A stretch of 64,000 nt of DNA from an uncultured Alistipes sp. (GTDB lineage: Bacteria > Bacteroidota > Bacteroidia > Bacteroidales > Rikenellaceae), in assembly GCA_949285535.1 (NCBI GenBank), contig CASDZP010000006.1, forward strand, positions 1 to 64,000, read 5' to 3'. Positions 1 to 64,000 of this stretch are shown one piece after another. The notes under the pieces were generated by a model. That model ran no database searches and was not told the DNA's origin. It worked only from the letters and a program-made list of their open reading frames with translations. The position numbers and the translations under genes were made by a program. Position 1 is the stretch's first letter, and every line of letters starts with the position of its first letter.

Positions 1-1
1 A

Positions 2-2083
2 GGTTCGTTTATGGTTAAAACGCCCGTACAGCCTAAATTTACCGATACAACGGAGGAAATATGGGGTGGTGTCAAGGACAGACCCGAACTTAAAAAGGTC
101 TCTTATTATGCGTCCGACTGGGATTTGAAAGATTTTGAATCAAGTAATCCGAAAATCACTGTTGCAAAAGACGTAGCGGGTAAAATTGTTATTGGTTATG
201 CCGAAACAATGACATATAGCGATGCGGCACAAAGCGCAACGATAACAATGAATTTAAACGGTGGTAATAAAGTTACTTTTGGTACAAAACAATCACCTAT
301 CATATTTAACGTATCGAAAGAAGACTCTTTGAAATTGAAAAATATAGCCAAAAACGGAGCTACGGTTTCGCTCGTGGTCAATACTTCGGCAGGAACAGGT
401 TCAAGTTCATGGAAAGTAACCAAAAGTACACAAAGTTGGATTACAACGAATCCTGCTGTCGGCGGAACAGAAACTAATGCAAGCGGTGCATCGTTGGATG
501 TAACCGTTACTCCAAACAATGCGGAAGAACGCACAGGACAATTTGTTTTGGAAAGTCAAAATACGACTTCGCAATCGTTTACGGTAACGCAACTTGCCAA
601 TTTTACAGCAACGATACAGAGTATTACATACGGTTCGGGTAATCCTGCCGTATTTGAGGCAAATACACTCAAAGCGTTTAGTGTTGCGTATGACTACACA
701 GTCAATATCAAAACCTCTGCACCTGCAAGCAGTGAACGTATTAAGGTTGTTTCCAAAACCTCCGATTCGGTGGTAAAAATCAAATCACAGCCGACAGGTA
801 GTAATGATACATATTCATTTGTCTTGACCGTTCCTGCAAACACTACGATAAATGAAATATCATCGTCATTTGACATAACTATTGATGGTAATGTTGCTAA
901 TTCATTTACGGTTATTCAAGCCAAAAAGACAAGTATTCTTGTCGAGAACCAGAGCTTGTATTCTGTTATCGGTGGTTTAACATCAGCAAACGGTACATTT
1001 GTAGCTTCTGTTTGGGATATTCTTGAAAGTAATTACGTTACAAGTTCGAATACAACCAATCATAAGGTCAGCTCTCTTTCAACGGAAGGAACATTCAAAG
1101 TTGCTTTCAAAGAGACTTTGTCATTTAGTGAGGAGACTTCAAATGCCACAATAACATTGAAAGGCAGAGACGGTGTAAACCGAGCGACAGCAACAGTTAG
1201 TCAGACACCTGTAAAGCTTGCAGCAGATCCTGCATCTATAACATTTAACGGACAATCGAATCAGACAGTAACATCAACAATAATAACATCAAATGATGGT
1301 ACGATATCGAGTGGTTTAACGATTTCACCTGAGAGTGGAGCTTGGTTTATAGCTAGTGTGTCAGGAAATAAAGTTATTATAAAAACGACTGTAGAAAATG
1401 ATACAGGAAAAACAAGACCTATTGTTACGATTACTATTACATATAAAGGTACAATTATTCAGCTTACTATTACACAGGATTGTGTTTTTAATCCATATTC
1501 AACAGTAAATATTGGAGGTGTTGAGTGGATGAAATACAATTTAGCGAAGAGTAGTTTGGAAGGTACTGCTACTTTTGCTACAAAATTACCGTCAGAATGT
1601 ACTGATGATCCTATAAAAACAAAATCACACGGTAGATTCTATCAATGGGATGTCGGTAAAAAATCATGGGAGAGTGTAGGTGTCGGTGTTAGTGGATGGG
1701 ATTCAACAAATCCTCCGACATCAAATACTTCATGGAGTGAGGCTAATAATCCATGTCCAGAAAATTATCGTTTACCAACCAAAGATGAATTTGATATTTT
1801 ATGTAGTACGACAGTGCAAACAAATGCTGGCGGATGGAATGCGAGCGATTATGGTTATAAGATATTTACAAGCGGTAATGCAAAACTGGAATTTATAGCT
1901 ATTGGATATCGTACGCACGCTGATGGAGCTTTAGTCAGTCCTGGTGTCAGTGGACATTATTGGTCTTCATCGCAGTCAGAGGAAACAAAAAGTGTGCGTA
2001 TGTATTTTGATGCGACAAGTCTTACTTCTCAAAGTGCTATATGGAAGTCACGTGGTTTTAGTGTTCGCTGTGTCAGAAAATAA
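2..2083 (+). CDS. Cell-surface protein with BACON-like repeats and C-terminal Fibrobacter-paralogous domain (5' partial)
   Basis: The reading frame is open to the left edge of the window and the visible N-terminus has no signal peptide, so the gene starts upstream; the ATG at 11 is probably internal. The first 490 or so residues are Thr/Ser/Asn-rich beta-sandwich repeats. One segment (about residues 125-195) has the BACON-like pattern of a tryptophan near its start and a closing FTVTQ strand; similar closings (FTVIQ, ATVSQT, LTITQD) recur. The last 190 residues (about 500-690) match the Fib_succ_major paralogous domain: VNIGGVEWMKYNL, CPENYRLPTKDEF, GHYWSSS and a closing GFSVRCVRK. Such proteins are usually exported and surface-anchored with adhesive or glycan-binding roles; the ligand is unknown. 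The gene is A/T-rich compared with the core genes that follow. Confidence 0.8.
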   Translation, partial: GSFMVKTPVQPKFTDTTEEIWGGVKDRPELKKVSYYASDWDLKDFESSNPKITVAKDVAGKIVIGYAETMTYSDAAQSATITMNLNGGNKVTFGTKQSPIIFNVSKEDSLKLKNIAKNGATVSLVVNTSAGTGSSSWKVTKSTQSWITTNPAVGGTETNASGASLDVTVTPNNAEERTGQFVLESQNTTSQSFTVTQLANFTATIQSITYGSGNPAVFEANTLKAFSVAYDYTVNIKTSAPASSERIKVVSKTSDSVVKIKSQPTGSNDTYSFVLTVPANTTINEISSSFDITIDGNVANSFTVIQAKKTSILVENQSLYSVIGGLTSANGTFVASVWDILESNYVTSSNTTNHKVSSLSTEGTFKVAFKETLSFSEETSNATITLKGRDGVNRATATVSQTPVKLAADPASITFNGQSNQTVTSTIITSNDGTISSGLTISPESGAWFIASVSGNKVIIKTTVENDTGKTRPIVTITITYKGTIIQLTITQDCVFNPYSTVNIGGVEWMKYNLAKSSLEGTATFATKLPSECTDDPIKTKSHGRFYQWDVGKKSWESVGVGVSGWDSTNPPTSNTSWSEANNPCPENYRLPTKDEFDILCSTTVQTNAGGWNASDYGYKIFTSGNAKLEFIAIGYRTHADGALVSPGVSGHYWSSSQSEETKSVRMYFDATSLTSQSAIWKSRGFSVRCVRK

Positions 2084-2118
2084 TGTTTGATTTTATGGCG
2101 TAATCATACATTTATTTA

Positions 2119-2151
2119 TAGCGATGTTATCTGTTATGGGTAACATCGCTA
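2119..2151 (+). terminator. Terminator-like hairpin after the surface protein
   Basis: An 11-bp perfect stem (TAGCGATGTTA at 2119-2129 with its complement at 2141-2151) stands 35 bases after the stop codon, between convergent genes. Only a weak T-rich tail follows. Confidence 0.6.
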
Positions 2152-2201
2152 TATTATAACTTTGTGATATGTTTTGACAATTATATTTTAACGTCTTAAT
2201 A

Positions 2202-2654
2202 TTATTCTTGAGTAGTGGTGTCAAGTTTATTCCCGTTCTCTGTCGTTTTTTTGCTTTTGATTACTATTACTCCTACGGAGAGGCAAAATACGCCGAATAC
2301 ATCGAGTATACCCCATAAGAAACCTTCGTCGAATGGTATTATTGCGTTTTCTGTGTAATTCGGGTCATACCATACGGAGATTTCATCACCCTGATAGATA
2401 AACGGATTGTTCAATTTCTTGGTTACATGGGTTTGGTATAGGTCTGTTTTATATTCGATGCGTGCCGTGCGGATGTATCTGTATTTTCTACGGCTTCCCA
2501 TTCTTTTACTTTCTACGTCCAGATGAGTGACTACGCCTGTGGTGTGAATCATTTTGTCCGATTGGTTGTATAGTCTGTAAAGACCGTATGAGCCGATAAG
2601 AAAAGATATGCTGCCGATAAAAAGCAATAAGATTGTAAAAGATTTATGTTTCAT
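2202..2654 (-). CDS. DUF3592-like small membrane protein
   Basis: A 150-residue protein with one transmembrane segment near residues 7-28 and a second near 112-132. Between them lies a soluble domain of about 80 residues with the pattern of DUF3592: a TGVVTHLDVE strand, RTARIEYKT, and YQGDEISVWYDPNY near the end. The family's function is unknown. The C-terminus is a short polar tail. It is encoded alone, convergent with the surface protein, and has the same A/T-rich composition. Confidence 0.6.
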   Translation of the reverse strand: MKHKSFTILLLFIGSISFLIGSYGLYRLYNQSDKMIHTTGVVTHLDVESKRMGSRRKYRYIRTARIEYKTDLYQTHVTKKLNNPFIYQGDEISVWYDPNYTENAIIPFDEGFLWGILDVFGVFCLSVGVIVIKSKKTTENGNKLDTTTQE

Positions 2655-2798
2655 AGATTCGATTCCTTTTGATATACGGGTGTCTTGATACGATTACAAA
2701 ATTATAAAAAAGCCGCCAATATTTTTGTACGAGGCGAGTGCGTAGGGATGCCGACTTCGTGGAAGATAATGAGCCAAATGAGTGTGACATGGTCAAAA

Positions 2799-3002
2799 GG
2801 GGGCTGTGCCCCCTCGTTTTGTCTTACTTTGTCGAGTGACAAAGTAAGCCTCGCGGGAGCGGCTGTCGGCAGACCCCGTCGGGAGACCCGTCGGAGACCA
2901 ATCTTTGACCCGTCGGAGAGTGTCGGGGGGTTTTTTTTGGGGGGGTTAATTTTTTTAAACCCTCACAAAAAAACACCCGACACTCTCCGACGGGTCAAAG
3001 AT
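2799..3002. repeat. Array of three hairpins upstream of ileS
   Basis: Three inverted repeats follow each other. The first is GGGGGC-TGT-GCCCCC (2799-2813). The second is an 11-bp perfect stem, CTTACTTTGTC/GACAAAGTAAG (2823-2848). The third is large, with arms at 2901-2936 and 2967-3002 that are nearly identical reverse complements over about 33 bases (core GACCCGTCGGAGAGTGTCGG), enclosing a G/T-rich loop. Copies of CCCGTCGG also occur at about 2876 and 2887. It could be a terminator cluster or a palindromic repeat element. An open frame of 108 codons across it is an artefact of the palindromes. Confidence 0.75.
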
Positions 3003-3008
3003 TTTTTA

Positions 3009-3016
3009 TAACTTTG
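3009..3016 (+). promoter_or_regulatory. ileS promoter -7 element
   Basis: TAACTTTG matches the Bacteroidetes -7 consensus TAnnTTTG and lies 22 bases before the ATG at 3038. No clear TTTG -33 box is present; that position falls inside the right arm of the large hairpin. Confidence 0.6.
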
Positions 3017-3037
3017 TGGCTAAAAATTGAGAAAACT

Positions 3038-6000
3038 ATGGGCAAATTTCCCGAATATAAAGGCTTGGACCTTTCCGGAATAAACGACGATGTGCTGTCG
3101 TTGTGGAAAAAGAACAATACATTCGAAAGAAGTATAAAATTGCGTGAGGGCGCACCCAAATTCATCTTCTTCGAGGGTCCTCCCTCTGCCAACGGGATGC
3201 CGGGCATCCATCACGTAATGGCGCGAACCATTAAGGACGTGATATGCCGCTACAAGACACAGCAGGGTTTTCAGGTCAACCGTAAAGCAGGTTGGGATAC
3301 ACACGGTCTGCCCGTTGAGCTTGGCGTCGAGAAGAAACTCGGTATCACCAAAGAGGACATAGGCAAGAAAATATCTATCGATGAGTACAACAAAACCTGC
3401 CGTGGCGAGGTGATGACCTACACGGCACAATGGCGTAACCTCACCGAGCTTATGGGCTACTGGGTCAACATGGACGAGCCCTATATCACCTACGACAACA
3501 AATATATCGAAACTCTGTGGTGGATGCTCAAAGAGCTCTACAACAAAGGTTTGCTTTATAAGGGTTACACGATACAGCCCTATTCTCCCGCCGCGGGTAC
3601 GGGTCTCTCGAACCACGAGCTTAACCAACCCGGTTGCTACCGAGACGTTAAGGACACGACCTGCACGGCGCAGTTTAAGGTGGTGAGAAATGAGGCGAGC
3701 GAAAAACTTTTCGAGAACGCGAAAGGCGAGCTTTATTTCCTCGCGTGGACGACTACTCCGTGGACGCTTCCCTCAAATACGGCGTTGGCTGTGGATCCCG
3801 AAATCACCTATCTGAAGGTGGCTTCGTTCAACCCCTATACGGGTGAGCCTGTGACCGTAATCCTCGCCAAAGAGCGTCTGGAAGCATATTTCCCCTCGAA
3901 GAACGCCTCTTTGTCGATGAGCGAATACAACGGCGACGGCAAAAACATTCCTTTCGAGGTGTTGGGCGAATATAAAGGCTCGGAGCTTGTCGGTATACGT
4001 TATGAGCAACTTATCGCATGGGTTAAACCCGACGGTGACGCGTTCAGAGTGATAGGCGGCGACTATGTGACCACCGAGGACGGTACGGGTATCGTGCATA
4101 TCGCGCCCACGTTCGGTGCGGATGACGACCGTGTCGCAAAGCAGGCGGGCATACCTCCGCTTGTTATGACCGACAAGGCGGGTAAACAGGTGCCGATGGT
4201 TGACCGTACGGGTAAATTCTACCTTTTGAGCGACCTCGACGAAAGTTTTGTAGCCTCGGCTGTCAATACCGAAAAATATAAAGAATATGAGGGCCGTTTT
4301 GTAAAGAACGCCTACGATGATAAACTCACGGAGAACGATCCGACGCTCGATATAGACATCTGCGTTATGCTCAAGGCGTCGAATCTTGTCTTCAAGATTG
4401 AGAAACACACGCACAACTATCCCCACTGCTGGCGTACGGACAAACCCGTGTTGTACTATCCGCTCGACTCGTGGTTCATCAAAACCACCGCTCTGCGTGA
4501 CCGTATGATAGAGCTTAACAACACTATCAACTGGAAACCGCAATCGACGGGTGCGGGTCGTTTCGGCAAATGGCTCGAAAACCTCGTTGACTGGAACCTG
4601 TCACGCTCACGCTATTGGGGTACGCCGCTTCCCGTATGGGCTAACGAGGATCATACCGTCCTCAAATGTATCGGTTCGGTTGCCGAGCTCAAAGCCGAGA
4701 TAGAGAAGTCTGTTGCGGCGGGATTCATGAAGAGCAACCCGTTGGCGGCGTTCAAAGAGGGTGATTTCTCGAAAGAGAACTACAACAGCTTTGACCTGCA
4801 TCGTCCCTATGTTGACGACATTATACTCGTCGGCGACAACGGCGAGCCTCTCAAACGTGAGAGCGACCTTATCGACGTGTGGTTTGATTCAGGAGCGATG
4901 CCATACGCGCAGCAACACTATCCGTTCGAGGTCAGCGGCGATGCGTTCCGCGAACTCTTCCCTGCGGACTTCATCGCAGAGGGTGTTGACCAGACACGCG
5001 GCTGGTTCTTTACGTTGCACGCCCTTGCCACGATGCTTTTCGACTCGGTTGCGTTCAAAAACATCATATCAAACGGTCTTGTGCTTGACAAGAACGGTAA
5101 CAAGATGAGTAAGCGTCTCGGTAACGCTGTCGATCCCTTCGAGGTGATAGGCAAGTATGGCGCTGATGCCGTGCGTATGTATATGATAAGCAACTCGCAG
5201 CCGTGGGATAACCTTAAATTCGATATTGACGGTGTAGATGAGGTGCGCCGCAAGATGTTCGGCACACTCTACAATACATACAGCTTCTTTGCCCTTTACG
5301 CCAATATCGACGGCTTCACGGGCAGTGAGGAGCAGGTGCCCGTTGCGGAGCGTCCCGAAATCGACCGTTGGATTCTCTCGCTTCTCGGTACGCTCGTCAA
5401 GAGTGTTGGCTCGTCGCTCGAAAACTACGACCCGACACCCGCCGCACGTGCAATCATGGACTTTATCGGTGAAAACCTCTCCAACTGGTATGTGCGCCTG
5501 AACCGCAAACGTTTCTGGGGCGGTGAGATGAGCAAGGATAAACTCTCCGCATATCAGACGCTTTACAGCTGTCTTGAGACCGTCAGCCGTCTGCTCGCTC
5601 CGTTTGCTCCGTTCATGGCAGAGCGTCTCTATCTTGACCTGCACGCTTTCGGTGGTGACGAGTACGGTTCGGTACACCTCGCACCGTTCCCCGCGGTCGA
5701 TGACAAGGTGATAGACAGCGCGCTCGAAGAGCGTATGGCAATGGCTCAGCGCATATCATCCATGGTGTTGGCTCTCCGTCGCAAGGTCAACATAAAGGTG
5801 CGTCAGCCGCTCAGCAAGATGATGATTCCTATCATGGAAGAGGGTATGCAAGAGAAGATTGAGGCTGTGAAAGGTCTTATACTCTCTGAAGTGAATGTCA
5901 AAGAGATAGAGTATATCACCGATACGGTAGGCGTGCTCACCAAACGCATCAAACCCAACTTCAAGGCTCTCGGTCCCAAGTTCGGCGCACACATGAAAGA

Positions 6001-6463
6001 GCTCGGCGCGCTTGTCGGCAAATTCTCGCAGGAGGATATCGCAAAACTCGAACGTGACGGTTTCTATATGCTCACTATCGGCGGCACGGAACATAAACTT
6101 GAGGCGTGCGACTTCGAGATAACTTCCGAGGATATTCCCGGTCTTCTCGTGGCATCGGAAGGCAAGCTGACCGTAGCTCTCGATGTAACCGTCACCGAAC
6201 AGCTCAAAGCCGAAGGTATCGCCCGTGAGGCTGTCAACAGGATACAGAACATCCGTAAGGATTCAGGTTTCGAGGTGACCGACAAGATTGAGATTGTCTT
6301 TGGCTCGAACCCCGAGTTCGACAACGCAATAAGGGAGTATGCAGGCTATATCGCCGCCCAGACGCTGGCTACAAAAGTGGATATTGCCGATACGCTGCCC
6401 GCTGACGCCAAGAGCGTAACCATAAACGATGTGGAAGTGGGTATCGCAGTAAGCAGAATATAA
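3038..6463 (+). CDS. ileS: Isoleucyl-tRNA synthetase (IleS2-like, GIHH signature)
   Basis: Charges tRNA-Ile with isoleucine in the cytoplasm. The 1141-residue length fits the long, eukaryote-like IleS2 type of Bacteroidetes. The class I signature is at residues 56-59 and reads GIHH rather than the usual HxGH. The KMSKR loop is present (NGNKMSKRLGN), an editing domain with TTPWTLPSN lies between them, and the anticodon-binding and C-terminal domains follow. ATG 3038 is chosen over an upstream in-frame TTG at 3014 because that TTG overlaps the promoter -7 box. A strong terminator follows, so the gene is probably monocistronic. Confidence 0.97.
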   Translation: MGKFPEYKGLDLSGINDDVLSLWKKNNTFERSIKLREGAPKFIFFEGPPSANGMPGIHHVMARTIKDVICRYKTQQGFQVNRKAGWDTHGLPVELGVEKKLGITKEDIGKKISIDEYNKTCRGEVMTYTAQWRNLTELMGYWVNMDEPYITYDNKYIETLWWMLKELYNKGLLYKGYTIQPYSPAAGTGLSNHELNQPGCYRDVKDTTCTAQFKVVRNEASEKLFENAKGELYFLAWTTTPWTLPSNTALAVDPEITYLKVASFNPYTGEPVTVILAKERLEAYFPSKNASLSMSEYNGDGKNIPFEVLGEYKGSELVGIRYEQLIAWVKPDGDAFRVIGGDYVTTEDGTGIVHIAPTFGADDDRVAKQAGIPPLVMTDKAGKQVPMVDRTGKFYLLSDLDESFVASAVNTEKYKEYEGRFVKNAYDDKLTENDPTLDIDICVMLKASNLVFKIEKHTHNYPHCWRTDKPVLYYPLDSWFIKTTALRDRMIELNNTINWKPQSTGAGRFGKWLENLVDWNLSRSRYWGTPLPVWANEDHTVLKCIGSVAELKAEIEKSVAAGFMKSNPLAAFKEGDFSKENYNSFDLHRPYVDDIILVGDNGEPLKRESDLIDVWFDSGAMPYAQQHYPFEVSGDAFRELFPADFIAEGVDQTRGWFFTLHALATMLFDSVAFKNIISNGLVLDKNGNKMSKRLGNAVDPFEVIGKYGADAVRMYMISNSQPWDNLKFDIDGVDEVRRKMFGTLYNTYSFFALYANIDGFTGSEEQVPVAERPEIDRWILSLLGTLVKSVGSSLENYDPTPAARAIMDFIGENLSNWYVRLNRKRFWGGEMSKDKLSAYQTLYSCLETVSRLLAPFAPFMAERLYLDLHAFGGDEYGSVHLAPFPAVDDKVIDSALEERMAMAQRISSMVLALRRKVNIKVRQPLSKMMIPIMEEGMQEKIEAVKGLILSEVNVKEIEYITDTVGVLTKRIKPNFKALGPKFGAHMKELGALVGKFSQEDIAKLERDGFYMLTIGGTEHKLEACDFEITSEDIPGLLVASEGKLTVALDVTVTEQLKAEGIAREAVNRIQNIRKDSGFEVTDKIEIVFGSNPEFDNAIREYAGYIAAQTLATKVDIADTLPADAKSVTINDVEVGIAVSRI

Positions 6464-6466
6464 TGT

Positions 6467-6500
6467 AAAAAAGGCGGAGTGTAACTTTCTCCGCTTTTTT
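6467..6500 (+). terminator. ileS terminator
   Basis: A GGCGGAG/CTCCGC stem flanked by an A-run on one side and seven T on the other, directly after the ileS stop. It could act in both directions. Confidence 0.85.
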
Positions 6501-6586
6501 TCGTTTAAAAACTTGCTTTTGTAAAGCCAAAATAGTATCTTTACTGAATATTAAAACATACGTGTTCAATATCAAAAAACGTTGTT

Positions 6587-6973
6587 ATGGCTGAAGTGGA
6601 AAAAACAAGATATTCGGATGAGGATTTGGCTGAATTCAAAGCCATCATACTCGAAAAGCTCGAAAAAGCACGTGCCGATTACGACCTGCTCAGAGCGACG
6701 ATTACGCATACCGCAAGCAACGGTACCGATGACACCTCGCCCACCTTCAAGATATTGGAAGAGGGCGCGGCTACCCTCTCAAAAGAGGAGTCGGGTCGTC
6801 TTGCACAGAGACAGCTCAAATTTATACAGCATCTCGAAGCTGCCCTCGTCAGAATAGAAAACAAAACGTATGGCGTATGCCGAGAAACAGGTAAGCTTAT
6901 CTCTAAAGAACGACTGAAAATAGTGCCCCACGCAACTCTATCAATGGAGGCTAAAAACGGCGGCGCGAAATAG
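6587..6973 (+). CDS. DksA/TraR-family RNA polymerase-binding protein
   Basis: A 128-residue protein with an N-terminal coiled coil (charged helices, residues 1-45 and 55-90) and a C-terminal DksA/TraR-type domain reading YGVCRETGKLI and IVPHATLS. In classical DksA four cysteines bind zinc; here one cysteine remains, a degenerate form common in Bacteroidetes members. The family binds the RNA polymerase secondary channel and tunes promoters, often together with ppGpp; that role is inferred. A -7-like element (TATCTTTA at 6536) precedes it and a strong terminator follows. Confidence 0.85.
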   Translation: MAEVEKTRYSDEDLAEFKAIILEKLEKARADYDLLRATITHTASNGTDDTSPTFKILEEGAATLSKEESGRLAQRQLKFIQHLEAALVRIENKTYGVCRETGKLISKERLKIVPHATLSMEAKNGGAK

Positions 6974-6993
6974 TAAGCGTCTTATATAACGAT

Positions 6994-7033
6994 AAAACGG
7001 TTCCGATACCATGATGTATCGGAACCGTTTTTT
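6994..7033 (+). terminator. Terminator of the DksA-like gene
   Basis: Perfect stem AAAACGGTTCCGATAC (6994-7009) with its complement (7016-7031), short loop, then a T-run. Confidence 0.9.
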
Positions 7034-7083
7034 ATTTGGTGAAAATTTTGTTTATCGGAGGGTGTGAGGTATGATTATCGGAA

Positions 7084-7198
7084 TGTCGGATTATCGGATT
7101 GTTGGATTGTTGGATTGTTGGATTGTTGGATTATTGGATTATTTGATTATTTGATTATTTGATTATTTGAGTACTTGAGTATTGGAGTATTGGAGTGC
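7084..7198. repeat. Degenerate 8-10 bp tandem repeats
   Basis: About twelve tandem units run from GATTGTTGG through GATTATTTG to GAGTATTGG, drifting gradually along the tract. This fills the first part of a 410-base gap between the DksA-like gene and the flippase gene. The rest of the gap holds only the flippase promoter element. Confidence 0.85.
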
Positions 7199-7445
7199 GG
7201 TTAGGGAAAATGTTTGTTACGGGGTACGGTTATCGGATTGTCGAGGTGCGGTAGGGTATATTGTAATAAAGTCCGTAGGTAATAGTGCGGATAGGGTAGT
7301 GGACGTTTATGCTATTCGTTATTCTTAAAACTTTTTGAGGAAGGCAAAAGTTTTGCTGTGATTTTATTCTTACCTTTGTAAGCGTAATTTGCCGACAGAC
7401 GTTGACATATAGTGTTGTCGGTGCGTAATCTCACGACTGAACCGA

Positions 7446-8975
7446 ATGAGCGACAGAATCAAACACGGTTTGAGAAATGCCAGAACATCGTTGTTCTTCT
7501 ATTTCCTGATGCTTGTGCTGAACATCTTTTCTCGAAAAGTGTTCCTCGAAAGCCTCGGAGATGAAATCAACGGTCTTACTACCACCATGCAGTTTACCAT
7601 AGGGTTGCTGAACATGGCGGACATCGGTATATCGACAGCAATAATATATGCTCTTTTCAAGCCTATATATGATAGTGACAGAGAGGAGATAAACAGAATA
7701 ATATCCCTTTTCTGCTATCTGTTCAGGCTTATAGGTATAGGTGTGGTTGTCGTCGGGCTGGTTCTGACGTTCTTTATGCCGTCGTTTCTGGACGAGCAAC
7801 TGCCCGCACATGTAATAAGTCTATCGTTCCTTACATTCCTTGCCACAACATCGCTGAGTTATTTTGTAAATTATAAGCAATATCTTCTTTCGGCATCGCA
7901 ACGCGGATATGTCATTGTGCGTATCTTCAATATCTCCAACATTGTCAAGATTGTGTTGCAGATGATCGCGCTATATCTCGGCGGCGGGTACGCGAGCTTC
8001 CTTATTCTCGAACTGCTGGGGGCTGTGGCTTATTCGTTCTTCCTCGAAAAGAGAGTCAAGCGGGAATATCCGTGGCTGCATCCGTCGTATGCGCTCGGAA
8101 AGAAGATAAAAGGCGAGTATAAACAGATTTTCGCCAACCTCAAACAGATAGTGTCGCATAAGTTCGCCGCTGTTGTGCTTACGCAGACTGATTCGGTGGT
8201 AATCGCCCATTTCATATCACTTACAACCGTTACGCTATATTATAACTACGCCATGATTATCAGTAAGCTGACTACATTCGTGGCGTCGTGTTTTTCGGGG
8301 GCGTGGGCAGGTGTCGGAAACCTCGTTTCGGAGGGTGACAGGGCGAAGATTGTCCATGTATTCAATCAATATACCTCGGCGACGCTGTTTCTCGGCGGTG
8401 TGCTTTGCGGTTGCGCGTGGTTGCTCGCCGACCCGTTCATCGAGGTGTGGATCGGTGAGAGATATATCCTGTCGGACGCTATATATCTTTGTATGCTCGG
8501 TTCGCTCTACATCGCTCTGTTGAGGCAGCCGATAAGCGTTTTTCTGAACGGATACGGATTATATAAGGATGTGTGGTCGGCGTGGCTCGAAGCTCTGCTT
8601 AACATTATAATATCGGTGGCAGGAAGCATAAAGTTCGGTCTCATAGGCGTTGTGGCGGGTACGTTGATAAGTACGGGAGTAGTGGTGCTCTTCTGGAAAC
8701 CGTATTTCCTTTATCATGAAGGATTCAGAAGAGTAGGAGTGCTGTCGTTCTATTTGACATTGTTCAAATATCTCGCTCTTATGGCGGTGACGCATATCTG
8801 TGTCTCGTGGATGCTATCGAAAGTTCCCGCAATAGATTCATTGACATCGTTCTTTGTGACTGCCGCAATCATCGCCGCCGCATACGGGATTATATATGCC
8901 TTGTTGCTCTATCCGTCGAGCAGGGCGTTCAGGAGTATTGTCAAAGTGCTGGTCGGAAGAGTGATTGGACGATGA
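7446..8975 (+). CDS. Polysaccharide/lipid-linked oligosaccharide flippase-like membrane protein (MATE/Wzx type)
   Basis: A 509-residue, highly hydrophobic protein with about 12-14 predicted transmembrane helices. Its N-terminus (SRKVFLESLGDEINGLT and IGLLNMADIGISTAIIY) is typical of the oligosaccharide flippase branch of the MOP superfamily, which moves undecaprenol-linked sugars across the inner membrane. No glycosyltransferases surround it, so the substrate is unknown. A -7 element TACCTTTG at 7371-7378 implies a leader of about 60 bases. The low-molecular-weight phosphatase 130 bases downstream fits a polysaccharide context. Confidence 0.8.
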   Translation: MSDRIKHGLRNARTSLFFYFLMLVLNIFSRKVFLESLGDEINGLTTTMQFTIGLLNMADIGISTAIIYALFKPIYDSDREEINRIISLFCYLFRLIGIGVVVVGLVLTFFMPSFLDEQLPAHVISLSFLTFLATTSLSYFVNYKQYLLSASQRGYVIVRIFNISNIVKIVLQMIALYLGGGYASFLILELLGAVAYSFFLEKRVKREYPWLHPSYALGKKIKGEYKQIFANLKQIVSHKFAAVVLTQTDSVVIAHFISLTTVTLYYNYAMIISKLTTFVASCFSGAWAGVGNLVSEGDRAKIVHVFNQYTSATLFLGGVLCGCAWLLADPFIEVWIGERYILSDAIYLCMLGSLYIALLRQPISVFLNGYGLYKDVWSAWLEALLNIIISVAGSIKFGLIGVVAGTLISTGVVVLFWKPYFLYHEGFRRVGVLSFYLTLFKYLALMAVTHICVSWMLSKVPAIDSLTSFFVTAAIIAAAYGIIYALLLYPSSRAFRSIVKVLVGRVIGR

Positions 8976-9104
8976 TTTTTGAAATAGTGTGTCATAACCT
9001 TTATTATGGCGTACTGTTTTGTCTTTGCAGAATAAGATAATTGGTATGTCCGTTTTTATAAAAAGGTGAAAACGGAATGAGTTTTAAATGAATAAATATA
9101 ATTT

Positions 9105-9620
9105 ATGGCTGAAAGAAACGAAACTGATAAAAAATATGGCGTTCTGTTCGTTTGTCTGGGTAATATCTGCCGTTCTCCGGCAGCGGAGGAAATTTTCAGA
9201 ACACGGCTCAGGCGTCAGGGTGTCGAAGAATTGGTAGAGGTTGACTCTGCCGGTACATACGGAGGTCATGCGGGAGACCTGCCTGATGAGAGAATGCGCT
9301 CCGAGGCTGGGAAAAGAGGCTATAAACTGACCCACAGGGCACGCAGACTTACCGAGGACGATTTCAGAAAGTTCGATATGGTCATAGTTATGGACGATTC
9401 TAATTACGAAAGAGCCTCACGTATCGCTCCCGACATAGAGTCTCTGAATAAGCTTTATCGCATGACCGATTTCAAGTCCGTGAGCCGATGGGACCATGTT
9501 CCCGACCCCTACTATGAAGGTATCGAAGGTTTCAGACTTGTGATAGATTTGCTTGAGGAGTGCATCGACGGATTGACGTGCAAGTTGGAGGAGGATAACA
9601 TCCTGCCACGTCACGCCTGA
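9105..9620 (+). CDS. Low-molecular-weight protein tyrosine phosphatase
   Basis: A 171-residue cytoplasmic phosphatase. The CX5R P-loop is near the N-terminus: CLGNICRS with nucleophile Cys17 and Arg23. The general-acid DP motif is in VPDPYYEG. SAGTYG and VMDDSNYE are family-typical. Bacterial members often dephosphorylate tyrosine kinases that control exopolysaccharide synthesis; with the flippase upstream such a role is plausible but not shown. The 15-20 residues after about residue 150 are a weakly conserved tail. Confidence 0.92.
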   Translation: MAERNETDKKYGVLFVCLGNICRSPAAEEIFRTRLRRQGVEELVEVDSAGTYGGHAGDLPDERMRSEAGKRGYKLTHRARRLTEDDFRKFDMVIVMDDSNYERASRIAPDIESLNKLYRMTDFKSVSRWDHVPDPYYEGIEGFRLVIDLLEECIDGLTCKLEEDNILPRHA

Positions 9621-9736
9621 TGACAAAAACGGCTGTAAAAATCGCATGAAAAAGACTGAAAGAGTCCCCGATGTCGGAAAAATAGCGTTTTTTTATGCGT
9701 AAACCTGCATAAACACTATTAAATAGACGATTTTTG

Positions 9737-9767
9737 TTTGCAGATAAAAATTATTAACGTATCTTTG
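9737..9767 (+). promoter_or_regulatory. Promoter of the histone H1-like gene
   Basis: A textbook Bacteroidetes promoter: TTTG (9737-9740), 19 bases, TATCTTTG (9760-9767). It places the transcription start about 20 bases before ATG 9795 and so rules out the longer frame starting at 9738. Confidence 0.88.
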
Positions 9768-9794
9768 AAACGCAAAACCAAAACCTTAGAAAAC

Positions 9795-9971
9795 ATGGGA
9801 GATTTATTTGCAAAAATCAAAGAGCAAATCGACGTTTTTAACGAAAACGCCCAGATGCAACTTGAAAAAGGGAACAAAGCTGCAGGTACTCGTGCTCGTA
9901 AAGCTTCTCTCGAGCTCGAAAAACTCCTCAAAGAGTTCCGTAAAGTATCTATCGAAGAATCTAAAAAATAG
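9795..9971 (+). CDS. Histone H1-like protein Hc1
   Basis: A 58-residue, lysine-rich, helical protein whose second half (NKAAGTRARKASLELEKLLK) is the signature of the Hc1-like proteins of Bacteroidetes. These are thought to bind DNA and help shape the nucleoid. ATG 9795 is chosen because the promoter lies between it and the upstream in-frame start. The gene has its own promoter and terminator, consistent with high monocistronic expression. Confidence 0.9.
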   Translation: MGDLFAKIKEQIDVFNENAQMQLEKGNKAAGTRARKASLELEKLLKEFRKVSIEESKK

Positions 9972-9993
9972 TTCTTTGCTCTTTAAGTAATCG

Positions 9994-10021
9994 GGATGCC
10001 GTAAGACGGCATCCTTTTTTG
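9994..10021 (+). terminator. Terminator of the Hc1 gene
   Basis: 9-bp stem GGATGCCGT/ACGGCATCC with a three-base loop, followed by a T-run. Confidence 0.92.
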
Positions 10022-10070
10022 TTTTATACGCTTTGTTTTATACGCTGTTTGTTTGTGATGTTTGATGTGG

Positions 10071-10096
10071 GTATGGTATGGTATGGTATGGTATGG
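10071..10096. repeat. GTATG pentamer tandem repeat
   Basis: Five uninterrupted GTATG units in the 190-base gap between the convergent Hc1 and cobO genes. Nothing else is visible in this gap. Confidence 0.9.
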
Positions 10097-10213
10097 GGGA
10101 GGAGTATTACGATTGATTCGCTTCGCCATGCGCATACGCCTTTATGACTGATATGCCGGGAGATGATGGCGTATAGTCTTCACAAATGTTATCTATTACA
10201 GATTTATTTAAAT

Positions 10214-10735
10214 CTATCGGTCGATGCCGTCTCTTGAGAGAACTCCACGGGTGTAGTAGTGTTTTATCTCTTTCATTTCGGTGACAAGGTCGGATGCCTC
10301 CACAAGCTCGTCGGTGGCGTATCTGCCCGTCATAACGACTTCCGTTCCTTCGGCTTTTGCTTTCAAGGCTTCTATTACATCCGCCGACGTAATCAGACCG
10401 TAGTGGACAGCTATCGTTATCTCGTCGAGTATCACGACGTCATAATCTCCCGAAGCGAGGATGGCACGACAACGAGATAACCCTTCACGTGCCATTTCGA
10501 CATCCCGTATGTCGGGTGTGCGGTCGAGATAACAACCGCTGCCGAGCTGTTCTATCCTTATTCTGTCGAAATATTTTTCAACGGCGGTTTCGTTGTATTT
10601 CATGCTCTTGACAAACTGACCGACATAGACTCTTCTCCCGGCGCATAACGCGCGTAAAGCCAGCCCGAAAGCGGCTGTCGTCTTGCCTTTGCCGTTACCC
10701 GTGTATAGGTGGATGTATCCTTTGTCGTTTTGCAT
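10214..10735 (-). CDS. cobO: Cob(I)yrinic acid a,c-diamide / cob(I)alamin adenosyltransferase (CobO/BtuR type)
   Basis: Transfers the adenosyl group of ATP to the cobalt of corrinoids. The 173-residue protein has an N-terminal P-loop (YTGNGKGKTTAAFGLALRA), VYVGQFVKS, a central VVILDEI strand and TGRYATDELVEASDLVTEMK, all typical of the CobO/BtuR/CobA fold. It is the last gene of a minus-strand unit, 4 bases after the SpoIIE-type phosphatase. No other cobalamin genes are in view, so a salvage role is as likely as de novo synthesis. Confidence 0.95.
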   Translation of the reverse strand: MQNDKGYIHLYTGNGKGKTTAAFGLALRALCAGRRVYVGQFVKSMKYNETAVEKYFDRIRIEQLGSGCYLDRTPDIRDVEMAREGLSRCRAILASGDYDVVILDEITIAVHYGLITSADVIEALKAKAEGTEVVMTGRYATDELVEASDLVTEMKEIKHYYTRGVLSRDGIDR

Positions 10736-10739
10736 GATG

Positions 10740-11930
10740 TCAGATGTATTTCATAATGACACTTTTGTTGTATTTCTTTTCGAGAAGCTGTGCGATGTGC
10801 CGCATCACTTTGCGGCGCAACTCGTATTCGTCAACCATATAGACGCCTCCGCTGCTTCGGCTTGTGCCGAGTATTATGTCAATCTCGTCCGAACGGTCTA
10901 TCGCGTTGCATATCTCGGCGGCGGCACCTCTGTTGATTGTGTAATATTCGCGGTTGGCGAGCATGTCATAGACCTTGTTGAGCGTGACAAGGCTCTCCGT
11001 GATGAAATCGACTCCTTTCATGTGCCATATAGGTTGCAGGTCGGAGTCTTCCGAATAGCTCTCTTTCCGTATGTTTCTGCCCGTGTGTCTGCTTATGGCG
11101 CGGGCGAGGTGATAACCGCATATCACCCGTTCTCCGTCGAAGTCGTCTATCATCTCCGTGAGGTCGTCGATTTTGTCGTCGGAGGCGGGAGGGCATGAGC
11201 ATAGCAACAGACGTCTGGTTGTCCTTATGGTTGCCACAACACAGCTGACATCGTCTTTTGTCAGATAGCCGTCGTTGCGTATCGCCTCTCCAAGAACCTT
11301 TGTCGCCACGTATGTGGATGATGCTCCGATGTTGGAAGCCAATAGCGCTTCAAGGTATTCGCCTACACGTTTGTGACCCCATCCGAACGGATATTTGTCG
11401 CTGCCGAGACCGCTCTGTGTGACGCCGTCACTCATTGAAACGACTCTGTCACCCTCCTGAAGTTGCACTTTGGCGGTGACTATGACCTGCGGGCGCGGGC
11501 GCCCCTCCACCATCATCTCGAAATTTTCCCATTCGAGATCGAGGCTGTGGCCGTTTCTGAATACGAATGAACGGGGGTTGTCAAACTCTATGATTGTGCC
11601 GTTACCGCTGTTGTGGTCGAAGTAGAAGATTGAGAATGTCGAATAGCTTATCTTTCTTACGCTGCATACGGGCAGGCTTTTGAGAATAAGCTCGGCGAGA
11701 GAGCGGATGTCAGAGTGGGCGTAGTCGAAATTGATTATTATCGAGGCGGTGAGCGTTGACAATATGTTGGCCTTGACTCCATGTCCCATTCCGTCGGATA
11801 GAACACCGAGAGTGCCTGTGCCGTTCTGTATGCGTCGCAACATGAAAGTATCGCCGCAGATGCGTTCGCGTCCGCAGTTCTGTTGCTTGCAGGCAATGTC
11901 AGGATAGAATCTGTTTTTTGTCTGAGTCAT
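10740..11930 (-). CDS. SpoIIE/PP2C-type serine phosphatase
   Basis: A 396-residue protein with a PPM/SpoIIE phosphatase domain at about residues 1-235. Metal-binding motifs are visible as CGDTF, LSDGMGHGVKA, MSDGVTQSG and KDDVSCVVATI. The last 150 residues form a separate domain I do not recognise. No transmembrane segment. The gene lies 19 bases behind the ferredoxin-PAS protein. Ferredoxin-PAS and SpoIIE-type phosphatase pairs are known near [FeFe]-hydrogenase genes in anaerobes, so a redox-signalling role is inferred; no hydrogenase is in this window. Confidence 0.85.
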   Translation of the reverse strand: MTQTKNRFYPDIACKQQNCGRERICGDTFMLRRIQNGTGTLGVLSDGMGHGVKANILSTLTASIIINFDYAHSDIRSLAELILKSLPVCSVRKISYSTFSIFYFDHNSGNGTIIEFDNPRSFVFRNGHSLDLEWENFEMMVEGRPRPQVIVTAKVQLQEGDRVVSMSDGVTQSGLGSDKYPFGWGHKRVGEYLEALLASNIGASSTYVATKVLGEAIRNDGYLTKDDVSCVVATIRTTRRLLLCSCPPASDDKIDDLTEMIDDFDGERVICGYHLARAISRHTGRNIRKESYSEDSDLQPIWHMKGVDFITESLVTLNKVYDMLANREYYTINRGAAAEICNAIDRSDEIDIILGTSRSSGGVYMVDEYELRRKVMRHIAQLLEKKYNKSVIMKYI

Positions 11931-11949
11931 GATATGACCGTTTCGCCGA

Positions 11950-12720
11950 TTAGTTGTTGCCTCTCTTTTCGCTCTCTTCGGGGCTTTCGATACCGTCGAT
12001 GTAGCGGATTATCGAATTAAGCGTTTTTGTGCTTTTCGACGCCTCCTCTCCCAGCAGATAGCCGATTTTCTGAATCATCGCCATGCTCTGGTCTATCACG
12101 CTCTCGATTCGGGTGGTTATCTCCTCTTTGAGGGCGGTGTTGTCGTGCAGGTTACGCAGCATTATCATTGCCATCTCGCCTTTGACCAGCGGAACTATCG
12201 AGCCGTGAAAACAGATGGTGTCGAAACATACGTACAGGTCGTTGAACGGCTCTCCCGTGTGTATGACCTCATTGAAGTGCGATACCACATCCTCGCCGAA
12301 GAGACGGTCTATGCCCGACCCTGTAAGCAGGCTGCCTTCGCGTGTCTCGTAGTCGAGAAAGTCGATGAACGCCTTGTTTATTATGGATATTCGTCCCAGA
12401 TTGTCGGCTATCAGTACCGCGAGAGGTATGTTTTCAAGCATGGCACGGGTGGAGAGTGACATTACTCTCAGACGTTCGTGCAGCATGCGGTTCTCTTTCC
12501 GGAGCCTCTCAAGCATCTCTTTGTCGGAGGGGGTGACACCCGTACCCACTATCGAGATGGCGCCCACGGGACATGACTGCATGCAGTCGCCGCAGTTGCG
12601 GCAGAGAGTGGGGGAGATGACATATACATCTCCTTTGAGCTCTATCGCATGGCGGGAACAGCTGCCGATGCAGAATCCGCAACCGTTACAGATAACCCTG
12701 TTTATCTCAAAACGAGTCAT
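11950..12720 (-). CDS. Ferredoxin-PAS sensor protein (two [4Fe-4S] clusters)
   Basis: A 256-residue cytoplasmic protein. Two ferredoxin motifs occupy residues 11-50 (CNGCGFCIGSC and CRNCGDCMQSCP), each with the CxxCxxCxxxC spacing of a [4Fe-4S] cluster. A helical linker (65-90) leads to a PAS domain (about 90-195: IPLAVLIADNLGRISIINKAF), then a helical tail. The layout is that of a redox sensor without a kinase, presumably signalling to the SpoIIE-type phosphatase encoded directly downstream. Loss of the cysteines would argue against redox sensing, but all eight are present. Confidence 0.88.
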   Translation of the reverse strand: MTRFEINRVICNGCGFCIGSCSRHAIELKGDVYVISPTLCRNCGDCMQSCPVGAISIVGTGVTPSDKEMLERLRKENRMLHERLRVMSLSTRAMLENIPLAVLIADNLGRISIINKAFIDFLDYETREGSLLTGSGIDRLFGEDVVSHFNEVIHTGEPFNDLYVCFDTICFHGSIVPLVKGEMAMIMLRNLHDNTALKEEITTRIESVIDQSMAMIQKIGYLLGEEASKSTKTLNSIIRYIDGIESPEESEKRGNN

Positions 12721-12756
12721 TCAGATTTAAAATTGTCAAATTTTCCGATAGAAAAG

Positions 12757-12787
12757 TTTGTAAATGTAATAATTTTATCTACCTTGC
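12757..12787 (+). promoter_or_regulatory. Cold-shock gene promoter
   Basis: TTTG (12757-12760), 19 bases, TACCTTGC (12780-12787), a near-consensus Bacteroidetes promoter. The predicted leader is about 30 bases. Confidence 0.65.
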
Positions 12788-12820
12788 GTAATATTTTCAA
12801 CAATTTTCTAAATAAAAATT

Positions 12821-13021
12821 ATGAAAGGCAAAGTAAAATGGTTTGATTCCGCAAAAGGTTACGGATTCATCACCACCGATGCGGGAAGCGATGTTTTCGT
12901 ACACTACACGGGTATCAACAAAGAGGGTTTTCGCAGTCTTGAACAGGACTCTGCTGTCGAGTTCGAGATAAGCGACGGAGCTAAAGGACCTCAGGCTGTC
13001 AATGTCGAAGTCGTCGAATAA
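12821..13021 (+). CDS. Cold-shock-domain protein
   Basis: A 66-residue single cold-shock domain that binds single-stranded RNA or DNA as a chaperone. RNP1 (KGYGFITTD) and RNP2 (DVFVHYTGI) are both present, and the N-terminus is the usual MKGKVKWFDSAKGYGF. ATG 12821 fits the family start and the promoter; longer upstream frames do not. It is divergent from the ferredoxin-PAS operon and ends in a hairpin shared with the convergent cutC side. Confidence 0.96.
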   Translation: MKGKVKWFDSAKGYGFITTDAGSDVFVHYTGINKEGFRSLEQDSAVEFEISDGAKGPQAVNVEVVE

Positions 13022-13042
13022 CCCCTTTACTGTTTACAAATA

Positions 13043-13080
13043 CGCCCTCTCTCGACCGCTCGACAGAGGGCGTGTTTTGT
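13043..13080. terminator. Terminator between cold-shock gene and cutC
   Basis: Stem CGCCCTCT (13043-13050)/AGAGGGCG (13065-13072) with a loop that can add a short CTCG/CGA helix, then a T-rich stretch. Probably serves both convergent genes. Confidence 0.75.
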
Positions 13081-13097
13081 TTTTAATGTAACCTGTA

Positions 13098-13871
13098 TCA
13101 GTTCTTGCCCTCCAGAGCGTTGAGGCTCTTGCGTACGCGTCTTGAGTCGGTAACGTCGCGCTGATATTCCGATATGTGTACGGTTCCGCCCATTGACACT
13201 GCCGGGTTGCGATAGACCATTTCCGATTCGACGCTGTGTCGTGCCGACATGTGAAACTCACGACATCCTGTGAAAGAACGCAGTTCGGCGACGTTGTTCT
13301 CGTTAACACCGCATCCGGGCATTATTATGATGCGTCCCGCCGACTGTTCGTTGAGCTGTTTTATCAGCTTTGCGCCTTCGGGAGCGGTAGGAGCCTGTCC
13401 GGAGGTGAGGAGACGGTCGAAACCGAGCTCGATGAGTCCGTCGAGTGCCTTTTCGGGATTGCGGCATACGTCGAACGCGCGGTGGAATGTCGTGGAGAGG
13501 AACGACGCCTCGTTTTTGAGTCGGCGGCATACCTCCATGTCGATGTCGCCGTCTTTGGTGAGTACGCCGAAGACAACGCCGTCAACTCCAAGTTCCTTGC
13601 ACATTCTTATGTCGGCGATCATAGCCTCTATCTCATATTCGTTATAGAGAAAGTCGCCGCCGCGCGGACGTATAATCACGTTGACGGCAATCTGAAGCTC
13701 TTTGCGTGCGGTCATGATTTCGCCGTAAGAGGGAGTGGTGCCGCCTTCGGGTATGCCGGCGCATAGTTCTATTCGTTTTGCACCGCCTGCCTGTGCCTGC
13801 ACACCGCTCTCGGTAGAGTTGGCGCAGACCTCTATCAAAAATTCTTCTTCTCTGAGATAGTCGAACATCAT
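13098..13871 (-). CDS. cutC: CutC family protein
   Basis: A TIM-barrel protein of about 257 residues historically linked to copper homeostasis; its biochemical activity is unsettled. Motifs are EVCANSTESGVQAQAGGAKR, ELCAGIPEGGTTPSYG, IIRPRGGDFLYN and MPGCGVNENN. The start is set at the double ATG at 13871/13868, just after the stop of the M23 gene (13891); a longer frame from 13907 would overlap that gene. The two genes probably form a unit. Confidence 0.93.
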   Translation of the reverse strand: MMFDYLREEEFLIEVCANSTESGVQAQAGGAKRIELCAGIPEGGTTPSYGEIMTARKELQIAVNVIIRPRGGDFLYNEYEIEAMIADIRMCKELGVDGVVFGVLTKDGDIDMEVCRRLKNEASFLSTTFHRAFDVCRNPEKALDGLIELGFDRLLTSGQAPTAPEGAKLIKQLNEQSAGRIIIMPGCGVNENNVAELRSFTGCREFHMSARHSVESEMVYRNPAVSMGGTVHISEYQRDVTDSRRVRKSLNALEGKN

Positions 13872-13890
13872 AATATCGCTTTTTAAGATT

Positions 13891-15624
13891 TTACCATTTG
13901 AAAACATTTTCTTTTGTGGTCACGTTGCCGACGCCGTCAACCACTCGGAGTGTCGCTTTGTGTTCTCCGCCGTTCTTCTTAATCGGTGATTTGTCGAGAC
14001 GGCAGAAGTAGGTCGAGCTTTTGGGGTCGGCTTCGAGCAATACCCACACTCCGTCTATTTCGAGCCTGTACCAACGTACGCCGGAGAGGTTGTCTGTAAT
14101 TTTGTATGTGACCTTGTCTTCCGTCGGTGCCGATGTTTTGTCCAAAGTTGTCTCCACCTTTGGTTTTTCCGTGTCCAGAGCCATCGCGAACGTACCGAAA
14201 CGGCTTATCTGTGTGATGATGCGTGTTCCGCTCAGACGTCCGCCCTCACTGTAAGCCTTGCCGCCCGTTATACGCACTACGAGCGCTCTTTTACGCAGTT
14301 CGGGCGCTATTGTCGAGTAGTCGAACGACAGAGTGGCGTTTTTGTGCAGTCTTACGTTATCGTCACCAATGGTTACGGAGCGGCTTACGCATCCTTTGAG
14401 CGTGTCGCCAGCGTAGCTGTGGAGCAGAACGGACTCATACAATGCCCCTTCGGGAACGGAGAGTCTGAACAGAGAGTCCGTCACGACTCCGCCCGTCTTC
14501 CAGTCTATCTTTTTTGCCGTCAGGAGCGTGGAGTCGATAACCGGCGCCGTCGGAGCTCCTCTCTTTATGTGGAAACTTACCGACGAGCTGTTGCCGCTGT
14601 CGTCCGTGGCTGTTATGTCTATCTTTTCCACACCTTTTATAGATGCGGGGTATATGATTCCGTTGTTCGCTTTAGCTGTGTATATTGCCAGTTTGTTGTT
14701 CGGGGCGATGTATGTCCTCACAAAATCGTTGCGGGAACCTCCTTTGGCGTCGAAGGCGATAAGCGCGTTTATGTATTTGGTCTGCGAGAATTCTATCTTG
14801 TCAACGCCGAAGCCGAAGAACGGAGCTTCGTTTCTGTTAACCGTCAGTTTATAGAGTCCGTAGATGTTGTTGGTACCGCTTTTACGTTCGTTGGTTTCGA
14901 TGACGAGGTATCCGTTGGCGTTCACTTCGACGGTGTCACGCTCCGGTTTGAGGTTTCCGTCCTTATCCTTAATAACGGGAATTTCGCATACTCTATTGTG
15001 TATCAGCACTCCCGATATGGTGTCAAGTCTGTATAGCGACACGGATACTATTGCGGGCGGAACATCGTCGGTGGTTTTGTAATAACCTCGTTCTATTATG
15101 TTGACGGGAGAGGATGTGCGTCCTTCCCTTATCTCGAAATGGAGATGCGGACCGCCTGAAGAGCCTGTGTTACCCGAATAGCCGATGAGTTCTCCTTTGC
15201 TGACCTTGAAAAGTCCATAAGCGGGGAACAGATTTACCGAAAAACTGCGGCGTCGATACTGTTCGTCGAGAACATATTTCTCTATTTTGGGAATAAAACC
15301 GTCGAGGTGGGCATATACGGACATTGTTCCGAGAGAGGGATGCGTCACGTAGAGCACATGTCCGTAACCTGTCGGGCTGACTGCCACTCGTGAAATGTAA
15401 CCGTCCGCCACGGCATATACGTTGTGTCCCGTCACGCCGCCTGTCTTTATGTCGATTCCGGAATGGAAATGGTTGGGGCGAAGCTCTCCGAAATTCGCCG
15501 AGAGAGTCATCGGCAACTTCATCGGTGAGATGTAACGGTCGGTCATGGCGCCGTAACTTTGCGCTTTCAAAGAGCAGGGGTATGAAACGAGAACGGCAAG
15601 TGCCGTCAATAACAATTTCTTCAT
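13891..15624 (-). CDS. Exported M23-family (LytM-type) peptidase
   Basis: A 577-residue secreted protein with a signal peptide (MKKLLLTALAVLVSYPCSLKAQS). The M23 domain follows at about residues 35-185: HFHSGIDIKTGG supplies the HxxxD zinc ligands and GGPHLHFEIR the HxH motif, so it should be an active peptidoglycan endopeptidase. The C-terminal 380 residues are Ig-like beta domains. Start 15624 is chosen because it begins the signal peptide; the frame is open 25 codons further upstream without a good leader. It is divergent from the MFS gene. Confidence 0.93.
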   Translation of the reverse strand: MKKLLLTALAVLVSYPCSLKAQSYGAMTDRYISPMKLPMTLSANFGELRPNHFHSGIDIKTGGVTGHNVYAVADGYISRVAVSPTGYGHVLYVTHPSLGTMSVYAHLDGFIPKIEKYVLDEQYRRRSFSVNLFPAYGLFKVSKGELIGYSGNTGSSGGPHLHFEIREGRTSSPVNIIERGYYKTTDDVPPAIVSVSLYRLDTISGVLIHNRVCEIPVIKDKDGNLKPERDTVEVNANGYLVIETNERKSGTNNIYGLYKLTVNRNEAPFFGFGVDKIEFSQTKYINALIAFDAKGGSRNDFVRTYIAPNNKLAIYTAKANNGIIYPASIKGVEKIDITATDDSGNSSSVSFHIKRGAPTAPVIDSTLLTAKKIDWKTGGVVTDSLFRLSVPEGALYESVLLHSYAGDTLKGCVSRSVTIGDDNVRLHKNATLSFDYSTIAPELRKRALVVRITGGKAYSEGGRLSGTRIITQISRFGTFAMALDTEKPKVETTLDKTSAPTEDKVTYKITDNLSGVRWYRLEIDGVWVLLEADPKSSTYFCRLDKSPIKKNGGEHKATLRVVDGVGNVTTKENVFKW

Positions 15625-15688
15625 AATCGCGTAATGGTGGAATAACCCTATTATTTTACAAAAATAACATTTTTGCGGTAATTTTTCA

Positions 15689-15696
15689 TACTTTTG
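15689..15696 (+). promoter_or_regulatory. -7 element of the MFS transporter gene
   Basis: TACTTTTG matches TAnnTTTG, 25 bases before ATG 15721. No TTTG box at the right distance is visible. Confidence 0.5.
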
Positions 15697-15720
15697 CACT
15701 CAAATTTAATCATTCCTAAA

Positions 15721-17118
15721 ATGACAGAGATTATTCGTTCCGCCATGCGCGATTCCGCCAAAGTACGTTGGACGGTTGTCGCGCTGGTCTCTTTCACAAT
15801 GTTATGCGGCTATATCATAACCGATGTCATGTCGCCGCTCAAACCCATGCTTGAACAGGAGCTCGGATGGACCAGTTCGGAATACGGACTTTTCGTGAGC
15901 GGTTACGGCTGGTTCAACGTTTTTGCCTTCATGCTCATAATCGGGGGTATCATTCTCGACAAAATGGGTGTGCGTTTCACGGGGGTGGCTTCGACTATCA
16001 TGATGATAGTCGGCACATCAATAAAATATTGGGCAATCTCGACGACGTTCGAGAATCCGATAATCACCGTTTCGATAGGTTCGCTTGAGCTTTTCGAGAT
16101 GAAAAGGCAGGTTCTGTTCGCCGCTTTGGGTTTCGCCATATTCGGTATAGGTACGGAGACGATAGGTATCACCGCCACTAAAGCGATAGTACGTTGGTTC
16201 AAAGGTAAGGAGGTGGCTTTGGCGTTGGGTCTTAACGTGGCTACCGCACGAATCGGCACTCTTCTCGCCATGTCGGTGTCGCCCGTGATTGCGTCACGCT
16301 TCTCGCATCCCTCGAAACCATTGCTTTTCTGCGTGCTGATGCTTTTGATAGGTCTGCTCTCGTTCCTTGTATTCTGCGTTATGGACAGACGTCTCGACAA
16401 ACAGGAGAGCCTCGAAGAGAACGGTAAGAGCGAGGAGGAGTTCAAGCTCAAGGACATTGTCGGAATAATCCGAATAAAAAGTTTCTGGTATATAGCGGCT
16501 CTCTGCGTGCTCTTCTATTCTGCGGTCTCTCCGTTCATGAAGTACGCCGCCGACCTTATGGTTCAGAAATTCGGTGTTGACGGTGAGCTGGCGGGTCTCA
16601 TACCGTCGCTTCTGCCGCTGGGTACTCTCTTCCTTACGCCGTTGTTCGGAGGTGTATATGACAAGAAAGGACGCGGCGCCACCATTATGATAATCGGTTC
16701 GCTGATGCTTCTTTTCATCCACTTGATGTTCGCAATCCCCGCGCTCGACAACTGGATTGTCGCCGTGGTGCTTATGATACTTCTCGGTACAGCCTTTTCA
16801 ATGGTTCCCTCTGCAATGTGGCCCTCTGTGCCCAAAATCATCGACGAACGTCGTCTCGGTACGGCTTATTCGCTGATTTTCTGGATACAGAACTGGGGAC
16901 TTATGGGTGTGCCCCTGTTGATTGGCATGATTCTCGACCAGCCTTATTGCAAGATAGGTACTCAGATGATTGACGGTGTAGTAACGCCTGTATATGATTA
17001 CACCGTTCCCATGCTTGTGTTCGCGTCTTTCGGTCTTTTGGGTCTTGTGTTTGCATTCCTGCTTAAAGCTGACGACAAGAAACACGGCTACGGTCTTGAA
17101 AAACCGAATATTGACTAA
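15721..17118 (+). CDS. Major facilitator superfamily transporter
   Basis: A 465-residue membrane protein with about 12 transmembrane helices and a cytoplasmic loop in the middle (about residues 220-245, charged). The loop between helices 2 and 3 contains GGIILDKMGVRFTG, the conserved MFS motif A region; GGVYDKKGRGA is its second-half counterpart. The substrate cannot be told from sequence. ATG 15721 follows the -7 element by 25 bases. It is divergent from the M23 peptidase. Confidence 0.9.
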   Translation: MTEIIRSAMRDSAKVRWTVVALVSFTMLCGYIITDVMSPLKPMLEQELGWTSSEYGLFVSGYGWFNVFAFMLIIGGIILDKMGVRFTGVASTIMMIVGTSIKYWAISTTFENPIITVSIGSLELFEMKRQVLFAALGFAIFGIGTETIGITATKAIVRWFKGKEVALALGLNVATARIGTLLAMSVSPVIASRFSHPSKPLLFCVLMLLIGLLSFLVFCVMDRRLDKQESLEENGKSEEEFKLKDIVGIIRIKSFWYIAALCVLFYSAVSPFMKYAADLMVQKFGVDGELAGLIPSLLPLGTLFLTPLFGGVYDKKGRGATIMIIGSLMLLFIHLMFAIPALDNWIVAVVLMILLGTAFSMVPSAMWPSVPKIIDERRLGTAYSLIFWIQNWGLMGVPLLIGMILDQPYCKIGTQMIDGVVTPVYDYTVPMLVFASFGLLGLVFAFLLKADDKKHGYGLEKPNID

Positions 17119-17210
17119 TGAGTGTTACTATTTAGATGTTGTAGTCACTAATTAGAAACTACAATTATAAACGGCAATTATAAGTCGTCACTACAATTAA
17201 ACATAAAACA

Positions 17211-17273
17211 AAAACAGAGCCGATTGAGGTATAATCAAGGGAATAACCCCAATACCTCAATCGGCTCTGTTTT
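17211..17273 (+). terminator. Long terminator hairpin
   Basis: A 22-bp perfect stem (AAAACAGAGCCGATTGAGGT.. and complement) with A-run before and T-run after, usable from either strand. It is followed to 17395 by a low-complexity stretch of degenerate GTATATC/GTGTATT-like words with no gene. Confidence 0.9.
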
Positions 17274-17394
17274 ATTATCAGTATATCAGTATATTCGTGT
17301 ATTATGTATTAGTGTATAGTGTATCAGTGTGTCTGTTATATGTATATCTGTCTGTTATATGTCTGAGTGTTGTCTGTATTTGTTATGTTATGTG

Positions 17395-18357
17395 TTAATT
17401 ATTTGTATTTCTGAAGATGTTTATCCTATTTTCGATGTTCTCTTCGAGAGACTCTTTATAGAGCCACGGTTCGGCGCTGTGGAAGTCGCCAACATTGATA
17501 AAATCTAGATAGGGTGAATATTCGCTTCCGCTGTAACCTTTAACCACGAGGACATTTTCTTTCGGTGATACCCTTACGGTGATTGTGTCCTGAAGTGTGG
17601 CGGGGGTGTCGTCCGTACGCCAGTTTACGGGGTTGATACAGAACGCGCACGGTGAGGCTATGACGGGTTGTATGTATTTTATGTCACTTACGGAGTTGTA
17701 ACATATGGTTACGCCGATGTCATCCGCACCTTTTGCCGCCCTGATGTTTTTTGTGACGAGTGTGTCCGTCGGTGTGACCTTGTATCCGATTACGTATGCC
17801 GCTACAAGCTGTTCTTTAACCTCTTCAGGCATTATTTTCAACAATTCGACAACCATTTTGCCTCCCTGACTGAATCCTGCCAAGACAAGAGGTCTGTTCG
17901 GGTCTCTCTTTTTTAAGAATGTGTCGAAAGCGCGTCGTACGTCCGAAAAGGCGGTTTTGAAGCACTCGTTTATGTAATCCTCGTTTCGGGTGACCCATAC
18001 GTCTATTGTCAGATGTCTGTAAAACGGAGAGTAAAAATTGTTCCCTTTGCCCATGTAGTCGGCGATTTTGGAAATCTCTATCGTCATGCGGTCTCTGTGG
18101 GTCTTGTTGTACGCGTCGGCATAATGGCATACGGCTCCGCTTTCGGTAGTCCAGTCCTTCTCCCATGTGGAGACGAGATAAAAGACATCGGCGCCGTCAT
18201 TCGCATTGTCGTTCTCTTTCGTGTACCAGAAAGTGTTGTCGGAATAGTCGGGAGCATCGGGAATGTAGCTCTGCGCCTCGCTTTTGCCGCATCCGACAAG
18301 CAGGAAACAGAGCGTTATAGCCCATATAAATGGTTTTCTTATCATGTTTTTAGTCAT
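17395..18357 (-). CDS. DUF3089 lipoprotein (alpha/beta-hydrolase fold)
   Basis: A 320-residue protein with a lipoprotein signal ending in LLVGC (Cys at about residue 23). The DUF3089 pattern is clear: DAPDYSDNTFWYTK near the N-terminus, DVFYLVSTW, SPFYRHLTI, and a nucleophile elbow GFSQGG. It is an alpha/beta-hydrolase-fold family with presumed esterase/lipase activity; substrate unknown. Translation may start at 18357 or at the ATG four codons later (18345). No partner gene is adjacent. Confidence 0.85.
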   Translation of the reverse strand: MTKNMIRKPFIWAITLCFLLVGCGKSEAQSYIPDAPDYSDNTFWYTKENDNANDGADVFYLVSTWEKDWTTESGAVCHYADAYNKTHRDRMTIEISKIADYMGKGNNFYSPFYRHLTIDVWVTRNEDYINECFKTAFSDVRRAFDTFLKKRDPNRPLVLAGFSQGGKMVVELLKIMPEEVKEQLVAAYVIGYKVTPTDTLVTKNIRAAKGADDIGVTICYNSVSDIKYIQPVIASPCAFCINPVNWRTDDTPATLQDTITVRVSPKENVLVVKGYSGSEYSPYLDFINVGDFHSAEPWLYKESLEENIENRINIFRNTNN

Positions 18358-18567
18358 ATTTGTTTGTGTGTGAATGTTTTTGTTTCGTGTGATGCGTACA
18401 AATATAGCATAAATTTATGTCGTAGTCGATTTGAGAGAAAACAAATCCCGTTTTAGTGCATCATTATCAATTTAGAACATCATCATCAATAAAAGATGTT
18501 TTTATGGCTGTAATTTCGGCTGTTTTCGTGTGATTCCGAGACGTTTTGAAATTTATAGGCGGCTAAT

Positions 18568-18600
18568 TTTGTATGCGCATCGAAAGTTTTGTTATCTTTG
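18568..18600 (+). promoter_or_regulatory. Promoter of the YfhO-ftsX unit
   Basis: TTTG (18568-18571), 21 bases, TATCTTTG (18593-18600). It gives a leader of about 18 bases to ATG 18623 and excludes the longer frame starting at 18530. Confidence 0.82.
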
Positions 18601-18622
18601 TGGCGAATGTGTTAAATTAAGG

Positions 18623-21028
18623 ATGAATATGCTCAGAAAAGCTCTGCCACACATAATAGCGTTAGTAGTTTTCGCTGTAATCTCAATGGTCTATTTCGCG
18701 CCCCAGTATGAGGGCAAGGTTGTCAGACAAGGTGACGAGATACAGGCTCAGGGAATGAAGGGAGGCATCGACGAGCATATCGAGAAATACGGAGAACATC
18801 CGCAGTGGGCGCCGAACATGTTTTCGGGTATGCCCGCTTATCTTATAGACATGAACTATGACGGCCGAATCGTAAAACATACGGGCGACCTATTCTATTT
18901 CCTCGGAAAACCCGCGGGATTCTATTTCGTGCTGATGGCGGGATTTTACCTTATGCTTCTGATTTTCGGCGTGAATCCGTGGATGGCGATAGCAGGCTCG
19001 GTGGCATACGGTTTGTCCTCATATTTTATAATAATATACGAGGCGGGGCACATCACGAAACTGATGGCTATGGCATGGGCCGCGCCTATGGTCGGTGCCG
19101 TCTTTTTGGCGTATAAACGCAACTTGTGGCTCGGAGCGTCGCTTGCGGCGTTCTTCGGCTCTATCGAGATAAGCTGTTCACATCCGCAGATAACGTACTA
19201 TTTCGTTTTTGTGTTGGCGGGGCTTGTGATAGCCATGCTTTATGACGCCGTTAGGGAAAAGTCGTTGAGGCAGTTTGCCGTGAAGACAGGCGTATTGCTG
19301 TTGGCGGGCGCGCTCGCTGTCGGCTCGAACGTGGTGCAGTTGTACTACATAAACGAATACTCTAAAGAATCGACCCGTTCGGCAAGCGAGCTTAAAGGCG
19401 ATCCCGAAGCGGAGGCGAACAAGACGAAAGGTCTCGACAGAGATTACATAACGGCATGGAGCTACGGTAAGGCGGAGACATTCAATCTCCTTATACCAAA
19501 TCTTATGGGCGGCACAAGTAGCGGCGGATTCTCGTCTGACGGCGAGGTGGCGGAGTCGCTGAAACCTTACGGCGCATCCAATATGGCGGTAGCTTTGCCA
19601 GGGTATTGGGGACCGCAACCCGGAACGTCGGGACCCGTATATATAGGTGCGGTGGTCATATTCCTTGCCGTAATGGGGCTGTTCCTTCTTAAAGGAAGCG
19701 TCAAATGGTGGCTCGCGGGCGTCAGCCTGCTTGCCGTAATGTTGGCTTGGGGTAATCATTTCATGCCGCTGACCGACTTTTTCATAGATTATGTTCCCGC
19801 ATACAATAAGTTCAGGACGGTGTCGATGATTCTCGTCATCGTCGAGTGGAGCTTCCCGTTGCTCGCCATGTTGGCATTGAAAGAGGTTATGGACGGGAAG
19901 TGTCCGACAGAAAAGGTGGTGTCAGCCGTGAAGAAGAGCCTCTTCATAACGGGCGGCATAGCTCTGTTTTTCCTTGTGGCGGGCGGCATGCTGTTCGACT
20001 TTACGGGCGAATATGACGGAAGTATGGGACTTCCAGCCGACGTAATGACGGCGATGAGCATTGAGAGAGCCGATATGCTCAGGGCAGACGCATTACGTTC
20101 GCTCATTTTCATATTGCTGACGGCGGGCGTGATGTTCGCATGGCTGAAAAAAGGACTTTCGACGGGTAAAACGGCGATACTTCTTGTTACGCTCGTTCTT
20201 ATCGACATGATACCCATAGATAAAAGGTATCTTAACTATGACCATTTTCATCCACGTCACAAAGCGGTGGGCGTAACCCCCACGGAGGCTGACAAACAGA
20301 TAATGGCTGACCCCGATCCCGATTTCAGAGTCGCCGACATGACTACAAGCCTCTTTGCCGATGCCACATCCTCTTATTTCCATAAGTCGGTGGGCGGTTA
20401 TCATGCCGCAAAACTGCGCCGCTATCAGGAATTTGTGTCGGAATACCTTTCGGGCGGAGATTTGAAGGGATACAACATGCTCAACACCAAATATTTCATC
20501 ACGAAAGACGAGAAAGGTAATCCGCAAGCCGTATATAACGATATGGCGCTCGGTAACGCGTGGTTTGTCGATTCGATAGTCGTGGCGGATGACGCCAACG
20601 CCGAGTTCGAGGCGATAGCGGACATAGACCCCGCACGCACAGCCGTTATCGACAAACGTTTCTTGGGAGCGGGTATGCCCTCTACGGAGGTCGATTCGAC
20701 GGCGACGATAAAACTTACCGAATGGAGGGCGAACAGATTGGTTTACCGTTCTGATTCTGATATTGACGGTGTGGCGGTCTTCTCCGAAATATATTATCCG
20801 CACGGCTGGAGCGCGACGATAGACGGAAAAGAGGTTCCTGTTTTGAGAGCCGACTATATATTGAGGGCTCTTGAAATACCTGCTGGCGAGCATGAGATTG
20901 TATTCGAGTTCTCCGCGCCTCACTTCTCTCTCATGAAGAGCGTGACCGCCGCAAGCTCGATAATAATACTTGCGGGTGTGGCTCTCTCTGCCGCTCTGAC
21001 CCTGCGCAGAAAACGAAAAATATCGTAA
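18623..21028 (+). CDS. YfhO-family polytopic membrane protein
   Basis: An 801-residue integral membrane protein with about 12-13 helices and a large extracytoplasmic C-terminal domain. The order matches the YfhO family: an N-terminal helix, then FSGMPAYLID, repeated hydrophobic segments to about residue 540, a soluble part containing MLNTKYFI (a strong YfhO signature), and a last helix at the C-terminus. The family has a GT-C glycosyltransferase-like fold; Gram-positive members glycosylate cell-wall polymers, and the Bacteroidetes role is unknown. ftsX starts 4 bases downstream. Confidence 0.85.
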   Translation: MNMLRKALPHIIALVVFAVISMVYFAPQYEGKVVRQGDEIQAQGMKGGIDEHIEKYGEHPQWAPNMFSGMPAYLIDMNYDGRIVKHTGDLFYFLGKPAGFYFVLMAGFYLMLLIFGVNPWMAIAGSVAYGLSSYFIIIYEAGHITKLMAMAWAAPMVGAVFLAYKRNLWLGASLAAFFGSIEISCSHPQITYYFVFVLAGLVIAMLYDAVREKSLRQFAVKTGVLLLAGALAVGSNVVQLYYINEYSKESTRSASELKGDPEAEANKTKGLDRDYITAWSYGKAETFNLLIPNLMGGTSSGGFSSDGEVAESLKPYGASNMAVALPGYWGPQPGTSGPVYIGAVVIFLAVMGLFLLKGSVKWWLAGVSLLAVMLAWGNHFMPLTDFFIDYVPAYNKFRTVSMILVIVEWSFPLLAMLALKEVMDGKCPTEKVVSAVKKSLFITGGIALFFLVAGGMLFDFTGEYDGSMGLPADVMTAMSIERADMLRADALRSLIFILLTAGVMFAWLKKGLSTGKTAILLVTLVLIDMIPIDKRYLNYDHFHPRHKAVGVTPTEADKQIMADPDPDFRVADMTTSLFADATSSYFHKSVGGYHAAKLRRYQEFVSEYLSGGDLKGYNMLNTKYFITKDEKGNPQAVYNDMALGNAWFVDSIVVADDANAEFEAIADIDPARTAVIDKRFLGAGMPSTEVDSTATIKLTEWRANRLVYRSDSDIDGVAVFSEIYYPHGWSATIDGKEVPVLRADYILRALEIPAGEHEIVFEFSAPHFSLMKSVTAASSIIILAGVALSAALTLRRKRKIS

Positions 21029-21031
21029 GTC

Positions 21032-21898
21032 ATGGCAACGAACCGTTCAACACGAAGCGCATACTATATATCCACGTTAAGCGTGTCGATGATACTGTTC
21101 CTTTTGGGTGTGATTGCCTACACGGTAATCAATGTCTCGAAAGCGTCCGAACAGCTCATGAATGACATGTGCATAACGGTGCTTATAAAAGACGGAATAA
21201 AGAAAGACGAGCTGAAAGCTCTTGAAAAGAGCCTTCTGGCGACTTCGGGTGTCGAAAGACTTGAATATACATCGAAAGAGGATGCCGCCGCCGAGTTCAG
21301 GGCGTTCGCGGGTGAGGACATAAATGTGTTTCTCGACGAGAATCCGCTTCCCGCCTCTTTCGACGTGCATCTGAAAGACAGTTATGACGCTCCCGTGGAG
21401 CCCGAAAAGGTAGCCGCAGAGCTTAAAAAACTCAAGGGGGTGGGGCAGGTGCTATATCAGAAAGAGGTGCTCGAACAGGTAAGCTATAATGTATATAAGG
21501 TGAGGATAATAATAGCCTCGTTCCTGTTGGCGCTCGTTGTGATAAGCATTATCTTGATAAGCAACACGATAAGAATGGTCGTGCACAGCAAGCGATTCCT
21601 TATAAAAACCATGCGACTTGTCGGCGCCACAGACGAGTTTATCCGCGCGCCTTTCATCCGTGACGCGCTCTATCAGGGGCTGTCGGCGGGTGTGACCGCT
21701 CTTGTGATGCTTACGGCGGTTATTCTGGCGATAGGATACTTCTCGCCCAATATGCCGTTGGTTATGGAGGATGTCAAGACATTGGGACTTCTCTATGCGG
21801 CGATAATGGTGACGGGTGTCGTTATCTGTCTCTCTTCGACGGCTATAACGCTCCGCAGGTACCTGCGCATAGACAATAACTCGCTTTACATATATTAA
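21032..21898 (+). CDS. ftsX: Cell-division permease-like protein FtsX
   Basis: A 288-residue inner-membrane protein with four helices: one near residues 15-37, then a periplasmic domain of about 120 residues, then three at about 160-182, 207-230 and 250-272. FtsX forms an ABC-type complex with FtsE that activates peptidoglycan hydrolases at the septum. LIKTMRLVGATDEFIRAPFI is the family signature at the cytoplasmic loop. No ftsE is in the window, as usual in Bacteroidetes. The genes downstream keep the conserved Bacteroidetes order. Confidence 0.93.
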   Translation: MATNRSTRSAYYISTLSVSMILFLLGVIAYTVINVSKASEQLMNDMCITVLIKDGIKKDELKALEKSLLATSGVERLEYTSKEDAAAEFRAFAGEDINVFLDENPLPASFDVHLKDSYDAPVEPEKVAAELKKLKGVGQVLYQKEVLEQVSYNVYKVRIIIASFLLALVVISIILISNTIRMVVHSKRFLIKTMRLVGATDEFIRAPFIRDALYQGLSAGVTALVMLTAVILAIGYFSPNMPLVMEDVKTLGLLYAAIMVTGVVICLSSTAITLRRYLRIDNNSLYIY

Positions 21899-21935
21899 TA
21901 TTAACATCCACGACGAAACAGATACAGATTCCACG

Positions 21936-22208
21936 ATGAAAAAAGAGACAAACAAAAACAAGGGTGTGACCGCTCCCGACAAACAGTCCAAAATGGCTTT
22001 CGACAAAACGAACTATCTGCTCATCGCCGCAGGTATCGTCATATTGATAATAGGCTTCGCCCTTATGGCGGGCGGAGGCAGCAGTGATCCCGCCAATGTC
22101 TTTACGGGTGACGAGCTGTTCAGTTTCAGACGCATAACGCTCGCTCCGATTGTGGTGATAGGCGGTTTCGCCTTTATCGGATACGCCATAATGAAACGTC
22201 CGAAATAA
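21936..22208 (+). CDS. DUF3098 membrane protein
   Basis: A 90-residue protein with a polar N-terminal tail and two transmembrane helices (about 28-45 and 66-85). FDKTNYLLIAAGIVILIIGF and the ability to keep the order ftsX-DUF3098-uppP identify it as the small DUF3098 protein found at this place in many Bacteroidetes. Function unknown; the neighbours suggest an envelope role. Confidence 0.88.
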   Translation: MKKETNKNKGVTAPDKQSKMAFDKTNYLLIAAGIVILIIGFALMAGGGSSDPANVFTGDELFSFRRITLAPIVVIGGFAFIGYAIMKRPK

Positions 22209-22271
22209 AGACGGAAATATCATCAACAGGTCATAATAAATAAATCGCGCGAACGCAATAAAAATCGTAAT

Positions 22272-23057
22272 ATGTCATTGTTAAACGCAATATTGCTCGG
22301 TATTTTGCAGGGACTTACCGAGTTTCTTCCCGTCAGCAGCAGCGGTCATCTCGAGATTTTGAGCCATATACTCAATGTCAATAGCGAGGAGAACCTTTCG
22401 TTCTCGATTGTGGTACACGGTGGTACCGTCCTCAGTACCATTGTCGTATTCAGAAAAGAGATATGGCAACTTCTGAAAGGTCTTTTTCAGTTCAAATTCA
22501 ATCCCGAAACGGAATATCTCGCCAAGATAGGCGTGTCGCTGATACCTATTCTCGTAGTCGGCCTTTTCTTTAAAGACGAGGTGGAGAGCCTTTTCGGCGG
22601 TGGTCTCCTTCTTGTAGGCTGCATGCTTCTGCTAACATCGTTGCTCCTGTTCTTTGCGTCGAGACATCGCGGTAATGGCCGTCCGATAAGCTATCGTGAT
22701 GCTTTCGTGATAGGTGTGGCGCAGTCTGTGGCTGTTCTTCCCGGTCTATCCCGTTCAGGTTCTACAATATCGACGGGTCTCATGCTCGGCAATAAACGTG
22801 AGGAGGTTTCGAGATTCTCGTTCCTTATGGTGCTTATTCCCATTATCGGCATGAACTTCCTCGATATAATGAAAGGTGAGTTCAGCGAGTCGGCTCTGCC
22901 TGCGGGCGTGTTGCTCGGAGGTTTTATCGCCTCTTTCGTGACGGGTGTGCTGGCTTGCCGCCTTATGATAAAGATAGTGAACAAAGGCGGTCTCGGTTGG
23001 TTCTCGCTCTACTGCCTCGTTGTGGGTACGGTTGTCGTCGTATGGTCGTTAATATAA
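22272..23057 (+). CDS. uppP: Undecaprenyl-diphosphate phosphatase
   Basis: Dephosphorylates undecaprenyl pyrophosphate to recycle the lipid carrier for peptidoglycan and other envelope polymers. The 261-residue membrane protein has the two family motifs: GLTEFLPVSSSGHLE near residues 15-30 with the catalytic Glu/His pair, and LPGLSRSGSTIS near 155-170. About eight helices. It sits 64 bases after DUF3098 and 14 bases before truB, so it is co-transcribed. Confidence 0.97.
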   Translation: MSLLNAILLGILQGLTEFLPVSSSGHLEILSHILNVNSEENLSFSIVVHGGTVLSTIVVFRKEIWQLLKGLFQFKFNPETEYLAKIGVSLIPILVVGLFFKDEVESLFGGGLLLVGCMLLLTSLLLFFASRHRGNGRPISYRDAFVIGVAQSVAVLPGLSRSGSTISTGLMLGNKREEVSRFSFLMVLIPIIGMNFLDIMKGEFSESALPAGVLLGGFIASFVTGVLACRLMIKIVNKGGLGWFSLYCLVVGTVVVVWSLI

Positions 23058-23071
23058 TATAGAACGGCGAG

Positions 23072-23842
23072 ATGAGAGACTTTACAACCGACAAGGATTT
23101 GACGCAGGGACATGTCCTCACCGTTGACAAGCCGTACGGGTGGACCTCGTCCGATGTGGTGCGAAAAATTCGCTATCTGCTTCGTTCCGCCGGCTATCGC
23201 AAGATAAAGGTGGGTCATGCGGGTACTCTCGACCCCCTTGCAACAGGTGTGTTGATAATCTGCATAGGAAAGGCGACCAAATCAGCCGACGCGCTTCAGG
23301 CGGAGGAGAAAGAGTACCTCGCCTCTATAAGACTCGGTGCCACAACCGCAAGTTTCGATTTGGAGCATCCCGTCGATGCCACCTATCCGACGGAGCATAT
23401 AACCGCCGACATGGTTAACGAGGCGTTGAAGTCGATGTGCGGAACGCAGGAACAGGTGCCGCCAATCTTCTCGGCGAAACAGATAGACGGAAGACGTGCT
23501 TATGACTATGCGCGTGAAGGCGAGCAGGTCGAGATAAAGCCGAATATCATCACCATACATTCGGCTACGGCGGTTGAGATGTCGCTTCCCGACCTCGTTG
23601 TCGATATAGTTTGCTCGAAAGGTACATACATACGCTCTTTTGCGCGTGATTTGGGTGTCGCGCTTGATAGCGGCGGTCATCTTACGGCTTTGCGCAGGGT
23701 TCGTTCGGGAAATTATACGCTCGACGACGCCTATACGATAGAGCAGATAGAGGAGATATTGAGACCCGTGCAGCCTCAATTTAAAGATACCACATCAAAA
23801 AAGAATATCTCGCCACATGCCTCGCATACGGAGGGAGAGTAA
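23072..23842 (+). CDS. truB: tRNA pseudouridine-55 synthase TruB
   Basis: Makes pseudouridine 55 in the T-loop of tRNAs. The 256-residue protein has KPYGWTSSDVV near the N-terminus and the catalytic aspartate in GHAGTLDPLATGVL. YDYAREGEQVE and KGTYIRSFARDLG are further family motifs. The last 20 residues are a polar tail. It is the last gene before a terminator; queA follows with its own upstream region. Confidence 0.97.
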   Translation: MRDFTTDKDLTQGHVLTVDKPYGWTSSDVVRKIRYLLRSAGYRKIKVGHAGTLDPLATGVLIICIGKATKSADALQAEEKEYLASIRLGATTASFDLEHPVDATYPTEHITADMVNEALKSMCGTQEQVPPIFSAKQIDGRRAYDYAREGEQVEIKPNIITIHSATAVEMSLPDLVVDIVCSKGTYIRSFARDLGVALDSGGHLTALRRVRSGNYTLDDAYTIEQIEEILRPVQPQFKDTTSKKNISPHASHTEGE

Positions 23843-23847
23843 AATGT

Positions 23848-23887
23848 TTCGGGTGTCGTCATGACCAGGCGACACCCGAAGTTTTTT
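23848..23887 (+). terminator. truB terminator
   Basis: 11-bp perfect stem TTCGGGTGTCG (23848-23858)/CGACACCCGAA (23870-23880) followed by six T. It separates queA from the upstream operon. Confidence 0.92.
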
Positions 23888-24047
23888 ATTGTGTATGAGG
23901 GCGATAAAACGTCTGTTTTTTGCTGTTGAACTGAAAATGTAATTTTTGTTACAAAAAAGTGAAACAAAAAACGCTTTTCCTCGTATATATTATATATTTT
24001 GTCAAAACTGAATCTTTGTCAAAGATATTACATTGTAAGTCAATAAC

Positions 24048-25097
24048 ATGAAACTCTCTCAGTATAATTACAAGCTCACGCCCGACATGCTTGCCAAATA
24101 TCCGGCGGAGAACAGAGATGAATCGAGACTGCTTGTTCTCGACCGTAAGACGGGCAAGGTTGAGCATAAGATATTCAAGGACATAATCAACTATTTCAGG
24201 GACGGAGACGTATTCATATATAATAATACCAAGGTTTTCCCCGCACGCCTTTACGGTAACAAGGAGAAAACGGGTGCCGAGATAGAGATATTCCTGTTGA
24301 GGGAGCTTAATGCCGAACAGCGTCTGTGGGATGTTCTAGTTGACCCCGCAAGAAAGATAAGGATAGGTAACAAACTATATTTCGGTGATGATGATTTGCT
24401 GATAGCGGAGGTTATCGACAACACCACATCGCGAGGCAGAACCCTGCGTTTCCTTTTCGACGGTGACCATGAGGAGTTTAAAAAGGCGCTCTTCTCGCTC
24501 GGTGAGACACCGCTGCCCAAATGGATAAGGGAGAAGGTCGAGGACATCGATGCGGAACGTTATCAGACCGTTTTTGCAAAACATGAGGGTGCCGTCGCCG
24601 CGCCGACTGCCGGTCTCCATTTCAGTAAACATCTGCTCAAAAGGCTTGAGATAAAAGGTATCAAGGCTGCCGAAATAACACTCCATGTTGGATTGGGTAA
24701 CTTCCGCAACATCGACGTTGAAGACCTGACCAAGCACAAAATGGACTCGGAGCAGATAATAATAGAGCAGGAGGCTGCCGACATAGTAAACGAGGCAAAG
24801 GATAAAAACAAACGTATCTGCGCGATAGGTACAACCGTGATGAGGACAATCGAAAGCTCGGTGACCACGCAGGGGCGGATAAAACCCGTGACAGGCTGGA
24901 CCAACAAGTTTATAATGCCTCCATACGACTTCTCTGTGGCGGATTCAATGGTGACGAATTTCCACATGCCGCTGTCCACGCAACTGATAATGGTTTCGGC
25001 GTTTGCAGGCTATGACCTGCTGATGGACACCTACAACCTAGCAATAAAGGAGGGGTATAAGTTCGGAACTTACGGTGACGCGATGCTCATCCTCTGA
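24048..25097 (+). CDS. queA: S-adenosylmethionine:tRNA ribosyltransferase-isomerase
   Basis: Makes epoxyqueuosine in tRNA wobble positions from the preQ1 base. The 349-residue protein carries the family motifs [40 protein letters not shown] and [18 protein letters not shown]. Other queuosine genes are not in the window. The 200-base gap upstream is A/T-rich and contains TTTTG and CTTTG elements but no clean promoter match. Confidence 0.97.
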
Positions 25098-25103
25098 TAT
25101 AAG

Positions 25104-25136
25104 AAAGGCTCTCGAAACAATACTTCGAGAGCCTTT
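25104..25136 (+). terminator. queA terminator
   Basis: 13-bp stem AAAGGCTCTCGAA/TTCGAGAGCCTTT with a seven-base loop, directly after the stop codon. Confidence 0.88.
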
Positions 25137-25237
25137 TGCTTATAAATCGAAAGAGTAGGGCTTCATCTTTGTGTGTGCCTTCAACGGGGCTCTTTTGAAG
25201 AGATTGAAAATTTTAACCAAACTTAACCTTATACTTC

Positions 25238-25268
25238 TTTGCTTTTTGAATAAAATTTGTTATATTTA
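25238..25268 (+). promoter_or_regulatory. Promoter of the alpha-glucan operon
   Basis: TTTG (25238-25241), 19 bases, TATATTTA (25261-25268). The predicted leader is about 90 bases and contains a strong ribosome-binding site (AAAGGAGA) about 12 bases before ATG 25367. Confidence 0.7.
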
Positions 25269-25366
25269 CACAAAATAAAAAGGTGACGCCGGAGATTCTT
25301 TTTCCGGGCATTCAAAACACCGGAAACATAAGAACTCTCAACCCAAAGAAAGGAGATCATCGCATT

Positions 25367-27322
25367 ATGATAGAATTAAAGTTCCATCAGCAGAATCTTG
25401 TCAATCTGGAATATTCTCTCACACGTGAGTTTATTTCGGCGAATCGTGCGGGCAGCTACATGAGTACGACGATAACATGCTGCAATACCAGAAAATATCA
25501 CGGACTTATGGTTTGTCCCATAAGCGATTCGTCGTCGGATCGTTACGTTCTGCTGTCGAGTCTTGACGAAACGGTCATACAGCATGACAGGAGCTTCAAT
25601 CTGGCGCTTCACAAATATCCCGACAATTATGAGCCCAAAGGGCACAAATACATCACTTCGTTCGAATATTCTCCCACTCCCGCCATTACATACCGTGTCG
25701 GCGGCGTTGAGTTGCGTAAGGAGATGTTGTGGTTGCACGATGTTGACAGACTGATGATAAAATACACTCTGTTGGAGGCTACATCGCCCACACGGCTTCA
25801 GCTTCGTCCTTTCCTCGCTTACAGAAGCATAGACTCGCTCAGCCACGCCAATATGGAGGCGTCGGGTCATTCTACCCCTACGGACGGCGGAGTGAGTGTG
25901 AAACCTTATGCCAATATGCCGGCTCTCTATATGCAGATAGACAGCCCGAACGAGTTTATTCCCGCTCCCGACTGGTATTACGATTTCGAATATTCAAAAG
26001 AGGCGGAACGAGGTTATGAGTGCAGGGAAGATTTGCTTACACCGGGTATATTCGAGTTTCCTATCGCCAAAGGAGCGAGCGTGATAATATCATGCTCGCT
26101 CGAAAAGGTGAATCCCGAATTGCTTAAGGATGAGTATGCCACTGAACTAGCGCGTCGTTCCGACAAAAATAATTTCAAACGTTGTCTTCAGCACTCCGCA
26201 CGTCAGTTCTTCGTAGGTCGCAACAACAGAGAGGAGCTGATTGCAGGTTATCCGTGGTACGGGATGCGAGGCAGGGATGCCCTTATGGCGTTGCCGGGTC
26301 TTGCCCTTACACAGGGTCACAGAGAGAAATATATCGGCAAGATGATGGAGGTGCTCGACAACCTTATCGCCGAACGAAAAGAGGGTCTCTTCCCGACATA
26401 TCATGGTGACTATTCTTGTTCGGATACATCGCTCTACTTCTTCTATGACATGTATGAGTTGGAGCGTTATATCGGCAAAGAGCAGATATGGGAGCGTTAC
26501 GGACAGGTGATGAAAGAGATTCTGGACGCCTATGTGAACGATACTCTTTCGAGAGGCGTCGTAATGCACGACAACGGTCTGATATGGGCTGACGGTAACG
26601 GAAAACCGCTCACATGGATGGACGCGCGCACATCGGACGGCGTCGCCGTGACAGAGCGAAAAGGTTATCAGGTCGAGGTCAACGCCATGTGGTACTCTGC
26701 CGTTTGCTATCTTCTCGACATGGGACGTCTCTTCTGTGACCGAGAAGTCATTGACAAGTGGGACGGTCTGCCCGAAAGAATCAGGGAGAGCTTCGTATCC
26801 ACATTTATGCTCAAGGAGGGGTATCTCGCCGACTATGTAAACGATACGGAGGTGTCGAAAGCGATAAGACCGAATCAGCTGTTTGCGTGCGGTCTGCCTT
26901 ATCCCCTGCTGGATGACACACAGATTATATCTATTCTGAATACGGTTGACCGTTATCTCGTTACACCGAAAGGTTTGCGTACCCTTTCACCTGACCATCC
27001 CGATTACAAGGGGCTTTATGAGGGCGATGAGAATGCCAGAAGCCAATCGACGCATCAGGGGTCTGTACGTCCGTGGATGCTTGTACCATATATTGCCGCC
27101 AAGCTGAAAGTACACGGAGTCGATTATCTCGAAAAGGTGGACGAAATGCTGGATGCCATGCGTGAGGAACTTACCGAATATTGCGTCGGTTCGATAGCCG
27201 AGATATATGAGGGTAATCCTCCGTTCAGAGCTCGCGGAGCAATCTCTTTCGCGGTCAATGTGGCTGCCATCTTGAAACTCACAGAGATGTTTGAACAGAT
27301 GAGAGAGTCAAGCGAGAGATAG
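25367..27322 (+). CDS. Glycogen debranching enzyme (amylo-alpha-1,6-glucosidase type)
   Basis: A 651-residue cytoplasmic enzyme expected to cleave alpha-1,6 branches of glycogen. The N-terminal domain (about 1-270) has SLTREFISANRAGSYMSTT and CNTRKYHGL, typical of bacterial GDE N-domains. The catalytic (alpha/alpha)6 domain follows: AGYPWYGMRGRDAL, LPGLAL, IWADGNGKPLTWMDAR and QVEVNAMWYSAV. ATG 25367 is chosen for its AAAGGAGA site; an upstream in-frame start at 25283 lacks one and lies close to the promoter. It is the first gene of a three-gene operon. Confidence 0.93.
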   Translation: MIELKFHQQNLVNLEYSLTREFISANRAGSYMSTTITCCNTRKYHGLMVCPISDSSSDRYVLLSSLDETVIQHDRSFNLALHKYPDNYEPKGHKYITSFEYSPTPAITYRVGGVELRKEMLWLHDVDRLMIKYTLLEATSPTRLQLRPFLAYRSIDSLSHANMEASGHSTPTDGGVSVKPYANMPALYMQIDSPNEFIPAPDWYYDFEYSKEAERGYECREDLLTPGIFEFPIAKGASVIISCSLEKVNPELLKDEYATELARRSDKNNFKRCLQHSARQFFVGRNNREELIAGYPWYGMRGRDALMALPGLALTQGHREKYIGKMMEVLDNLIAERKEGLFPTYHGDYSCSDTSLYFFYDMYELERYIGKEQIWERYGQVMKEILDAYVNDTLSRGVVMHDNGLIWADGNGKPLTWMDARTSDGVAVTERKGYQVEVNAMWYSAVCYLLDMGRLFCDREVIDKWDGLPERIRESFVSTFMLKEGYLADYVNDTEVSKAIRPNQLFACGLPYPLLDDTQIISILNTVDRYLVTPKGLRTLSPDHPDYKGLYEGDENARSQSTHQGSVRPWMLVPYIAAKLKVHGVDYLEKVDEMLDAMREELTEYCVGSIAEIYEGNPPFRARGAISFAVNVAAILKLTEMFEQMRESSER

Positions 27323-27372
27323 AGTGAAAAAAGTGAAAATATAAATAAAAAGAAAAGGAGTAATACCAAGAA

Positions 27373-28674
27373 ATGAGAGTTTTAATGTTCGGTTGGGAGT
27401 TTCCTCCCCACATAGCCGGCGGATTGGGTACCGCTTGTTACGGTCTGACAAGAGGATTGGCTCGTGCGGGCGTGGAGGTTATCTTTGTGGTGCCCAAGGC
27501 TTATGGCGATGAGGACAACAGGTTTGTCCGAGTGCTCAACGCCAGCGACATAGACGCGCTCTATGGCGATGCCGTGAGCGGTGACATTTGGGAGAGGGTC
27601 AAATTCATTACAATCGACTCCAACTTAGTTCCTTACGCCACAGAAGAGGAGCTTCAAAAAGAGCGTGAAGAGGAGACGACCCGCAAGAGCGGCAGCTACA
27701 CAAAAGGCGATGTGTGGCGCGAGAGATATAATTTCTCGGGTAAGTACGGTGCCAACCTCATGGAGGAGGTGGCGCGTTTCGCCATGATAGGCGCGGAGGT
27801 GGCTCGTCGTCTTGAAGGTAAGTTCGACGTGATACACGCGCATGACTGGCTCACCTATTACGCCGGTATGGCGGCAAAAAACGTGTCGGGTAAACCGCTG
27901 GTCGTACATATACATGCCACGGAGTATGACCGTAGCGGCGAAAATGTGAACTCTGTCGTTTACAACATAGAGAAAGCGGGCATGAGCGCCGCTGACAGGG
28001 TTATAGCCGTCAGCCATCTGACAGAGAGGATAGTTGTGGAGCGTTACGGAATACCCGCCGAGAAAGTTACCGCCGTGCATAACGCGGTACGTTTTGCGGG
28101 TAACGACCATATAGACGCGAAAAGAGGCGTGAACGACAAGATAATAACCTTCCTCGGCAGGATAACCTTCCAGAAAGGTCCCGAATATTTTGTCGAGGCA
28201 GCCGCAAAGGTGTTGAAACGTGTGCCCAATGTCCGATTTGTAATGGCAGGTAGCGGCGATATGCTCAACAGCATAATCCGCCGTGTGGCCAAATTGGGTA
28301 TTGCGGACAGATTCCACTTCACGGGCTTCCTCAGAGGCGAGGAGGTGCAGAGAATGTTCGCCTTGAGCGATGTCTATGTGATGCCGTCGGTATCCGAACC
28401 GTTCGGTATATCTCCACTGGAGGCGATGAAGTCGAATGTACCCGTCATAATATCGAAACAGTCGGGTGTCGCCGAGGTACTCAATTACGCCATTAAGGTG
28501 GACTATTGGGATATAGACGCGTTGGCGGACGCTATGTACGGACTGATTAAATATCCCGCCCTCTCCGATATGTTCATAACCAAAGGACAGGAAGAGGTCA
28601 CCGCGATGAAATGGAACAATGCCGCCCTTAAGGTAGTCGATGTCTATAAGGACGCGTTGAACGCCGCTCGTTAA
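27373..28674 (+). CDS. Glycosyltransferase, glycogen-synthase-like (GT4/GT5 fold)
   Basis: A 433-residue GT-B enzyme. The N-terminal domain has MFGWEFPPHIAGGLGTACYGL, where the GGLG motif binds the nucleotide sugar, and IHAHDWLTYYAG. The C-terminal domain has FLGRITFQKGPEYFVEAA and the donor-binding SVSEPFGISPLEAMKS. Between debranching enzyme and GH57 it most likely extends or primes alpha-glucan; the donor (ADP- or UDP-glucose) cannot be read from the sequence. It starts 50 bases after the debranching gene. Confidence 0.88.
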   Translation: MRVLMFGWEFPPHIAGGLGTACYGLTRGLARAGVEVIFVVPKAYGDEDNRFVRVLNASDIDALYGDAVSGDIWERVKFITIDSNLVPYATEEELQKEREEETTRKSGSYTKGDVWRERYNFSGKYGANLMEEVARFAMIGAEVARRLEGKFDVIHAHDWLTYYAGMAAKNVSGKPLVVHIHATEYDRSGENVNSVVYNIEKAGMSAADRVIAVSHLTERIVVERYGIPAEKVTAVHNAVRFAGNDHIDAKRGVNDKIITFLGRITFQKGPEYFVEAAAKVLKRVPNVRFVMAGSGDMLNSIIRRVAKLGIADRFHFTGFLRGEEVQRMFALSDVYVMPSVSEPFGISPLEAMKSNVPVIISKQSGVAEVLNYAIKVDYWDIDALADAMYGLIKYPALSDMFITKGQEEVTAMKWNNAALKVVDVYKDALNAAR

Positions 28675-28696
28675 GAAACAAAAAAACAGATTGATA

Positions 28697-29878
28697 ATGA
28701 AAACAGTTTGCTTGTATTTTCAAATCCACCAGCCTTTGAGACTGCGAAGATACCGTTTCTTCGACATGGGCGTCAATACCGACTATCTCGATGAAAGTCT
28801 CAACAGAGCAAATGTCAGGGCGGTGGCTGAGAGATGCTACATCCCAATGAACAACCTGTTGCTCTCTCTGATAGAGCGACACGGCGAAGCGTTTAAGATA
28901 GGTTTCTCAATTTCGGGTTTTGCCGTTGAGTTGATGAAACAGTATGCCCCGGAGGCTCTCGACAGTTTCAGAAGACTCGCCGCGACAGGATGTGTTGAGT
29001 TTGTGGCTGAGACCTATTCTCACTCGCTCAGCTCGATAACTTCTCAGGAGGAGTTCAAGGAAGAGGTAGCTCGCGATATGGCGATGATTGAGCGTGAGTT
29101 CGGTCAGAAGCCGACCACGTTCCGTAACACCGAGATGATATACTCTGACGCGATAGGCGCTGCCGTTGCCGATATGGGTTTCACAGCCATGCTCACCGAA
29201 GGCGCGAAACATATTTTGGGGTGGAAAACTCCCAATTATGTATATGCCAACGCGGTCAACCCACGTCTGAAATTGTTGTTGCGTAATTCGAGCCTTTGCG
29301 ACGATTTGCGTTACCGATTCTCCGACAAGGGGTGGGACAACTGGCCTCTCTCGGCTGACAAATATTTGCAGTGGATAAGCTCGACCGACACTCCCGGCGA
29401 TGTGATTAACCTTTTCCTCGACTACGAAACGTTCGGTTATCATCAGGGTGCGGAAACAGGAATATTCGATTTCTTCGTTTCGTTCGTTGACAAGGCGATG
29501 CACGCGGGTGTCGCTTTCGAAAACCCTGCAAAGGTGGCGGAACGTCTCCAGCCCGTCTCTGTGCTTCATGTTCCCTATCCCATATCTTGGACCGACGAGG
29601 AGCGTGACATTACGGCGTGGTTCGGTAATGAGCTTCAGAACGAGGCGATAGGCAAACTTTATGCCCAGCGCGACAAGGTTTACAGAATAGGTGACGAAAA
29701 TCTGATGCACGTATGGCGTTTCTTGCAGATTTCAAACCATTTCTATTACATGAGTACCAAATGGTTCACGCAGGGAACGGTGGCTAATGTCAATCCATAC
29801 GGCTCACCTTACGAGGCTTTCATAAACTACATGAATGTCCTTTCCGACTTTATACGTCAGCTTGATGAAAAAGCGTAA
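28697..29878 (+). CDS. GH57-family alpha-amylase-like enzyme
   Basis: A 393-residue glycoside hydrolase family 57 protein. The N-terminus carries the region-1 motif HQP (YFQIHQPLRLRRY), then GFSISG, a segment FRNTEMIYSDAIG, and LFLDYETFGYHQG, whose Asp fits the GH57 acid/base position. ATG 28697 is preferred to a TTG two codons upstream. It starts 22 bases after the glycosyltransferase. Bacteroidales commonly carry this trio for storage glycogen turnover; whether this member hydrolyses or transfers glucan is unknown. Confidence 0.9.
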   Translation: MKTVCLYFQIHQPLRLRRYRFFDMGVNTDYLDESLNRANVRAVAERCYIPMNNLLLSLIERHGEAFKIGFSISGFAVELMKQYAPEALDSFRRLAATGCVEFVAETYSHSLSSITSQEEFKEEVARDMAMIEREFGQKPTTFRNTEMIYSDAIGAAVADMGFTAMLTEGAKHILGWKTPNYVYANAVNPRLKLLLRNSSLCDDLRYRFSDKGWDNWPLSADKYLQWISSTDTPGDVINLFLDYETFGYHQGAETGIFDFFVSFVDKAMHAGVAFENPAKVAERLQPVSVLHVPYPISWTDEERDITAWFGNELQNEAIGKLYAQRDKVYRIGDENLMHVWRFLQISNHFYYMSTKWFTQGTVANVNPYGSPYEAFINYMNVLSDFIRQLDEKA

Positions 29879-29940
29879 ATCATTGAAAAAGCGTGAATCA
29901 TTCATTGCCGTATAAGTTGGACGGCATTGTTACGGATAGT

Positions 29941-29982
29941 GACGGCGAACCGAATAACATTAGGTTCGCCGTCATGTTTTTG
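29941..29982 (+). terminator. Terminator of the alpha-glucan operon
   Basis: 11-bp perfect stem GACGGCGAACC/GGTTCGCCGTC, then ATG and six T. The 250 bases to the AraC gene hold G/T-rich GGTGTTTTT repeats (about 30040-30095) and a -7-like TAAATTTG at 30194. Confidence 0.88.
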
Positions 29983-30237
29983 TCTAGTTGTCAGGACTTT
30001 TGTCAGACCTTTTTGGGGTGTTTGTTGTGGAGTTTGTTTCGGTGTTTTTCGATGTTTTCGGTGTTTTTGGGTGTTTTTGGGTGTTTTTTCGGAATCGGTT
30101 TCAGTTTTATACGTATGAGTTGTTAGGTGAAAAAGATTGGTTCGGAGGTAATATTTTATGCCTTTTCGTGAAACTGAAATTTGTTTTATTGATTAAATTT
30201 GCGGATAGGAACAATAAGGGAAAGGTGAGTTATACAT

Positions 30238-31092
30238 ATGAATAATAAAAAGAACGAGGACAGGGGAGAAGACAAGGGGTTGAAACTCATTTTCAACCAT
30301 GATGATGTGTTTTTCAGTTTCTTTTATGACGATGACGAGGTCTGTGTTCATCGTTCGCGCGATTATGCGCTGAACTATGTGCGTTCCGGGTGCATGGTGT
30401 TGGACAGCGGAAAAGAGAGGATAACCGTTTCAAAAGGGGAGTGCGTCTTTATTCCGCGTGACCACCGTATTGAGATGTATAAGAAAGGGTGCGACGGAGA
30501 ACGTTATTGCGGTATCTACATGCGTTTTACCCGTCCTTTCCTGCGTAAGATGTACCAAACGCTGAATATCGGGGAAAATCATTCGGCTTCGCCAAGAACA
30601 GAGCCTCAAGTCGTTAAACTGCCTGCATCTGCCGAGCTTGAAAGTCTCTTTGTCTCGATGCAACCCTATTTCGACCCTTCGGTTAAGCCTGAGCCCTATT
30701 TTATGAACCTGAAACTTCAGGAGGGACTTCTCGCCCTGCTGAACATCGACGACCGTTTCGCTCCCATGCTCTTTGATTTCAATGAACTATGGAAAATCGA
30801 CATCATGGCTTTCATGAACGAGAACTATATGTATGACCTTACCGTTGAGGAGATGGCGCACTATACGGGACGAAGCCCCTCCACGTTCAAACGTGATTTC
30901 AGAAAGATTTGTGACCTGACACCAAGTAAGTGGTTGACACGCAGACGTCTCGAAGCCGCATATGACATATTGAAGGAGCGGGGGGCAAAAATATCGGAGG
31001 TTTGTGCCGACGTAGGTTTCAAGAATATATCCCACTTCTCCACGGTATTCAAAAAACAGTACGGAATATCCCCTACGGAGCTTTGCAGATAA
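30238..31092 (+). CDS. AraC-family transcriptional regulator
   Basis: A 284-residue DNA-binding protein. The N-terminal cupin-like half (about 15-130) resembles AraC ligand domains (SRDYALNYVRSGCMVL, SKGECVFIPRDHRIEM). The C-terminal 100 residues hold two HTH motifs: LTVEEMAHYTGRSPSTFKRDF and ISEVCADVGFKNISHFSTVF, ending KQYGISPTEL. The likely target is the alpha/beta hydrolase gene 150 bases downstream, an arrangement common in Bacteroidales. The effector is unknown. A -7-like TAAATTTG at 30194-30201 would give a 35-base leader. Confidence 0.93.
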   Translation: MNNKKNEDRGEDKGLKLIFNHDDVFFSFFYDDDEVCVHRSRDYALNYVRSGCMVLDSGKERITVSKGECVFIPRDHRIEMYKKGCDGERYCGIYMRFTRPFLRKMYQTLNIGENHSASPRTEPQVVKLPASAELESLFVSMQPYFDPSVKPEPYFMNLKLQEGLLALLNIDDRFAPMLFDFNELWKIDIMAFMNENYMYDLTVEEMAHYTGRSPSTFKRDFRKICDLTPSKWLTRRRLEAAYDILKERGAKISEVCADVGFKNISHFSTVFKKQYGISPTELCR

Positions 31093-31145
31093 CTGAACTG
31101 CCATTTTACCGTTTTGTGAAAATGGACTTTTGAAAAAAGAAGTTT

Positions 31146-31172
31146 GACCCTCTCGAAAAAGAGGGTCTTTTT
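31146..31172 (+). terminator. AraC gene terminator
   Basis: GACCCTCT/AGAGGGTC stem (31146-31153 with 31160-31167) followed by a T-run. Confidence 0.85.
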
Positions 31173-31241
31173 GTTTTGTCATACTTTTGTAAGTGAAATA
31201 ACGACCCGTGTTTCATACGGTTTGTTGTAAAGATTGACAAT

Positions 31242-32456
31242 ATGATTTTAAAACAGAAAAATTCTTTCCCAAAAGCGTTTGTCGCCAACGCGACTACCGC
31301 GTTTTTGTCGTTTGTCTTTTCCCTGACTTTTGTCGGGAATGCCTCTGCGAGCGGTATCGTCGTCGGGAGTGTCGGTGACACGCGCTTTATGCGGGAAGAA
31401 AGTTTCAGAACGGAATGCGGTGGGGTAGAGCATGCCGCAATGTCCGATTTGAGACAGGAACAAAAAGCTGATGTTATGAAAAAAGAGGATTATGAACTTG
31501 AATTGAGCCGAGAATGGGACAAGACGTTCCCTCGTGACGAAAGAGTGAAACATGAGAAAGTGGTTTTCAAGAACCGTTACGGGATAGCGCTGGCGGGTGA
31601 CCTCTATATGCCTGCCAATCTTGACGGTAAGGCGGCGGCTGTCGCGGTATGCGGTCCTTTCGGTGCGGTCAAGGAGCAGGCTTCCGGACTTTATGCGCAG
31701 ACTCTCGCGGCGGAGGGCTTTGTCACTCTCGCTTTTGACCCCTCTTTTACGGGTGAGAGCGGCGGTTCCGTCCGTAACGTGGCGTCTCCTGACATAAACA
31801 CGGAGGATTTCTGCGCGGCTGTCGATTTTCTTGTGACGCTCGATTGTGTCGATGCCGACAAGATAGGTATTATAGGTATATGCGGTTTCGGCGGATTCGG
31901 ACTCAACGCCGCGGCTATGGATACACGGATAAAAGCCACCGTGACATCGACAATGTACGACATGTGTCGTGTGACAGTCAAAGGCTACTTCGATTCCATG
32001 AGTGAAAATGACAGCTATGAGCTTTTGAAGCGACTTAACGAACAGCGTACAGCCGACGCGCATTCGGGTGTCGCAACACCGTCGGACGGCGGTCTGCCCG
32101 ATAAACTTACGGGTGAGGAGCCGAAGTTCGTACAGGACTATTATTCTTATTACAAGACACCAAGAGGATTTCATGAACGTTCGATAAACTCCAATGGCGC
32201 ATGGAACACCACTTCGTCACTTCCTTTCATGAATATGCCTATTCTCGCATATTCCGACAGAATACGCGGTGCGGTACTGATGATACACGGAAGCGAGGCG
32301 CACTCACGCTATTTCAGCGAGGACGCTTTCAAAAAGTTGAAAGGCGACAACAAAGAGCTGTTGATTGTTGAGGGAGCGTCGCATGTCGATTTGTATGACA
32401 GAAAAGATGTGATACCTTTCAGTAAAATAGTTGATTTCTTCAAAAGCAATATGTAA
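31242..32456 (+). CDS. Exported alpha/beta hydrolase with a cysteine nucleophile elbow
   Basis: A 404-residue protein with a probable signal peptide (hydrophobic segment to about residue 37, SASG). The hydrolase core begins near residue 110 (FKNRYGIALAGDLYMPA). The nucleophile elbow reads GICGFGG, so the nucleophile would be Cys, as in dienelactone-hydrolase-like enzymes. The HGSEAHSRYFSED and VEGASHVDLYD segments could supply Asp/Glu and His. Substrate unknown. TACTTTTG at 31182 is a -7-like element. The AraC regulator upstream is the likely controller. Confidence 0.85.
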   Translation: MILKQKNSFPKAFVANATTAFLSFVFSLTFVGNASASGIVVGSVGDTRFMREESFRTECGGVEHAAMSDLRQEQKADVMKKEDYELELSREWDKTFPRDERVKHEKVVFKNRYGIALAGDLYMPANLDGKAAAVAVCGPFGAVKEQASGLYAQTLAAEGFVTLAFDPSFTGESGGSVRNVASPDINTEDFCAAVDFLVTLDCVDADKIGIIGICGFGGFGLNAAAMDTRIKATVTSTMYDMCRVTVKGYFDSMSENDSYELLKRLNEQRTADAHSGVATPSDGGLPDKLTGEEPKFVQDYYSYYKTPRGFHERSINSNGAWNTTSSLPFMNMPILAYSDRIRGAVLMIHGSEAHSRYFSEDAFKKLKGDNKELLIVEGASHVDLYDRKDVIPFSKIVDFFKSNM

Positions 32457-32508
32457 TCGGTATGGCGGCAATCTGTAACGGGTGGTCGTCATTGATGAAA
32501 ATATTTAC

Positions 32509-32543
32509 AGAGGCTCTCGGACAAAAGAGAGCCTCTTTTTTTG
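32509..32543 (+). terminator. Hydrolase gene terminator
   Basis: 10-bp perfect stem AGAGGCTCTC/GAGAGCCTCT followed by seven T. Confidence 0.92.
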
Positions 32544-32597
32544 TGTTGTTTTCTGATAAATATTCCTATTTTTGTGTTGTTATAAACACGGAAAATA

Positions 32598-33260
32598 ATG
32601 GATGTACGAATATCTCCCGGTTGGAAAAGCCTTTTGTCTGCCGAATTCGACTCGCCCTATTTCGCGCGGCTGGTCGATTTTGTAAAGTCTGAATACGGTC
32701 ATGCGGTCATTTATCCTCCCGCCGCAAATATATTCAGGGCGTTCGACCGTTGCGATGTCGAAGATGTCAAGGTGGTGATAATCGGTCAGGATCCCTATCA
32801 CGGACCGGGACAGGCGAACGGATTGTGTTTCTCGGTGTCTGACGGTGTGCCGTTTCCCCCGTCGCTTCGCAACATATTTAAGGAGATAGAAATGGAGTAC
32901 GGAACACAGCCTCCCGTCAGCGGTAATCTCGACAGATGGGCGTCGCAGGGTGTGCTTCTTCTCAACTCCGTGTTGACGGTCAGAGCCTCTGCCGCCGCAT
33001 CGCATTCGGGGCATGGCTGGGAAGAGTTTACCGACGCTGTCGTAAGAGAGCTTAACGCCACCCGAAGCGGAATTGTCTATATGTTGTGGGGCGCCTATGC
33101 GAAGCGTAAAGGCGCAGTCATAGACAGGTCGCGCAATCTTGTGTTGGAGTGCGCCCACCCGTCACCTCTTTCGGCACATAACGGCTTTTTCGGTTGCGGT
33201 CATTTCCGTAAGGCAAATGATTATCTCGTGGCGGAGGGTAAAGAGCCTATCGTATGGTAA
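32598..33260 (+). CDS. ung: Uracil-DNA glycosylase, family 1
   Basis: Removes uracil from DNA in base-excision repair. The 220-residue protein has the catalytic-water motif GQDPYHGPGQANGLCFSV, the FPPSLRNIFKE segment and the minor-groove loop HPSPLSAHNGFFG. ATG 32598 is the family start. A -7 element TATTTTTG at 32567-32574 with TTTG 23 bases upstream overlaps the end of the previous terminator. Confidence 0.98.
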   Translation: MDVRISPGWKSLLSAEFDSPYFARLVDFVKSEYGHAVIYPPAANIFRAFDRCDVEDVKVVIIGQDPYHGPGQANGLCFSVSDGVPFPPSLRNIFKEIEMEYGTQPPVSGNLDRWASQGVLLLNSVLTVRASAAASHSGHGWEEFTDAVVRELNATRSGIVYMLWGAYAKRKGAVIDRSRNLVLECAHPSPLSAHNGFFGCGHFRKANDYLVAEGKEPIVW

Positions 33261-33322
33261 TCCGTTAATCAGGTTGGTTCGATACGACAATATGATATGG
33301 CAATATGTTATGTGTAATGCGG

Positions 33323-33371
33323 CATGATTGTCGTATTGCATGATTGTCGTATTGCATGATTGTCGTATTAT
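33323..33371. repeat. 16-bp tandem repeat
   Basis: Three consecutive copies of GCATGATTGTCGTATT in the 320-base gap after ung; degenerate TATTTGGA-type words follow at 33412-33440. No gene is visible between 33261 and 33580. Confidence 0.9.
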
Positions 33372-33471
33372 ATTATTTATTCTTTGTCGTTGTTAGCCGA
33401 TATTCTTTTAAGATATTTGGATATTTGGATATTTGAATATGTAAAACAGATATTCGGATATGCAAAAAAAG

Positions 33472-33517
33472 AAAAGCAGTCGATACTCCGATGGAGATAG
33501 AGTATCGTCTGCTTTTT
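33472..33517. terminator. Bidirectional terminator between ung and the cysteine desulfidase-like gene
   Basis: Stem AAAAGCAG-TCGATACTC / GAGTATCG-TCTGCTTTT, A-rich on one side and T-rich on the other. It can end transcripts from both convergent genes. Confidence 0.88.
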
Positions 33518-33580
33518 TTGCATTCACCAAAACCTCGACGGAGTGACAGAATGCGTGACACTCCGATTTTATCGTTGTAG

Positions 33581-34864
33581 CTATTTGCAGGTCATTATAT
33601 CGAGGACTACTTTGTCCGTCTTTTCCATACCCGTGGTTCCTATCGTGGTGAGGTTACGGATACACAAATCGACATCGTTGTCGATGATACCCTCCACGCA
33701 AGAGACGCACCTGTTCTCTATCGCCAGCATGGCTGACATTACAGCTGTTGACACCCCGCTGCTCACTTTCATCGAACAGCTCGGTTTGGCTCCGTCGCAA
33801 ATCATACCGGTAAGGTTGGCAATCATGTTTTTGACCGCATACGATATCTGCGTATAGTTTCCGCCCATCAGCAGCGTTATGCCGCAACTTGAACCTGTCG
33901 CCGCCACGACACATCCGCAAAGAGCCGAGAGACGTCCCAGACTCTGTTTTATATATATGGCGGTTAGGTGGCTGAGTATTAACGCTCTTGTGAGCGACTC
34001 TTCGTCGCATCCTTTCTCTTCTGCGAAAACCACCACGGGAAGAGTGGCTGATATACCCTGATTACCGCTACCCGAATTACTCATCACGGGAATCATCGCT
34101 CCGCCCATTCGCGCGTCGCAAGCGGCAGAGGTATAGGACATTATGTGACAGAAAATGCTGTCTCCCATTATCCCCATTTCGAGGTCGCCTCTGAGCAGTT
34201 TACCCAATCCGTGTCCGTAATTTCCGTTGAACGAGTATTCTGCGGCGGCTTTGTTGAGGCGTGCGCTCTCAAGAATGAATTTCAATGATTCGACAGGTGT
34301 CTCCGTCGCAAACTCATAAACCTTTTTCAGGTTGAGTTCCACTTTGTGTTCCTCTTCCTCTTCAGATGCGGAGGGTTTGCGTTTGTCGAGAAGAACTTTG
34401 CCGTCGAGCTCCAGATAGACAAAATTGGTGTGAGCCGTAGCTATAATGGCTTTCGCCTCTTTGCCGCCTTTGCAGACGGTGGCTTCTATATAGAGCTTTT
34501 CTGTTATTTCTTCTTTGAGGGCTATTTTGATACAGCCGCTCTCAATCATCTTTTTACCCGCTTCGACAGCCTCTTTGTCACAATCCTTGAGCACTTCAAG
34601 ACCATATTCCGACCGTCCTTTTATCGCGCCGAGGGCTATCGCTATCGGAAGACCTGTCATACCCGTACCGGGAATGCCCACACCCATGGCATTTTTGAGG
34701 ATGTTGGCACTCAACAGAACTTCTATCTTATCGGGAGTGGTACCGAGCAGTTCGGTGGCTTTGGATACGCACAACGCAACAGCTATCGGTTCGGTGCATC
34801 CTATTGCAGGGACAACCTCTCTCTTGATAAGACTGATTATGTCATTTATTTCGGTTTGGTTCAT
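33581..34864 (-). CDS. L-cysteine desulfidase-like protein (CyuA/YhaM, UPF0597 family)
   Basis: A 427-residue cytoplasmic protein related to the alpha chain of iron-sulfur serine dehydratases. The family breaks down L-cysteine to pyruvate, sulfide and ammonia. It starts with VVPAIGCTEPIAVALC, has GVGIPGTGMTGLPIAIALG, MSNSGSGNQGI, ALCGCVVAATGSSCG and CDGAKPSCSMKVSSG; the cysteines there probably hold a [4Fe-4S] cluster. Substrate specificity (cysteine or serine) is not decidable here. It is a single gene, convergent with ung. Confidence 0.9.
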   Translation of the reverse strand: MNQTEINDIISLIKREVVPAIGCTEPIAVALCVSKATELLGTTPDKIEVLLSANILKNAMGVGIPGTGMTGLPIAIALGAIKGRSEYGLEVLKDCDKEAVEAGKKMIESGCIKIALKEEITEKLYIEATVCKGGKEAKAIIATAHTNFVYLELDGKVLLDKRKPSASEEEEEHKVELNLKKVYEFATETPVESLKFILESARLNKAAAEYSFNGNYGHGLGKLLRGDLEMGIMGDSIFCHIMSYTSAACDARMGGAMIPVMSNSGSGNQGISATLPVVVFAEEKGCDEESLTRALILSHLTAIYIKQSLGRLSALCGCVVAATGSSCGITLLMGGNYTQISYAVKNMIANLTGMICDGAKPSCSMKVSSGVSTAVMSAMLAIENRCVSCVEGIIDNDVDLCIRNLTTIGTTGMEKTDKVVLDIMTCK

Positions 34865-35043
34865 GGTGTTGCTTTTTTGTTGTTTTTATTTGGCAAATAT
34901 AACCATAAATTTAAAAAATGATAAGGAAAATCGCTGTTTTTTGTCTTAAATCGTCATCGTTGCGGTTGTCGATGGAGATATTTTGTTATGAAAGAGTAGA
35001 GGTTACGGGGTTATCAATCTGTCGATTATGTAAAGCACAAAAT

Positions 35044-35086
35044 AAAACGACATCCGATTTTTGTGATTGGTTTCGGATGTCGTTTT
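35044..35086 (-). terminator. osmC-family gene terminator
   Basis: 14-bp perfect stem AAAACGACATCCGA/TCGGATGTCGTTTT just after the minus-strand stop codon at 35096. Confidence 0.9.
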
Positions 35087-35095
35087 GTCGTGTAA

Positions 35096-35506
35096 TTATT
35101 TTGTTCCGTAGTTGAACGTTATCGTCCGTTTGATGTCGGGATGAAGGCTGTGCTCCACGGGACATGTCTTTGCCGCGTTTTCGATTATCGCTCTTGTTTT
35201 TGCGTCGTGTTCCTGCGGAATATTGAATGTTACGACGATTTCGCCTATCCTGCGTGGTGTAGCCGACATTATTTTGGTTATCTCGACCGTAGTGCCTTCT
35301 ATCGAAAATCCGTGTGTATTGGCGGCGATACCCATTATCGTGAGCATGCAGCTTGCGAGTGCGCCTGCCACGAGGTCGGTGGGAGAGAATGCCTCGCCTT
35401 TGCCGTTATTGTCGGTAGGGGCGTCGGTCAAAACAACCGAACCCGACTGAAGGTGCGTCATCTCAGTACGCAGATTTCCGAGATAACGTGTTTTTATTGT
35501 TGCCAT
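35096..35506 (-). CDS. OsmC-family peroxiredoxin-like protein
   Basis: A 136-residue OsmC/Ohr-fold protein. The two redox cysteines are in ALASCMLTIMGI (helix) and AAKTCPVEHSLHPDI, and FSPTDLVAGALASC is the family signature. Members reduce organic or fatty-acid hydroperoxides; this one is of the YhfA/OsmC-like branch, whose substrate is less certain. It has its own terminator and no clear partner. Confidence 0.92.
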   Translation of the reverse strand: MATIKTRYLGNLRTEMTHLQSGSVVLTDAPTDNNGKGEAFSPTDLVAGALASCMLTIMGIAANTHGFSIEGTTVEITKIMSATPRRIGEIVVTFNIPQEHDAKTRAIIENAAKTCPVEHSLHPDIKRTITFNYGTK

Positions 35507-35745
35507 GTCAGAAAATGTTTGTTTGAAAAATTTGTTTAATGTTTTTACGTTACGGCAAACCGTAATTATTTATTGCTTGCCGTAATACTGCAAAACTAAC
35601 GAATTTTATCTTATTTTCGATGTGTACGAAATAAATTTCATCTCTTTTCGACAGCCAATTTTTTTAAATGGTGTATGCCTGGTCTGAAAGTGTGGAGCAA
35701 GGGATTTCCTTGACAATAATATTCATGAAGGACACAAAATAAATA

Positions 35746-35788
35746 TGACAAAAGTGTAAATTCTTCTAAAATTCACACTTTTGTCATA
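35746..35788. terminator. Inverted repeat/terminator after the paralogous exported proteins
   Basis: 18-base arms ATGACAAAAGTGTAAATT (35746-35763) and its complement (35771-35788) with one mismatch and a seven-base loop. It ends the minus-strand pair at 35815. The 200 bases to the OsmC start (35507-35745) contain nothing recognisable. Confidence 0.8.
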
Positions 35789-35814
35789 TCATTAAAACTC
35801 TCTCGGCTGTTCTG

Positions 35815-36514
35815 TTATTCGGCTGTTGTTTCTGTGTTTTGTTGAGCCAGATAAGCGTCGTACATGTCGAGAATCCATGCATCGTTCTCTTTTGCCTCTT
35901 TTTTGTGAACTTTACCCTCCGGACCTTTGAACCAGTTTTTGCAGAAATCTTTGAGTCCAGGGTATTTCGGGTCCATCAATACGGAGTTTACAAGTGAATA
36001 GGGGTAAACGATTCCTTCCGCATCGTTGTGGAAACGTACTCCGAAATATGTTACTAATTGTCTGCTTGAGAAGTTCTGACCCGTGGCAGCCCATACTTTC
36101 CACCAATACACCGTGGCGTTTTCTCCGACTTTATCCACACAGACCAATCGTTGTATCGTGTTGTAACGGCTTGAGAAATTGGGTCTTGCGAGAGGGTGTG
36201 ATTCCCAACGGACACCGTCGGGATTGTTTTCTGTCTCTTCGGTGTATTCTATGCTTACAACATCGTCGGCAGTATATTCAACAGGCTCTTTGTCTTCAGG
36301 TGTCTTTTTGATTTTAAATGAAAAATTTTCCTTTTTTGAACATAGAATTTTCCGCGTGCCATCCGCGATGAACATATCCGTCGATTTGTTCGCCCGATTT
36401 GAGGGTCACAATCACATGCTGTGACTCTTCATCCTTCTGGTCTTTGGCTTCAGCACGATTGGTTGTCCCGAAAACGGCAGCCAAAGCCAATAAGCAAAGT
36501 AATAAATGTTTCAT
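35815..36514 (-). pseudogene. Exported protein of unknown function, split by a frameshift
   Basis: Two frames overlap here: 36514-36314 encodes a signal peptide (MKHLLLCLLALAAVFGTTNRAEA) plus VTLKSGEQIDGYVHRGWHAENSMFKK, then stops; 36375-35815 encodes 186 residues without a signal. Removing one base from the A6G2 run at 36330-36337 (minus-strand AAAAAAGG) joins them as ...MFKKENFSFKIKKTPEDKE... into one protein of about 232 residues. This resembles the upstream neighbour in size and layout: signal peptide, strand with an LKSG/LKDG motif, then a D-D-V/I-D-S-I strand. Either a real inactivating insertion or a sequencing error. Function unknown. Confidence 0.75.
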
Positions 36515-36516
36515 GG

Positions 36517-37158
36517 TTATTGCGTTTTATCGGTTTTCGGATAATAGTCGTTTAGCATAAGAATGATTTTGCTGCGGTTGGAACTTTCGGACCCGAGTAT
36601 TTGTTCCGCCAGCTCCTTGTCGTCGGAGATGTACTCGGCAATTCGTTCTCTGAAACCTTTTTTCGCGTTTCTGCTTGCCGAACCGACATCATGAAATTCA
36701 GCATCACCCTCTTTACGCAGATAGTAAACCGTTTTTGATCTGCTGAAATAGCGTTGCTTAACCAAGACTTGTATTCCTCCGTTGTTGTCGATACCGTATC
36801 CTTTTTGAGAATAGACATACGCTCCTATATACGGGGTCTCAATGTATGCCCAAAGCCATCCTGCCTCAGGTGCGGGAATGAATTTGCGCTGATGAGCGGG
36901 CGAGACTGGATGCCAGCAGACAATGGAGTCGATGTCCTCATATTTGAAAATCTCCTTGACCTTGTCTTTGTAAAAAGCCTTGCGAAGCAGCTTTACATCG
37001 CCAGACCTTTTGGGTAATTTGAGTCGGTCTTTTTCCGAACACTCAACGACAGACCCGTCTTTAAGGTATATTATCCCCTGGACGAGCGAGGCGGCTCCTG
37101 CCGTGGATGATACCGCTACACACAGCAAAAACAAAACTATTTGTTTTATTCGATTCAT
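36517..37158 (-). CDS. Exported protein of unknown function
   Basis: A 213-residue protein with a signal peptide (MNRIKQIVLFLLCVAVSSTAGAAS). Its mature part starts with IIYLKDGSVVECSEKDRLKL and has IFKYEDIDSIVCWHP, then an aromatic-rich middle (GWLWAYIETPYIGAYVYSQKGYG) and a charged C-terminus. I do not recognise a named family. It lies 2 bases upstream of the frameshifted gene, which has the same architecture, so the pair looks like a tandem duplication in one operon. Composition is A/T-richer than the core. Confidence 0.65.
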   Translation of the reverse strand: MNRIKQIVLFLLCVAVSSTAGAASLVQGIIYLKDGSVVECSEKDRLKLPKRSGDVKLLRKAFYKDKVKEIFKYEDIDSIVCWHPVSPAHQRKFIPAPEAGWLWAYIETPYIGAYVYSQKGYGIDNNGGIQVLVKQRYFSRSKTVYYLRKEGDAEFHDVGSASRNAKKGFRERIAEYISDDKELAEQILGSESSNRSKIILMLNDYYPKTDKTQ

Positions 37159-37523
37159 GTCAAAAGGGAATTACTGATGCCATAAATTTAATAAAAAATA
37201 TTGAATATAAGAAGTTTATTTGCGTATGTGAGGAAATTTTTACGGTTCTTTACTTTTTTAAGAGTATTAATGAGTTTGATACGAGTTATATTCCGAACAT
37301 AGTAAAATAACCGAAACCTTAAAAAGGTCGATTGATGATTTTTCCGCTGAACAGTTGTATTCGTGTTTTTGCCAATGTTTATGCCTGTAACAAAGTGTCA
37401 ATACGTGTATTGGAAAAGATTGGGTCTCGGAAATGAGGAATACATAAGTCCGTTTTTTCAAGAACGTACGGTTCGTCGATTGCTATTGTTAAGAACCGTT
37501 GAAAACAGATTTTGACGGATAAC

Positions 37524-37558
37524 AAAAAAGCTCTGATTTATTCAAATCAGAGCTTTTT
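37524..37558 (-). terminator. tRNA-Ser terminator
   Basis: Near-perfect stem AAAAAAGCTCTGATTT/AAATCAGAGCTTTTT on the minus strand directly behind the tRNA. The region 37159-37523 holds nothing else I can support. Confidence 0.9.
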
Positions 37559-37649
<91 letters not shown>

Positions 37650-37662
37650 TGACTTTGCGATG

Positions 37663-37694
37663 CAAATGTAATACAAAAAATCAGTTTAAACAAA
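37663..37694 (-). promoter_or_regulatory. tRNA-Ser promoter
   Basis: On the minus strand TTTG (37694-37691), 20 bases, TACATTTG (37670-37663), ending 13 bases before the tRNA. Confidence 0.85.
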
Positions 37695-37980
37695 TTTTTT
37701 ATTTAAAAAAGCTTCGTGGTAATTGTGAAAATGCGGTAAAAGATAAAATTTTTTGGGCGTTGTACGGTGGTATTTCGTCTGTTTTGATTAAATTTGTGAC
37801 AAGCGATTTTTTATTTGCCAGTAATCCGACAAATAATGTTTTTATAATGTCGGTCCGGGCTATGTCGGCACATCGGCGGGGTATTTGCTCGCTTATTGAT
37901 ACGTATTGATACGGAAGTTTTAAGGAATGTTTATCCAAGTGTCGTTGGATTTGTTCCCGATAATTAATAAAAATAGAGGT

Positions 37981-39525
37981 ATGGCAGGAAAAATGGTCGC
38001 GTCATTGGCGGCGGTATCGTGTTCTTTGGCTGTTTACGGACAGGAGAGACCCAACATAATTCTTTTTTTGGTCGATGACATGGGATTGATGGATACATCC
38101 GTTCCGTTTGTAACCGACGGCGAGGGGCGTCCCGTGGAACAGCCGCTCAACAGGTGGTATCATACGCCGAACATGGAGAGGTTGGCGGATCAGGGGATAC
38201 GGTTTTCCACGTTTTATGCCCAAAGCGTCAGCTCCCCCTCCAGAACTTCAATTATGACGGGACAGAATGCCGCCAGACACAGAACAACCAACTGGATATA
38301 TTCCGAAAGCAATAACAGAACCGAATACGGACCCAGCCTCTGGAATTGGGACGGTCTCGAAAATGAGGATTTGTGTTATCCGCAGATACTAAAAGAGGCG
38401 GGATACAAGACAATACATGTTGGTAAAGCCCATTTCGGGCGTATCGGCAGTGAGGGTGAAGACCCGCGAAATATAGGTTTCGAGGTGAATGTCGCGGGCT
38501 CTTCGATAGGTGAGCCTGGAAGTTATCTCGGTCGTAACGGTTACGGTTGGCTCGGCGGAACCCGCTCGAGAGCGGTACCGGGACTCGAAAAATATCACGG
38601 AACGGATACATTCCTTACGGAGGCTCTCACGATAGAGGCAAAAAAAGAGATTGCCGAGGCGGTGAAGCAGAAAAGGCCTTTTTATCTGAATATGGCTCAC
38701 TATGCCGTGCATACGCCTATTGAAACAGACCCTCGTTTTGCCGATAATTATAAAAACGGTGAGTTTTCGGAAAACAATTATGCGGTAGGGTTTGCCACTC
38801 TTATAGAGGGTATGGACAAGTCTTTGGGCGATTTGCTCGATTATGTCGATTCTCTCGGAGTGGCGGAAAACACTCTACTGATTTTCCTTGGCGACAACGG
38901 TGGTGACGCGCCGCTGGGAGGTGCGGACGAATATGGCTCGTCAGCCCCGTTCAAAGGTAAGAAAGGTTCGGAGTATGAGGGGGGTATGCGTGTTCCTTTC
39001 ATTATGGCGTGGTGCAAGAATGACCCGAACAATGAGTTTCAGAAACGTTATGAGATAGCGCAAGGCGAGATACAGACAGCACAGGCGACGATAATGGATA
39101 TATATCCGACCGTTTTGTCGGTAGCGGGAATTCCTCTGCCGAAGAATCACACTCTCGACGGAGCGGACCTTAAAAAGCTGTCGCGAGGAGAGAAAGACGC
39201 CTCTCACAGAGACGATTTTCTGATGCACTTTCCGCATGAACATCGCGGAAGCTATTTTACCGTTTACAGAAAAGGTGACTGGAAGCTGATTTATTACTAT
39301 AATCCGAATGACGCTGAAAATCCGTCTCAAAAGCTCTATAATCTCGCCGAAGACCCTTATGAACATAATGATTTGGCGGAGAGTAATCCCAAAATGGTGC
39401 GCAAGATGTGTGCGGCGATGATAAAGCGTCTCGAAAAAGAGAAGGCGCTCTATCCCGAAAAAGAGGATGGAACGCCTGTTTATCCCGTAGTGCCTCCGAA
39501 AACGAAGAGCGGCGGTTTGAAATAG
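37981..39525 (+). CDS. Serine-type sulfatase (exported)
   Basis: A 514-residue sulfatase with an N-terminal signal peptide (residues 1-21). NIILFLVDDMGLMDTS carries the metal-binding Asp pair. The active-site motif is SSPSRTSIMTGQ at residues 84-95: the residue to be converted to formylglycine is Ser84, so maturation needs an anaerobic sulfatase-maturating enzyme, none of which is in this window. VGKAHFGRIG and FLGDNGGDAPLG are further family motifs. Substrate unknown, perhaps host or algal sulfated glycans. ATG 37981 is preferred because it starts the signal peptide; the frame is open back to 37927. The 330 bases upstream contain a -7-like TAAATTTG at 37789. Confidence 0.92.
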   Translation: MAGKMVASLAAVSCSLAVYGQERPNIILFLVDDMGLMDTSVPFVTDGEGRPVEQPLNRWYHTPNMERLADQGIRFSTFYAQSVSSPSRTSIMTGQNAARHRTTNWIYSESNNRTEYGPSLWNWDGLENEDLCYPQILKEAGYKTIHVGKAHFGRIGSEGEDPRNIGFEVNVAGSSIGEPGSYLGRNGYGWLGGTRSRAVPGLEKYHGTDTFLTEALTIEAKKEIAEAVKQKRPFYLNMAHYAVHTPIETDPRFADNYKNGEFSENNYAVGFATLIEGMDKSLGDLLDYVDSLGVAENTLLIFLGDNGGDAPLGGADEYGSSAPFKGKKGSEYEGGMRVPFIMAWCKNDPNNEFQKRYEIAQGEIQTAQATIMDIYPTVLSVAGIPLPKNHTLDGADLKKLSRGEKDASHRDDFLMHFPHEHRGSYFTVYRKGDWKLIYYYNPNDAENPSQKLYNLAEDPYEHNDLAESNPKMVRKMCAAMIKRLEKEKALYPEKEDGTPVYPVVPPKTKSGGLK

Positions 39526-39531
39526 GTGGGT

Positions 39532-40569
39532 TTAATCTTTCAGTGAAAAATTACATAATTTATATAGTACGCGGGCGCCTATGTTGGCGTCCGTGTGGTT
39601 TTCGCTGTCGGTAGGATTGGGCGCCACTTCCGTAAGGTCGAAACCGATAATCTCTTTGCCGCTGTCGGAGAGCTTTTTAAGCAGGAATACCGCCTCGTTG
39701 AAGCTGAGACCTCCCGGTACGGGTGTTCCTGTCGAGGGGCAGTTGTCAGGGCTCAATCCGTCGATGTCGAAACTGACGTAAACTTTTTGCGGCAGGGTGT
39801 CGATGATGCGGTCGCAGATGTCGCTCCAGCATACGCCCGTGAATTTGTCCGCCGCCATGTCGGCATCGAAAAAGGTTGTGACGCGGCTGTCGGTGTCTAT
39901 AATCTCCCTTTCCGCCTCGCAGTAGTCTCTGATACCCACCTGAGTTATGCTTTTCAGGTTCTCGACCTCTCGCAGGGCGTTGAACATTATCGAGGCGTGC
40001 GAGTATTTGAATCCTTCGTATGCCTCTCTCAGGTCGGCATGGGCGTCGATGTGCAGTATGCCGAACTCCCCGTGATGTTTGCCGACGGCTCTCATGTAAC
40101 CGAGCGGAGTGCTGTGGTCGCCGCCGACAAGTCCGACCTTCTTGCCCGATGTCATCAAATCCGACGTCATCCTGAAAATCTTTTCGTTCAACCTGGTTGA
40201 GGCGTCGTTTATCTTGTCAAGGCGTCGTTTTATGTCGCCACGCGGCTGTTCGCCTTCTGCGAGACATGCGATTATTCGCTCGGCGTCTCGGCGAAGTTCT
40301 GCGCTCTCTTCGAGAATTTCCTCGTCGATAGGCATGGTGGCGATACCTTTTTCATAAGTGTTGCCGCAGTGGTGGTCATAAAGGTCGAGCTGTTCCGACG
40401 CTTCGATGATGGCGTCGGGACCGCCTGCCGTGCCCTTGCCGTAAGAGACGGTCACATCCCATGGAACGGATACCAGAACCAACGCGCTTTGTTCGATGGA
40501 GTAGGGCAGAGCGTAGTAGCAACCGTTCGATATCGATATGTCATTGGGGTCGAATTGTGTGTCAAGCAT
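39532..40569 (-). CDS. Arginase/agmatinase-family ureohydrolase
   Basis: A 345-residue enzyme of the manganese ureohydrolase superfamily. All metal motifs are present: GGDHSTPLGY, IDAHADLREAYEG and SFDIDGLSPDNCPSTGTPVPGG. It would release urea or formamide from agmatine, formiminoglutamate or a related guanidino compound; with no polyamine or histidine genes nearby the substrate is open. It is convergent with the sulfatase, with only 6 bases between the stop codons. Confidence 0.92.
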   Translation of the reverse strand: MLDTQFDPNDISISNGCYYALPYSIEQSALVLVSVPWDVTVSYGKGTAGGPDAIIEASEQLDLYDHHCGNTYEKGIATMPIDEEILEESAELRRDAERIIACLAEGEQPRGDIKRRLDKINDASTRLNEKIFRMTSDLMTSGKKVGLVGGDHSTPLGYMRAVGKHHGEFGILHIDAHADLREAYEGFKYSHASIMFNALREVENLKSITQVGIRDYCEAEREIIDTDSRVTTFFDADMAADKFTGVCWSDICDRIIDTLPQKVYVSFDIDGLSPDNCPSTGTPVPGGLSFNEAVFLLKKLSDSGKEIIGFDLTEVAPNPTDSENHTDANIGARVLYKLCNFSLKD

Positions 40570-40877
40570 CTTTCTTGTTGTTTGGTTATTCGATGCAAAT
40601 ATAATAAAATAAGAGTCTGACGGAAATTTTTAGGCAAACGGACTTTATGTGTGTCTGTCTCGGTCTGTATCGTCATCGGGCGTTGTCTTTGCTGTTTTCG
40701 GAAAACTTGTGCCTGCTTTGCTATGCTCGGAACGCTTGTGACAACCGTTTGTCGGGATTGTATGAAAAGTATGCCGTTGTTTTTGTTAAATCGGTTGAAA
40801 AATGAGGCTGTTTTTTGATACTCGAAAACTAAAGTTTAAATTTTACATTCGAAATTTTATAAAAAAGAAAAAATGAT

Positions 40878-40885
40878 TATATTTG
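40878..40885 (+). promoter_or_regulatory. -7 element of the dynamin-like gene
   Basis: TATATTTG, with a TTTT in place of TTTG 19 bases upstream (40855-40858). It gives an 85-base leader to ATG 40971. The rest of the 400-base gap (40570-40970) shows no gene. Confidence 0.55.
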
Positions 40886-40970
40886 CGGATGCGTATGAAT
40901 TGTTCGCCGGCAAGTGGATGGATCTTTGTCGACGTTGATTTTAATAACTCGGACTCAAAGAAATAATTTA

Positions 40971-43595
40971 ATGGATAGTTCAACCTCGAAAAGACAGGCA
41001 GGTGTCGTGATGGCGGATTATTCTCCCTCTCGATATTTGTCTGAGTCTATATTAAGCAACCTTAAAAGTTGTAACAACACTTTTGAGATTTTCAATCGTT
41101 TGACCGATATTCCGGTCATCAGAAAAGTGTTCCTCGAGCATCAGCCCGGAGGCGATAATTACCTCAACGACCTTCAGGCGAGAATAAACTCGTTGCACTC
41201 GCGCATAAGCAAGAACAAGTTCGAAGTGGCCGTGATAGGTCCCGAAGGTTCAGGCAAAAGCAGCTTTATCAACGCGTTGATAGGAGAGGACATATTGCCG
41301 ACCGACCCGAACAGCCGTTGTACGTATGCTTCGGTGGAAATCCATCCGGTGGAAAACAATAGCGAGGCGCATGTCGAAATCGCCATGAAAAATGTGGAAG
41401 ATTTCGAGGCATACGTCGCAGACCTGCGTGAATCCATCGAAAAACCCGAAGGCAGAATTACCCAGCTGGGTACGGCTGCGTTTGAGTCCGAATTGAAAAT
41501 GGTAATCGACGAAGGCGGGGTCATCGTTCCCGAGATAGCCAAATTCCTTACGGGAGAGGTGCTCAGAACAGATGTGCTCATCACCGACAACAGTATAGAG
41601 TTCGACGTGAGAAATGCCGACGACATGCTCAAGAGATATACGTTCCGTGACTTCGTTACGGACAAATATCTGGCGCGTGCCGTTAAATACATCCGCCTTT
41701 ACATCCCGACGAACATGAACACGGAGGCGGGAAACAATTTCATCATCTATGATATTCCCGGATACAACTCTCCGCTTACATATCACCAGAAACAGACAGA
41801 GTATCGTCTCAAGAGCGCCGATGTCGTTGTCTGCGTCTATTCTTTGGCACAGGACCGTGTAAACATCGACTCTACTACGAGCAACATAATGGATATCAGC
41901 AATCTGCTCGACAGAAGCATAGATATCCGAAACAAACTCTTCGTCTTCATAAACAAGTGCGACAGACTCTCTCAGAGCGAGTTCCAGAGCCGTGTGGCAA
42001 TCGCCAAGGACGAATGGTCGAAATATTGCAAAACCGAGAACATCGTTGTCGGTTCGGCGTTGGGTCACCTCACCAAAATCGGGGTATTCGCAAATGACGA
42101 GGTGATAGAGCAGCTTACATCGCTCGCAATGATAAACCTCGACGGTACCGTGAACGCGGGTATTGAGTCTATTATCTCCAAGATGCAGAGATATATCGAC
42201 GAGGATTGCCTCAAGGTTTACGAGAAGGTCAGCGAAGATTACATCAACGCGACAATCGCCGTAATAAACGAGTTGCGTTCGATAATTGAAGAGAAATACG
42301 GCTTCTCCGCTCCGCGTGATTCGGACGAGGAGAAACGAATCAACTCCATACGTGTCAACGCTTTCAAAAAGTGGTTCAACCACAAGTGGAACACAACCAT
42401 GAAAGAGTTTGACGTGTGGTATTACGACAACATCATCAACGACACCGAGGAGACGCAGAAGATGCACGAGAATCTTCTCAACATGGATGCAATCATCGGA
42501 GAGTTTGTCGATGAGGTTAAGGAGACCACAGAGTTTAATATCGACGAGTATGTAAACCGTACCATGGTTGCCGGTGTTCCGCAGATAAACCTTACCAACT
42601 ATGAGTTGAGAAAACGTCTTCACGAATTGTCTATATGCCGTTTGGACGACATCTCACGTAAGATGGCTGCCAATCTGACATCGGCTACGAGAAGTATTCT
42701 CGACAAGCTGTGCGATATGTTCTATGGTATCGGTTCAATGGAATTGAGCAACTCGATATATGAGACCGAGGATGCCGACAGAGTACAGCTCTCTTATAAG
42801 GCTGCTATCAACGCTCTGTTCGTACGATTCGCACGCCCGATAGTCGATATTTATGTGAGCAAGCCGCGCGGTACTTTGGACAGAAGCGTGATTCTCGATA
42901 AATACAGAATCGACGTAGAGATATTGAAACTCTATTACGAAAAGACCTCTAACAACGCTCCGAGCGTTTCGCAGAGTGTAGGCGCTCATGCCGCTGCCGC
43001 TCCTGTTGCCGCAGCAGCTCCGAGTGCGACGGTTACAACAGCTTATGTTGCGCCTGAAGAACCCGCGAAACCCGTGAAGAAAGACCGCTTCTCGTTCAGA
43101 GCGCAGCGTAGGGAAGAGGAGCCGGCAGCTGTTCCTCCCGTAGCACAGGAACCCGTTCAGCCCGAACCCGAGACGGTTCTCGAAAACGAGGTTGCAAACA
43201 ACGAGTACGATACTTTCGCTGCGAACGCCCCCAAGTCGTTCTCACAGAGACAGAATTCGGAAAGATTGCTTAACAGCATCATAAACAATCTCAATTCCAA
43301 CAGCAGCGCAGCCAGCGTAGAGCAGATTAAGGATGAGATTTCCGATGATGCCGAAAGCATGGGTACCCTGCTCAGGGATATATTCTATACTGCATCGGGT
43401 ATCAACAACTACTGCATGCAGGAGTTCGAGCGAATCCGTCGTGAGGTTTATTTGAGCAAAAACCTTTTCTGGTCATTGCTCTATGACGCATGTAACGACG
43501 GCATGATAAACGACTTCGAGATTAACTTCAAGGAGAAAGAGATTATCTATCGTCAGTATATCAATCTCATTCGCTCTTATGAGATTCTGAAATAG
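40971..43595 (+). CDS. Dynamin-like large GTPase
   Basis: An 874-residue GTPase of the dynamin superfamily. After a short N-terminal region the GTPase domain starts near residue 85: G1 VIGPEGSGKSSFINALIG, switch region with SRCTYASV, G3 YDIPGYNSP, and G4 VFINKCD. A long helical part (about 400-690) follows, then a disordered Ala/Pro/Glu-rich linker (about 690-760) and a final helical domain. No transmembrane helix is seen. ATG 40971 is used; an in-frame start lies 57 bases upstream. Bacterial dynamin-like proteins remodel membranes; here the gene precedes parAB in the same orientation, behind its own terminator. Confidence 0.85.
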   Translation: MDSSTSKRQAGVVMADYSPSRYLSESILSNLKSCNNTFEIFNRLTDIPVIRKVFLEHQPGGDNYLNDLQARINSLHSRISKNKFEVAVIGPEGSGKSSFINALIGEDILPTDPNSRCTYASVEIHPVENNSEAHVEIAMKNVEDFEAYVADLRESIEKPEGRITQLGTAAFESELKMVIDEGGVIVPEIAKFLTGEVLRTDVLITDNSIEFDVRNADDMLKRYTFRDFVTDKYLARAVKYIRLYIPTNMNTEAGNNFIIYDIPGYNSPLTYHQKQTEYRLKSADVVVCVYSLAQDRVNIDSTTSNIMDISNLLDRSIDIRNKLFVFINKCDRLSQSEFQSRVAIAKDEWSKYCKTENIVVGSALGHLTKIGVFANDEVIEQLTSLAMINLDGTVNAGIESIISKMQRYIDEDCLKVYEKVSEDYINATIAVINELRSIIEEKYGFSAPRDSDEEKRINSIRVNAFKKWFNHKWNTTMKEFDVWYYDNIINDTEETQKMHENLLNMDAIIGEFVDEVKETTEFNIDEYVNRTMVAGVPQINLTNYELRKRLHELSICRLDDISRKMAANLTSATRSILDKLCDMFYGIGSMELSNSIYETEDADRVQLSYKAAINALFVRFARPIVDIYVSKPRGTLDRSVILDKYRIDVEILKLYYEKTSNNAPSVSQSVGAHAAAAPVAAAAPSATVTTAYVAPEEPAKPVKKDRFSFRAQRREEEPAAVPPVAQEPVQPEPETVLENEVANNEYDTFAANAPKSFSQRQNSERLLNSIINNLNSNSSAASVEQIKDEISDDAESMGTLLRDIFYTASGINNYCMQEFERIRREVYLSKNLFWSLLYDACNDGMINDFEINFKEKEIIYRQYINLIRSYEILK

Positions 43596-43631
43596 CGATA
43601 TGTGAGGGCATTGTTCTCACGAATGATAAAA

Positions 43632-43669
43632 GACGGACACGGTTGCTTTTTACGGTGTCTGTCTTTTTG
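43632..43669 (+). terminator. Terminator after the dynamin-like gene
   Basis: 9-bp stem GACGGACAC (43632-43640)/GTGTCTGTC (43655-43663) with one G-U pair, followed by five T. Confidence 0.85.
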
Positions 43670-43741
43670 TTTGTCCTTTCTGTCGCAGTCAGAGACGATA
43701 TGTGAGCGACTTGAAAACGGTGGGGTATATTTGTCTCTTTT

Positions 43742-43775
43742 TTTGAACTTTTTTAAAAAGATTTGATTATTTTTG
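43742..43775 (+). promoter_or_regulatory. parA promoter
   Basis: TTTG (43742-43745), 22 bases, TATTTTTG (43768-43775), giving a leader of about 20 bases to the ATG at 43799. Confidence 0.68.
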
Positions 43776-43798
43776 CACTTTAGAAATATCATGTTTAT

Positions 43799-44560
43799 AT
43801 GGGTAAAGTAATTGCTTTGGCGAATCAGAAAGGCGGCGTGGGCAAGACTACCACGGCTATAAACCTTGCTGCATCGCTCGCCGTTCTTGAAAAGAGGGTG
43901 CTTCTGATAGACGCCGACCCGCAGGCTAACGCCACGTCGGGATTGGGTTTCGACATAAACGGCAGCGGTATATATGAGGTTTTGATTAACGACCTCGACC
44001 CCCGAAGCGTCATCCTCAAAAGCGGTGACGTAGATTCGTTGTGGGTGTTGCCGTCGAGCATAAATCTCGCGGGAGCCGAAGCGGAACTTTTGAAAAAAAA
44101 CAAGGCCCAGCAGAAGATGAGGCAGGTGACCGAATCTTTGAGAAACGATTACGATTATATACTCATCGACTGTTCTCCGTCGCTGGGTATGGTCACGATA
44201 AACGCGCTTACGGCGGCTGACAGCGTCATAATACCCGTACAGTGCGAGTATTTCGCTCTTGAAGGTATCAGCAAACTGCTCATGACGATAAACATGATTC
44301 AGGAGGAGCTTAATCCAAGACTTACGATAGAGGGCTTTTTGCTCACTATGTATGACGGACGCATAAATTTGGCGAATCAGGTTGTGGAAGAGGTCAAGAC
44401 CCATTTCGACAAGCTGGTTTTCGATACCATAATAACCAGAAACGTGCGTCTGAGTGAGGCTCCCAGTTACGGTAAACCCGTGTTGCTCTATGACGCGACA
44501 TCTAAGGGTAGCATGGCATATCTTAATCTGGCGCACGAGGTGATAGCCAAGAACAGCTGA
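43799..44560 (+). CDS. parA: Chromosome-partitioning ATPase ParA (Soj)
   Basis: A 253-residue MinD/ParA ATPase of chromosome segregation. The deviant Walker A motif is [19 protein letters not shown] at residues 8-26, followed by [16 protein letters not shown] and [15 protein letters not shown]. There is no N-terminal HTH, as in chromosomal Soj. It acts with ParB encoded 110 bases downstream. The DUF5683 and mltD genes follow, the usual Bacteroidetes order. Confidence 0.98.
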
Positions 44561-44670
44561 TTCCCGACAGACTCGGGAGTTATATATTGCGGTGGAGGGT
44601 AAATTGAACCGCACGGATATGATTTAAAAAATGATTCTCAACGGAAAAGATATTATAAAGGCAACTGAAA

Positions 44671-45570
44671 ATGAGTACGAAGACTAAAGCAAAAGGATTG
44701 GGTCGCGGTTTGGGTGCGATTCTCGACATAAAGAACTTTGAGAACGGAGATAGCAAGCCTGTTTTCAGAGGCGGTGTCGAGGAGATTGAGCTCTCTCTGA
44801 TTAAACCCAACCCCACGCAGCCCCGACAGGAGTTCGACAAGGAGTCTCTCGAAGAGTTGGCCGAATCAATCAAGACGTTGGGTCTCATTCAGCCGCTGAC
44901 AGTACGCAAGGAGAGCGACGAGCTCTATACGATAATATCTGGTGAGCGTCGTTTCAGAGCCTCTCAGATGGCGGGACTGGAGCGTGTTCCCGTTTATGTG
45001 CGCAAGGTCGATGACAACACGATGCTTGAAATGGCGCTTGTGGAAAACATACAGCGTCAGGACCTTAACGCGCTCGAAATTGCCTTTACGTTTCAGCGAC
45101 TGATGGAGGAGTGCAACATCACTCAGGAGGCTCTCGCCGACAGAGTGGGTAAGAAACGTTCCACGGTCGCCAATTATGTCCGCCTGTTGAAACTGCCCGC
45201 AGAGTTGCAGGCGGCTTTGCAGAGCGATATCATAACAATGGGACACGCGCGTGCGCTTCTGTCTGTCGAGTCTCGTGCGAAACAGTTGTCGTTGCTTCGC
45301 AGAATAGTGAAGAACGCTCTCTCTGTCAGACAGACCGAAGAGATTGTCAAGGCTCTTGCCGAAGGTGGTAAAAAGGCGCAGAAAGCGGTTCTTAATGCGG
45401 AGGAGGAACTTCCCGAAAGCTATACGCGTCTTGTTGAGCAGTTGGAACGATTCTTCAACGACAACATAAGCATAAAAAGACGTCCTTCGGGAGAAGGTAC
45501 CATAATAATAGGTTTTAAAAACGACTCCGATATAGAGAGTATTCTGTCGAAATTTGAAACTATCGGATAA
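44671..45570 (+). CDS. parB: Chromosome-partitioning protein ParB (Spo0J)
   Basis: A 299-residue CTPase/DNA-binding protein that loads at parS sites. The N-terminal ParA-interacting motif is KGLGRGLGAILD. The CTP-binding segment has NPTQPRQEF, LGLIQPLTVR and GERRFRASQMAG; the HTH is ITQEALADRVGKKRSTVANYVRLL. No parS-like palindrome (TGTTTCACGTGAAACA type) is seen in this window. The stop codon directly abuts the GTG start of the next gene. Confidence 0.98.
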   Translation: MSTKTKAKGLGRGLGAILDIKNFENGDSKPVFRGGVEEIELSLIKPNPTQPRQEFDKESLEELAESIKTLGLIQPLTVRKESDELYTIISGERRFRASQMAGLERVPVYVRKVDDNTMLEMALVENIQRQDLNALEIAFTFQRLMEECNITQEALADRVGKKRSTVANYVRLLKLPAELQAALQSDIITMGHARALLSVESRAKQLSLLRRIVKNALSVRQTEEIVKALAEGGKKAQKAVLNAEEELPESYTRLVEQLERFFNDNISIKRRPSGEGTIIIGFKNDSDIESILSKFETIG

Positions 45571-46914
45571 GTGAATATCAGAAAGGCATACGGATTGGTT
45601 GCAGGCATGTTGTCATTCATGTCCGCACCTTTTGTATGCAAAGCGTCCTTTGCGGATGAGCTTCGTCAAGGTGTTTCTCTGTCGGAACGATACCTTTTGT
45701 CATCGGTAGGAGATTCTCTTCAAACAAAGAGTGTCGGTGCAGCGGGTGATTCCGTATCGGCGGATACGATTCCCGCATATGAACTTGTGGAGGCTCAAAA
45801 AATTGCCCCCTCGACCTCTTCGGATATCGACTCTACGGTTATGTCTGCCGATTCTATCGACAAATCGACCGATTCGCTTGCCGTTGTTTCCGATTCGATG
45901 TCCATAACATCCGATTCTCTTGCCGCAACCGTTGTCGATTCGTTGGCATTGAGACGCAGCAAGGTGGATACATCCACTGTAAAAGGCGGTGTCATGACGC
46001 TGAACAGCGCCAAGCTGTTGGAGCAGATGTACAAGGAGATGGACGACTCGCTCAAGAGCAAGAAATTCAAGGTCGTGGAGCCTGAATCTGAGATTGCCAA
46101 AGAGCGTTCGAGAATATTTAAGGACAGTATATCGTTCTCTACCGTGTCCGCCATATCGTTCGCCCTGCCGGGATTCGGTCAGCTATATAACAAGCAGGCA
46201 TGGAAGATACCTATCCTTTACGGTACGGTCGGTGGTTTTGCAACAGGCGCAGCGTTGCTCGGCAAGCAGTATAAGAAATATAACTCTCTGTATAACGAGG
46301 CTGTATATAATCAGGTGCCTTTCGAGGAGTCGAGCCATTATCTTCAAAAGGCAAACAGTTACAGAACACAGCGTACATTGTGTATAGCGGGTGCCGCCGT
46401 CTCTTATCTTTACTTTATAGGTGATGCGGCGATGAACTATAAAGGAGCCGTTCACAACACCCGAAAAGCCACCGTTTTGTCGGCGGTTTTCCCCGGTGCG
46501 GGACAGGTCTATAACAAACAATATTGGAAGCTGCCGATAGTGTGGGGCGGTATCGCCGCTTTCGGTTATGTAATCGACTATAACAACCGAGGCTATCAGC
46601 GTTTCAAAAGGGCGTATAACCTATTGACGGATGGCGACCCCAACACCGTCGATGAGTTCGGCGGCAGATATGACGCGGAAGTGTTGCAGAATACCCGTGA
46701 CTCATACAGACGTTATCGAGACTTGGGTATCATAATGACGTGCGGATTCTATCTGCTCAACATAGTGGACGCTCACGTGAGCGCATATCTGCGTCAGTAT
46801 GACATCAGCGACGACTTGTCGATGAAGGTCGAGCCTACCATGATTTCCGCGCCACGCACATCGTCTCGTGGCGGAAGCGACGGTTTGGGTATGGCCATGA
46901 AATTGAAATTTTAG
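45571..46914 (+). CDS. DUF5683 membrane protein
   Basis: A 447-residue protein with an N-terminal signal-like segment (residues 1-26). Residues 30-130 are Ser/Asp/Thr-rich and probably disordered and extracytoplasmic. DUF5683 follows: two copies of a motif, ALPGFGQLYNKQAWKIPILYG and FPGAGQVYNKQYWKLPIVWGG, each with hydrophobic segments. The GTG start at 45571 touches the parB stop codon, which argues for translational coupling. Function unknown; its fixed place between parB and mltD suggests an envelope or cell-cycle role. Confidence 0.88.
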   Translation: MNIRKAYGLVAGMLSFMSAPFVCKASFADELRQGVSLSERYLLSSVGDSLQTKSVGAAGDSVSADTIPAYELVEAQKIAPSTSSDIDSTVMSADSIDKSTDSLAVVSDSMSITSDSLAATVVDSLALRRSKVDTSTVKGGVMTLNSAKLLEQMYKEMDDSLKSKKFKVVEPESEIAKERSRIFKDSISFSTVSAISFALPGFGQLYNKQAWKIPILYGTVGGFATGAALLGKQYKKYNSLYNEAVYNQVPFEESSHYLQKANSYRTQRTLCIAGAAVSYLYFIGDAAMNYKGAVHNTRKATVLSAVFPGAGQVYNKQYWKLPIVWGGIAAFGYVIDYNNRGYQRFKRAYNLLTDGDPNTVDEFGGRYDAEVLQNTRDSYRRYRDLGIIMTCGFYLLNIVDAHVSAYLRQYDISDDLSMKVEPTMISAPRTSSRGGSDGLGMAMKLKF

Positions 46915-46956
46915 GATAAATCACTCTTCTGCGGAAGAGGATGTAAAAATAACGAT

Positions 46957-48330
46957 ATGAAAAAAACATTGTGTCTATTGTCTTTGACGGCGACGCTCTT
47001 CATCGCCAATCGGGCATTTGCCGACAACCGTCCCGATTCTGATGACGACTATCCGCTGCCCGAGGAGCTCACCCCTCTGAGTGTCGGTTCGTTGCCCGAA
47101 GAAGATGACGATTCGTACGGTACTTTGGCCATAGGCGAAGCCGAGACATACGACAGCCTTCTGTCTGTGTGGTACCGTAACAATATTGAAAACTCGTACG
47201 ACAACTTTGCACGTGATTTCATAAACATCGACCTGAGCGAAGAGTATAACCCCAAAGAGGCGTTGCCCGACTCTATATATAAGGCTCGTCTCGATATGCT
47301 CGCCACTGCGGTACAGCTCCCTTATAATCCGATTGTGAAGCAGTATATCATGCGCTACACTATAAAATACCGCTCCATGATGTCGAGGATAATGGGTCTT
47401 GCGCAGTACTATATGCCTATCTTCGAGGAGCAACTCGACCTGAACGGTCTTCCCGAGGAGCTTAAGATAATGCCTATAATCGAATCGACCCTCAACCCCA
47501 AGATTCACTCTTATGTCGGTGCGGCGGGATTGTGGCAGTTTATGCTCCGAACGGCGAAATCGTACGGTCTCGAATGCAACAGCTTTGTCGATGAGCGTTA
47601 CGACCCCGTCAAATCGACAGAGGCGGCATGTAAGCTGATAAAGGACTATTACCGCATATACGGCGACTGGACTTTGGTCATAGCGGCATACAACTGCGGT
47701 CCTGGTAATGTCAACAAGGCGATAAAACGTGTTCCCGGAGCCAAAACCTACTGGGATATATATGAATATTTGCCCAAGGAGACACGCGGTCACATACCCT
47801 CGTTCATCGGTATGACATATGCCTACACTTTCCATAAGGCGCACGGCATAGAACCTGTAAATCCGCCTCACCCCATAGTGACCGATACGCTGAACATCAA
47901 CAAGATGCTCCATTTCGAGCAGATAAGTTCGACGATAAACGTTCCTATCGATGTTATTCGCGACCTCAATCCGCAGTACAAGCTCGATATTATCCCCGCC
48001 AAGGAGAAGAGCTACACTCTCGTATTGCCGATAAAGGACATATCTTCTTTCATCGAGAAAGAGCAGGAGATATACGGTAAGGACACTATCTATCTGAAAA
48101 AATACATAGGTGTCGATTTGTCCTCTGTCAACGTCACCCCCGACGACGCCAAGGCTCCGACCAAGGGTGCGAGCGTTCCTTCGGGCGGTACTTACCGTGT
48201 CAAGAGCGGCGACAACCTCGGTTCGATAGCGGCTAAATATCACGTCACCGTAAAACAGCTCATGCAGTGGAACGGTATCAGAGACCCGCGTAAACTTCGT
48301 GCAGGTCAGTTATTGAAAGTGAAGAGATAA
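46957..48330 (+). CDS. mltD: Membrane-bound lytic murein transglycosylase D-like protein with LysM
   Basis: A 457-residue exported enzyme that cleaves peptidoglycan glycan strands. Signal peptide at residues 1-22. The SLT domain (about 145-300) has the catalytic Glu in IMPIIESTLNPKIHS, then GAAGLWQFM and VIAAYNCGPGNVNKAI. A LysM domain (about 410-455) binds peptidoglycan: YRVKSGDNLGSIAAKYHVTV. Unlike E. coli MltD it shows no lipobox. It overlaps phoH by one base. Confidence 0.93.
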   Translation: MKKTLCLLSLTATLFIANRAFADNRPDSDDDYPLPEELTPLSVGSLPEEDDDSYGTLAIGEAETYDSLLSVWYRNNIENSYDNFARDFINIDLSEEYNPKEALPDSIYKARLDMLATAVQLPYNPIVKQYIMRYTIKYRSMMSRIMGLAQYYMPIFEEQLDLNGLPEELKIMPIIESTLNPKIHSYVGAAGLWQFMLRTAKSYGLECNSFVDERYDPVKSTEAACKLIKDYYRIYGDWTLVIAAYNCGPGNVNKAIKRVPGAKTYWDIYEYLPKETRGHIPSFIGMTYAYTFHKAHGIEPVNPPHPIVTDTLNINKMLHFEQISSTINVPIDVIRDLNPQYKLDIIPAKEKSYTLVLPIKDISSFIEKEQEIYGKDTIYLKKYIGVDLSSVNVTPDDAKAPTKGASVPSGGTYRVKSGDNLGSIAAKYHVTVKQLMQWNGIRDPRKLRAGQLLKVKR

Positions 48331-49364
48331 TGGTTGATATGCTCTCACGCAGAATCGAACTCTCCGCGCTCACATCAAGAGAGTTGAGCGGTGACCGCGG
48401 ACAGATAATGGACAGGCTCAGGAGTAAATTCCCTCTTCTGAAGATAACGCTCAGAGGCGATGTCATATCGTTGGCGGGCGAGGAGAAGCAGATGATACGC
48501 TTCGAGAGGATGTTCTCCGAGTTGGAGGCATATTATGACCGTTACGGACATATCTCGCCAGACGTCATAGATCAGGTATTCGACACGGTCGAACCGTCAG
48601 CCATCGTCAGAGGTTCATCGAAAGAGAAAGATGGTGACGAGGAGTCGGTACCTTCAAAAGATGAGCGCGACGTGATAGTTTACGGCAATCTCGGCAATGT
48701 TGTCAGAGCCAGAACTCCGGGACAGCGTAAGCTGGTCAAGGCTTACGAAAACTCTGACCTGATATTTGTCACGGGTCCCGCTGGTAGCGGTAAGACATAT
48801 ACCGCAATCGCTCTTGCCGTCAGGGCGTTGAAGAACAAGGAGGTGAAGCGCATCGTGCTCACACGTCCCGCTGTCGAGGCAGGCGAGAAGCTCGGTTTCC
48901 TCCCAGGCGACATGAAAGAGAAGCTCGACCCCTATCTGCAACCTCTCTATGACGCTCTGCACGACATGATTCCGCAGAAAAAGCTCACACAGCTCATGGA
49001 GGAGGGTGTGATACAGATAGCGCCGTTGGCTTTCATGCGCGGACGTACTCTCGATAACGCTTTTGTGATACTCGATGAGGCGCAGAACACCACGTTGTCG
49101 CAGTTGAAGATGTTTCTCACCCGAATGGGCAGCTCCGCCAAGTTCATTGTCACGGGAGACGCCTCGCAGATAGACCTGCCCGTAAAGAGCGAGTCGGGTC
49201 TGCTCAAGGCGATAGATATTCTCGGAGGCATCAAGGGTATAACCCATATAGCGATGAGCGGCAAGGATATTGTGAGACATAATCTTGTTAAAAGCATTGT
49301 AGCGGCGTTCGGCGGTATGGATGAGGAAAATAACGCTTCGGAAAAGAAGAAAACCCAAAAATAA
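48330..49364 (+). CDS. phoH: PhoH-like ATPase
   Basis: A 344-residue P-loop ATPase of the PhoH family, predicted to act in RNA metabolism. After an N-terminal KH-like region (about 1-95), Walker A is GPAGSGKTYTAIA and Walker B AFVILDEAQNTTLSQLKMFL; TRPAVEAGEKLGFLPGD is the family signature. ATG overlaps the last base of the mltD stop codon, indicating coupling. purC follows after 12 bases. Confidence 0.94.
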   Translation: MVDMLSRRIELSALTSRELSGDRGQIMDRLRSKFPLLKITLRGDVISLAGEEKQMIRFERMFSELEAYYDRYGHISPDVIDQVFDTVEPSAIVRGSSKEKDGDEESVPSKDERDVIVYGNLGNVVRARTPGQRKLVKAYENSDLIFVTGPAGSGKTYTAIALAVRALKNKEVKRIVLTRPAVEAGEKLGFLPGDMKEKLDPYLQPLYDALHDMIPQKKLTQLMEEGVIQIAPLAFMRGRTLDNAFVILDEAQNTTLSQLKMFLTRMGSSAKFIVTGDASQIDLPVKSESGLLKAIDILGGIKGITHIAMSGKDIVRHNLVKSIVAAFGGMDEENNASEKKKTQK

Positions 49365-49376
49365 AATCACATAGTC

Positions 49377-50327
49377 ATGGAAAAGGCACTTCTTAAAACA
49401 GATTTTCATTTTGAAGGTCAGAAATCGCTTTACAAAGGTAAGGTGAGAGACGTTTACGACATAGACGACAAATATCTGGTTATGGTCGCGACCGACCGTA
49501 TCTCGGCGTTCGACGTCGTTTTGCCCAAAGGTATTCCTTTCAAAGGTCAGGTTCTTAATCAGATAGCGTCAAAATTCCTCGACGCCACAACCGATATATG
49601 TCCCAACTGGAAAATCGCTTCACCCGACCCTATGGTTACCGTAGGTCATCGTTGCGAGTCGTTCCCCGTTGAGATGATTGTGAGAGCCTACCTTACAGGC
49701 AGCTCATGGAGAGACTACAAGGCGGGAGCGCGCGAGATATGCGGCGTACCCATCCCCGAAGGCATGCGTGAACACCAGCGTTTTGCAAAACCCATCGTTA
49801 CCCCCACAACCAAAGCGGAACAGGGTGAGCATGACGCCAACATCTCAAAAGAGGAGATAATCAAACGCGGTCTTGTAAGCGCGGAAGATTACGCACTTCT
49901 GGAGGAATACGCGCTCAAACTCTTTGAAAGAGGTTCAGAAATGGCGGCAAAACAGGGTCTTATCCTCGTTGACACCAAATATGAATTCGGTAAGAAAGAC
50001 GGTAAAATCTACCTCATCGACGAGATACACACTCCCGACAGCTCACGTTACTTCTATGCCGACGGCTATCAAGAGCGTTTCGACAAGGGCGAACAGCAGC
50101 GTCAGCTCTCTAAAGAGTTCGTTCGCGAATGGCTCATGGAGCACGGTTTCCAGGGTCGTGAAGGCGAACAGGTGCCCGAGATGACCGACGAGTTCGTAAA
50201 GAGCGTCAGCGACAGATACATCGAGCTTTACGAACGAATCACAGGCGAGAAATTCGTCCGTGACGAGTGCGAGGACATCACCTCACGCATTGAAAACAAC
50301 GTGAAAAACATGCTCGCAAGACTCTAA
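49377..50327 (+). CDS. purC: Phosphoribosylaminoimidazole-succinocarboxamide synthase
   Basis: SAICAR synthase of purine biosynthesis. The 316-residue protein has [10 protein letters not shown] near the N-terminus, [37 protein letters not shown] and [14 protein letters not shown]. It is the longer type found in Bacteroidetes. It is last in the parA-to-purC run and ends in a terminator. No other purine genes are near. Confidence 0.98.
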
Positions 50328-50356
50328 TAGTCTGCGATACACTATTTATACAATAT

Positions 50357-50399
50357 CACCCGATACAATAGAAGTAATTTATATCTATTGAATCGGGTG
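50357..50399 (+). terminator. purC terminator
   Basis: Stem CACCCGAT-A-CAATAGA / TCTATTG-A-ATCGGGTG (one A-A mismatch), followed by a short T-rich tail. Confidence 0.85.
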
Positions 50400-50439
50400 T
50401 CGTTGTTTTATGAATTTGATTAAGACCAATAATCTATTT

Positions 50440-51466
50440 AACCCGAGTTTCGGATAAAAACCGTCAAAAAATGCAAAATAGCGGAAAGTTTGTTGTTTTT
50501 AAAATACTGAAAAACAAATAAATAACAAACAAATTTCGCTATGTTTAGTTTTGATATTTTTTGTATTTGTGATGATTTTTGTCGAGAATTTGATGCAGAG
50601 TCATCAAAAAATGCAATTGAGATAGTAAAGTATCGAGGTTGTGGTAAACGTAAACTCGAGATTTCTGATTCGGAAATCATTATAATATTGACAATATTTC
50701 ACACAAATACATTTCGTAATTTCAAACATTTCTACCTCCATTGTGTGCTTGAAAATTTCAAAGAATTATTTCCGAAAGCACCTTCCTATTCTCGTTTTGT
50801 TGGTTTGACGAAACGTGTGGGTACCAAAATGTTCTTCTTTCTGAGACTGTGTCTTTTAGGAGAATGCACAGGCATCTCTTTTGTCGATTCCACATGCATT
50901 CCGATATGTCACAATCGAAGAATTTATAGGAATAAAGTGTTTGCCTGGGTTGCACAAAGAGGTAAAAGTACCATGGGGTGGTTCTTCGGGTTCAAGCTAC
51001 ATCTGCTGTGTAATGAGAGAGGGGAATTGTTGGATTTTGTGTTGACAAAAGGCAATATAGACGACTGCGATAAAATGATTTTCAACGTGTTCAGTAAAGA
51101 TATTTTCGGGAAACTATATGCAGATAGAGGTTATGTCGGCAAGAGTCTGTTTGAAATGTTATGGAACAATAACGTGCACATTGTTACCGGATTAAAGGCG
51201 AACATGAAAAATAAACTTATGTCTTTATGGGATAAAATAATGCTTAGAAAACGATTCATTATTGAGACAATTAATGACCAGCTGAAGAATGTCTGTCAAC
51301 TTGCGCATTCAAGACACCGATGTATCGATAATTTTCTTGTTAACATACTGGCTGCATTGTGTGCATATTGCTTTTTTGACAAGAAACCAGCTATTAATGT
51401 CGACTTCAATTTAAAAAAGGAAAAAACAACTCGCTTTGTGGATGTGATTTATCCGAAATTCAGGTT
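50440..51466 (+). mobile_element. IS982-family insertion sequence
   Basis: Terminal inverted repeats of 19 bases: AACCCGAGTTTCGGATAAA at 50440-50458 and, reversed, AACCTGAATTTCGGATAAA at 51466-51448 (two mismatches). The transposase gene lies between them. ACCCGA-type ends are typical of IS982. No convincing target-site duplication is seen. It marks the junction between purC and the A/T-rich accessory region. Confidence 0.88.
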
Positions 51467-51494
51467 AGTTTATAGTCTCTTTTTTACTAAGTAG
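50541..51494 (+). CDS. IS982-family transposase
   Basis: A 317-residue DDE transposase. Catalytic segments are FVDSTCIPICHNRR (first Asp), GFKLHLLCNERGEL, KLYADRGYVGKSLF (second Asp) and RFIIETINDQLKNVCQLAHSRHR (Glu). The frame looks intact. Its last 9 codons and stop lie beyond the right inverted repeat (51448-51466), so the C-terminal residues and stop codon are supplied by flanking DNA. It may still be active. Confidence 0.93.
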   Translation: MFSFDIFCICDDFCREFDAESSKNAIEIVKYRGCGKRKLEISDSEIIIILTIFHTNTFRNFKHFYLHCVLENFKELFPKAPSYSRFVGLTKRVGTKMFFFLRLCLLGECTGISFVDSTCIPICHNRRIYRNKVFAWVAQRGKSTMGWFFGFKLHLLCNERGELLDFVLTKGNIDDCDKMIFNVFSKDIFGKLYADRGYVGKSLFEMLWNNNVHIVTGLKANMKNKLMSLWDKIMLRKRFIIETINDQLKNVCQLAHSRHRCIDNFLVNILAALCAYCFFDKKPAINVDFNLKKEKTTRFVDVIYPKFRLVYSLFFTK

Positions 51495-51503
51495 AATTTT
51501 ATT

Positions 51504-51536
51504 AAAAAGGAGGATAATTCATCCTCCTTTTTATTG
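51504..51536. terminator. Terminator behind the IS982 element
   Basis: 12-bp perfect stem AAAAAGGAGGAT (51504-51515)/ATCCTCCTTTTT (51521-51532) with a five-base loop, usable in both directions. Confidence 0.88.
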
Positions 51537-51663
51537 CTTTCTGCTTAATCTTCTTTTATCGGATATTACATAAAATTTCAGCAAGTACGTCCAATGAATT
51601 CCTATCAATATAATACGATATTCGTTGCTCGTGTTTGATTATAGTAATCAGAATAAAAGAAAA

Positions 51664-52290
51664 TCATCCTTTATGATTAAATACTTTGAAGATCTGGTTT
51701 AATTCTTCGGCTGCGGCATCCCAATTAAAGGCAGTAAAAGGAAGTAGTCCTATTACTCGACCGTTTACAATGAATTCATTCCCAAAATATTCTCCTCCAA
51801 TCGTCATTACATCTCTACCAATGGTAATCGATTCAATATCTGTCAAAGGAATCGAACCGACTGGTTTATTTTTGAACATTGTAATGAGTGGTATTATTTT
51901 GAAGTTGTGATTCACCAATCTGTAGTATAAAAATTTATCGGTGATTATTATTCCTAATCCACTGAATGGATATAGTAATATCTTGTTTACAGCCATTAAT
52001 ACCTTCTCATTACTTTTAATTGATGCATACTTCCGATGTTGCCTAATGATACTGTCAGATAAGTTATCGCCTAAAAGAAATATTGTTTTAAACTTCTTTG
52101 CACACGATGCAATGTAGGTCGATATTGATGCTTCTAATTTATCAGCGATATTTGTTTCTTGATTGTTTTCAATAATAAGATTTTTCATTGATGGAGATTG
52201 GGCATTTAACCATTCACCACAATGACGACATTTTTTGGCTGCAGCCATAATTTCTTCGCCACAATAAGGGCATCGTTTCGTGTTTTCCAT
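51664..52290 (-). CDS. Zinc-ribbon protein with PH-like domain
   Basis: A 208-residue protein. Residues 6-27 are a four-cysteine zinc ribbon, CPYCGEEIMAAAKKCRHCGEW. The rest shows no clear membrane helix; about 95-205 has the strand pattern of a bacterial PH/GRAM-like domain (VLMAVNKILLY, GIIITDKFLYYRL, IPLTDIESITIGRDVM). It is the last gene of a five-gene minus-strand operon, 51 bases behind the DUF805 protein, and shares its zinc ribbon with the two genes upstream. Function unknown. Confidence 0.75.
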   Translation of the reverse strand: MENTKRCPYCGEEIMAAAKKCRHCGEWLNAQSPSMKNLIIENNQETNIADKLEASISTYIASCAKKFKTIFLLGDNLSDSIIRQHRKYASIKSNEKVLMAVNKILLYPFSGLGIIITDKFLYYRLVNHNFKIIPLITMFKNKPVGSIPLTDIESITIGRDVMTIGGEYFGNEFIVNGRVIGLLPFTAFNWDAAAEELNQIFKVFNHKG

Positions 52291-52341
52291 TTTAAAGTGT
52301 TTAAGTGTCTGTTAATAGTTGTAGTCATCATCGGATGTCTC

Positions 52342-53679
52342 CTATAAGGCTCCAATAAGCTCCGCCGCTTTTCCTTTATCGAATATAAACACTTCATTAC
52401 TACCCCCAAATTGGCGGAAGTCGTAAACACATAATGGTAAGGCGCTTTCACCTATAGGACTCTGTTTGTATATCTTAACACCATCCGATATACCTGGAAT
52501 GCCAGAATCAACTCTTATGTAACATCCGTCATATTTCCCATCGGAAAGCATTCCTATAATCGTTCCATCAAAAAGATCGAATGCCCCAGTCTTACCGTTC
52601 ACTTTGCCGCATAAAGGGAACTCCATTCCATCCATCCAATAGTTGAAATATATTAAATCAGGGTCGATAGACGATGGGAAGATTTCATAATGAAGGTCTT
52701 GTCCCACATTAGGATTCCGGGCAGCAATGTCTTCCGATGAAATAATTTTACGCACTTTCCCGAATGGTTCTTCCGCAGCAACGATTAATTGTGCTCCGAA
52801 ACGGTCTATATAATCGCTGGGCTCTATATCTTTCTTATTGTCTGATGCGACCGTATAAAACCACGAGAAATCACAGTTAGGCTCCCATTCTGAATCTTCG
52901 TAAACATAATACTTTTCACCGCCGATTGTCGATAAAATAATACCTAATACCACAATAACGGCCATAATACCTACATGGATCGTATCGGACAGCTGCCACT
53001 TTGCATGGGGCGATTTGTTTTTACCTTTTTTATATAAGAGAATCAATAACCAAATCGAGCCTATTAAAGGAATCAATGCAACAAGAATCATCCATCCGCT
53101 TTTCCCGATATCGTGCAAACGTCGTATTGCAGCAGACAATGTCGGGAGCATCAATCCAAGGCATAAAACCATATATGCAATGCTTCCAAGTGTGGCATTG
53201 CATAGCATGAGCCCCGTAGAGATGAGCAGAACTAAAATCATGTATAGCAAAATGTACATCCAGTACGCTTTACGACCCATGGATTCTTTAAAATCGGCGT
53301 AATGCTGCATTACGACATTCCAGAAATAGGTTTTGAAAAAGCCTTCTTGAAGTACGGCAACTTCATCGTCCTTCCCTGAAATGGATGAATGAGACGACAC
53401 TGTCGCCGTAGCATTCATAGGGACAGGTGACACAGACTCGTCCGCCTGAATTTGTCCTAATGACTTGGAGCGAGCATCAGCTGTAGAGCTTGGATCCAGA
53501 TTGATTGGTTCAAGACAAAACGGACATACAGTAGCATTGGCATCAATCCGTTCAGCACATATCGGACAGTCAATTTGTTCGGGTATAGATGTTTCGTTCA
53601 GCCATTCTCCGCAAAATTTGCATTTTTTTGCCACGGCAATAATTTCTTCGCCACAGTAAGGACATCTTTTTGTTTCCAT
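52342..53679 (-). CDS. Zinc-ribbon DUF805 membrane protein
   Basis: A 445-residue protein. It begins with a zinc ribbon (CPYCGEEIIAVAKKCKFCGEW), then a second (CPICAERIDANATVCPFC). After a linker comes DUF805 (about 125-225): SMGRKAYWMYILLYMILV, IRRLHDIGKSGWMILV and about four helices, and one more helix near 235-250. The C-terminal 190 residues are probably soluble and extracytoplasmic, with no family I recognise. It is 40 bases behind the upstream zinc-ribbon gene. Confidence 0.8.
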   Translation of the reverse strand: METKRCPYCGEEIIAVAKKCKFCGEWLNETSIPEQIDCPICAERIDANATVCPFCLEPINLDPSSTADARSKSLGQIQADESVSPVPMNATATVSSHSSISGKDDEVAVLQEGFFKTYFWNVVMQHYADFKESMGRKAYWMYILLYMILVLLISTGLMLCNATLGSIAYMVLCLGLMLPTLSAAIRRLHDIGKSGWMILVALIPLIGSIWLLILLYKKGKNKSPHAKWQLSDTIHVGIMAVIVVLGIILSTIGGEKYYVYEDSEWEPNCDFSWFYTVASDNKKDIEPSDYIDRFGAQLIVAAEEPFGKVRKIISSEDIAARNPNVGQDLHYEIFPSSIDPDLIYFNYWMDGMEFPLCGKVNGKTGAFDLFDGTIIGMLSDGKYDGCYIRVDSGIPGISDGVKIYKQSPIGESALPLCVYDFRQFGGSNEVFIFDKGKAAELIGAL

Positions 53680-53719
53680 GATTTTTTATAATTTAAAATT
53701 AAGTTAGAGGGTGTACTAT

Positions 53720-54424
53720 TTATTTTTGAAAAACTTCCTTCAATTCAAAAAGTAATGCTATCGTAATAGCACAGTCTATAAAATAGGTCAATATCATTTG
53801 GGTATCTCCACTCCACAGACCTAATTCAACGATCATGGAAACTATAGGAATAGTTGCAAAAATCATGAACCACACTCCGAGACGACGCGTAAAATCGGAT
53901 TTGTGTAGTTTTATCCCAATAATAAGTTCCAGAATAGATATAGCAATTATTAATGGAAATACAAACCCGATAAATAATATGCCAACGGCTAAATTCTCAT
54001 CCTCGACAAAACAATCTATCAAGCCCAAGAAATAAATGCCTATCATTAGGCAAGCTAAAGCGATAAAAGGCATCTTGCCAATGTGGCGAATTTGGCAATA
54101 AGTCCGTAATCCCATTATCAAGATGCACCATAATACACCGAGAGCAATTACGACAATCCAATCGGGTATATTATCGGCAAAGAATTGCAAAATAGATCCC
54201 CCAAAAGAGTTAAGCTTGTTATCATAATCCTGTATAGTATTTATGAATTCAAGAACCATTGTAATCCAACATGCCAGTTGCAACATGCCAGCATTAGGTA
54301 ATTCTTTCCTACTTTCTGCAACATTGGTCTGTGTCGAGATGTTATTATTGGGGAAAGGTTTCCCTATTTGTTGTTCCATAGGCAGCCATTCACCGCAATG
54401 ACGGCACTTTTTGGCCGTAGCCAT
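53720..54424 (-). CDS. Zinc-ribbon membrane protein, N-terminus out of frame
   Basis: A 234-residue protein with about five helices in the C-terminal 180 residues. As read it starts at MATAKKCRHCGEW, half a zinc ribbon. Upstream an ATG at 54461 is followed by nine A (54450-54458 on the plus strand as T). With eight A the frame would read MKKNCPYCGKEIMATAKKCRHCGEW, a full ribbon like the two neighbours, starting 4 bases after the previous gene's stop. So the true start is almost certainly 54461 and the A9 run shifts the frame: mutation, phase-variable switch, slippage or sequencing error. Confidence 0.72.
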   Translation of the reverse strand: MATAKKCRHCGEWLPMEQQIGKPFPNNNISTQTNVAESRKELPNAGMLQLACWITMVLEFINTIQDYDNKLNSFGGSILQFFADNIPDWIVVIALGVLWCILIMGLRTYCQIRHIGKMPFIALACLMIGIYFLGLIDCFVEDENLAVGILFIGFVFPLIIAISILELIIGIKLHKSDFTRRLGVWFMIFATIPIVSMIVELGLWSGDTQMILTYFIDCAITIALLFELKEVFQK

Positions 54425-54465
54425 AATTTCTTTGCCACAGTAAGGACAGTTTTTTTTTCATAGGT

Positions 54466-55134
54466 TTATTCATAACATTGATGCAATTCGGTCAGTGAAT
54501 TTCCAGTGTATACAATTTCCCAAGTGTAACGATCTTCGTTGTCGTATTCGATCAGATTAAGTAATACATAGAAACCGCTACCTATTTCATATTCGACAAG
54601 ATATCCTGTGTAAGTGTCTGCTATGGCATCGTTGTTTAATTGCCAGTTCAGCATATCTACTTCGCTCTGTGCTAAATTCTCAACGAAAGTAAAGAATTGA
54701 TTCGTCATATTCGTGAGCATTGTTGTAGTGGCTTCTGGATCCTGTCGGAAGATTTTTATAATATTTTCGCTGTGTATCTTTTCTCCAAATAATATGTCGA
54801 AGAAACCTTGGTCGCTGTCAATTAGTTCACGAGCCTTATCCACAATGTTGTTCGTACATGTTTCATAATTACTTACCCAATACCTGTCATCCGTACATTC
54901 CGCAAGAAATGCAAGGCAGGCTTCAGACAGAGTCTTTGGCGTAGAGGAAAAGTCGTAATCCCCAGCACTGAAATCCTTCACACAACTTTCTCTGTAATCA
55001 TCGTTTATACAGTTTCGAAAGATCCAACCTTTAAGATAGGTGCTATCTGCGTGTTCTGGTTCAAGCAGTGAGTTGCACGATACTGTTAAAATGGCAGTTA
55101 AGGTGGCCAGTACAATGGTCAATGTGTTTTTCAT
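54466..55134 (-). CDS. Lipoprotein of unknown function
   Basis: A 222-residue protein with a lipoprotein signal (MKNTLTIVLATLTAILTVSC, Cys20). The mature part is acidic and mostly helical (LSEACLAFLAECTDD, LTNMTNQFFTFVENLAQSEVD) with a beta-rich C-terminus. No family recognised. It is second in the operon, 100 bases behind the TonB-domain protein and 4 bases ahead of the corrected start of the next gene. Confidence 0.7.
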   Translation of the reverse strand: MKNTLTIVLATLTAILTVSCNSLLEPEHADSTYLKGWIFRNCINDDYRESCVKDFSAGDYDFSSTPKTLSEACLAFLAECTDDRYWVSNYETCTNNIVDKARELIDSDQGFFDILFGEKIHSENIIKIFRQDPEATTTMLTNMTNQFFTFVENLAQSEVDMLNWQLNNDAIADTYTGYLVEYEIGSGFYVLLNLIEYDNEDRYTWEIVYTGNSLTELHQCYE

Positions 55135-55234
55135 ATTAGGAATGTTTGTGATGAATAATGCACGGATAACATATGTTTAATGGTGGTAAATTATGGAATG
55201 TGCCATATTATAATACCAGGAATAGTTATTTTTA

Positions 55235-56410
55235 CTACTCCTTGAAATTGATTGGCAAAGTAAATTTTACTCGTACGACTTGACCGCTCTGTTTCCCAGG
55301 TTCCCATTTTGGAGAAGATTCCAATACTCTTATGGCTTCATTCGACAAAGAAGGATCTGTACTGTTCTGTATTTCTATATAACCTACAGACCCGTCTTTT
55401 TCAACAACAAAATGACATATCACTCTTCCCGCTATCTTTTCCCCTTCTGTATTTATGGGTTGTCGCAGATTTTGCTGAACCCAAGAATGAAAATTGTTTA
55501 AATCTCCTCCTTGAAACATCGGCATAATCTCTGCCCTTAAATATGGAGATTCCGGTTTCCCGGGATCTTCTGTCCTTTTAAGTCCGACAAACGGTTGGCC
55601 GAAAAGACGTTCTATCCAGTGGTACAAGGGCATCTCATCTTCGAGAAAATCGATCATACTCTCAGAAGAGTTTCCCAAAGGGATATAGTCGTATATTAGG
55701 TTGGAACAAGAGTCGTTTAATATTGTTTTGTAATGTTGGTCGCCAATGACAATTGTCCCGTAATCACTCTTCGTAGCTTCCAGTAACACTGTTTTTGTTC
55801 CGGTTGAATTGTCAAACTCTACAATTCTCATTGCGACACCGTGGTCATATATATACTTTCTTATGTACTGTATGCCTCTTCTCTTGTATTGTTCGATCCA
55901 TTCGCCGGAGGCCAGTCCTTGCTCATCAAATTGCCCTTTGATGGAATAACCCTGATTGGTGGTTGCCGTTAATGTACCTGCAAATTTATTTTCATTAAAC
56001 GAGGTATTTATTGATAAATCTTCTTTTTGGAAAGTATATGCTCCATTCAACTTCCCGGATTTAAAACTGTATTTTAACAGGCCCTCCGTTTTCCCGCTTA
56101 TATTATCAAACCAGGTTTCCGTCCATTGTCCCGTTTGTTTCCCGTGTTCATAATGTCCAGATACATTCGCGAGACACCCTAATAATGATGGGGAGACATT
56201 AGAAGTATAAAAAGTGCCATGCCAAACTCTCTCATCGCCATCTTCGTAATATTGATACGAGACATTTATTATGTCAGACCGTATTGAACTAATCATTGAC
56301 GCTGGCGTTTTTAATGGCCCATTATAAGTCTTTATGGTTTGTGCCATTGATGTGTTTATCGTCCATAATGGGACAATAAATAATACACTGATAATTGTCC
56401 TGAGTTTCAT
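55235..56410 (-). CDS. Exported protein with MORN-like repeats and TonB-type C-terminal domain
   Basis: A 391-residue protein with a signal peptide (residues 1-24). Residues 45-200 hold MORN-like repeats (GHYEHGKQTGQWTETWF, KSGKLNGAYTF, GQFDEQGLASGEWIEQY). The last 80 residues are a TonB_C domain (GRVICHFVVEKDGSVGYIEI, NEAIRVLESSPKWEPGKQSGQ). ATG 56410 is chosen over a TTG two codons upstream. First gene of the five-gene operon. The TonB domain here is probably a protein-interaction module, since the usual N-terminal membrane anchor and ExbBD partners are missing. Confidence 0.8.
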   Translation of the reverse strand: MKLRTIISVLFIVPLWTINTSMAQTIKTYNGPLKTPASMISSIRSDIINVSYQYYEDGDERVWHGTFYTSNVSPSLLGCLANVSGHYEHGKQTGQWTETWFDNISGKTEGLLKYSFKSGKLNGAYTFQKEDLSINTSFNENKFAGTLTATTNQGYSIKGQFDEQGLASGEWIEQYKRRGIQYIRKYIYDHGVAMRIVEFDNSTGTKTVLLEATKSDYGTIVIGDQHYKTILNDSCSNLIYDYIPLGNSSESMIDFLEDEMPLYHWIERLFGQPFVGLKRTEDPGKPESPYLRAEIMPMFQGGDLNNFHSWVQQNLRQPINTEGEKIAGRVICHFVVEKDGSVGYIEIQNSTDPSLSNEAIRVLESSPKWEPGKQSGQVVRVKFTLPINFKE

Positions 56411-56608
56411 AGTCAATAAAATTTTATTTTGTCAAATAAACTATGCGGTAAAAATTTAAAAGAGATAGTCTCGTTGCTTGTATTAACATGTCTGTATCCC
56501 TTTCGATGGGCATGTTTCTGTTAATCTTGAATAAACGTCTCTGATTGTCGGAGTCTTGCCTGTATGGTCATGGATACAAATACGAGCTTTCATCATTATA
56601 CATATAAT

Positions 56609-56837
56609 AAAAAAAGTGCGGAACCTGCTGCCTTCCATCCGGACAACAAGCACCGCCAAGCGCTCTCAACCCTAAATAGAAAAACAAGCAGTCCGCACTA
56701 TGTCAGTGCAGACCGTGCTTATTCTTCCCGGGTTGAGTCGGTAACGATTTCGTCACCTCAAAATTGGCGGTTTTGTTATCCTGGGAATCCTAAGATTCAC
56801 GTGTCTTATATTATGTTACATACGTTTTATCGTATGC
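56609..56837 (-). ncRNA. Highly structured non-coding RNA, class unassigned (6S-like layout)
   Basis: A transcript of about 230 bases is predicted from a TATATTTG -7 box (56851-56844) to a seven-T run (56615-56609). Long-range helices nest exactly, given as plus-strand pairs: 56641-56649 with 56773-56781 (9 bp, one G-U), 56652-56659 with 56764-56771 (8 bp), 56665-56672 with 56730-56737 (8 bp), 56686-56690 with 56716-56720, and an apical hairpin 56691-56699 with 56705-56713. A side hairpin, 56740-56746 with 56751-56757, makes a three-way junction. The 3' end GCACTTTTTTT can pair back to the 5' side. A plus-strand frame of 103 codons overlaps but shows no family. It could be 6S RNA or a new family. 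Confidence 0.7.
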
Positions 56838-56843
56838 ATGGCA

Positions 56844-56851
56844 CAAATATA
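56844..56851 (-). promoter_or_regulatory. -7 element of the structured RNA
   Basis: TATATTTG on the minus strand; a TTTG lies upstream, but 14 bases away rather than 19-21. Confidence 0.5.
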
Positions 56852-56981
56852 AGATTTTTTTCACACAAAACATAAGTGTTGGGACTGCTTTTGTTGTTGC
56901 AAATGTATATTTGACAGATTGCATGCCCAAATCCATTACGGTGCATTGCGATTCATTCCTGAAAAATATATCTTTGTATAT

Positions 56982-57785
56982 ATGGAAAGGATGATAGAGC
57001 ATATAGAAAGATTGAAGGATGCGGTCGTCGCTGTATTTGGGCAGACATTAGATTCTCCGACAGATTACGAGCGGTTGTCCTCTGATATCCAGAAGAGAAC
57101 AGGCGAATTGATTAGTGTGTCGACTCTAAAACGATTGTTCGGATATATCAAGCCAGGGACAATTCCGCGTCCGTCCACCTTGTCAGTCTTGGCTCGTTAT
57201 GTTGGGAGTACCGGATGGAGCGATTTCTGTTCCAAATGTTCCAAGGAAGAGGATTTGGAGTCTCGTAAGGTCTCAAAGAAACCGATCTATCGTCACCCGA
57301 TCGTATATATTGCGATTATGATTCTGTGTGTTGGTGGAGTCTTCTTATGGCTGGGCTGGGGGAATAACTGGGAAAATACTACAGAGCCCCTTTTGAGAAA
57401 CAAAGAGGTTCCGGTTATTCTTTCGGATATAGAAGAAACGAGTGATCAAAAATACGAACGATTGTTACTCTCATTCATCGCCATGTCCAAGGAAAAATGT
57501 GATTCGGTACGGGCTTGTCGTCAAAATATGGATATTATATCTTACAAGGAATTGGTGGATAGTGTTTATTTCCCTTTTGTTTTCACATTCCTGCAGGACT
57601 CTATCAAACGACAAGTAGAAAGAACATTTCCAAATGATGAATTGCTGAGAGTTCGCTACGGTAATGATATATTTGCACAATGTCGTGAAATATGTGTGGA
57701 GTTAATGCGAGAGATTCCTTCCGCAGAACTTTCAGAGGCATATGAAAGGAGAAGAAAGTCTCGCCTTACATCTCAACAAAATTGA
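56982..57785 (+). CDS. HTH-transmembrane protein (Bacteroidetes regulator type)
   Basis: A 267-residue protein. The N-terminal 85 residues resemble a Bacteroidetes HTH-like domain (DYERLSSDIQKRTGELISVS, TLKRLFGYIKPGTIPRPSTL, LARYVGSTGWSDFCS). A single transmembrane helix (about 103-123) follows and then a soluble, probably extracytoplasmic, helical domain. Start is 56982 or the ATG at 56991; a promoter -7 box (TATCTTTG 56969-56976) ends just 5 bases before the first ATG. It is divergent from the structured RNA and the zinc-ribbon operon and may regulate them; that is inference. Confidence 0.72.
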   Translation: MERMIEHIERLKDAVVAVFGQTLDSPTDYERLSSDIQKRTGELISVSTLKRLFGYIKPGTIPRPSTLSVLARYVGSTGWSDFCSKCSKEEDLESRKVSKKPIYRHPIVYIAIMILCVGGVFLWLGWGNNWENTTEPLLRNKEVPVILSDIEETSDQKYERLLLSFIAMSKEKCDSVRACRQNMDIISYKELVDSVYFPFVFTFLQDSIKRQVERTFPNDELLRVRYGNDIFAQCREICVELMREIPSAELSEAYERRRKSRLTSQQN

Positions 57786-58601
57786 TGACTAGAAATAGCC
57801 TATTCCATATTTTTACCAATCAAACGTTTTTGTATTAGTCAATATGTCATGACTTTTTTGACATATAGTATTATTCAATATCTCTAATATGCATTAGATG
57901 ATGCGTAATTTACAATAAAGGATAATTGCATCGAAAATAAAAATAAGAACCTTACTTATTCACGTCTTATATATTCATTAAAGTAAAGTCAAACAATGGA
58001 AAGAAAAGATATGGCTACGCCAAGACGTATTGGTTTCAGCCATTTTTCTTTTGGATGCAACTCTGTTGAACAGGTAGAGACTACGAAAACTCAGTTTAGT
58101 TGGTTAGCTCTATATATAAGCTAAACTAAAGTAAACTATATTTAGTCGCTTGTCTGTATGCCTATGGCTATTATTGTAAGAGTAGTTTGCAGACAAAAAA
58201 GGGAAACGCAGGCCGAAGAGAGATCGGAAGTTTTTCTTTTTGTAAGTATGTTTACTAATCAATGTCCCTTGAAGCGGAAAGAAGAGCTGCTCACGGTAAT
58301 ATTCGAAATCCCTGAGCAACAAGTGAAGGGAATGAAACCTAATAAAAATAGAAAAGGTCAGAATTAGCTTTAATCGATGATTTTGTTTCTGTATTGTTTC
58401 TTAATTGAAGATGTAAAAACATAAATAAGTTGATTATAAGTAAATTATATAGAAAACTTACATTGATTTCAAATTTTCCAGATTTCTTATCAAGGATAAA
58501 ATCGAAACACTTTCATCTTAATATGTAAAATCATTCGCGACCGAATGATATGACAAATATAAGAAATATTTATTAATAACTTATTGGATGAGTTATAAAG
58601 T
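57786..58601. other. Gene-poor A/T-rich gap
   Basis: 816 bases without a supported gene. A hairpin ATATGTCA/TGACATAT (about 57843-57867) may end the upstream gene. Another imperfect 12-bp hairpin lies at 58093-58131 (TTAGCT/AGCTAA core). Short frames on both strands at 58110-58367 show no recognisable family and may be a remnant or dispersed repeat. The last 230 bases show nothing. Confidence 0.6.
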
Positions 58602-59036
58602 TCATAAAACAAACGTTGATTGAATTAGTAAAAAGTTTATTATTTTTCGACAGGTTTGAAAGCATACCCCGTCAGCTTTTATTACTTCAATCAACGGGTT
58701 TGGAATTACATTTTTCCCGTTTTTGTCTATGTAATACCACTCGTTACTATCCCAATATGAGTATTCGCCGTCGGAGCATGGTACTGTTTTAAGGCTTCCC
58801 GTGTCGGTTACTTTTGCCTTTCCGTTCTCAAACGGAAATCCGAACGCGAAACGTGGCTTTATTACCGTATTCCCATGTTCGTCCGCATATCCGATACGTC
58901 CTTTTTTGTCCACGATTCGATATAAACCGTCATGCACGTAATCGGCTCCGTTATCGTATCTGAAAGCGGAGTAGTGTCCGACAGAACATCCGTACGTCAG
59001 TAACATGACACATAAAATAGCGAGCACTCTTTTCAT
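58602..59036 (-). CDS. WG-repeat lipoprotein
   Basis: A 144-residue protein with a lipoprotein signal (MKRVLAILCVMLLTYGC, Cys17). Two WG-type repeats: YRIVDKKGRIGYADEHGNTV with IKPRFAFGFPFENGKAKV, and WYYIDKNGKNVIPNPLIEV. The end (CFQTCRKIINFLLIQSTFVL) departs from the repeat pattern and may be a frameshifted or truncated tail. WG-repeat proteins are common envelope proteins of unknown function. Confidence 0.75.
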   Translation of the reverse strand: MKRVLAILCVMLLTYGCSVGHYSAFRYDNGADYVHDGLYRIVDKKGRIGYADEHGNTVIKPRFAFGFPFENGKAKVTDTGSLKTVPCSDGEYSYWDSNEWYYIDKNGKNVIPNPLIEVIKADGVCFQTCRKIINFLLIQSTFVL

Positions 59037-59229
59037 GTTGCAGTATTCTGTTTTGCGGAGACATTTTCTCCTCGGCGGAGAGACTTATTAAGGTATATTG
59101 CAATTGAATTTATGAGATAAAATTAATGAATTTTGAGATAAAAAGAGTTTACAGGCTTAAATCTATTTTATTGTCGGTTCAGTCTATATCGGCGTATGTT
59201 TTTTCAGGTATGCTTAATATTTTTGAAAT

Positions 59230-59280
59230 CGTATGTTTTAGTCAAGTTGAAAATTCAATAAATCTTGGTTAAAACATACG
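59230..59280. repeat. Inverted repeat upstream of mnmE
   Basis: 11-bp perfect inverted repeat CGTATGTTTTA (59230-59240) and TAAAACATACG (59270-59280), 29 bases apart. A further CGTATGTTTT copy lies at 59193-59202. Possible operator. Confidence 0.75.
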
Positions 59281-59298
59281 TATTTGAGGGAGTTTGAG

Positions 59299-59306
59299 TA
59301 TCTTTG
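59299..59306 (+). promoter_or_regulatory. mnmE -7 element
   Basis: TATCTTTG ends 5 bases before ATG 59312, so the mRNA would be leaderless or nearly so. No TTTG box at 19-21 bases. Confidence 0.6.
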
Positions 59307-59311
59307 CGTTT

Positions 59312-60868
59312 ATGATACAAGACGGAAAGACAATAGCGGCGATTGCTACGGGTAGCGGCGGCGCGATAGCTGTGATAAGATTGAGCGGCGACGATGCTTT
59401 TGCCATCGCCGACAGGTTTTTCAGACCCAAAAACGGCGTAAAGCCGTCTCAGATGCGTCCGTTCACAATCTCTTACGGAGATTTTGTCGCCACCGACGGC
59501 GAGACGGTCGATGACCTGTTGTTGAGTAAGTTTTGCGCCCCCTCGTCCTATACGGGAGAGGATATGATAGAGTTTTCCGTTCACGCCTCGGAGTATATCA
59601 AGACGCGCATACTTGGTGAGCTTGTTTCGGCTGGCGCACGCATTGCGGAGCCGGGCGAATATACGCTTCGTGCGTACGTGAACGGTAAAATGGATATGGT
59701 TGAGGCGGAAGCCGTCGCCGACATAATCGCCTCTGACAGCAGGGCTGGTCACACACTCGCGCTCACACAGATGCGCGGGGGCTATACGGCGGAGTTCGCC
59801 ACGTTGCGAGACGAGCTTGTCGATTTGCAGTCTCTTTTGGAGCTTGAACTCGACTTTAGCGAGGAGGATGTTGAGTTTGCCGACCGCGAGCGACTCAAAA
59901 CGCTGTTAGACGGCATCGACACGAAAGTCGTGTCTCTGATGAGCTCCTATTCTGGCGGCTCGGCAATAAAGAACGGTGTTCCCGTGGCTATAATAGGCGC
60001 GCCCAACTCCGGTAAATCCACTCTTCTTAACTCGTTGCTCAATGAGGATAGAGCCATCGTCTCACCTGTTGCGGGCACAACCCGCGACTCGATTGAGGAG
60101 ACCCTCCTTTTGGGCAACGTGATGTTCCGCTTCATCGACACGGCGGGCGTACGCTCCACCGACGACCCTCTTGAGGCGATAGGCATCGACAGGGCACGAA
60201 AAAAGGCGGCGGACGCACGTGTCGTTCTCTTTGTTGTCGATACGTACGAGCTGATAGCCAGAACGGCGGAGCATAACGGGGTGTCGTCATGCGAAAAGGA
60301 CGGCATATTGTCCGACAATGTCTCCAAGATGTTCACAACCGAGCTTACGGAGTTGATTGTGGATGCGCTTGGTGATGTCGAACTGCGGGAAGATGTCCAT
60401 TTTGTGGTACTGCTCAACAAGAGTGACATGCTTACCCGCAAAATCTCCGACACGATGCTCGACGCGCTTACGGCACGCATACCCGAACGACTTGCGAAGA
60501 TGTCGGCGGACGGAACGGGACTTTGTTTTGAGAGTGGGGTAGAGGTACGCCCCGATGTCACGGTGATGTCGATATGCGCGAAAGAGCGCACTGCGCTCGG
60601 CACGTTATGCCGTCACTTTAGCGACAAGTTTTCGGGCATGGTAACCACCGAGAGTGTCATCATCACCTCGACCCGTCACCTCGAACAGCTGACCCACACC
60701 CATAACGCACTTGTCTCAACCCGTAGAGCCTTAACGGACAATCTCCCGACGGACCTTGTCTCGTCAGAACTCCGCACGGCACTTCACCACCTCGGACTAC
60801 TCACCGGCGAAATAACCACCCAAGATATTCTCTCGAACATTTTTGGCAAGTTTTGCATCGGAAAGTAA
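59312..60868 (+). CDS. mnmE: tRNA-modification GTPase MnmE
   Basis: With MnmG it adds the carboxymethylaminomethyl group to U34 of tRNAs. The 518-residue protein begins with TIAAIATGSGGAIAVIRLSG; then EPGEYTLRAYVNGKMDMVEAEAV; the G domain has GAPNSGKSTLLNSLL, DTAGVRST and NKSD; the C-terminus is FGKFCIGK with the conserved catalytic Cys. ATG 59312 matches the family start and the -7 box position. The stretch around residues 310-350 is longer than usual. The intact 3' end borders an integrase module and may be an attachment site. Confidence 0.97.
   Translation: MIQDGKTIAAIATGSGGAIAVIRLSGDDAFAIADRFFRPKNGVKPSQMRPFTISYGDFVATDGETVDDLLLSKFCAPSSYTGEDMIEFSVHASEYIKTRILGELVSAGARIAEPGEYTLRAYVNGKMDMVEAEAVADIIASDSRAGHTLALTQMRGGYTAEFATLRDELVDLQSLLELELDFSEEDVEFADRERLKTLLDGIDTKVVSLMSSYSGGSAIKNGVPVAIIGAPNSGKSTLLNSLLNEDRAIVSPVAGTTRDSIEETLLLGNVMFRFIDTAGVRSTDDPLEAIGIDRARKKAADARVVLFVVDTYELIARTAEHNGVSSCEKDGILSDNVSKMFTTELTELIVDALGDVELREDVHFVVLLNKSDMLTRKISDTMLDALTARIPERLAKMSADGTGLCFESGVEVRPDVTVMSICAKERTALGTLCRHFSDKFSGMVTTESVIITSTRHLEQLTHTHNALVSTRRALTDNLPTDLVSSELRTALHHLGLLTGEITTQDILSNIFGKFCIGK
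60830..60868 (+). other. Candidate attachment site in the 3' end of mnmE
   Basis: The last 39 bases of mnmE encode the conserved SNIFGKFCIGK end and are followed by HTH and integrase genes. The 3' end of mnmE (trmE/thdF) is a known insertion site of genomic islands such as SGI1. The matching right copy is not in the window, so the exact site is inferred. Confidence 0.4.
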
Positions 60869-60911
60869 ATAACTGATTATCAAATAGTTAAATCAATCAT
60901 AAATGATTAAT

Positions 60912-60939
60912 ATAGCACTCTTTACGGGTGCTATTTTTG
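60912..60939 (+). terminator. Terminator behind mnmE
   Basis: 7-bp stem ATAGCAC (60912-60918)/GTGCTAT (60928-60934), then five T. Confidence 0.7.
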
Positions 60940-60991
60940 TTTGTGCAAGCATCGTTGTTAATCGTTGCTAAGCCTTTTTACGCCTGTTTTT

Positions 60992-61081
60992 GTACCTCCT
61001 GTGTACCTCGCAAGCCAAGAAGCGAAATTTCGTAAGTCAGATGATGGAGAAGTTGGTACGCCTTGGTACGCTGTGGTACGC
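60992..61081. repeat. GTACCTC / GGTACGC repeat array
   Basis: Two GTACCTC copies (60992-60998, 61003-61009) and three GGTACGC copies (61055-61061, 61065-61071, 61075-61081), the last three exactly 10 bases apart. They sit between mnmE and the HTH-array gene, a likely place for integrase/excisionase or repressor binding. Confidence 0.8.
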
Positions 61082-61118
61082 GATGAAACAGATTTGGCGA
61101 AATAAAAAGAGAAGTAAA

Positions 61119-62012
61119 ATGGCTAGTAAGATTGACATTCAGAAAAAATGTGAATGGTGTGGGGAGATTTTTACCGCACACAAAACCTCTACTGCCTACT
61201 GTTCTCACAGGTGTGCAAACCTTGCATACAAGGAGAGAATAAGGAAAAAGAGAGTACAAGAGTTTCAACTCAAATTTGATGAAGAGGCAAAACCTCATTC
61301 TGAAAAGGAGTTCTTAACACCAACCGAAGTGTCTGCATTTTTAGGTGTCGGGAGAACTTCAATCTATCGCTACATCAGGTATGGCAAAATCAAGGCTGTT
61401 AGATTTGATGGTAAAACTCTCATAAGGCGATCAGACATAGATAAGATGTTTGACTATATCACTGTGAGTGAAAAGAACAAGCCAAAAGAAAAAGTCCCCA
61501 TCACCGACTTCTACACCATTGCCGAGATTAAAGAGAAATATGGCGTTAAGGAATCGTGGATTTATGAGATTGCGAAGGAGCATAATATCCCTCGCACATT
61601 TAATCGTGGCAGAACCTATTGGAGCAAGAAACATATTGACTCCTACTTTGCTAAGAAAGCACCTGATGCAAGTATTACCGAATGGTACAGCGTAGCGGAG
61701 TTGCAGGAGAAGTTCGGTATGACGCTATCGGCAATCTACACCTTCGTATATAAGAATGTCATCCCCAAGCGCAAGGAGGGCAAGATGGTCTATTACTCGA
61801 AAAAGCATTTCGATATAGCCAAAGGTATCGCCACACCCGAAGAGCCGCAATACTACACCATACCTGAAGCGATGGAGAAATACAACCTCACTCGCGACCA
61901 GCTCTACCACTATGTGGCTTATCACAACATTACACGCATCAAGGTTGGCAAATACACCAAGATTGTGCGTGCCGAACTTGATAAGTTCTTCGAGCCACCT
62001 AAGATTGAGTAA
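61119..62012 (+). CDS. Zinc-finger protein with four tandem HTH (excisionase-like) domains
   Basis: A 297-residue protein. The N-terminus has a zinc finger, CEWCGEIFTAHKTSTAYCSHRC (C-x2-C, C-x3-C). Four HTH_17/MerR-like units follow, about 60-70 residues apart: LTPTEVSAFLGVGRTSIYRY, YTIAEIKEKYGVKESWIYEI, YSVAELQEKFGMTLSAIYTF and YTIPEAMEKYNLTRDQLYHY. ATG 61119 is used because it has an AGAGAAG-type site; the frame extends upstream to 60990 across the repeat array, which is improbable as coding. Encoded just ahead of the integrase; likely a recombination directionality or regulatory factor. Confidence 0.82.
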   Translation: MASKIDIQKKCEWCGEIFTAHKTSTAYCSHRCANLAYKERIRKKRVQEFQLKFDEEAKPHSEKEFLTPTEVSAFLGVGRTSIYRYIRYGKIKAVRFDGKTLIRRSDIDKMFDYITVSEKNKPKEKVPITDFYTIAEIKEKYGVKESWIYEIAKEHNIPRTFNRGRTYWSKKHIDSYFAKKAPDASITEWYSVAELQEKFGMTLSAIYTFVYKNVIPKRKEGKMVYYSKKHFDIAKGIATPEEPQYYTIPEAMEKYNLTRDQLYHYVAYHNITRIKVGKYTKIVRAELDKFFEPPKIE

Positions 62013-62105
62013 ACTAATCGAAGTTATCTATTGGTGATTGATAACACCATTATAACACCACCTTAATTTGCAACAAAAAGTATAAACAATTAAAGATAAA
62101 CAACT

Positions 62106-63212
62106 ATGACACTAACTTGCACAAATGTAACCCTACGCCAAAAGGCGTTACGCAATGACCGAATTTCACTCTATCTGGATTACTACCCTGCGATCCGTAA
62201 TCCCTATACAATGAAGATGAGTCGCCGAGAGTTCCTCGGCATCTACCTCTACGCAAAGCCACGAAACGAGCAACAGCGAATGTTCAATCAAGAGATGCTC
62301 AACAAAGCCGAGGCAATACGCTGTATTCGTATGCAGTCGCTTATCAACGAGGAGTTTGGCTTCCTCGATAAGAACAAACAGAAGGTCGATTTCCTCGCCT
62401 ACTTCCGACAAAAGGCACGCGAACGATACGAAAAGTGGGATTGTGTATGTAACCACTTCGAGAAGTTCTGCGGTGGCAAATGTACATTCGGAGATATTAC
62501 CGTTGAGTTGTGCGAAAAGTTCCGCGATTATCTGCTCAAATGCAAGCAGATACATCACCCCAACTCATATATCTCTCGAAATTCAGCAGCAGGCTACTAC
62601 TCAACATTCCGAGCCTTGTTGAAGATTGCCTACAAGGAAAAGATGTTGCGTGAGAATATAAATGACTTCCTCGAAAAAATTGAGTGGAAAGAGGTTAAGA
62701 AAGAGTATCTGACGCTTGACGAAGTAAAGCGATTGGCTGCTACTCCTTGCCGTATTCCAGTACTCAAACAAGCATCGCTATTCGCTTGTATGACAGGATT
62801 ACGCATCAGCGACATACTGCAACTAAAATGGAGCGACTTTGAAATAGGCCCCGATCAAGGCTACTATATTCGCATCTGTACCGAGAAGACCGAGACCGAA
62901 GCAACACTCCCCATCAGCCACGAGGCATTGGAACTATGCGGTGAATGGGGAAAAGGATTAGTGTTCAAAGGACTCACCCGAGCAATGACACACCACCCAT
63001 TGAAAAAGTGGATTGCCGATGCTGGAATAAAGAAGAAAATAACTTTCCATTGTTTTCGCCATTCCTACGCGGTCATCCAAATCTCTTTAGGTACAGACAT
63101 TTACACCGTATCGAAGATGCTGACGCATAAGAATGTGACCACGACACAGATTTATGCCGACCTTGTAAACTCCAAGAAACGCGAGACCGCCAACAAGATT
63201 TCGTTAAAGTAG
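62106..63212 (+). CDS. Tyrosine site-specific recombinase (integrase)
   Basis: A 368-residue integrase. The arm-binding and SAM-like core-binding domains take about 1-195. The catalytic domain has Arg in MTGLRISDILQLKW, a Lys in CTEKTETEATLPIS, HCFRHSYAVIQ (His-x-x-Arg), His in MLTHKNVTTTQIYA, and the nucleophile Tyr in the same segment. All are present, so it is probably active. It starts 93 bases after the HTH-array gene in the same direction, reading away from mnmE. Its bases are A/T-rich compared with mnmE. Confidence 0.95.
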   Translation: MTLTCTNVTLRQKALRNDRISLYLDYYPAIRNPYTMKMSRREFLGIYLYAKPRNEQQRMFNQEMLNKAEAIRCIRMQSLINEEFGFLDKNKQKVDFLAYFRQKARERYEKWDCVCNHFEKFCGGKCTFGDITVELCEKFRDYLLKCKQIHHPNSYISRNSAAGYYSTFRALLKIAYKEKMLRENINDFLEKIEWKEVKKEYLTLDEVKRLAATPCRIPVLKQASLFACMTGLRISDILQLKWSDFEIGPDQGYYIRICTEKTETEATLPISHEALELCGEWGKGLVFKGLTRAMTHHPLKKWIADAGIKKKITFHCFRHSYAVIQISLGTDIYTVSKMLTHKNVTTTQIYADLVNSKKRETANKISLK

Positions 63213-63255
63213 GGAGAAAACCGCAAAAAGGTAGGGTGAAAACTCCATTATTACT

Positions 63256-63287
63256 ATCTGCATCATTCAACGATGAGTGATGCAGAT
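63256..63287. terminator. Terminator between integrase and DprA-like gene
   Basis: 10-bp perfect stem ATCTGCATCA (63256-63265)/TGATGCAGAT (63278-63287) between convergent genes, T-rich on the plus side. Confidence 0.82.
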
Positions 63288-63288
63288 T

Positions 63289-63747
63289 TTATTTTAAGAT
63301 AATACAAGGCGTAGAGCTATGGGCTATACTATAATGTAATGACGAGAGTTGGCTTGAGTTGTCGAATGGGGCAAAGACAACTTCCGATGCAAGATCGGCT
63401 GTAAGCCAATTACGGGTTTGAGAGTTTGAGAACGATGGGCGTGAGTAGTCTCGGAACGACACGAACAACACCCTATTGCTGTCATAAGCCGATTGCAAGT
63501 GCGTTGGGATTTTTCGGTATAGAGAACGCCCTAGAGCGACTACGACAGAACAGCCATTGGCGAGCAGAATATCAAGCACAGCTCGCTCGATTGGAGAGTG
63601 AAAGCCGCTAATTACAATCTTATCAGTTTGAGCAATTTCGTGCGCCCACCGCTTGGCCAGGTCAAGTGCTTCAGGCGGTGCTGTGCGAGATGCGAAGAAG
63701 GCAACCAAATATCTATCCAACAACTCCTTGTTACCAGATAAGTCCAT
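63289..63747 (-). CDS. DprA/SLOG-like Rossmann-fold protein
   Basis: A 152-residue protein with the features of the DprA-like (SLOG) fold: IVISGFHSPIERAVLDILL, SVVVALGRSLYRKI and a middle YDSNRVLFVSFRDY. It is shorter than true DprA (no SAM or C-terminal winged helix). Such stand-alone copies are often found next to integrases of Bacteroidetes elements; the role, perhaps nucleotide or DNA sensing, is unknown. The start codon directly follows seven T of the upstream hairpin. Confidence 0.75.
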   Translation of the reverse strand: MDLSGNKELLDRYLVAFFASRTAPPEALDLAKRWAHEIAQTDKIVISGFHSPIERAVLDILLANGCSVVVALGRSLYRKIPTHLQSAYDSNRVLFVSFRDYSRPSFSNSQTRNWLTADLASEVVFAPFDNSSQLSSLHYSIAHSSTPCIILK

Positions 63748-63835
63748 AAAAAAAGCGCAGGCTTCTGCATTAACTTACCCAACATCGAGGCCTTGGCTGC
63801 CTACAAAACGAATAAGCAACACAGAAAGCCCACGC
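63748..63835 (-). promoter_or_regulatory. Structured leader/terminator-like hairpin at the DprA-like start codon
   Basis: On the minus strand GCGTGGGCTTTCTG (63835-63822) pairs with CAGAAGCCTGCGC (63667.. correct span 63767-63755) over 13 bp with one bulged U and two G-U pairs, followed by seven T (63754-63748) and then the ATG. A CCAA/TTGG hairpin lies inside. It may be an attenuator or a separate small RNA. From 63836 to the edge nothing else is recognised. Confidence 0.68.
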
Positions 63836-64000
63836 AGGATGATATATAAGCACACACTGAGCCAATGTCAGTGGTGGATATATACACCTATCGTGGACAT
63901 CTGCGATGTTGAAGATTACGACAATAAATGTCTACTAATATGTATTGGCTTAACGCTTAAAGTCGTAAGCCGTAACAAAGATAAGTAAAATTTCCTCAAA

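Follow-up and report, generated by a model that had tools for sequence, protein, structure and literature searches.

The RNA read from the minus strand between positions 56837 and 56609 of the window (the whole 64,000-nucleotide stretch of DNA analysed, from an uncultured Alistipes sp.) is one member of a large 5' leader RNA family in which two folds are both conserved: state A, a pair of tandem hairpins of which the second forms a predicted terminator, and state B, a long rod. Conservation of both states is concluded from the native-specific pairing of the segments involved, the co-formation of pairing 1:2 with pairing 3:4, and the terminator hairpin and U7 run of the window copy. The RNA is probably the 5' leader of the transcription unit downstream of it, acting as a regulated attenuator of four segments with two exclusive pairings. 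The attenuator logic is of the known four-segment type; the RNA itself is absent from Rfam 15 and, in the text searched, is not described in Weinberg 2010, two surveys of the Breaker laboratory, Fremin and Bhatt 2021, or the B. thetaiotaomicron atlases. Its relatives precede genes that number in the hundreds and are unrelated to one another, most of them encoding secreted or defence proteins, and apparently constitute an unnamed class of genetic switch.

The minus-strand RNA of 56600-56840 has a folding energy of -97.1 kcal/mol, compared with -58.4 ± 4.4 kcal/mol for dinucleotide shuffles (z -8.82; 0 of 200 shuffles as stable); the plus strand of the same interval is also structured, more weakly (z -5.78). 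A preliminary description of this DNA had claimed a strongly structured RNA with pairing beyond chance, which is borne out; its three-way junction is upheld, and its nested helices, side hairpin, seven-T run and TATATTTG box are each present. The box (56844-56851, minus strand, as are all features of the element) matches the Bacteroides -7 box TAnnTTTG, with a predicted transcript start near 56837. The RNA begins with a 5' variable hairpin, GCAUACG..CGUAUGU (56818-56837), at the place of which loci L036, L037 and others have similar hairpins of different sequence. Segment 1 (56783-56802) carries the hairpin GAAUC-UUAG-GAUUC and is the alternative partner of segment 2, as judged from the native-versus-permuted 1:2 comparison and the window fold. 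The 5' strand of helix P1, GGAUAACA (56774-56781), is followed by hairpin A, CAAAA-CCGCCAA-UUUUG (56759-56775), the loop of which (CCGCCAA, 56764-56770) complements the loop of hairpin B; the junction side hairpin (56740-56757) is variable in sequence and, in folds of the window copy and its homologues, occurs in some sub-clades only. The inner stem P2 is formed by CUCAACCC (56730-56737) and GGGUUGAG (56665-56672), and encloses the tip hairpin, whose 5' arm is segment 2 (56705-56729, from pairing calculations across copies) and whose 3' arm is segment 3 (56678-56699), the alternative partner of segment 4 in the terminator fold. Hairpin B, AGCGC-UUGGCG-GUGCU (56649-56664), contains the loop strand UUGGCGG (56653-56659), and its stem covaries between CG, UA, UG and GU and with A-U for G-C; the 3' strand of P1, UGUUGUCC, lies at 56641-56648, and both P1 strands display compensatory changes in a 35-row alignment of the family. 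Segment 4 is the tail GCAGCAGGUUCCGCAC (56616-56631), which complements segment 3 and is followed by the U7 run (56609-56615), a predicted intrinsic terminator U-tract. The resulting 3:4 hairpin of the window (56616-56699) has an energy of -36.8 kcal/mol (z -4.35), with U7 immediately after it. A U-rich stretch also follows the tip hairpin (2:3) at 56689-56715, and is terminator-like by a simple scan; polymerase may therefore pause, or terminate a second time, within the rod.

The family was reached by BLAST, which turned up one more copy in the own genome plus two from other genera; covariance model R1 was built from these four copies, and the 35-row alignment gave model R2. R1 matches 30 of the 268 genomes taken from the same taxonomic family, while R2 matches 124 of 393 Bacteroidales genomes and 74 of 205 genera (cut-off E 0.01), and 9 of 296 genomes of a phylum-wide draw, the own genome included, at the stricter cut-off of E 0.001. 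Eight genomes subjected to deeper scoring have 3 to 27 copies each. A pattern scan of named genomes, checked with R2, places the element in Prevotellaceae, Bacteroidaceae, Paraprevotella clara, Hoylesella loescheii, Dysgonomonas, Maribellus and Alistipes, and in a few Flavobacteriia, Kapaibacterium, Lentisphaerae and Kiritimatiellae; viral contigs also carry copies. Two further copies lie in the own genome, L036 (8020-8186 of contig 5) and L313 (1314-1453 of contig 26), the latter preceding a gene that resembles a GDSL-type lipase. A locus search seeded with the divergent regulator of the window yielded no relatives. None of the 4227 Rfam 15 families scores above its gathering cut-off in the window or for any of ten canonical copies, so the covariance-model search proposed in the preliminary description returns no known class; at a relaxed cut-off the window region gives only chance-level scores. 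The 6S models RF00013 and RF01685 (6S-Flavo) have no match in the window region even when E values as high as 10 are allowed, and their cut-off is reached nowhere in the genomes checked.

Covariation supports the core of the structure. In the 35-row alignment 98.3% of cells are paired, compared with 81.5% when shuffled and 31-48% when slid by one to three columns. All six tested pairs of the P1 closing helix are 100% paired, with three or four pair types each and compensatory changes throughout; this extensive change in the outer core helix of the homologues is the covariation for which the preliminary description had called. Pairing reaches 99.2% in the loop helix CCGCCAA:UUGGCGG, where UCGCC and CGACC occur as replacements, and hairpin B (GGYG..URCC) is 99.3% paired, its third pair being C-G, U-A, U-G or G-U; one G-U pair of hairpin B is invariant, in 35 of 35 rows and in 164 of 164 copies. 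The stem of hairpin A is AT-rich and has moderate support. These figures lean towards P1 and the loop helix because the alignment was fitted to both, yet the range of pair types found in P1 is strong evidence despite that fit. The loop helix crosses hairpin B, and the two must therefore be alternatives or form a kissing loop. A structured, conserved core with compensatory changes, as is characteristic of riboswitches, is thereby present.

The rod recognized in the preliminary description is only one of two folds, since the tail before the U-run also complements the 3' arm of the tip, which had been missed; similarly, the 5' hairpin region complements the 5' arm of the tip. Mean native and permuted duplex energies (kcal/mol) over 95 diverged copies are -16.9 and -10.8 for 1:2 (z -20), -26.8 and -15.8 for 2:3 (z -28), and -25.6 and -15.4 for 3:4 (z -27); part of the 2:3 signal follows from the method, because segments 2 and 3 were defined from the fold of each copy, whereas 1:2 and 3:4 were used neither in finding nor in aligning the family. 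The same copies show no native excess for 1:3 or 2:4, and 1:4, the basal helix of the rod as first drawn, is weakly native-specific (-11.2 versus -9.8, z -5, against -20 to -28 for the other three) and was set aside. When 3:4 is enforced, 1:2 also forms in 159 of 164 copies and hairpin B caps the 3:4 hairpin in 161 of 164, with a mean 3:4 length of 19 bp; where the tail binds the tip, 87% of the tip bases involved belong to the 3' arm. The mutually exclusive arrangement of a four-segment attenuator, 1:2 with 3:4 versus 2:3, is thus what the copies contain. State B is on average about 11 kcal/mol more stable than state A in nested energies, and state A therefore requires co-transcriptional kinetics, kissing of the A and B loops, or a bound factor.

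The pairings also carry a strand signature: for each of 1:2, 2:3 and 3:4, G-U pairs give the sense RNA an advantage of 3 to 8 kcal/mol over its reverse complement, and P1 has 78 G-U cells against 41 A-C cells, which indicates an RNA of the sense strand. This asymmetry, together with the invariant G-U pair of hairpin B, speaks against a repeat that functions at the level of DNA, either as a mobile or recombination element or as the insertion-sequence terminators termed 'mobile attenuators' (PMC2965389). Such a repeat would account for a near-palindromic element, some copies of which match the model on both strands, and for its multicopy, sporadic occurrence before unrelated genes and in viral contigs; pairing is nonetheless kept while the copies diverge, and the promoter box and ATG spacing recur, and this is considered the least probable of the explanations weighed here. 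A recombination site or MITE is likewise disfavoured by the G-U asymmetry and the divergence of the copies.

In the attenuator model, pairings 1:2 and 3:4 of state A would form a pair of adjacent hairpins, with hairpins A and B as their caps; the second of the pair would abut the U-run and transcription would terminate, and where a start codon directly follows the tail this hairpin would be placed to block translation. In state B, 2:3 would pair while P1 and the complementary A and B loops zip into the long rod, and the freed tail would allow RNA polymerase to pass (antitermination). The loops CCGCCAA and UUGGCGG may kiss in state A and would lie within the continuous rod in state B, and are for this reason the likely pivot. 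Actual termination is predicted; which state prevails at a given time would depend on some signal that shifts the balance, be it a small molecule, a protein, another RNA or a physical condition. A bolder and rather doubtful proposal is that of an orphan riboswitch class, with the kissing-loop core as ligand sensor for a general signal, by which surface and defence genes, horizontally shuffled and in large sets, would be switched together in Bacteroidales.

The surroundings of the copies fit a leader. Of 164 copies, 97 have the TAnnTTTG box upstream (5.9 expected) and 132 have a U-run after the tail, compared with 11 of 164 in a control stretch; a 3:4 hairpin followed by a U-run is the succession seen in attenuators. 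In the remaining 32 copies no clear U-run is present, and in just some of these a start codon comes right after the tail; in L119, L130 and L096 a small protein gene has its start codon within a few bases of the tail, which by sequence suggests a translational version. By position the element is placed as a 5' leader: 126 of 135 copies share their strand with the next gene, the orientation of the upstream gene is mixed (72:52), and the distance from core end to ATG is mostly 45-110 nt, centred near 70; L044 and L054 are without a same-strand gene just downstream. No consistent leader ORF or conserved leader peptide is seen across the 164 copies (an ATG falls in the segment 1 region in only 47, and the interval from promoter box to segment 1 is short), which renders a ribosome-stalling mechanism unlikely.

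L043 and L044 have near-identical leaders and divergent genes, and at L044, in one of the two genomes, the downstream gene is swapped for a locus that carries an opposite-facing DNA methyltransferase-like gene. Retention of the RNA after its old neighbour was replaced by a modification-type locus could be read, with the rod shape, own promoter and U-run, as the mark of an independent trans-acting small RNA of the 6S type that lies upstream of genes by chance. The likeness to 6S RNA raised in the preliminary description does not survive, however: neither the window nor the canonical copies match a 6S model, a 6S RNA is expected in few copies untied to genes rather than in several to 27 per genome at a fixed placement, and a same-strand ATG recurs at the preferred distance, leaving this explanation very improbable.

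The proteins encoded downstream are unrelated; the leading domains among 128 are BspA-type leucine-rich repeats (11), BACON (4) and dockerin (3), and the set also includes type III methyltransferases, Mrr endonucleases and AbiGi. An N-terminal hydrophobic segment, by a crude measure and against a control set that includes spurious ORFs, is present in 74 of 99 downstream proteins of at least 150 residues (75%) versus 225 of 686 other ORFs of the same loci (33%). In genome G586, which has 27 copies, most of those with downstream sequence precede one secreted protein family, with the ATG 73-80 nt past the core; this genome holds a large paralogous set of such proteins (L278-L297; NNIRVDGKTRV..WDNSWRDDFNWDAAW), many with a leader upstream. 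On viral contigs (L220, L226, L236, L241, L248) and at the similar bacterial locus L055, a small lipoprotein-like gene that may serve in phage lysis comes before the leader, which is followed by phage-moron-like cargo such as restriction-type enzymes. Placement between a small lipoprotein-like gene and cargo, as in phage morons with their own promoter, and the lack of a shared pathway among downstream genes would both suit a constitutive module, in which a promoter, a stable mRNA-protecting 5' structure and a leaky terminator travel with accessory genes and no regulated switch exists. The joint upkeep of 1:2, 2:3 and 3:4 by compensatory change is hard to explain unless both folds are needed, and the constitutive module is considered unlikely beside the regulated attenuator.

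The window copy reads towards the zinc-ribbon operon, the head of which is the first long downstream gene (55238-56410, minus strand), a candidate regulated gene for a TonB C-terminal domain protein. Here about 200 nt separate the U-run from the ATG, rather than the usual few tens, and this interval contains a putative 37-codon ORF just past the U-run (56483-56596, minus strand; MMKARICIHDHTGKTPTIRDVYSRLTETCPSKGIQTC); for this reason the role of leader suggested earlier for the operon at 56410 is less certain for the window copy than a leader role is for the family, although the window copy may control the whole zinc-ribbon operon. L036 and L037, among the closest relatives of the window copy, lie directly before zinc-ribbon genes; a special zinc-ribbon link is true of these two and of the window operon, and fails for the family. 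The divergent protein at 56982-57785 has no Pfam match; G024, and apparently L042 (G073), also have it next to the leader. A different divergent gene (..HRLRLIRNTTGELS..), encoding some 480 residues and with no convincing Pfam match, is common to L036, L037, L039, L040 and L043. Just past the distal end of the zinc-ribbon operon lies a probable insertion-sequence transposase ORF (50541-51494).

With copies in roughly one in three of the Bacteroidales genomes sampled, such a cis-regulatory RNA would be a main route of accessory-gene control in these dominant gut bacteria, the genes concerned being those for BspA-type leucine-rich-repeat proteins, BACON proteins, lipoproteins, restriction-modification systems and AbiGi-type proteins. 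As the same leader stands before unrelated genes, identification of the signal would at once place uncharacterised genes by the hundred in a regulon, and the two folds lend themselves to simple, direct mutational tests.

Among known systems, trp-type attenuators share the pairings 1:2, 2:3 and 3:4, with 3:4 and the U-run as terminator and 2:3 as antiterminator; the element described here differs in its long interposed P1 helix, its complementary hairpin loops and its many unrelated targets per genome, with no leader peptide and no common downstream pathway seen. Riboswitches with many unrelated targets are known in the c-di-GMP classes; these likewise have a conserved core, dispersed copies and a variable expression platform, here mostly a terminator with few start-codon-adjacent tails, whereas the conserved nucleotides of the present element are mainly two loop-complementary strands and its ligand is putative. 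6S RNA (RF00013, RF01685) is similarly a rod of about 200 nt with a U-run, in contrast to which the element is multi-copy and cis-positioned and matches neither model. The palindromic Bacteroidetes candidate RNAs HMP2_4078, HMP2_4205, HMP2_1065 and HMP2_1032 (80-132 bp), one near phage genes and others predicted as terminators (PMC8040213), are by their published description also structured on both strands and are shorter than this element, to parts of which they may or may not correspond. The 'mobile attenuators' of insertion sequences are attenuator-like elements that also precede unrelated genes (PMC2965389); the present family is seen with no common insertion-sequence neighbour and is set apart from them by an elaborate conserved core and a promoter box of its own.
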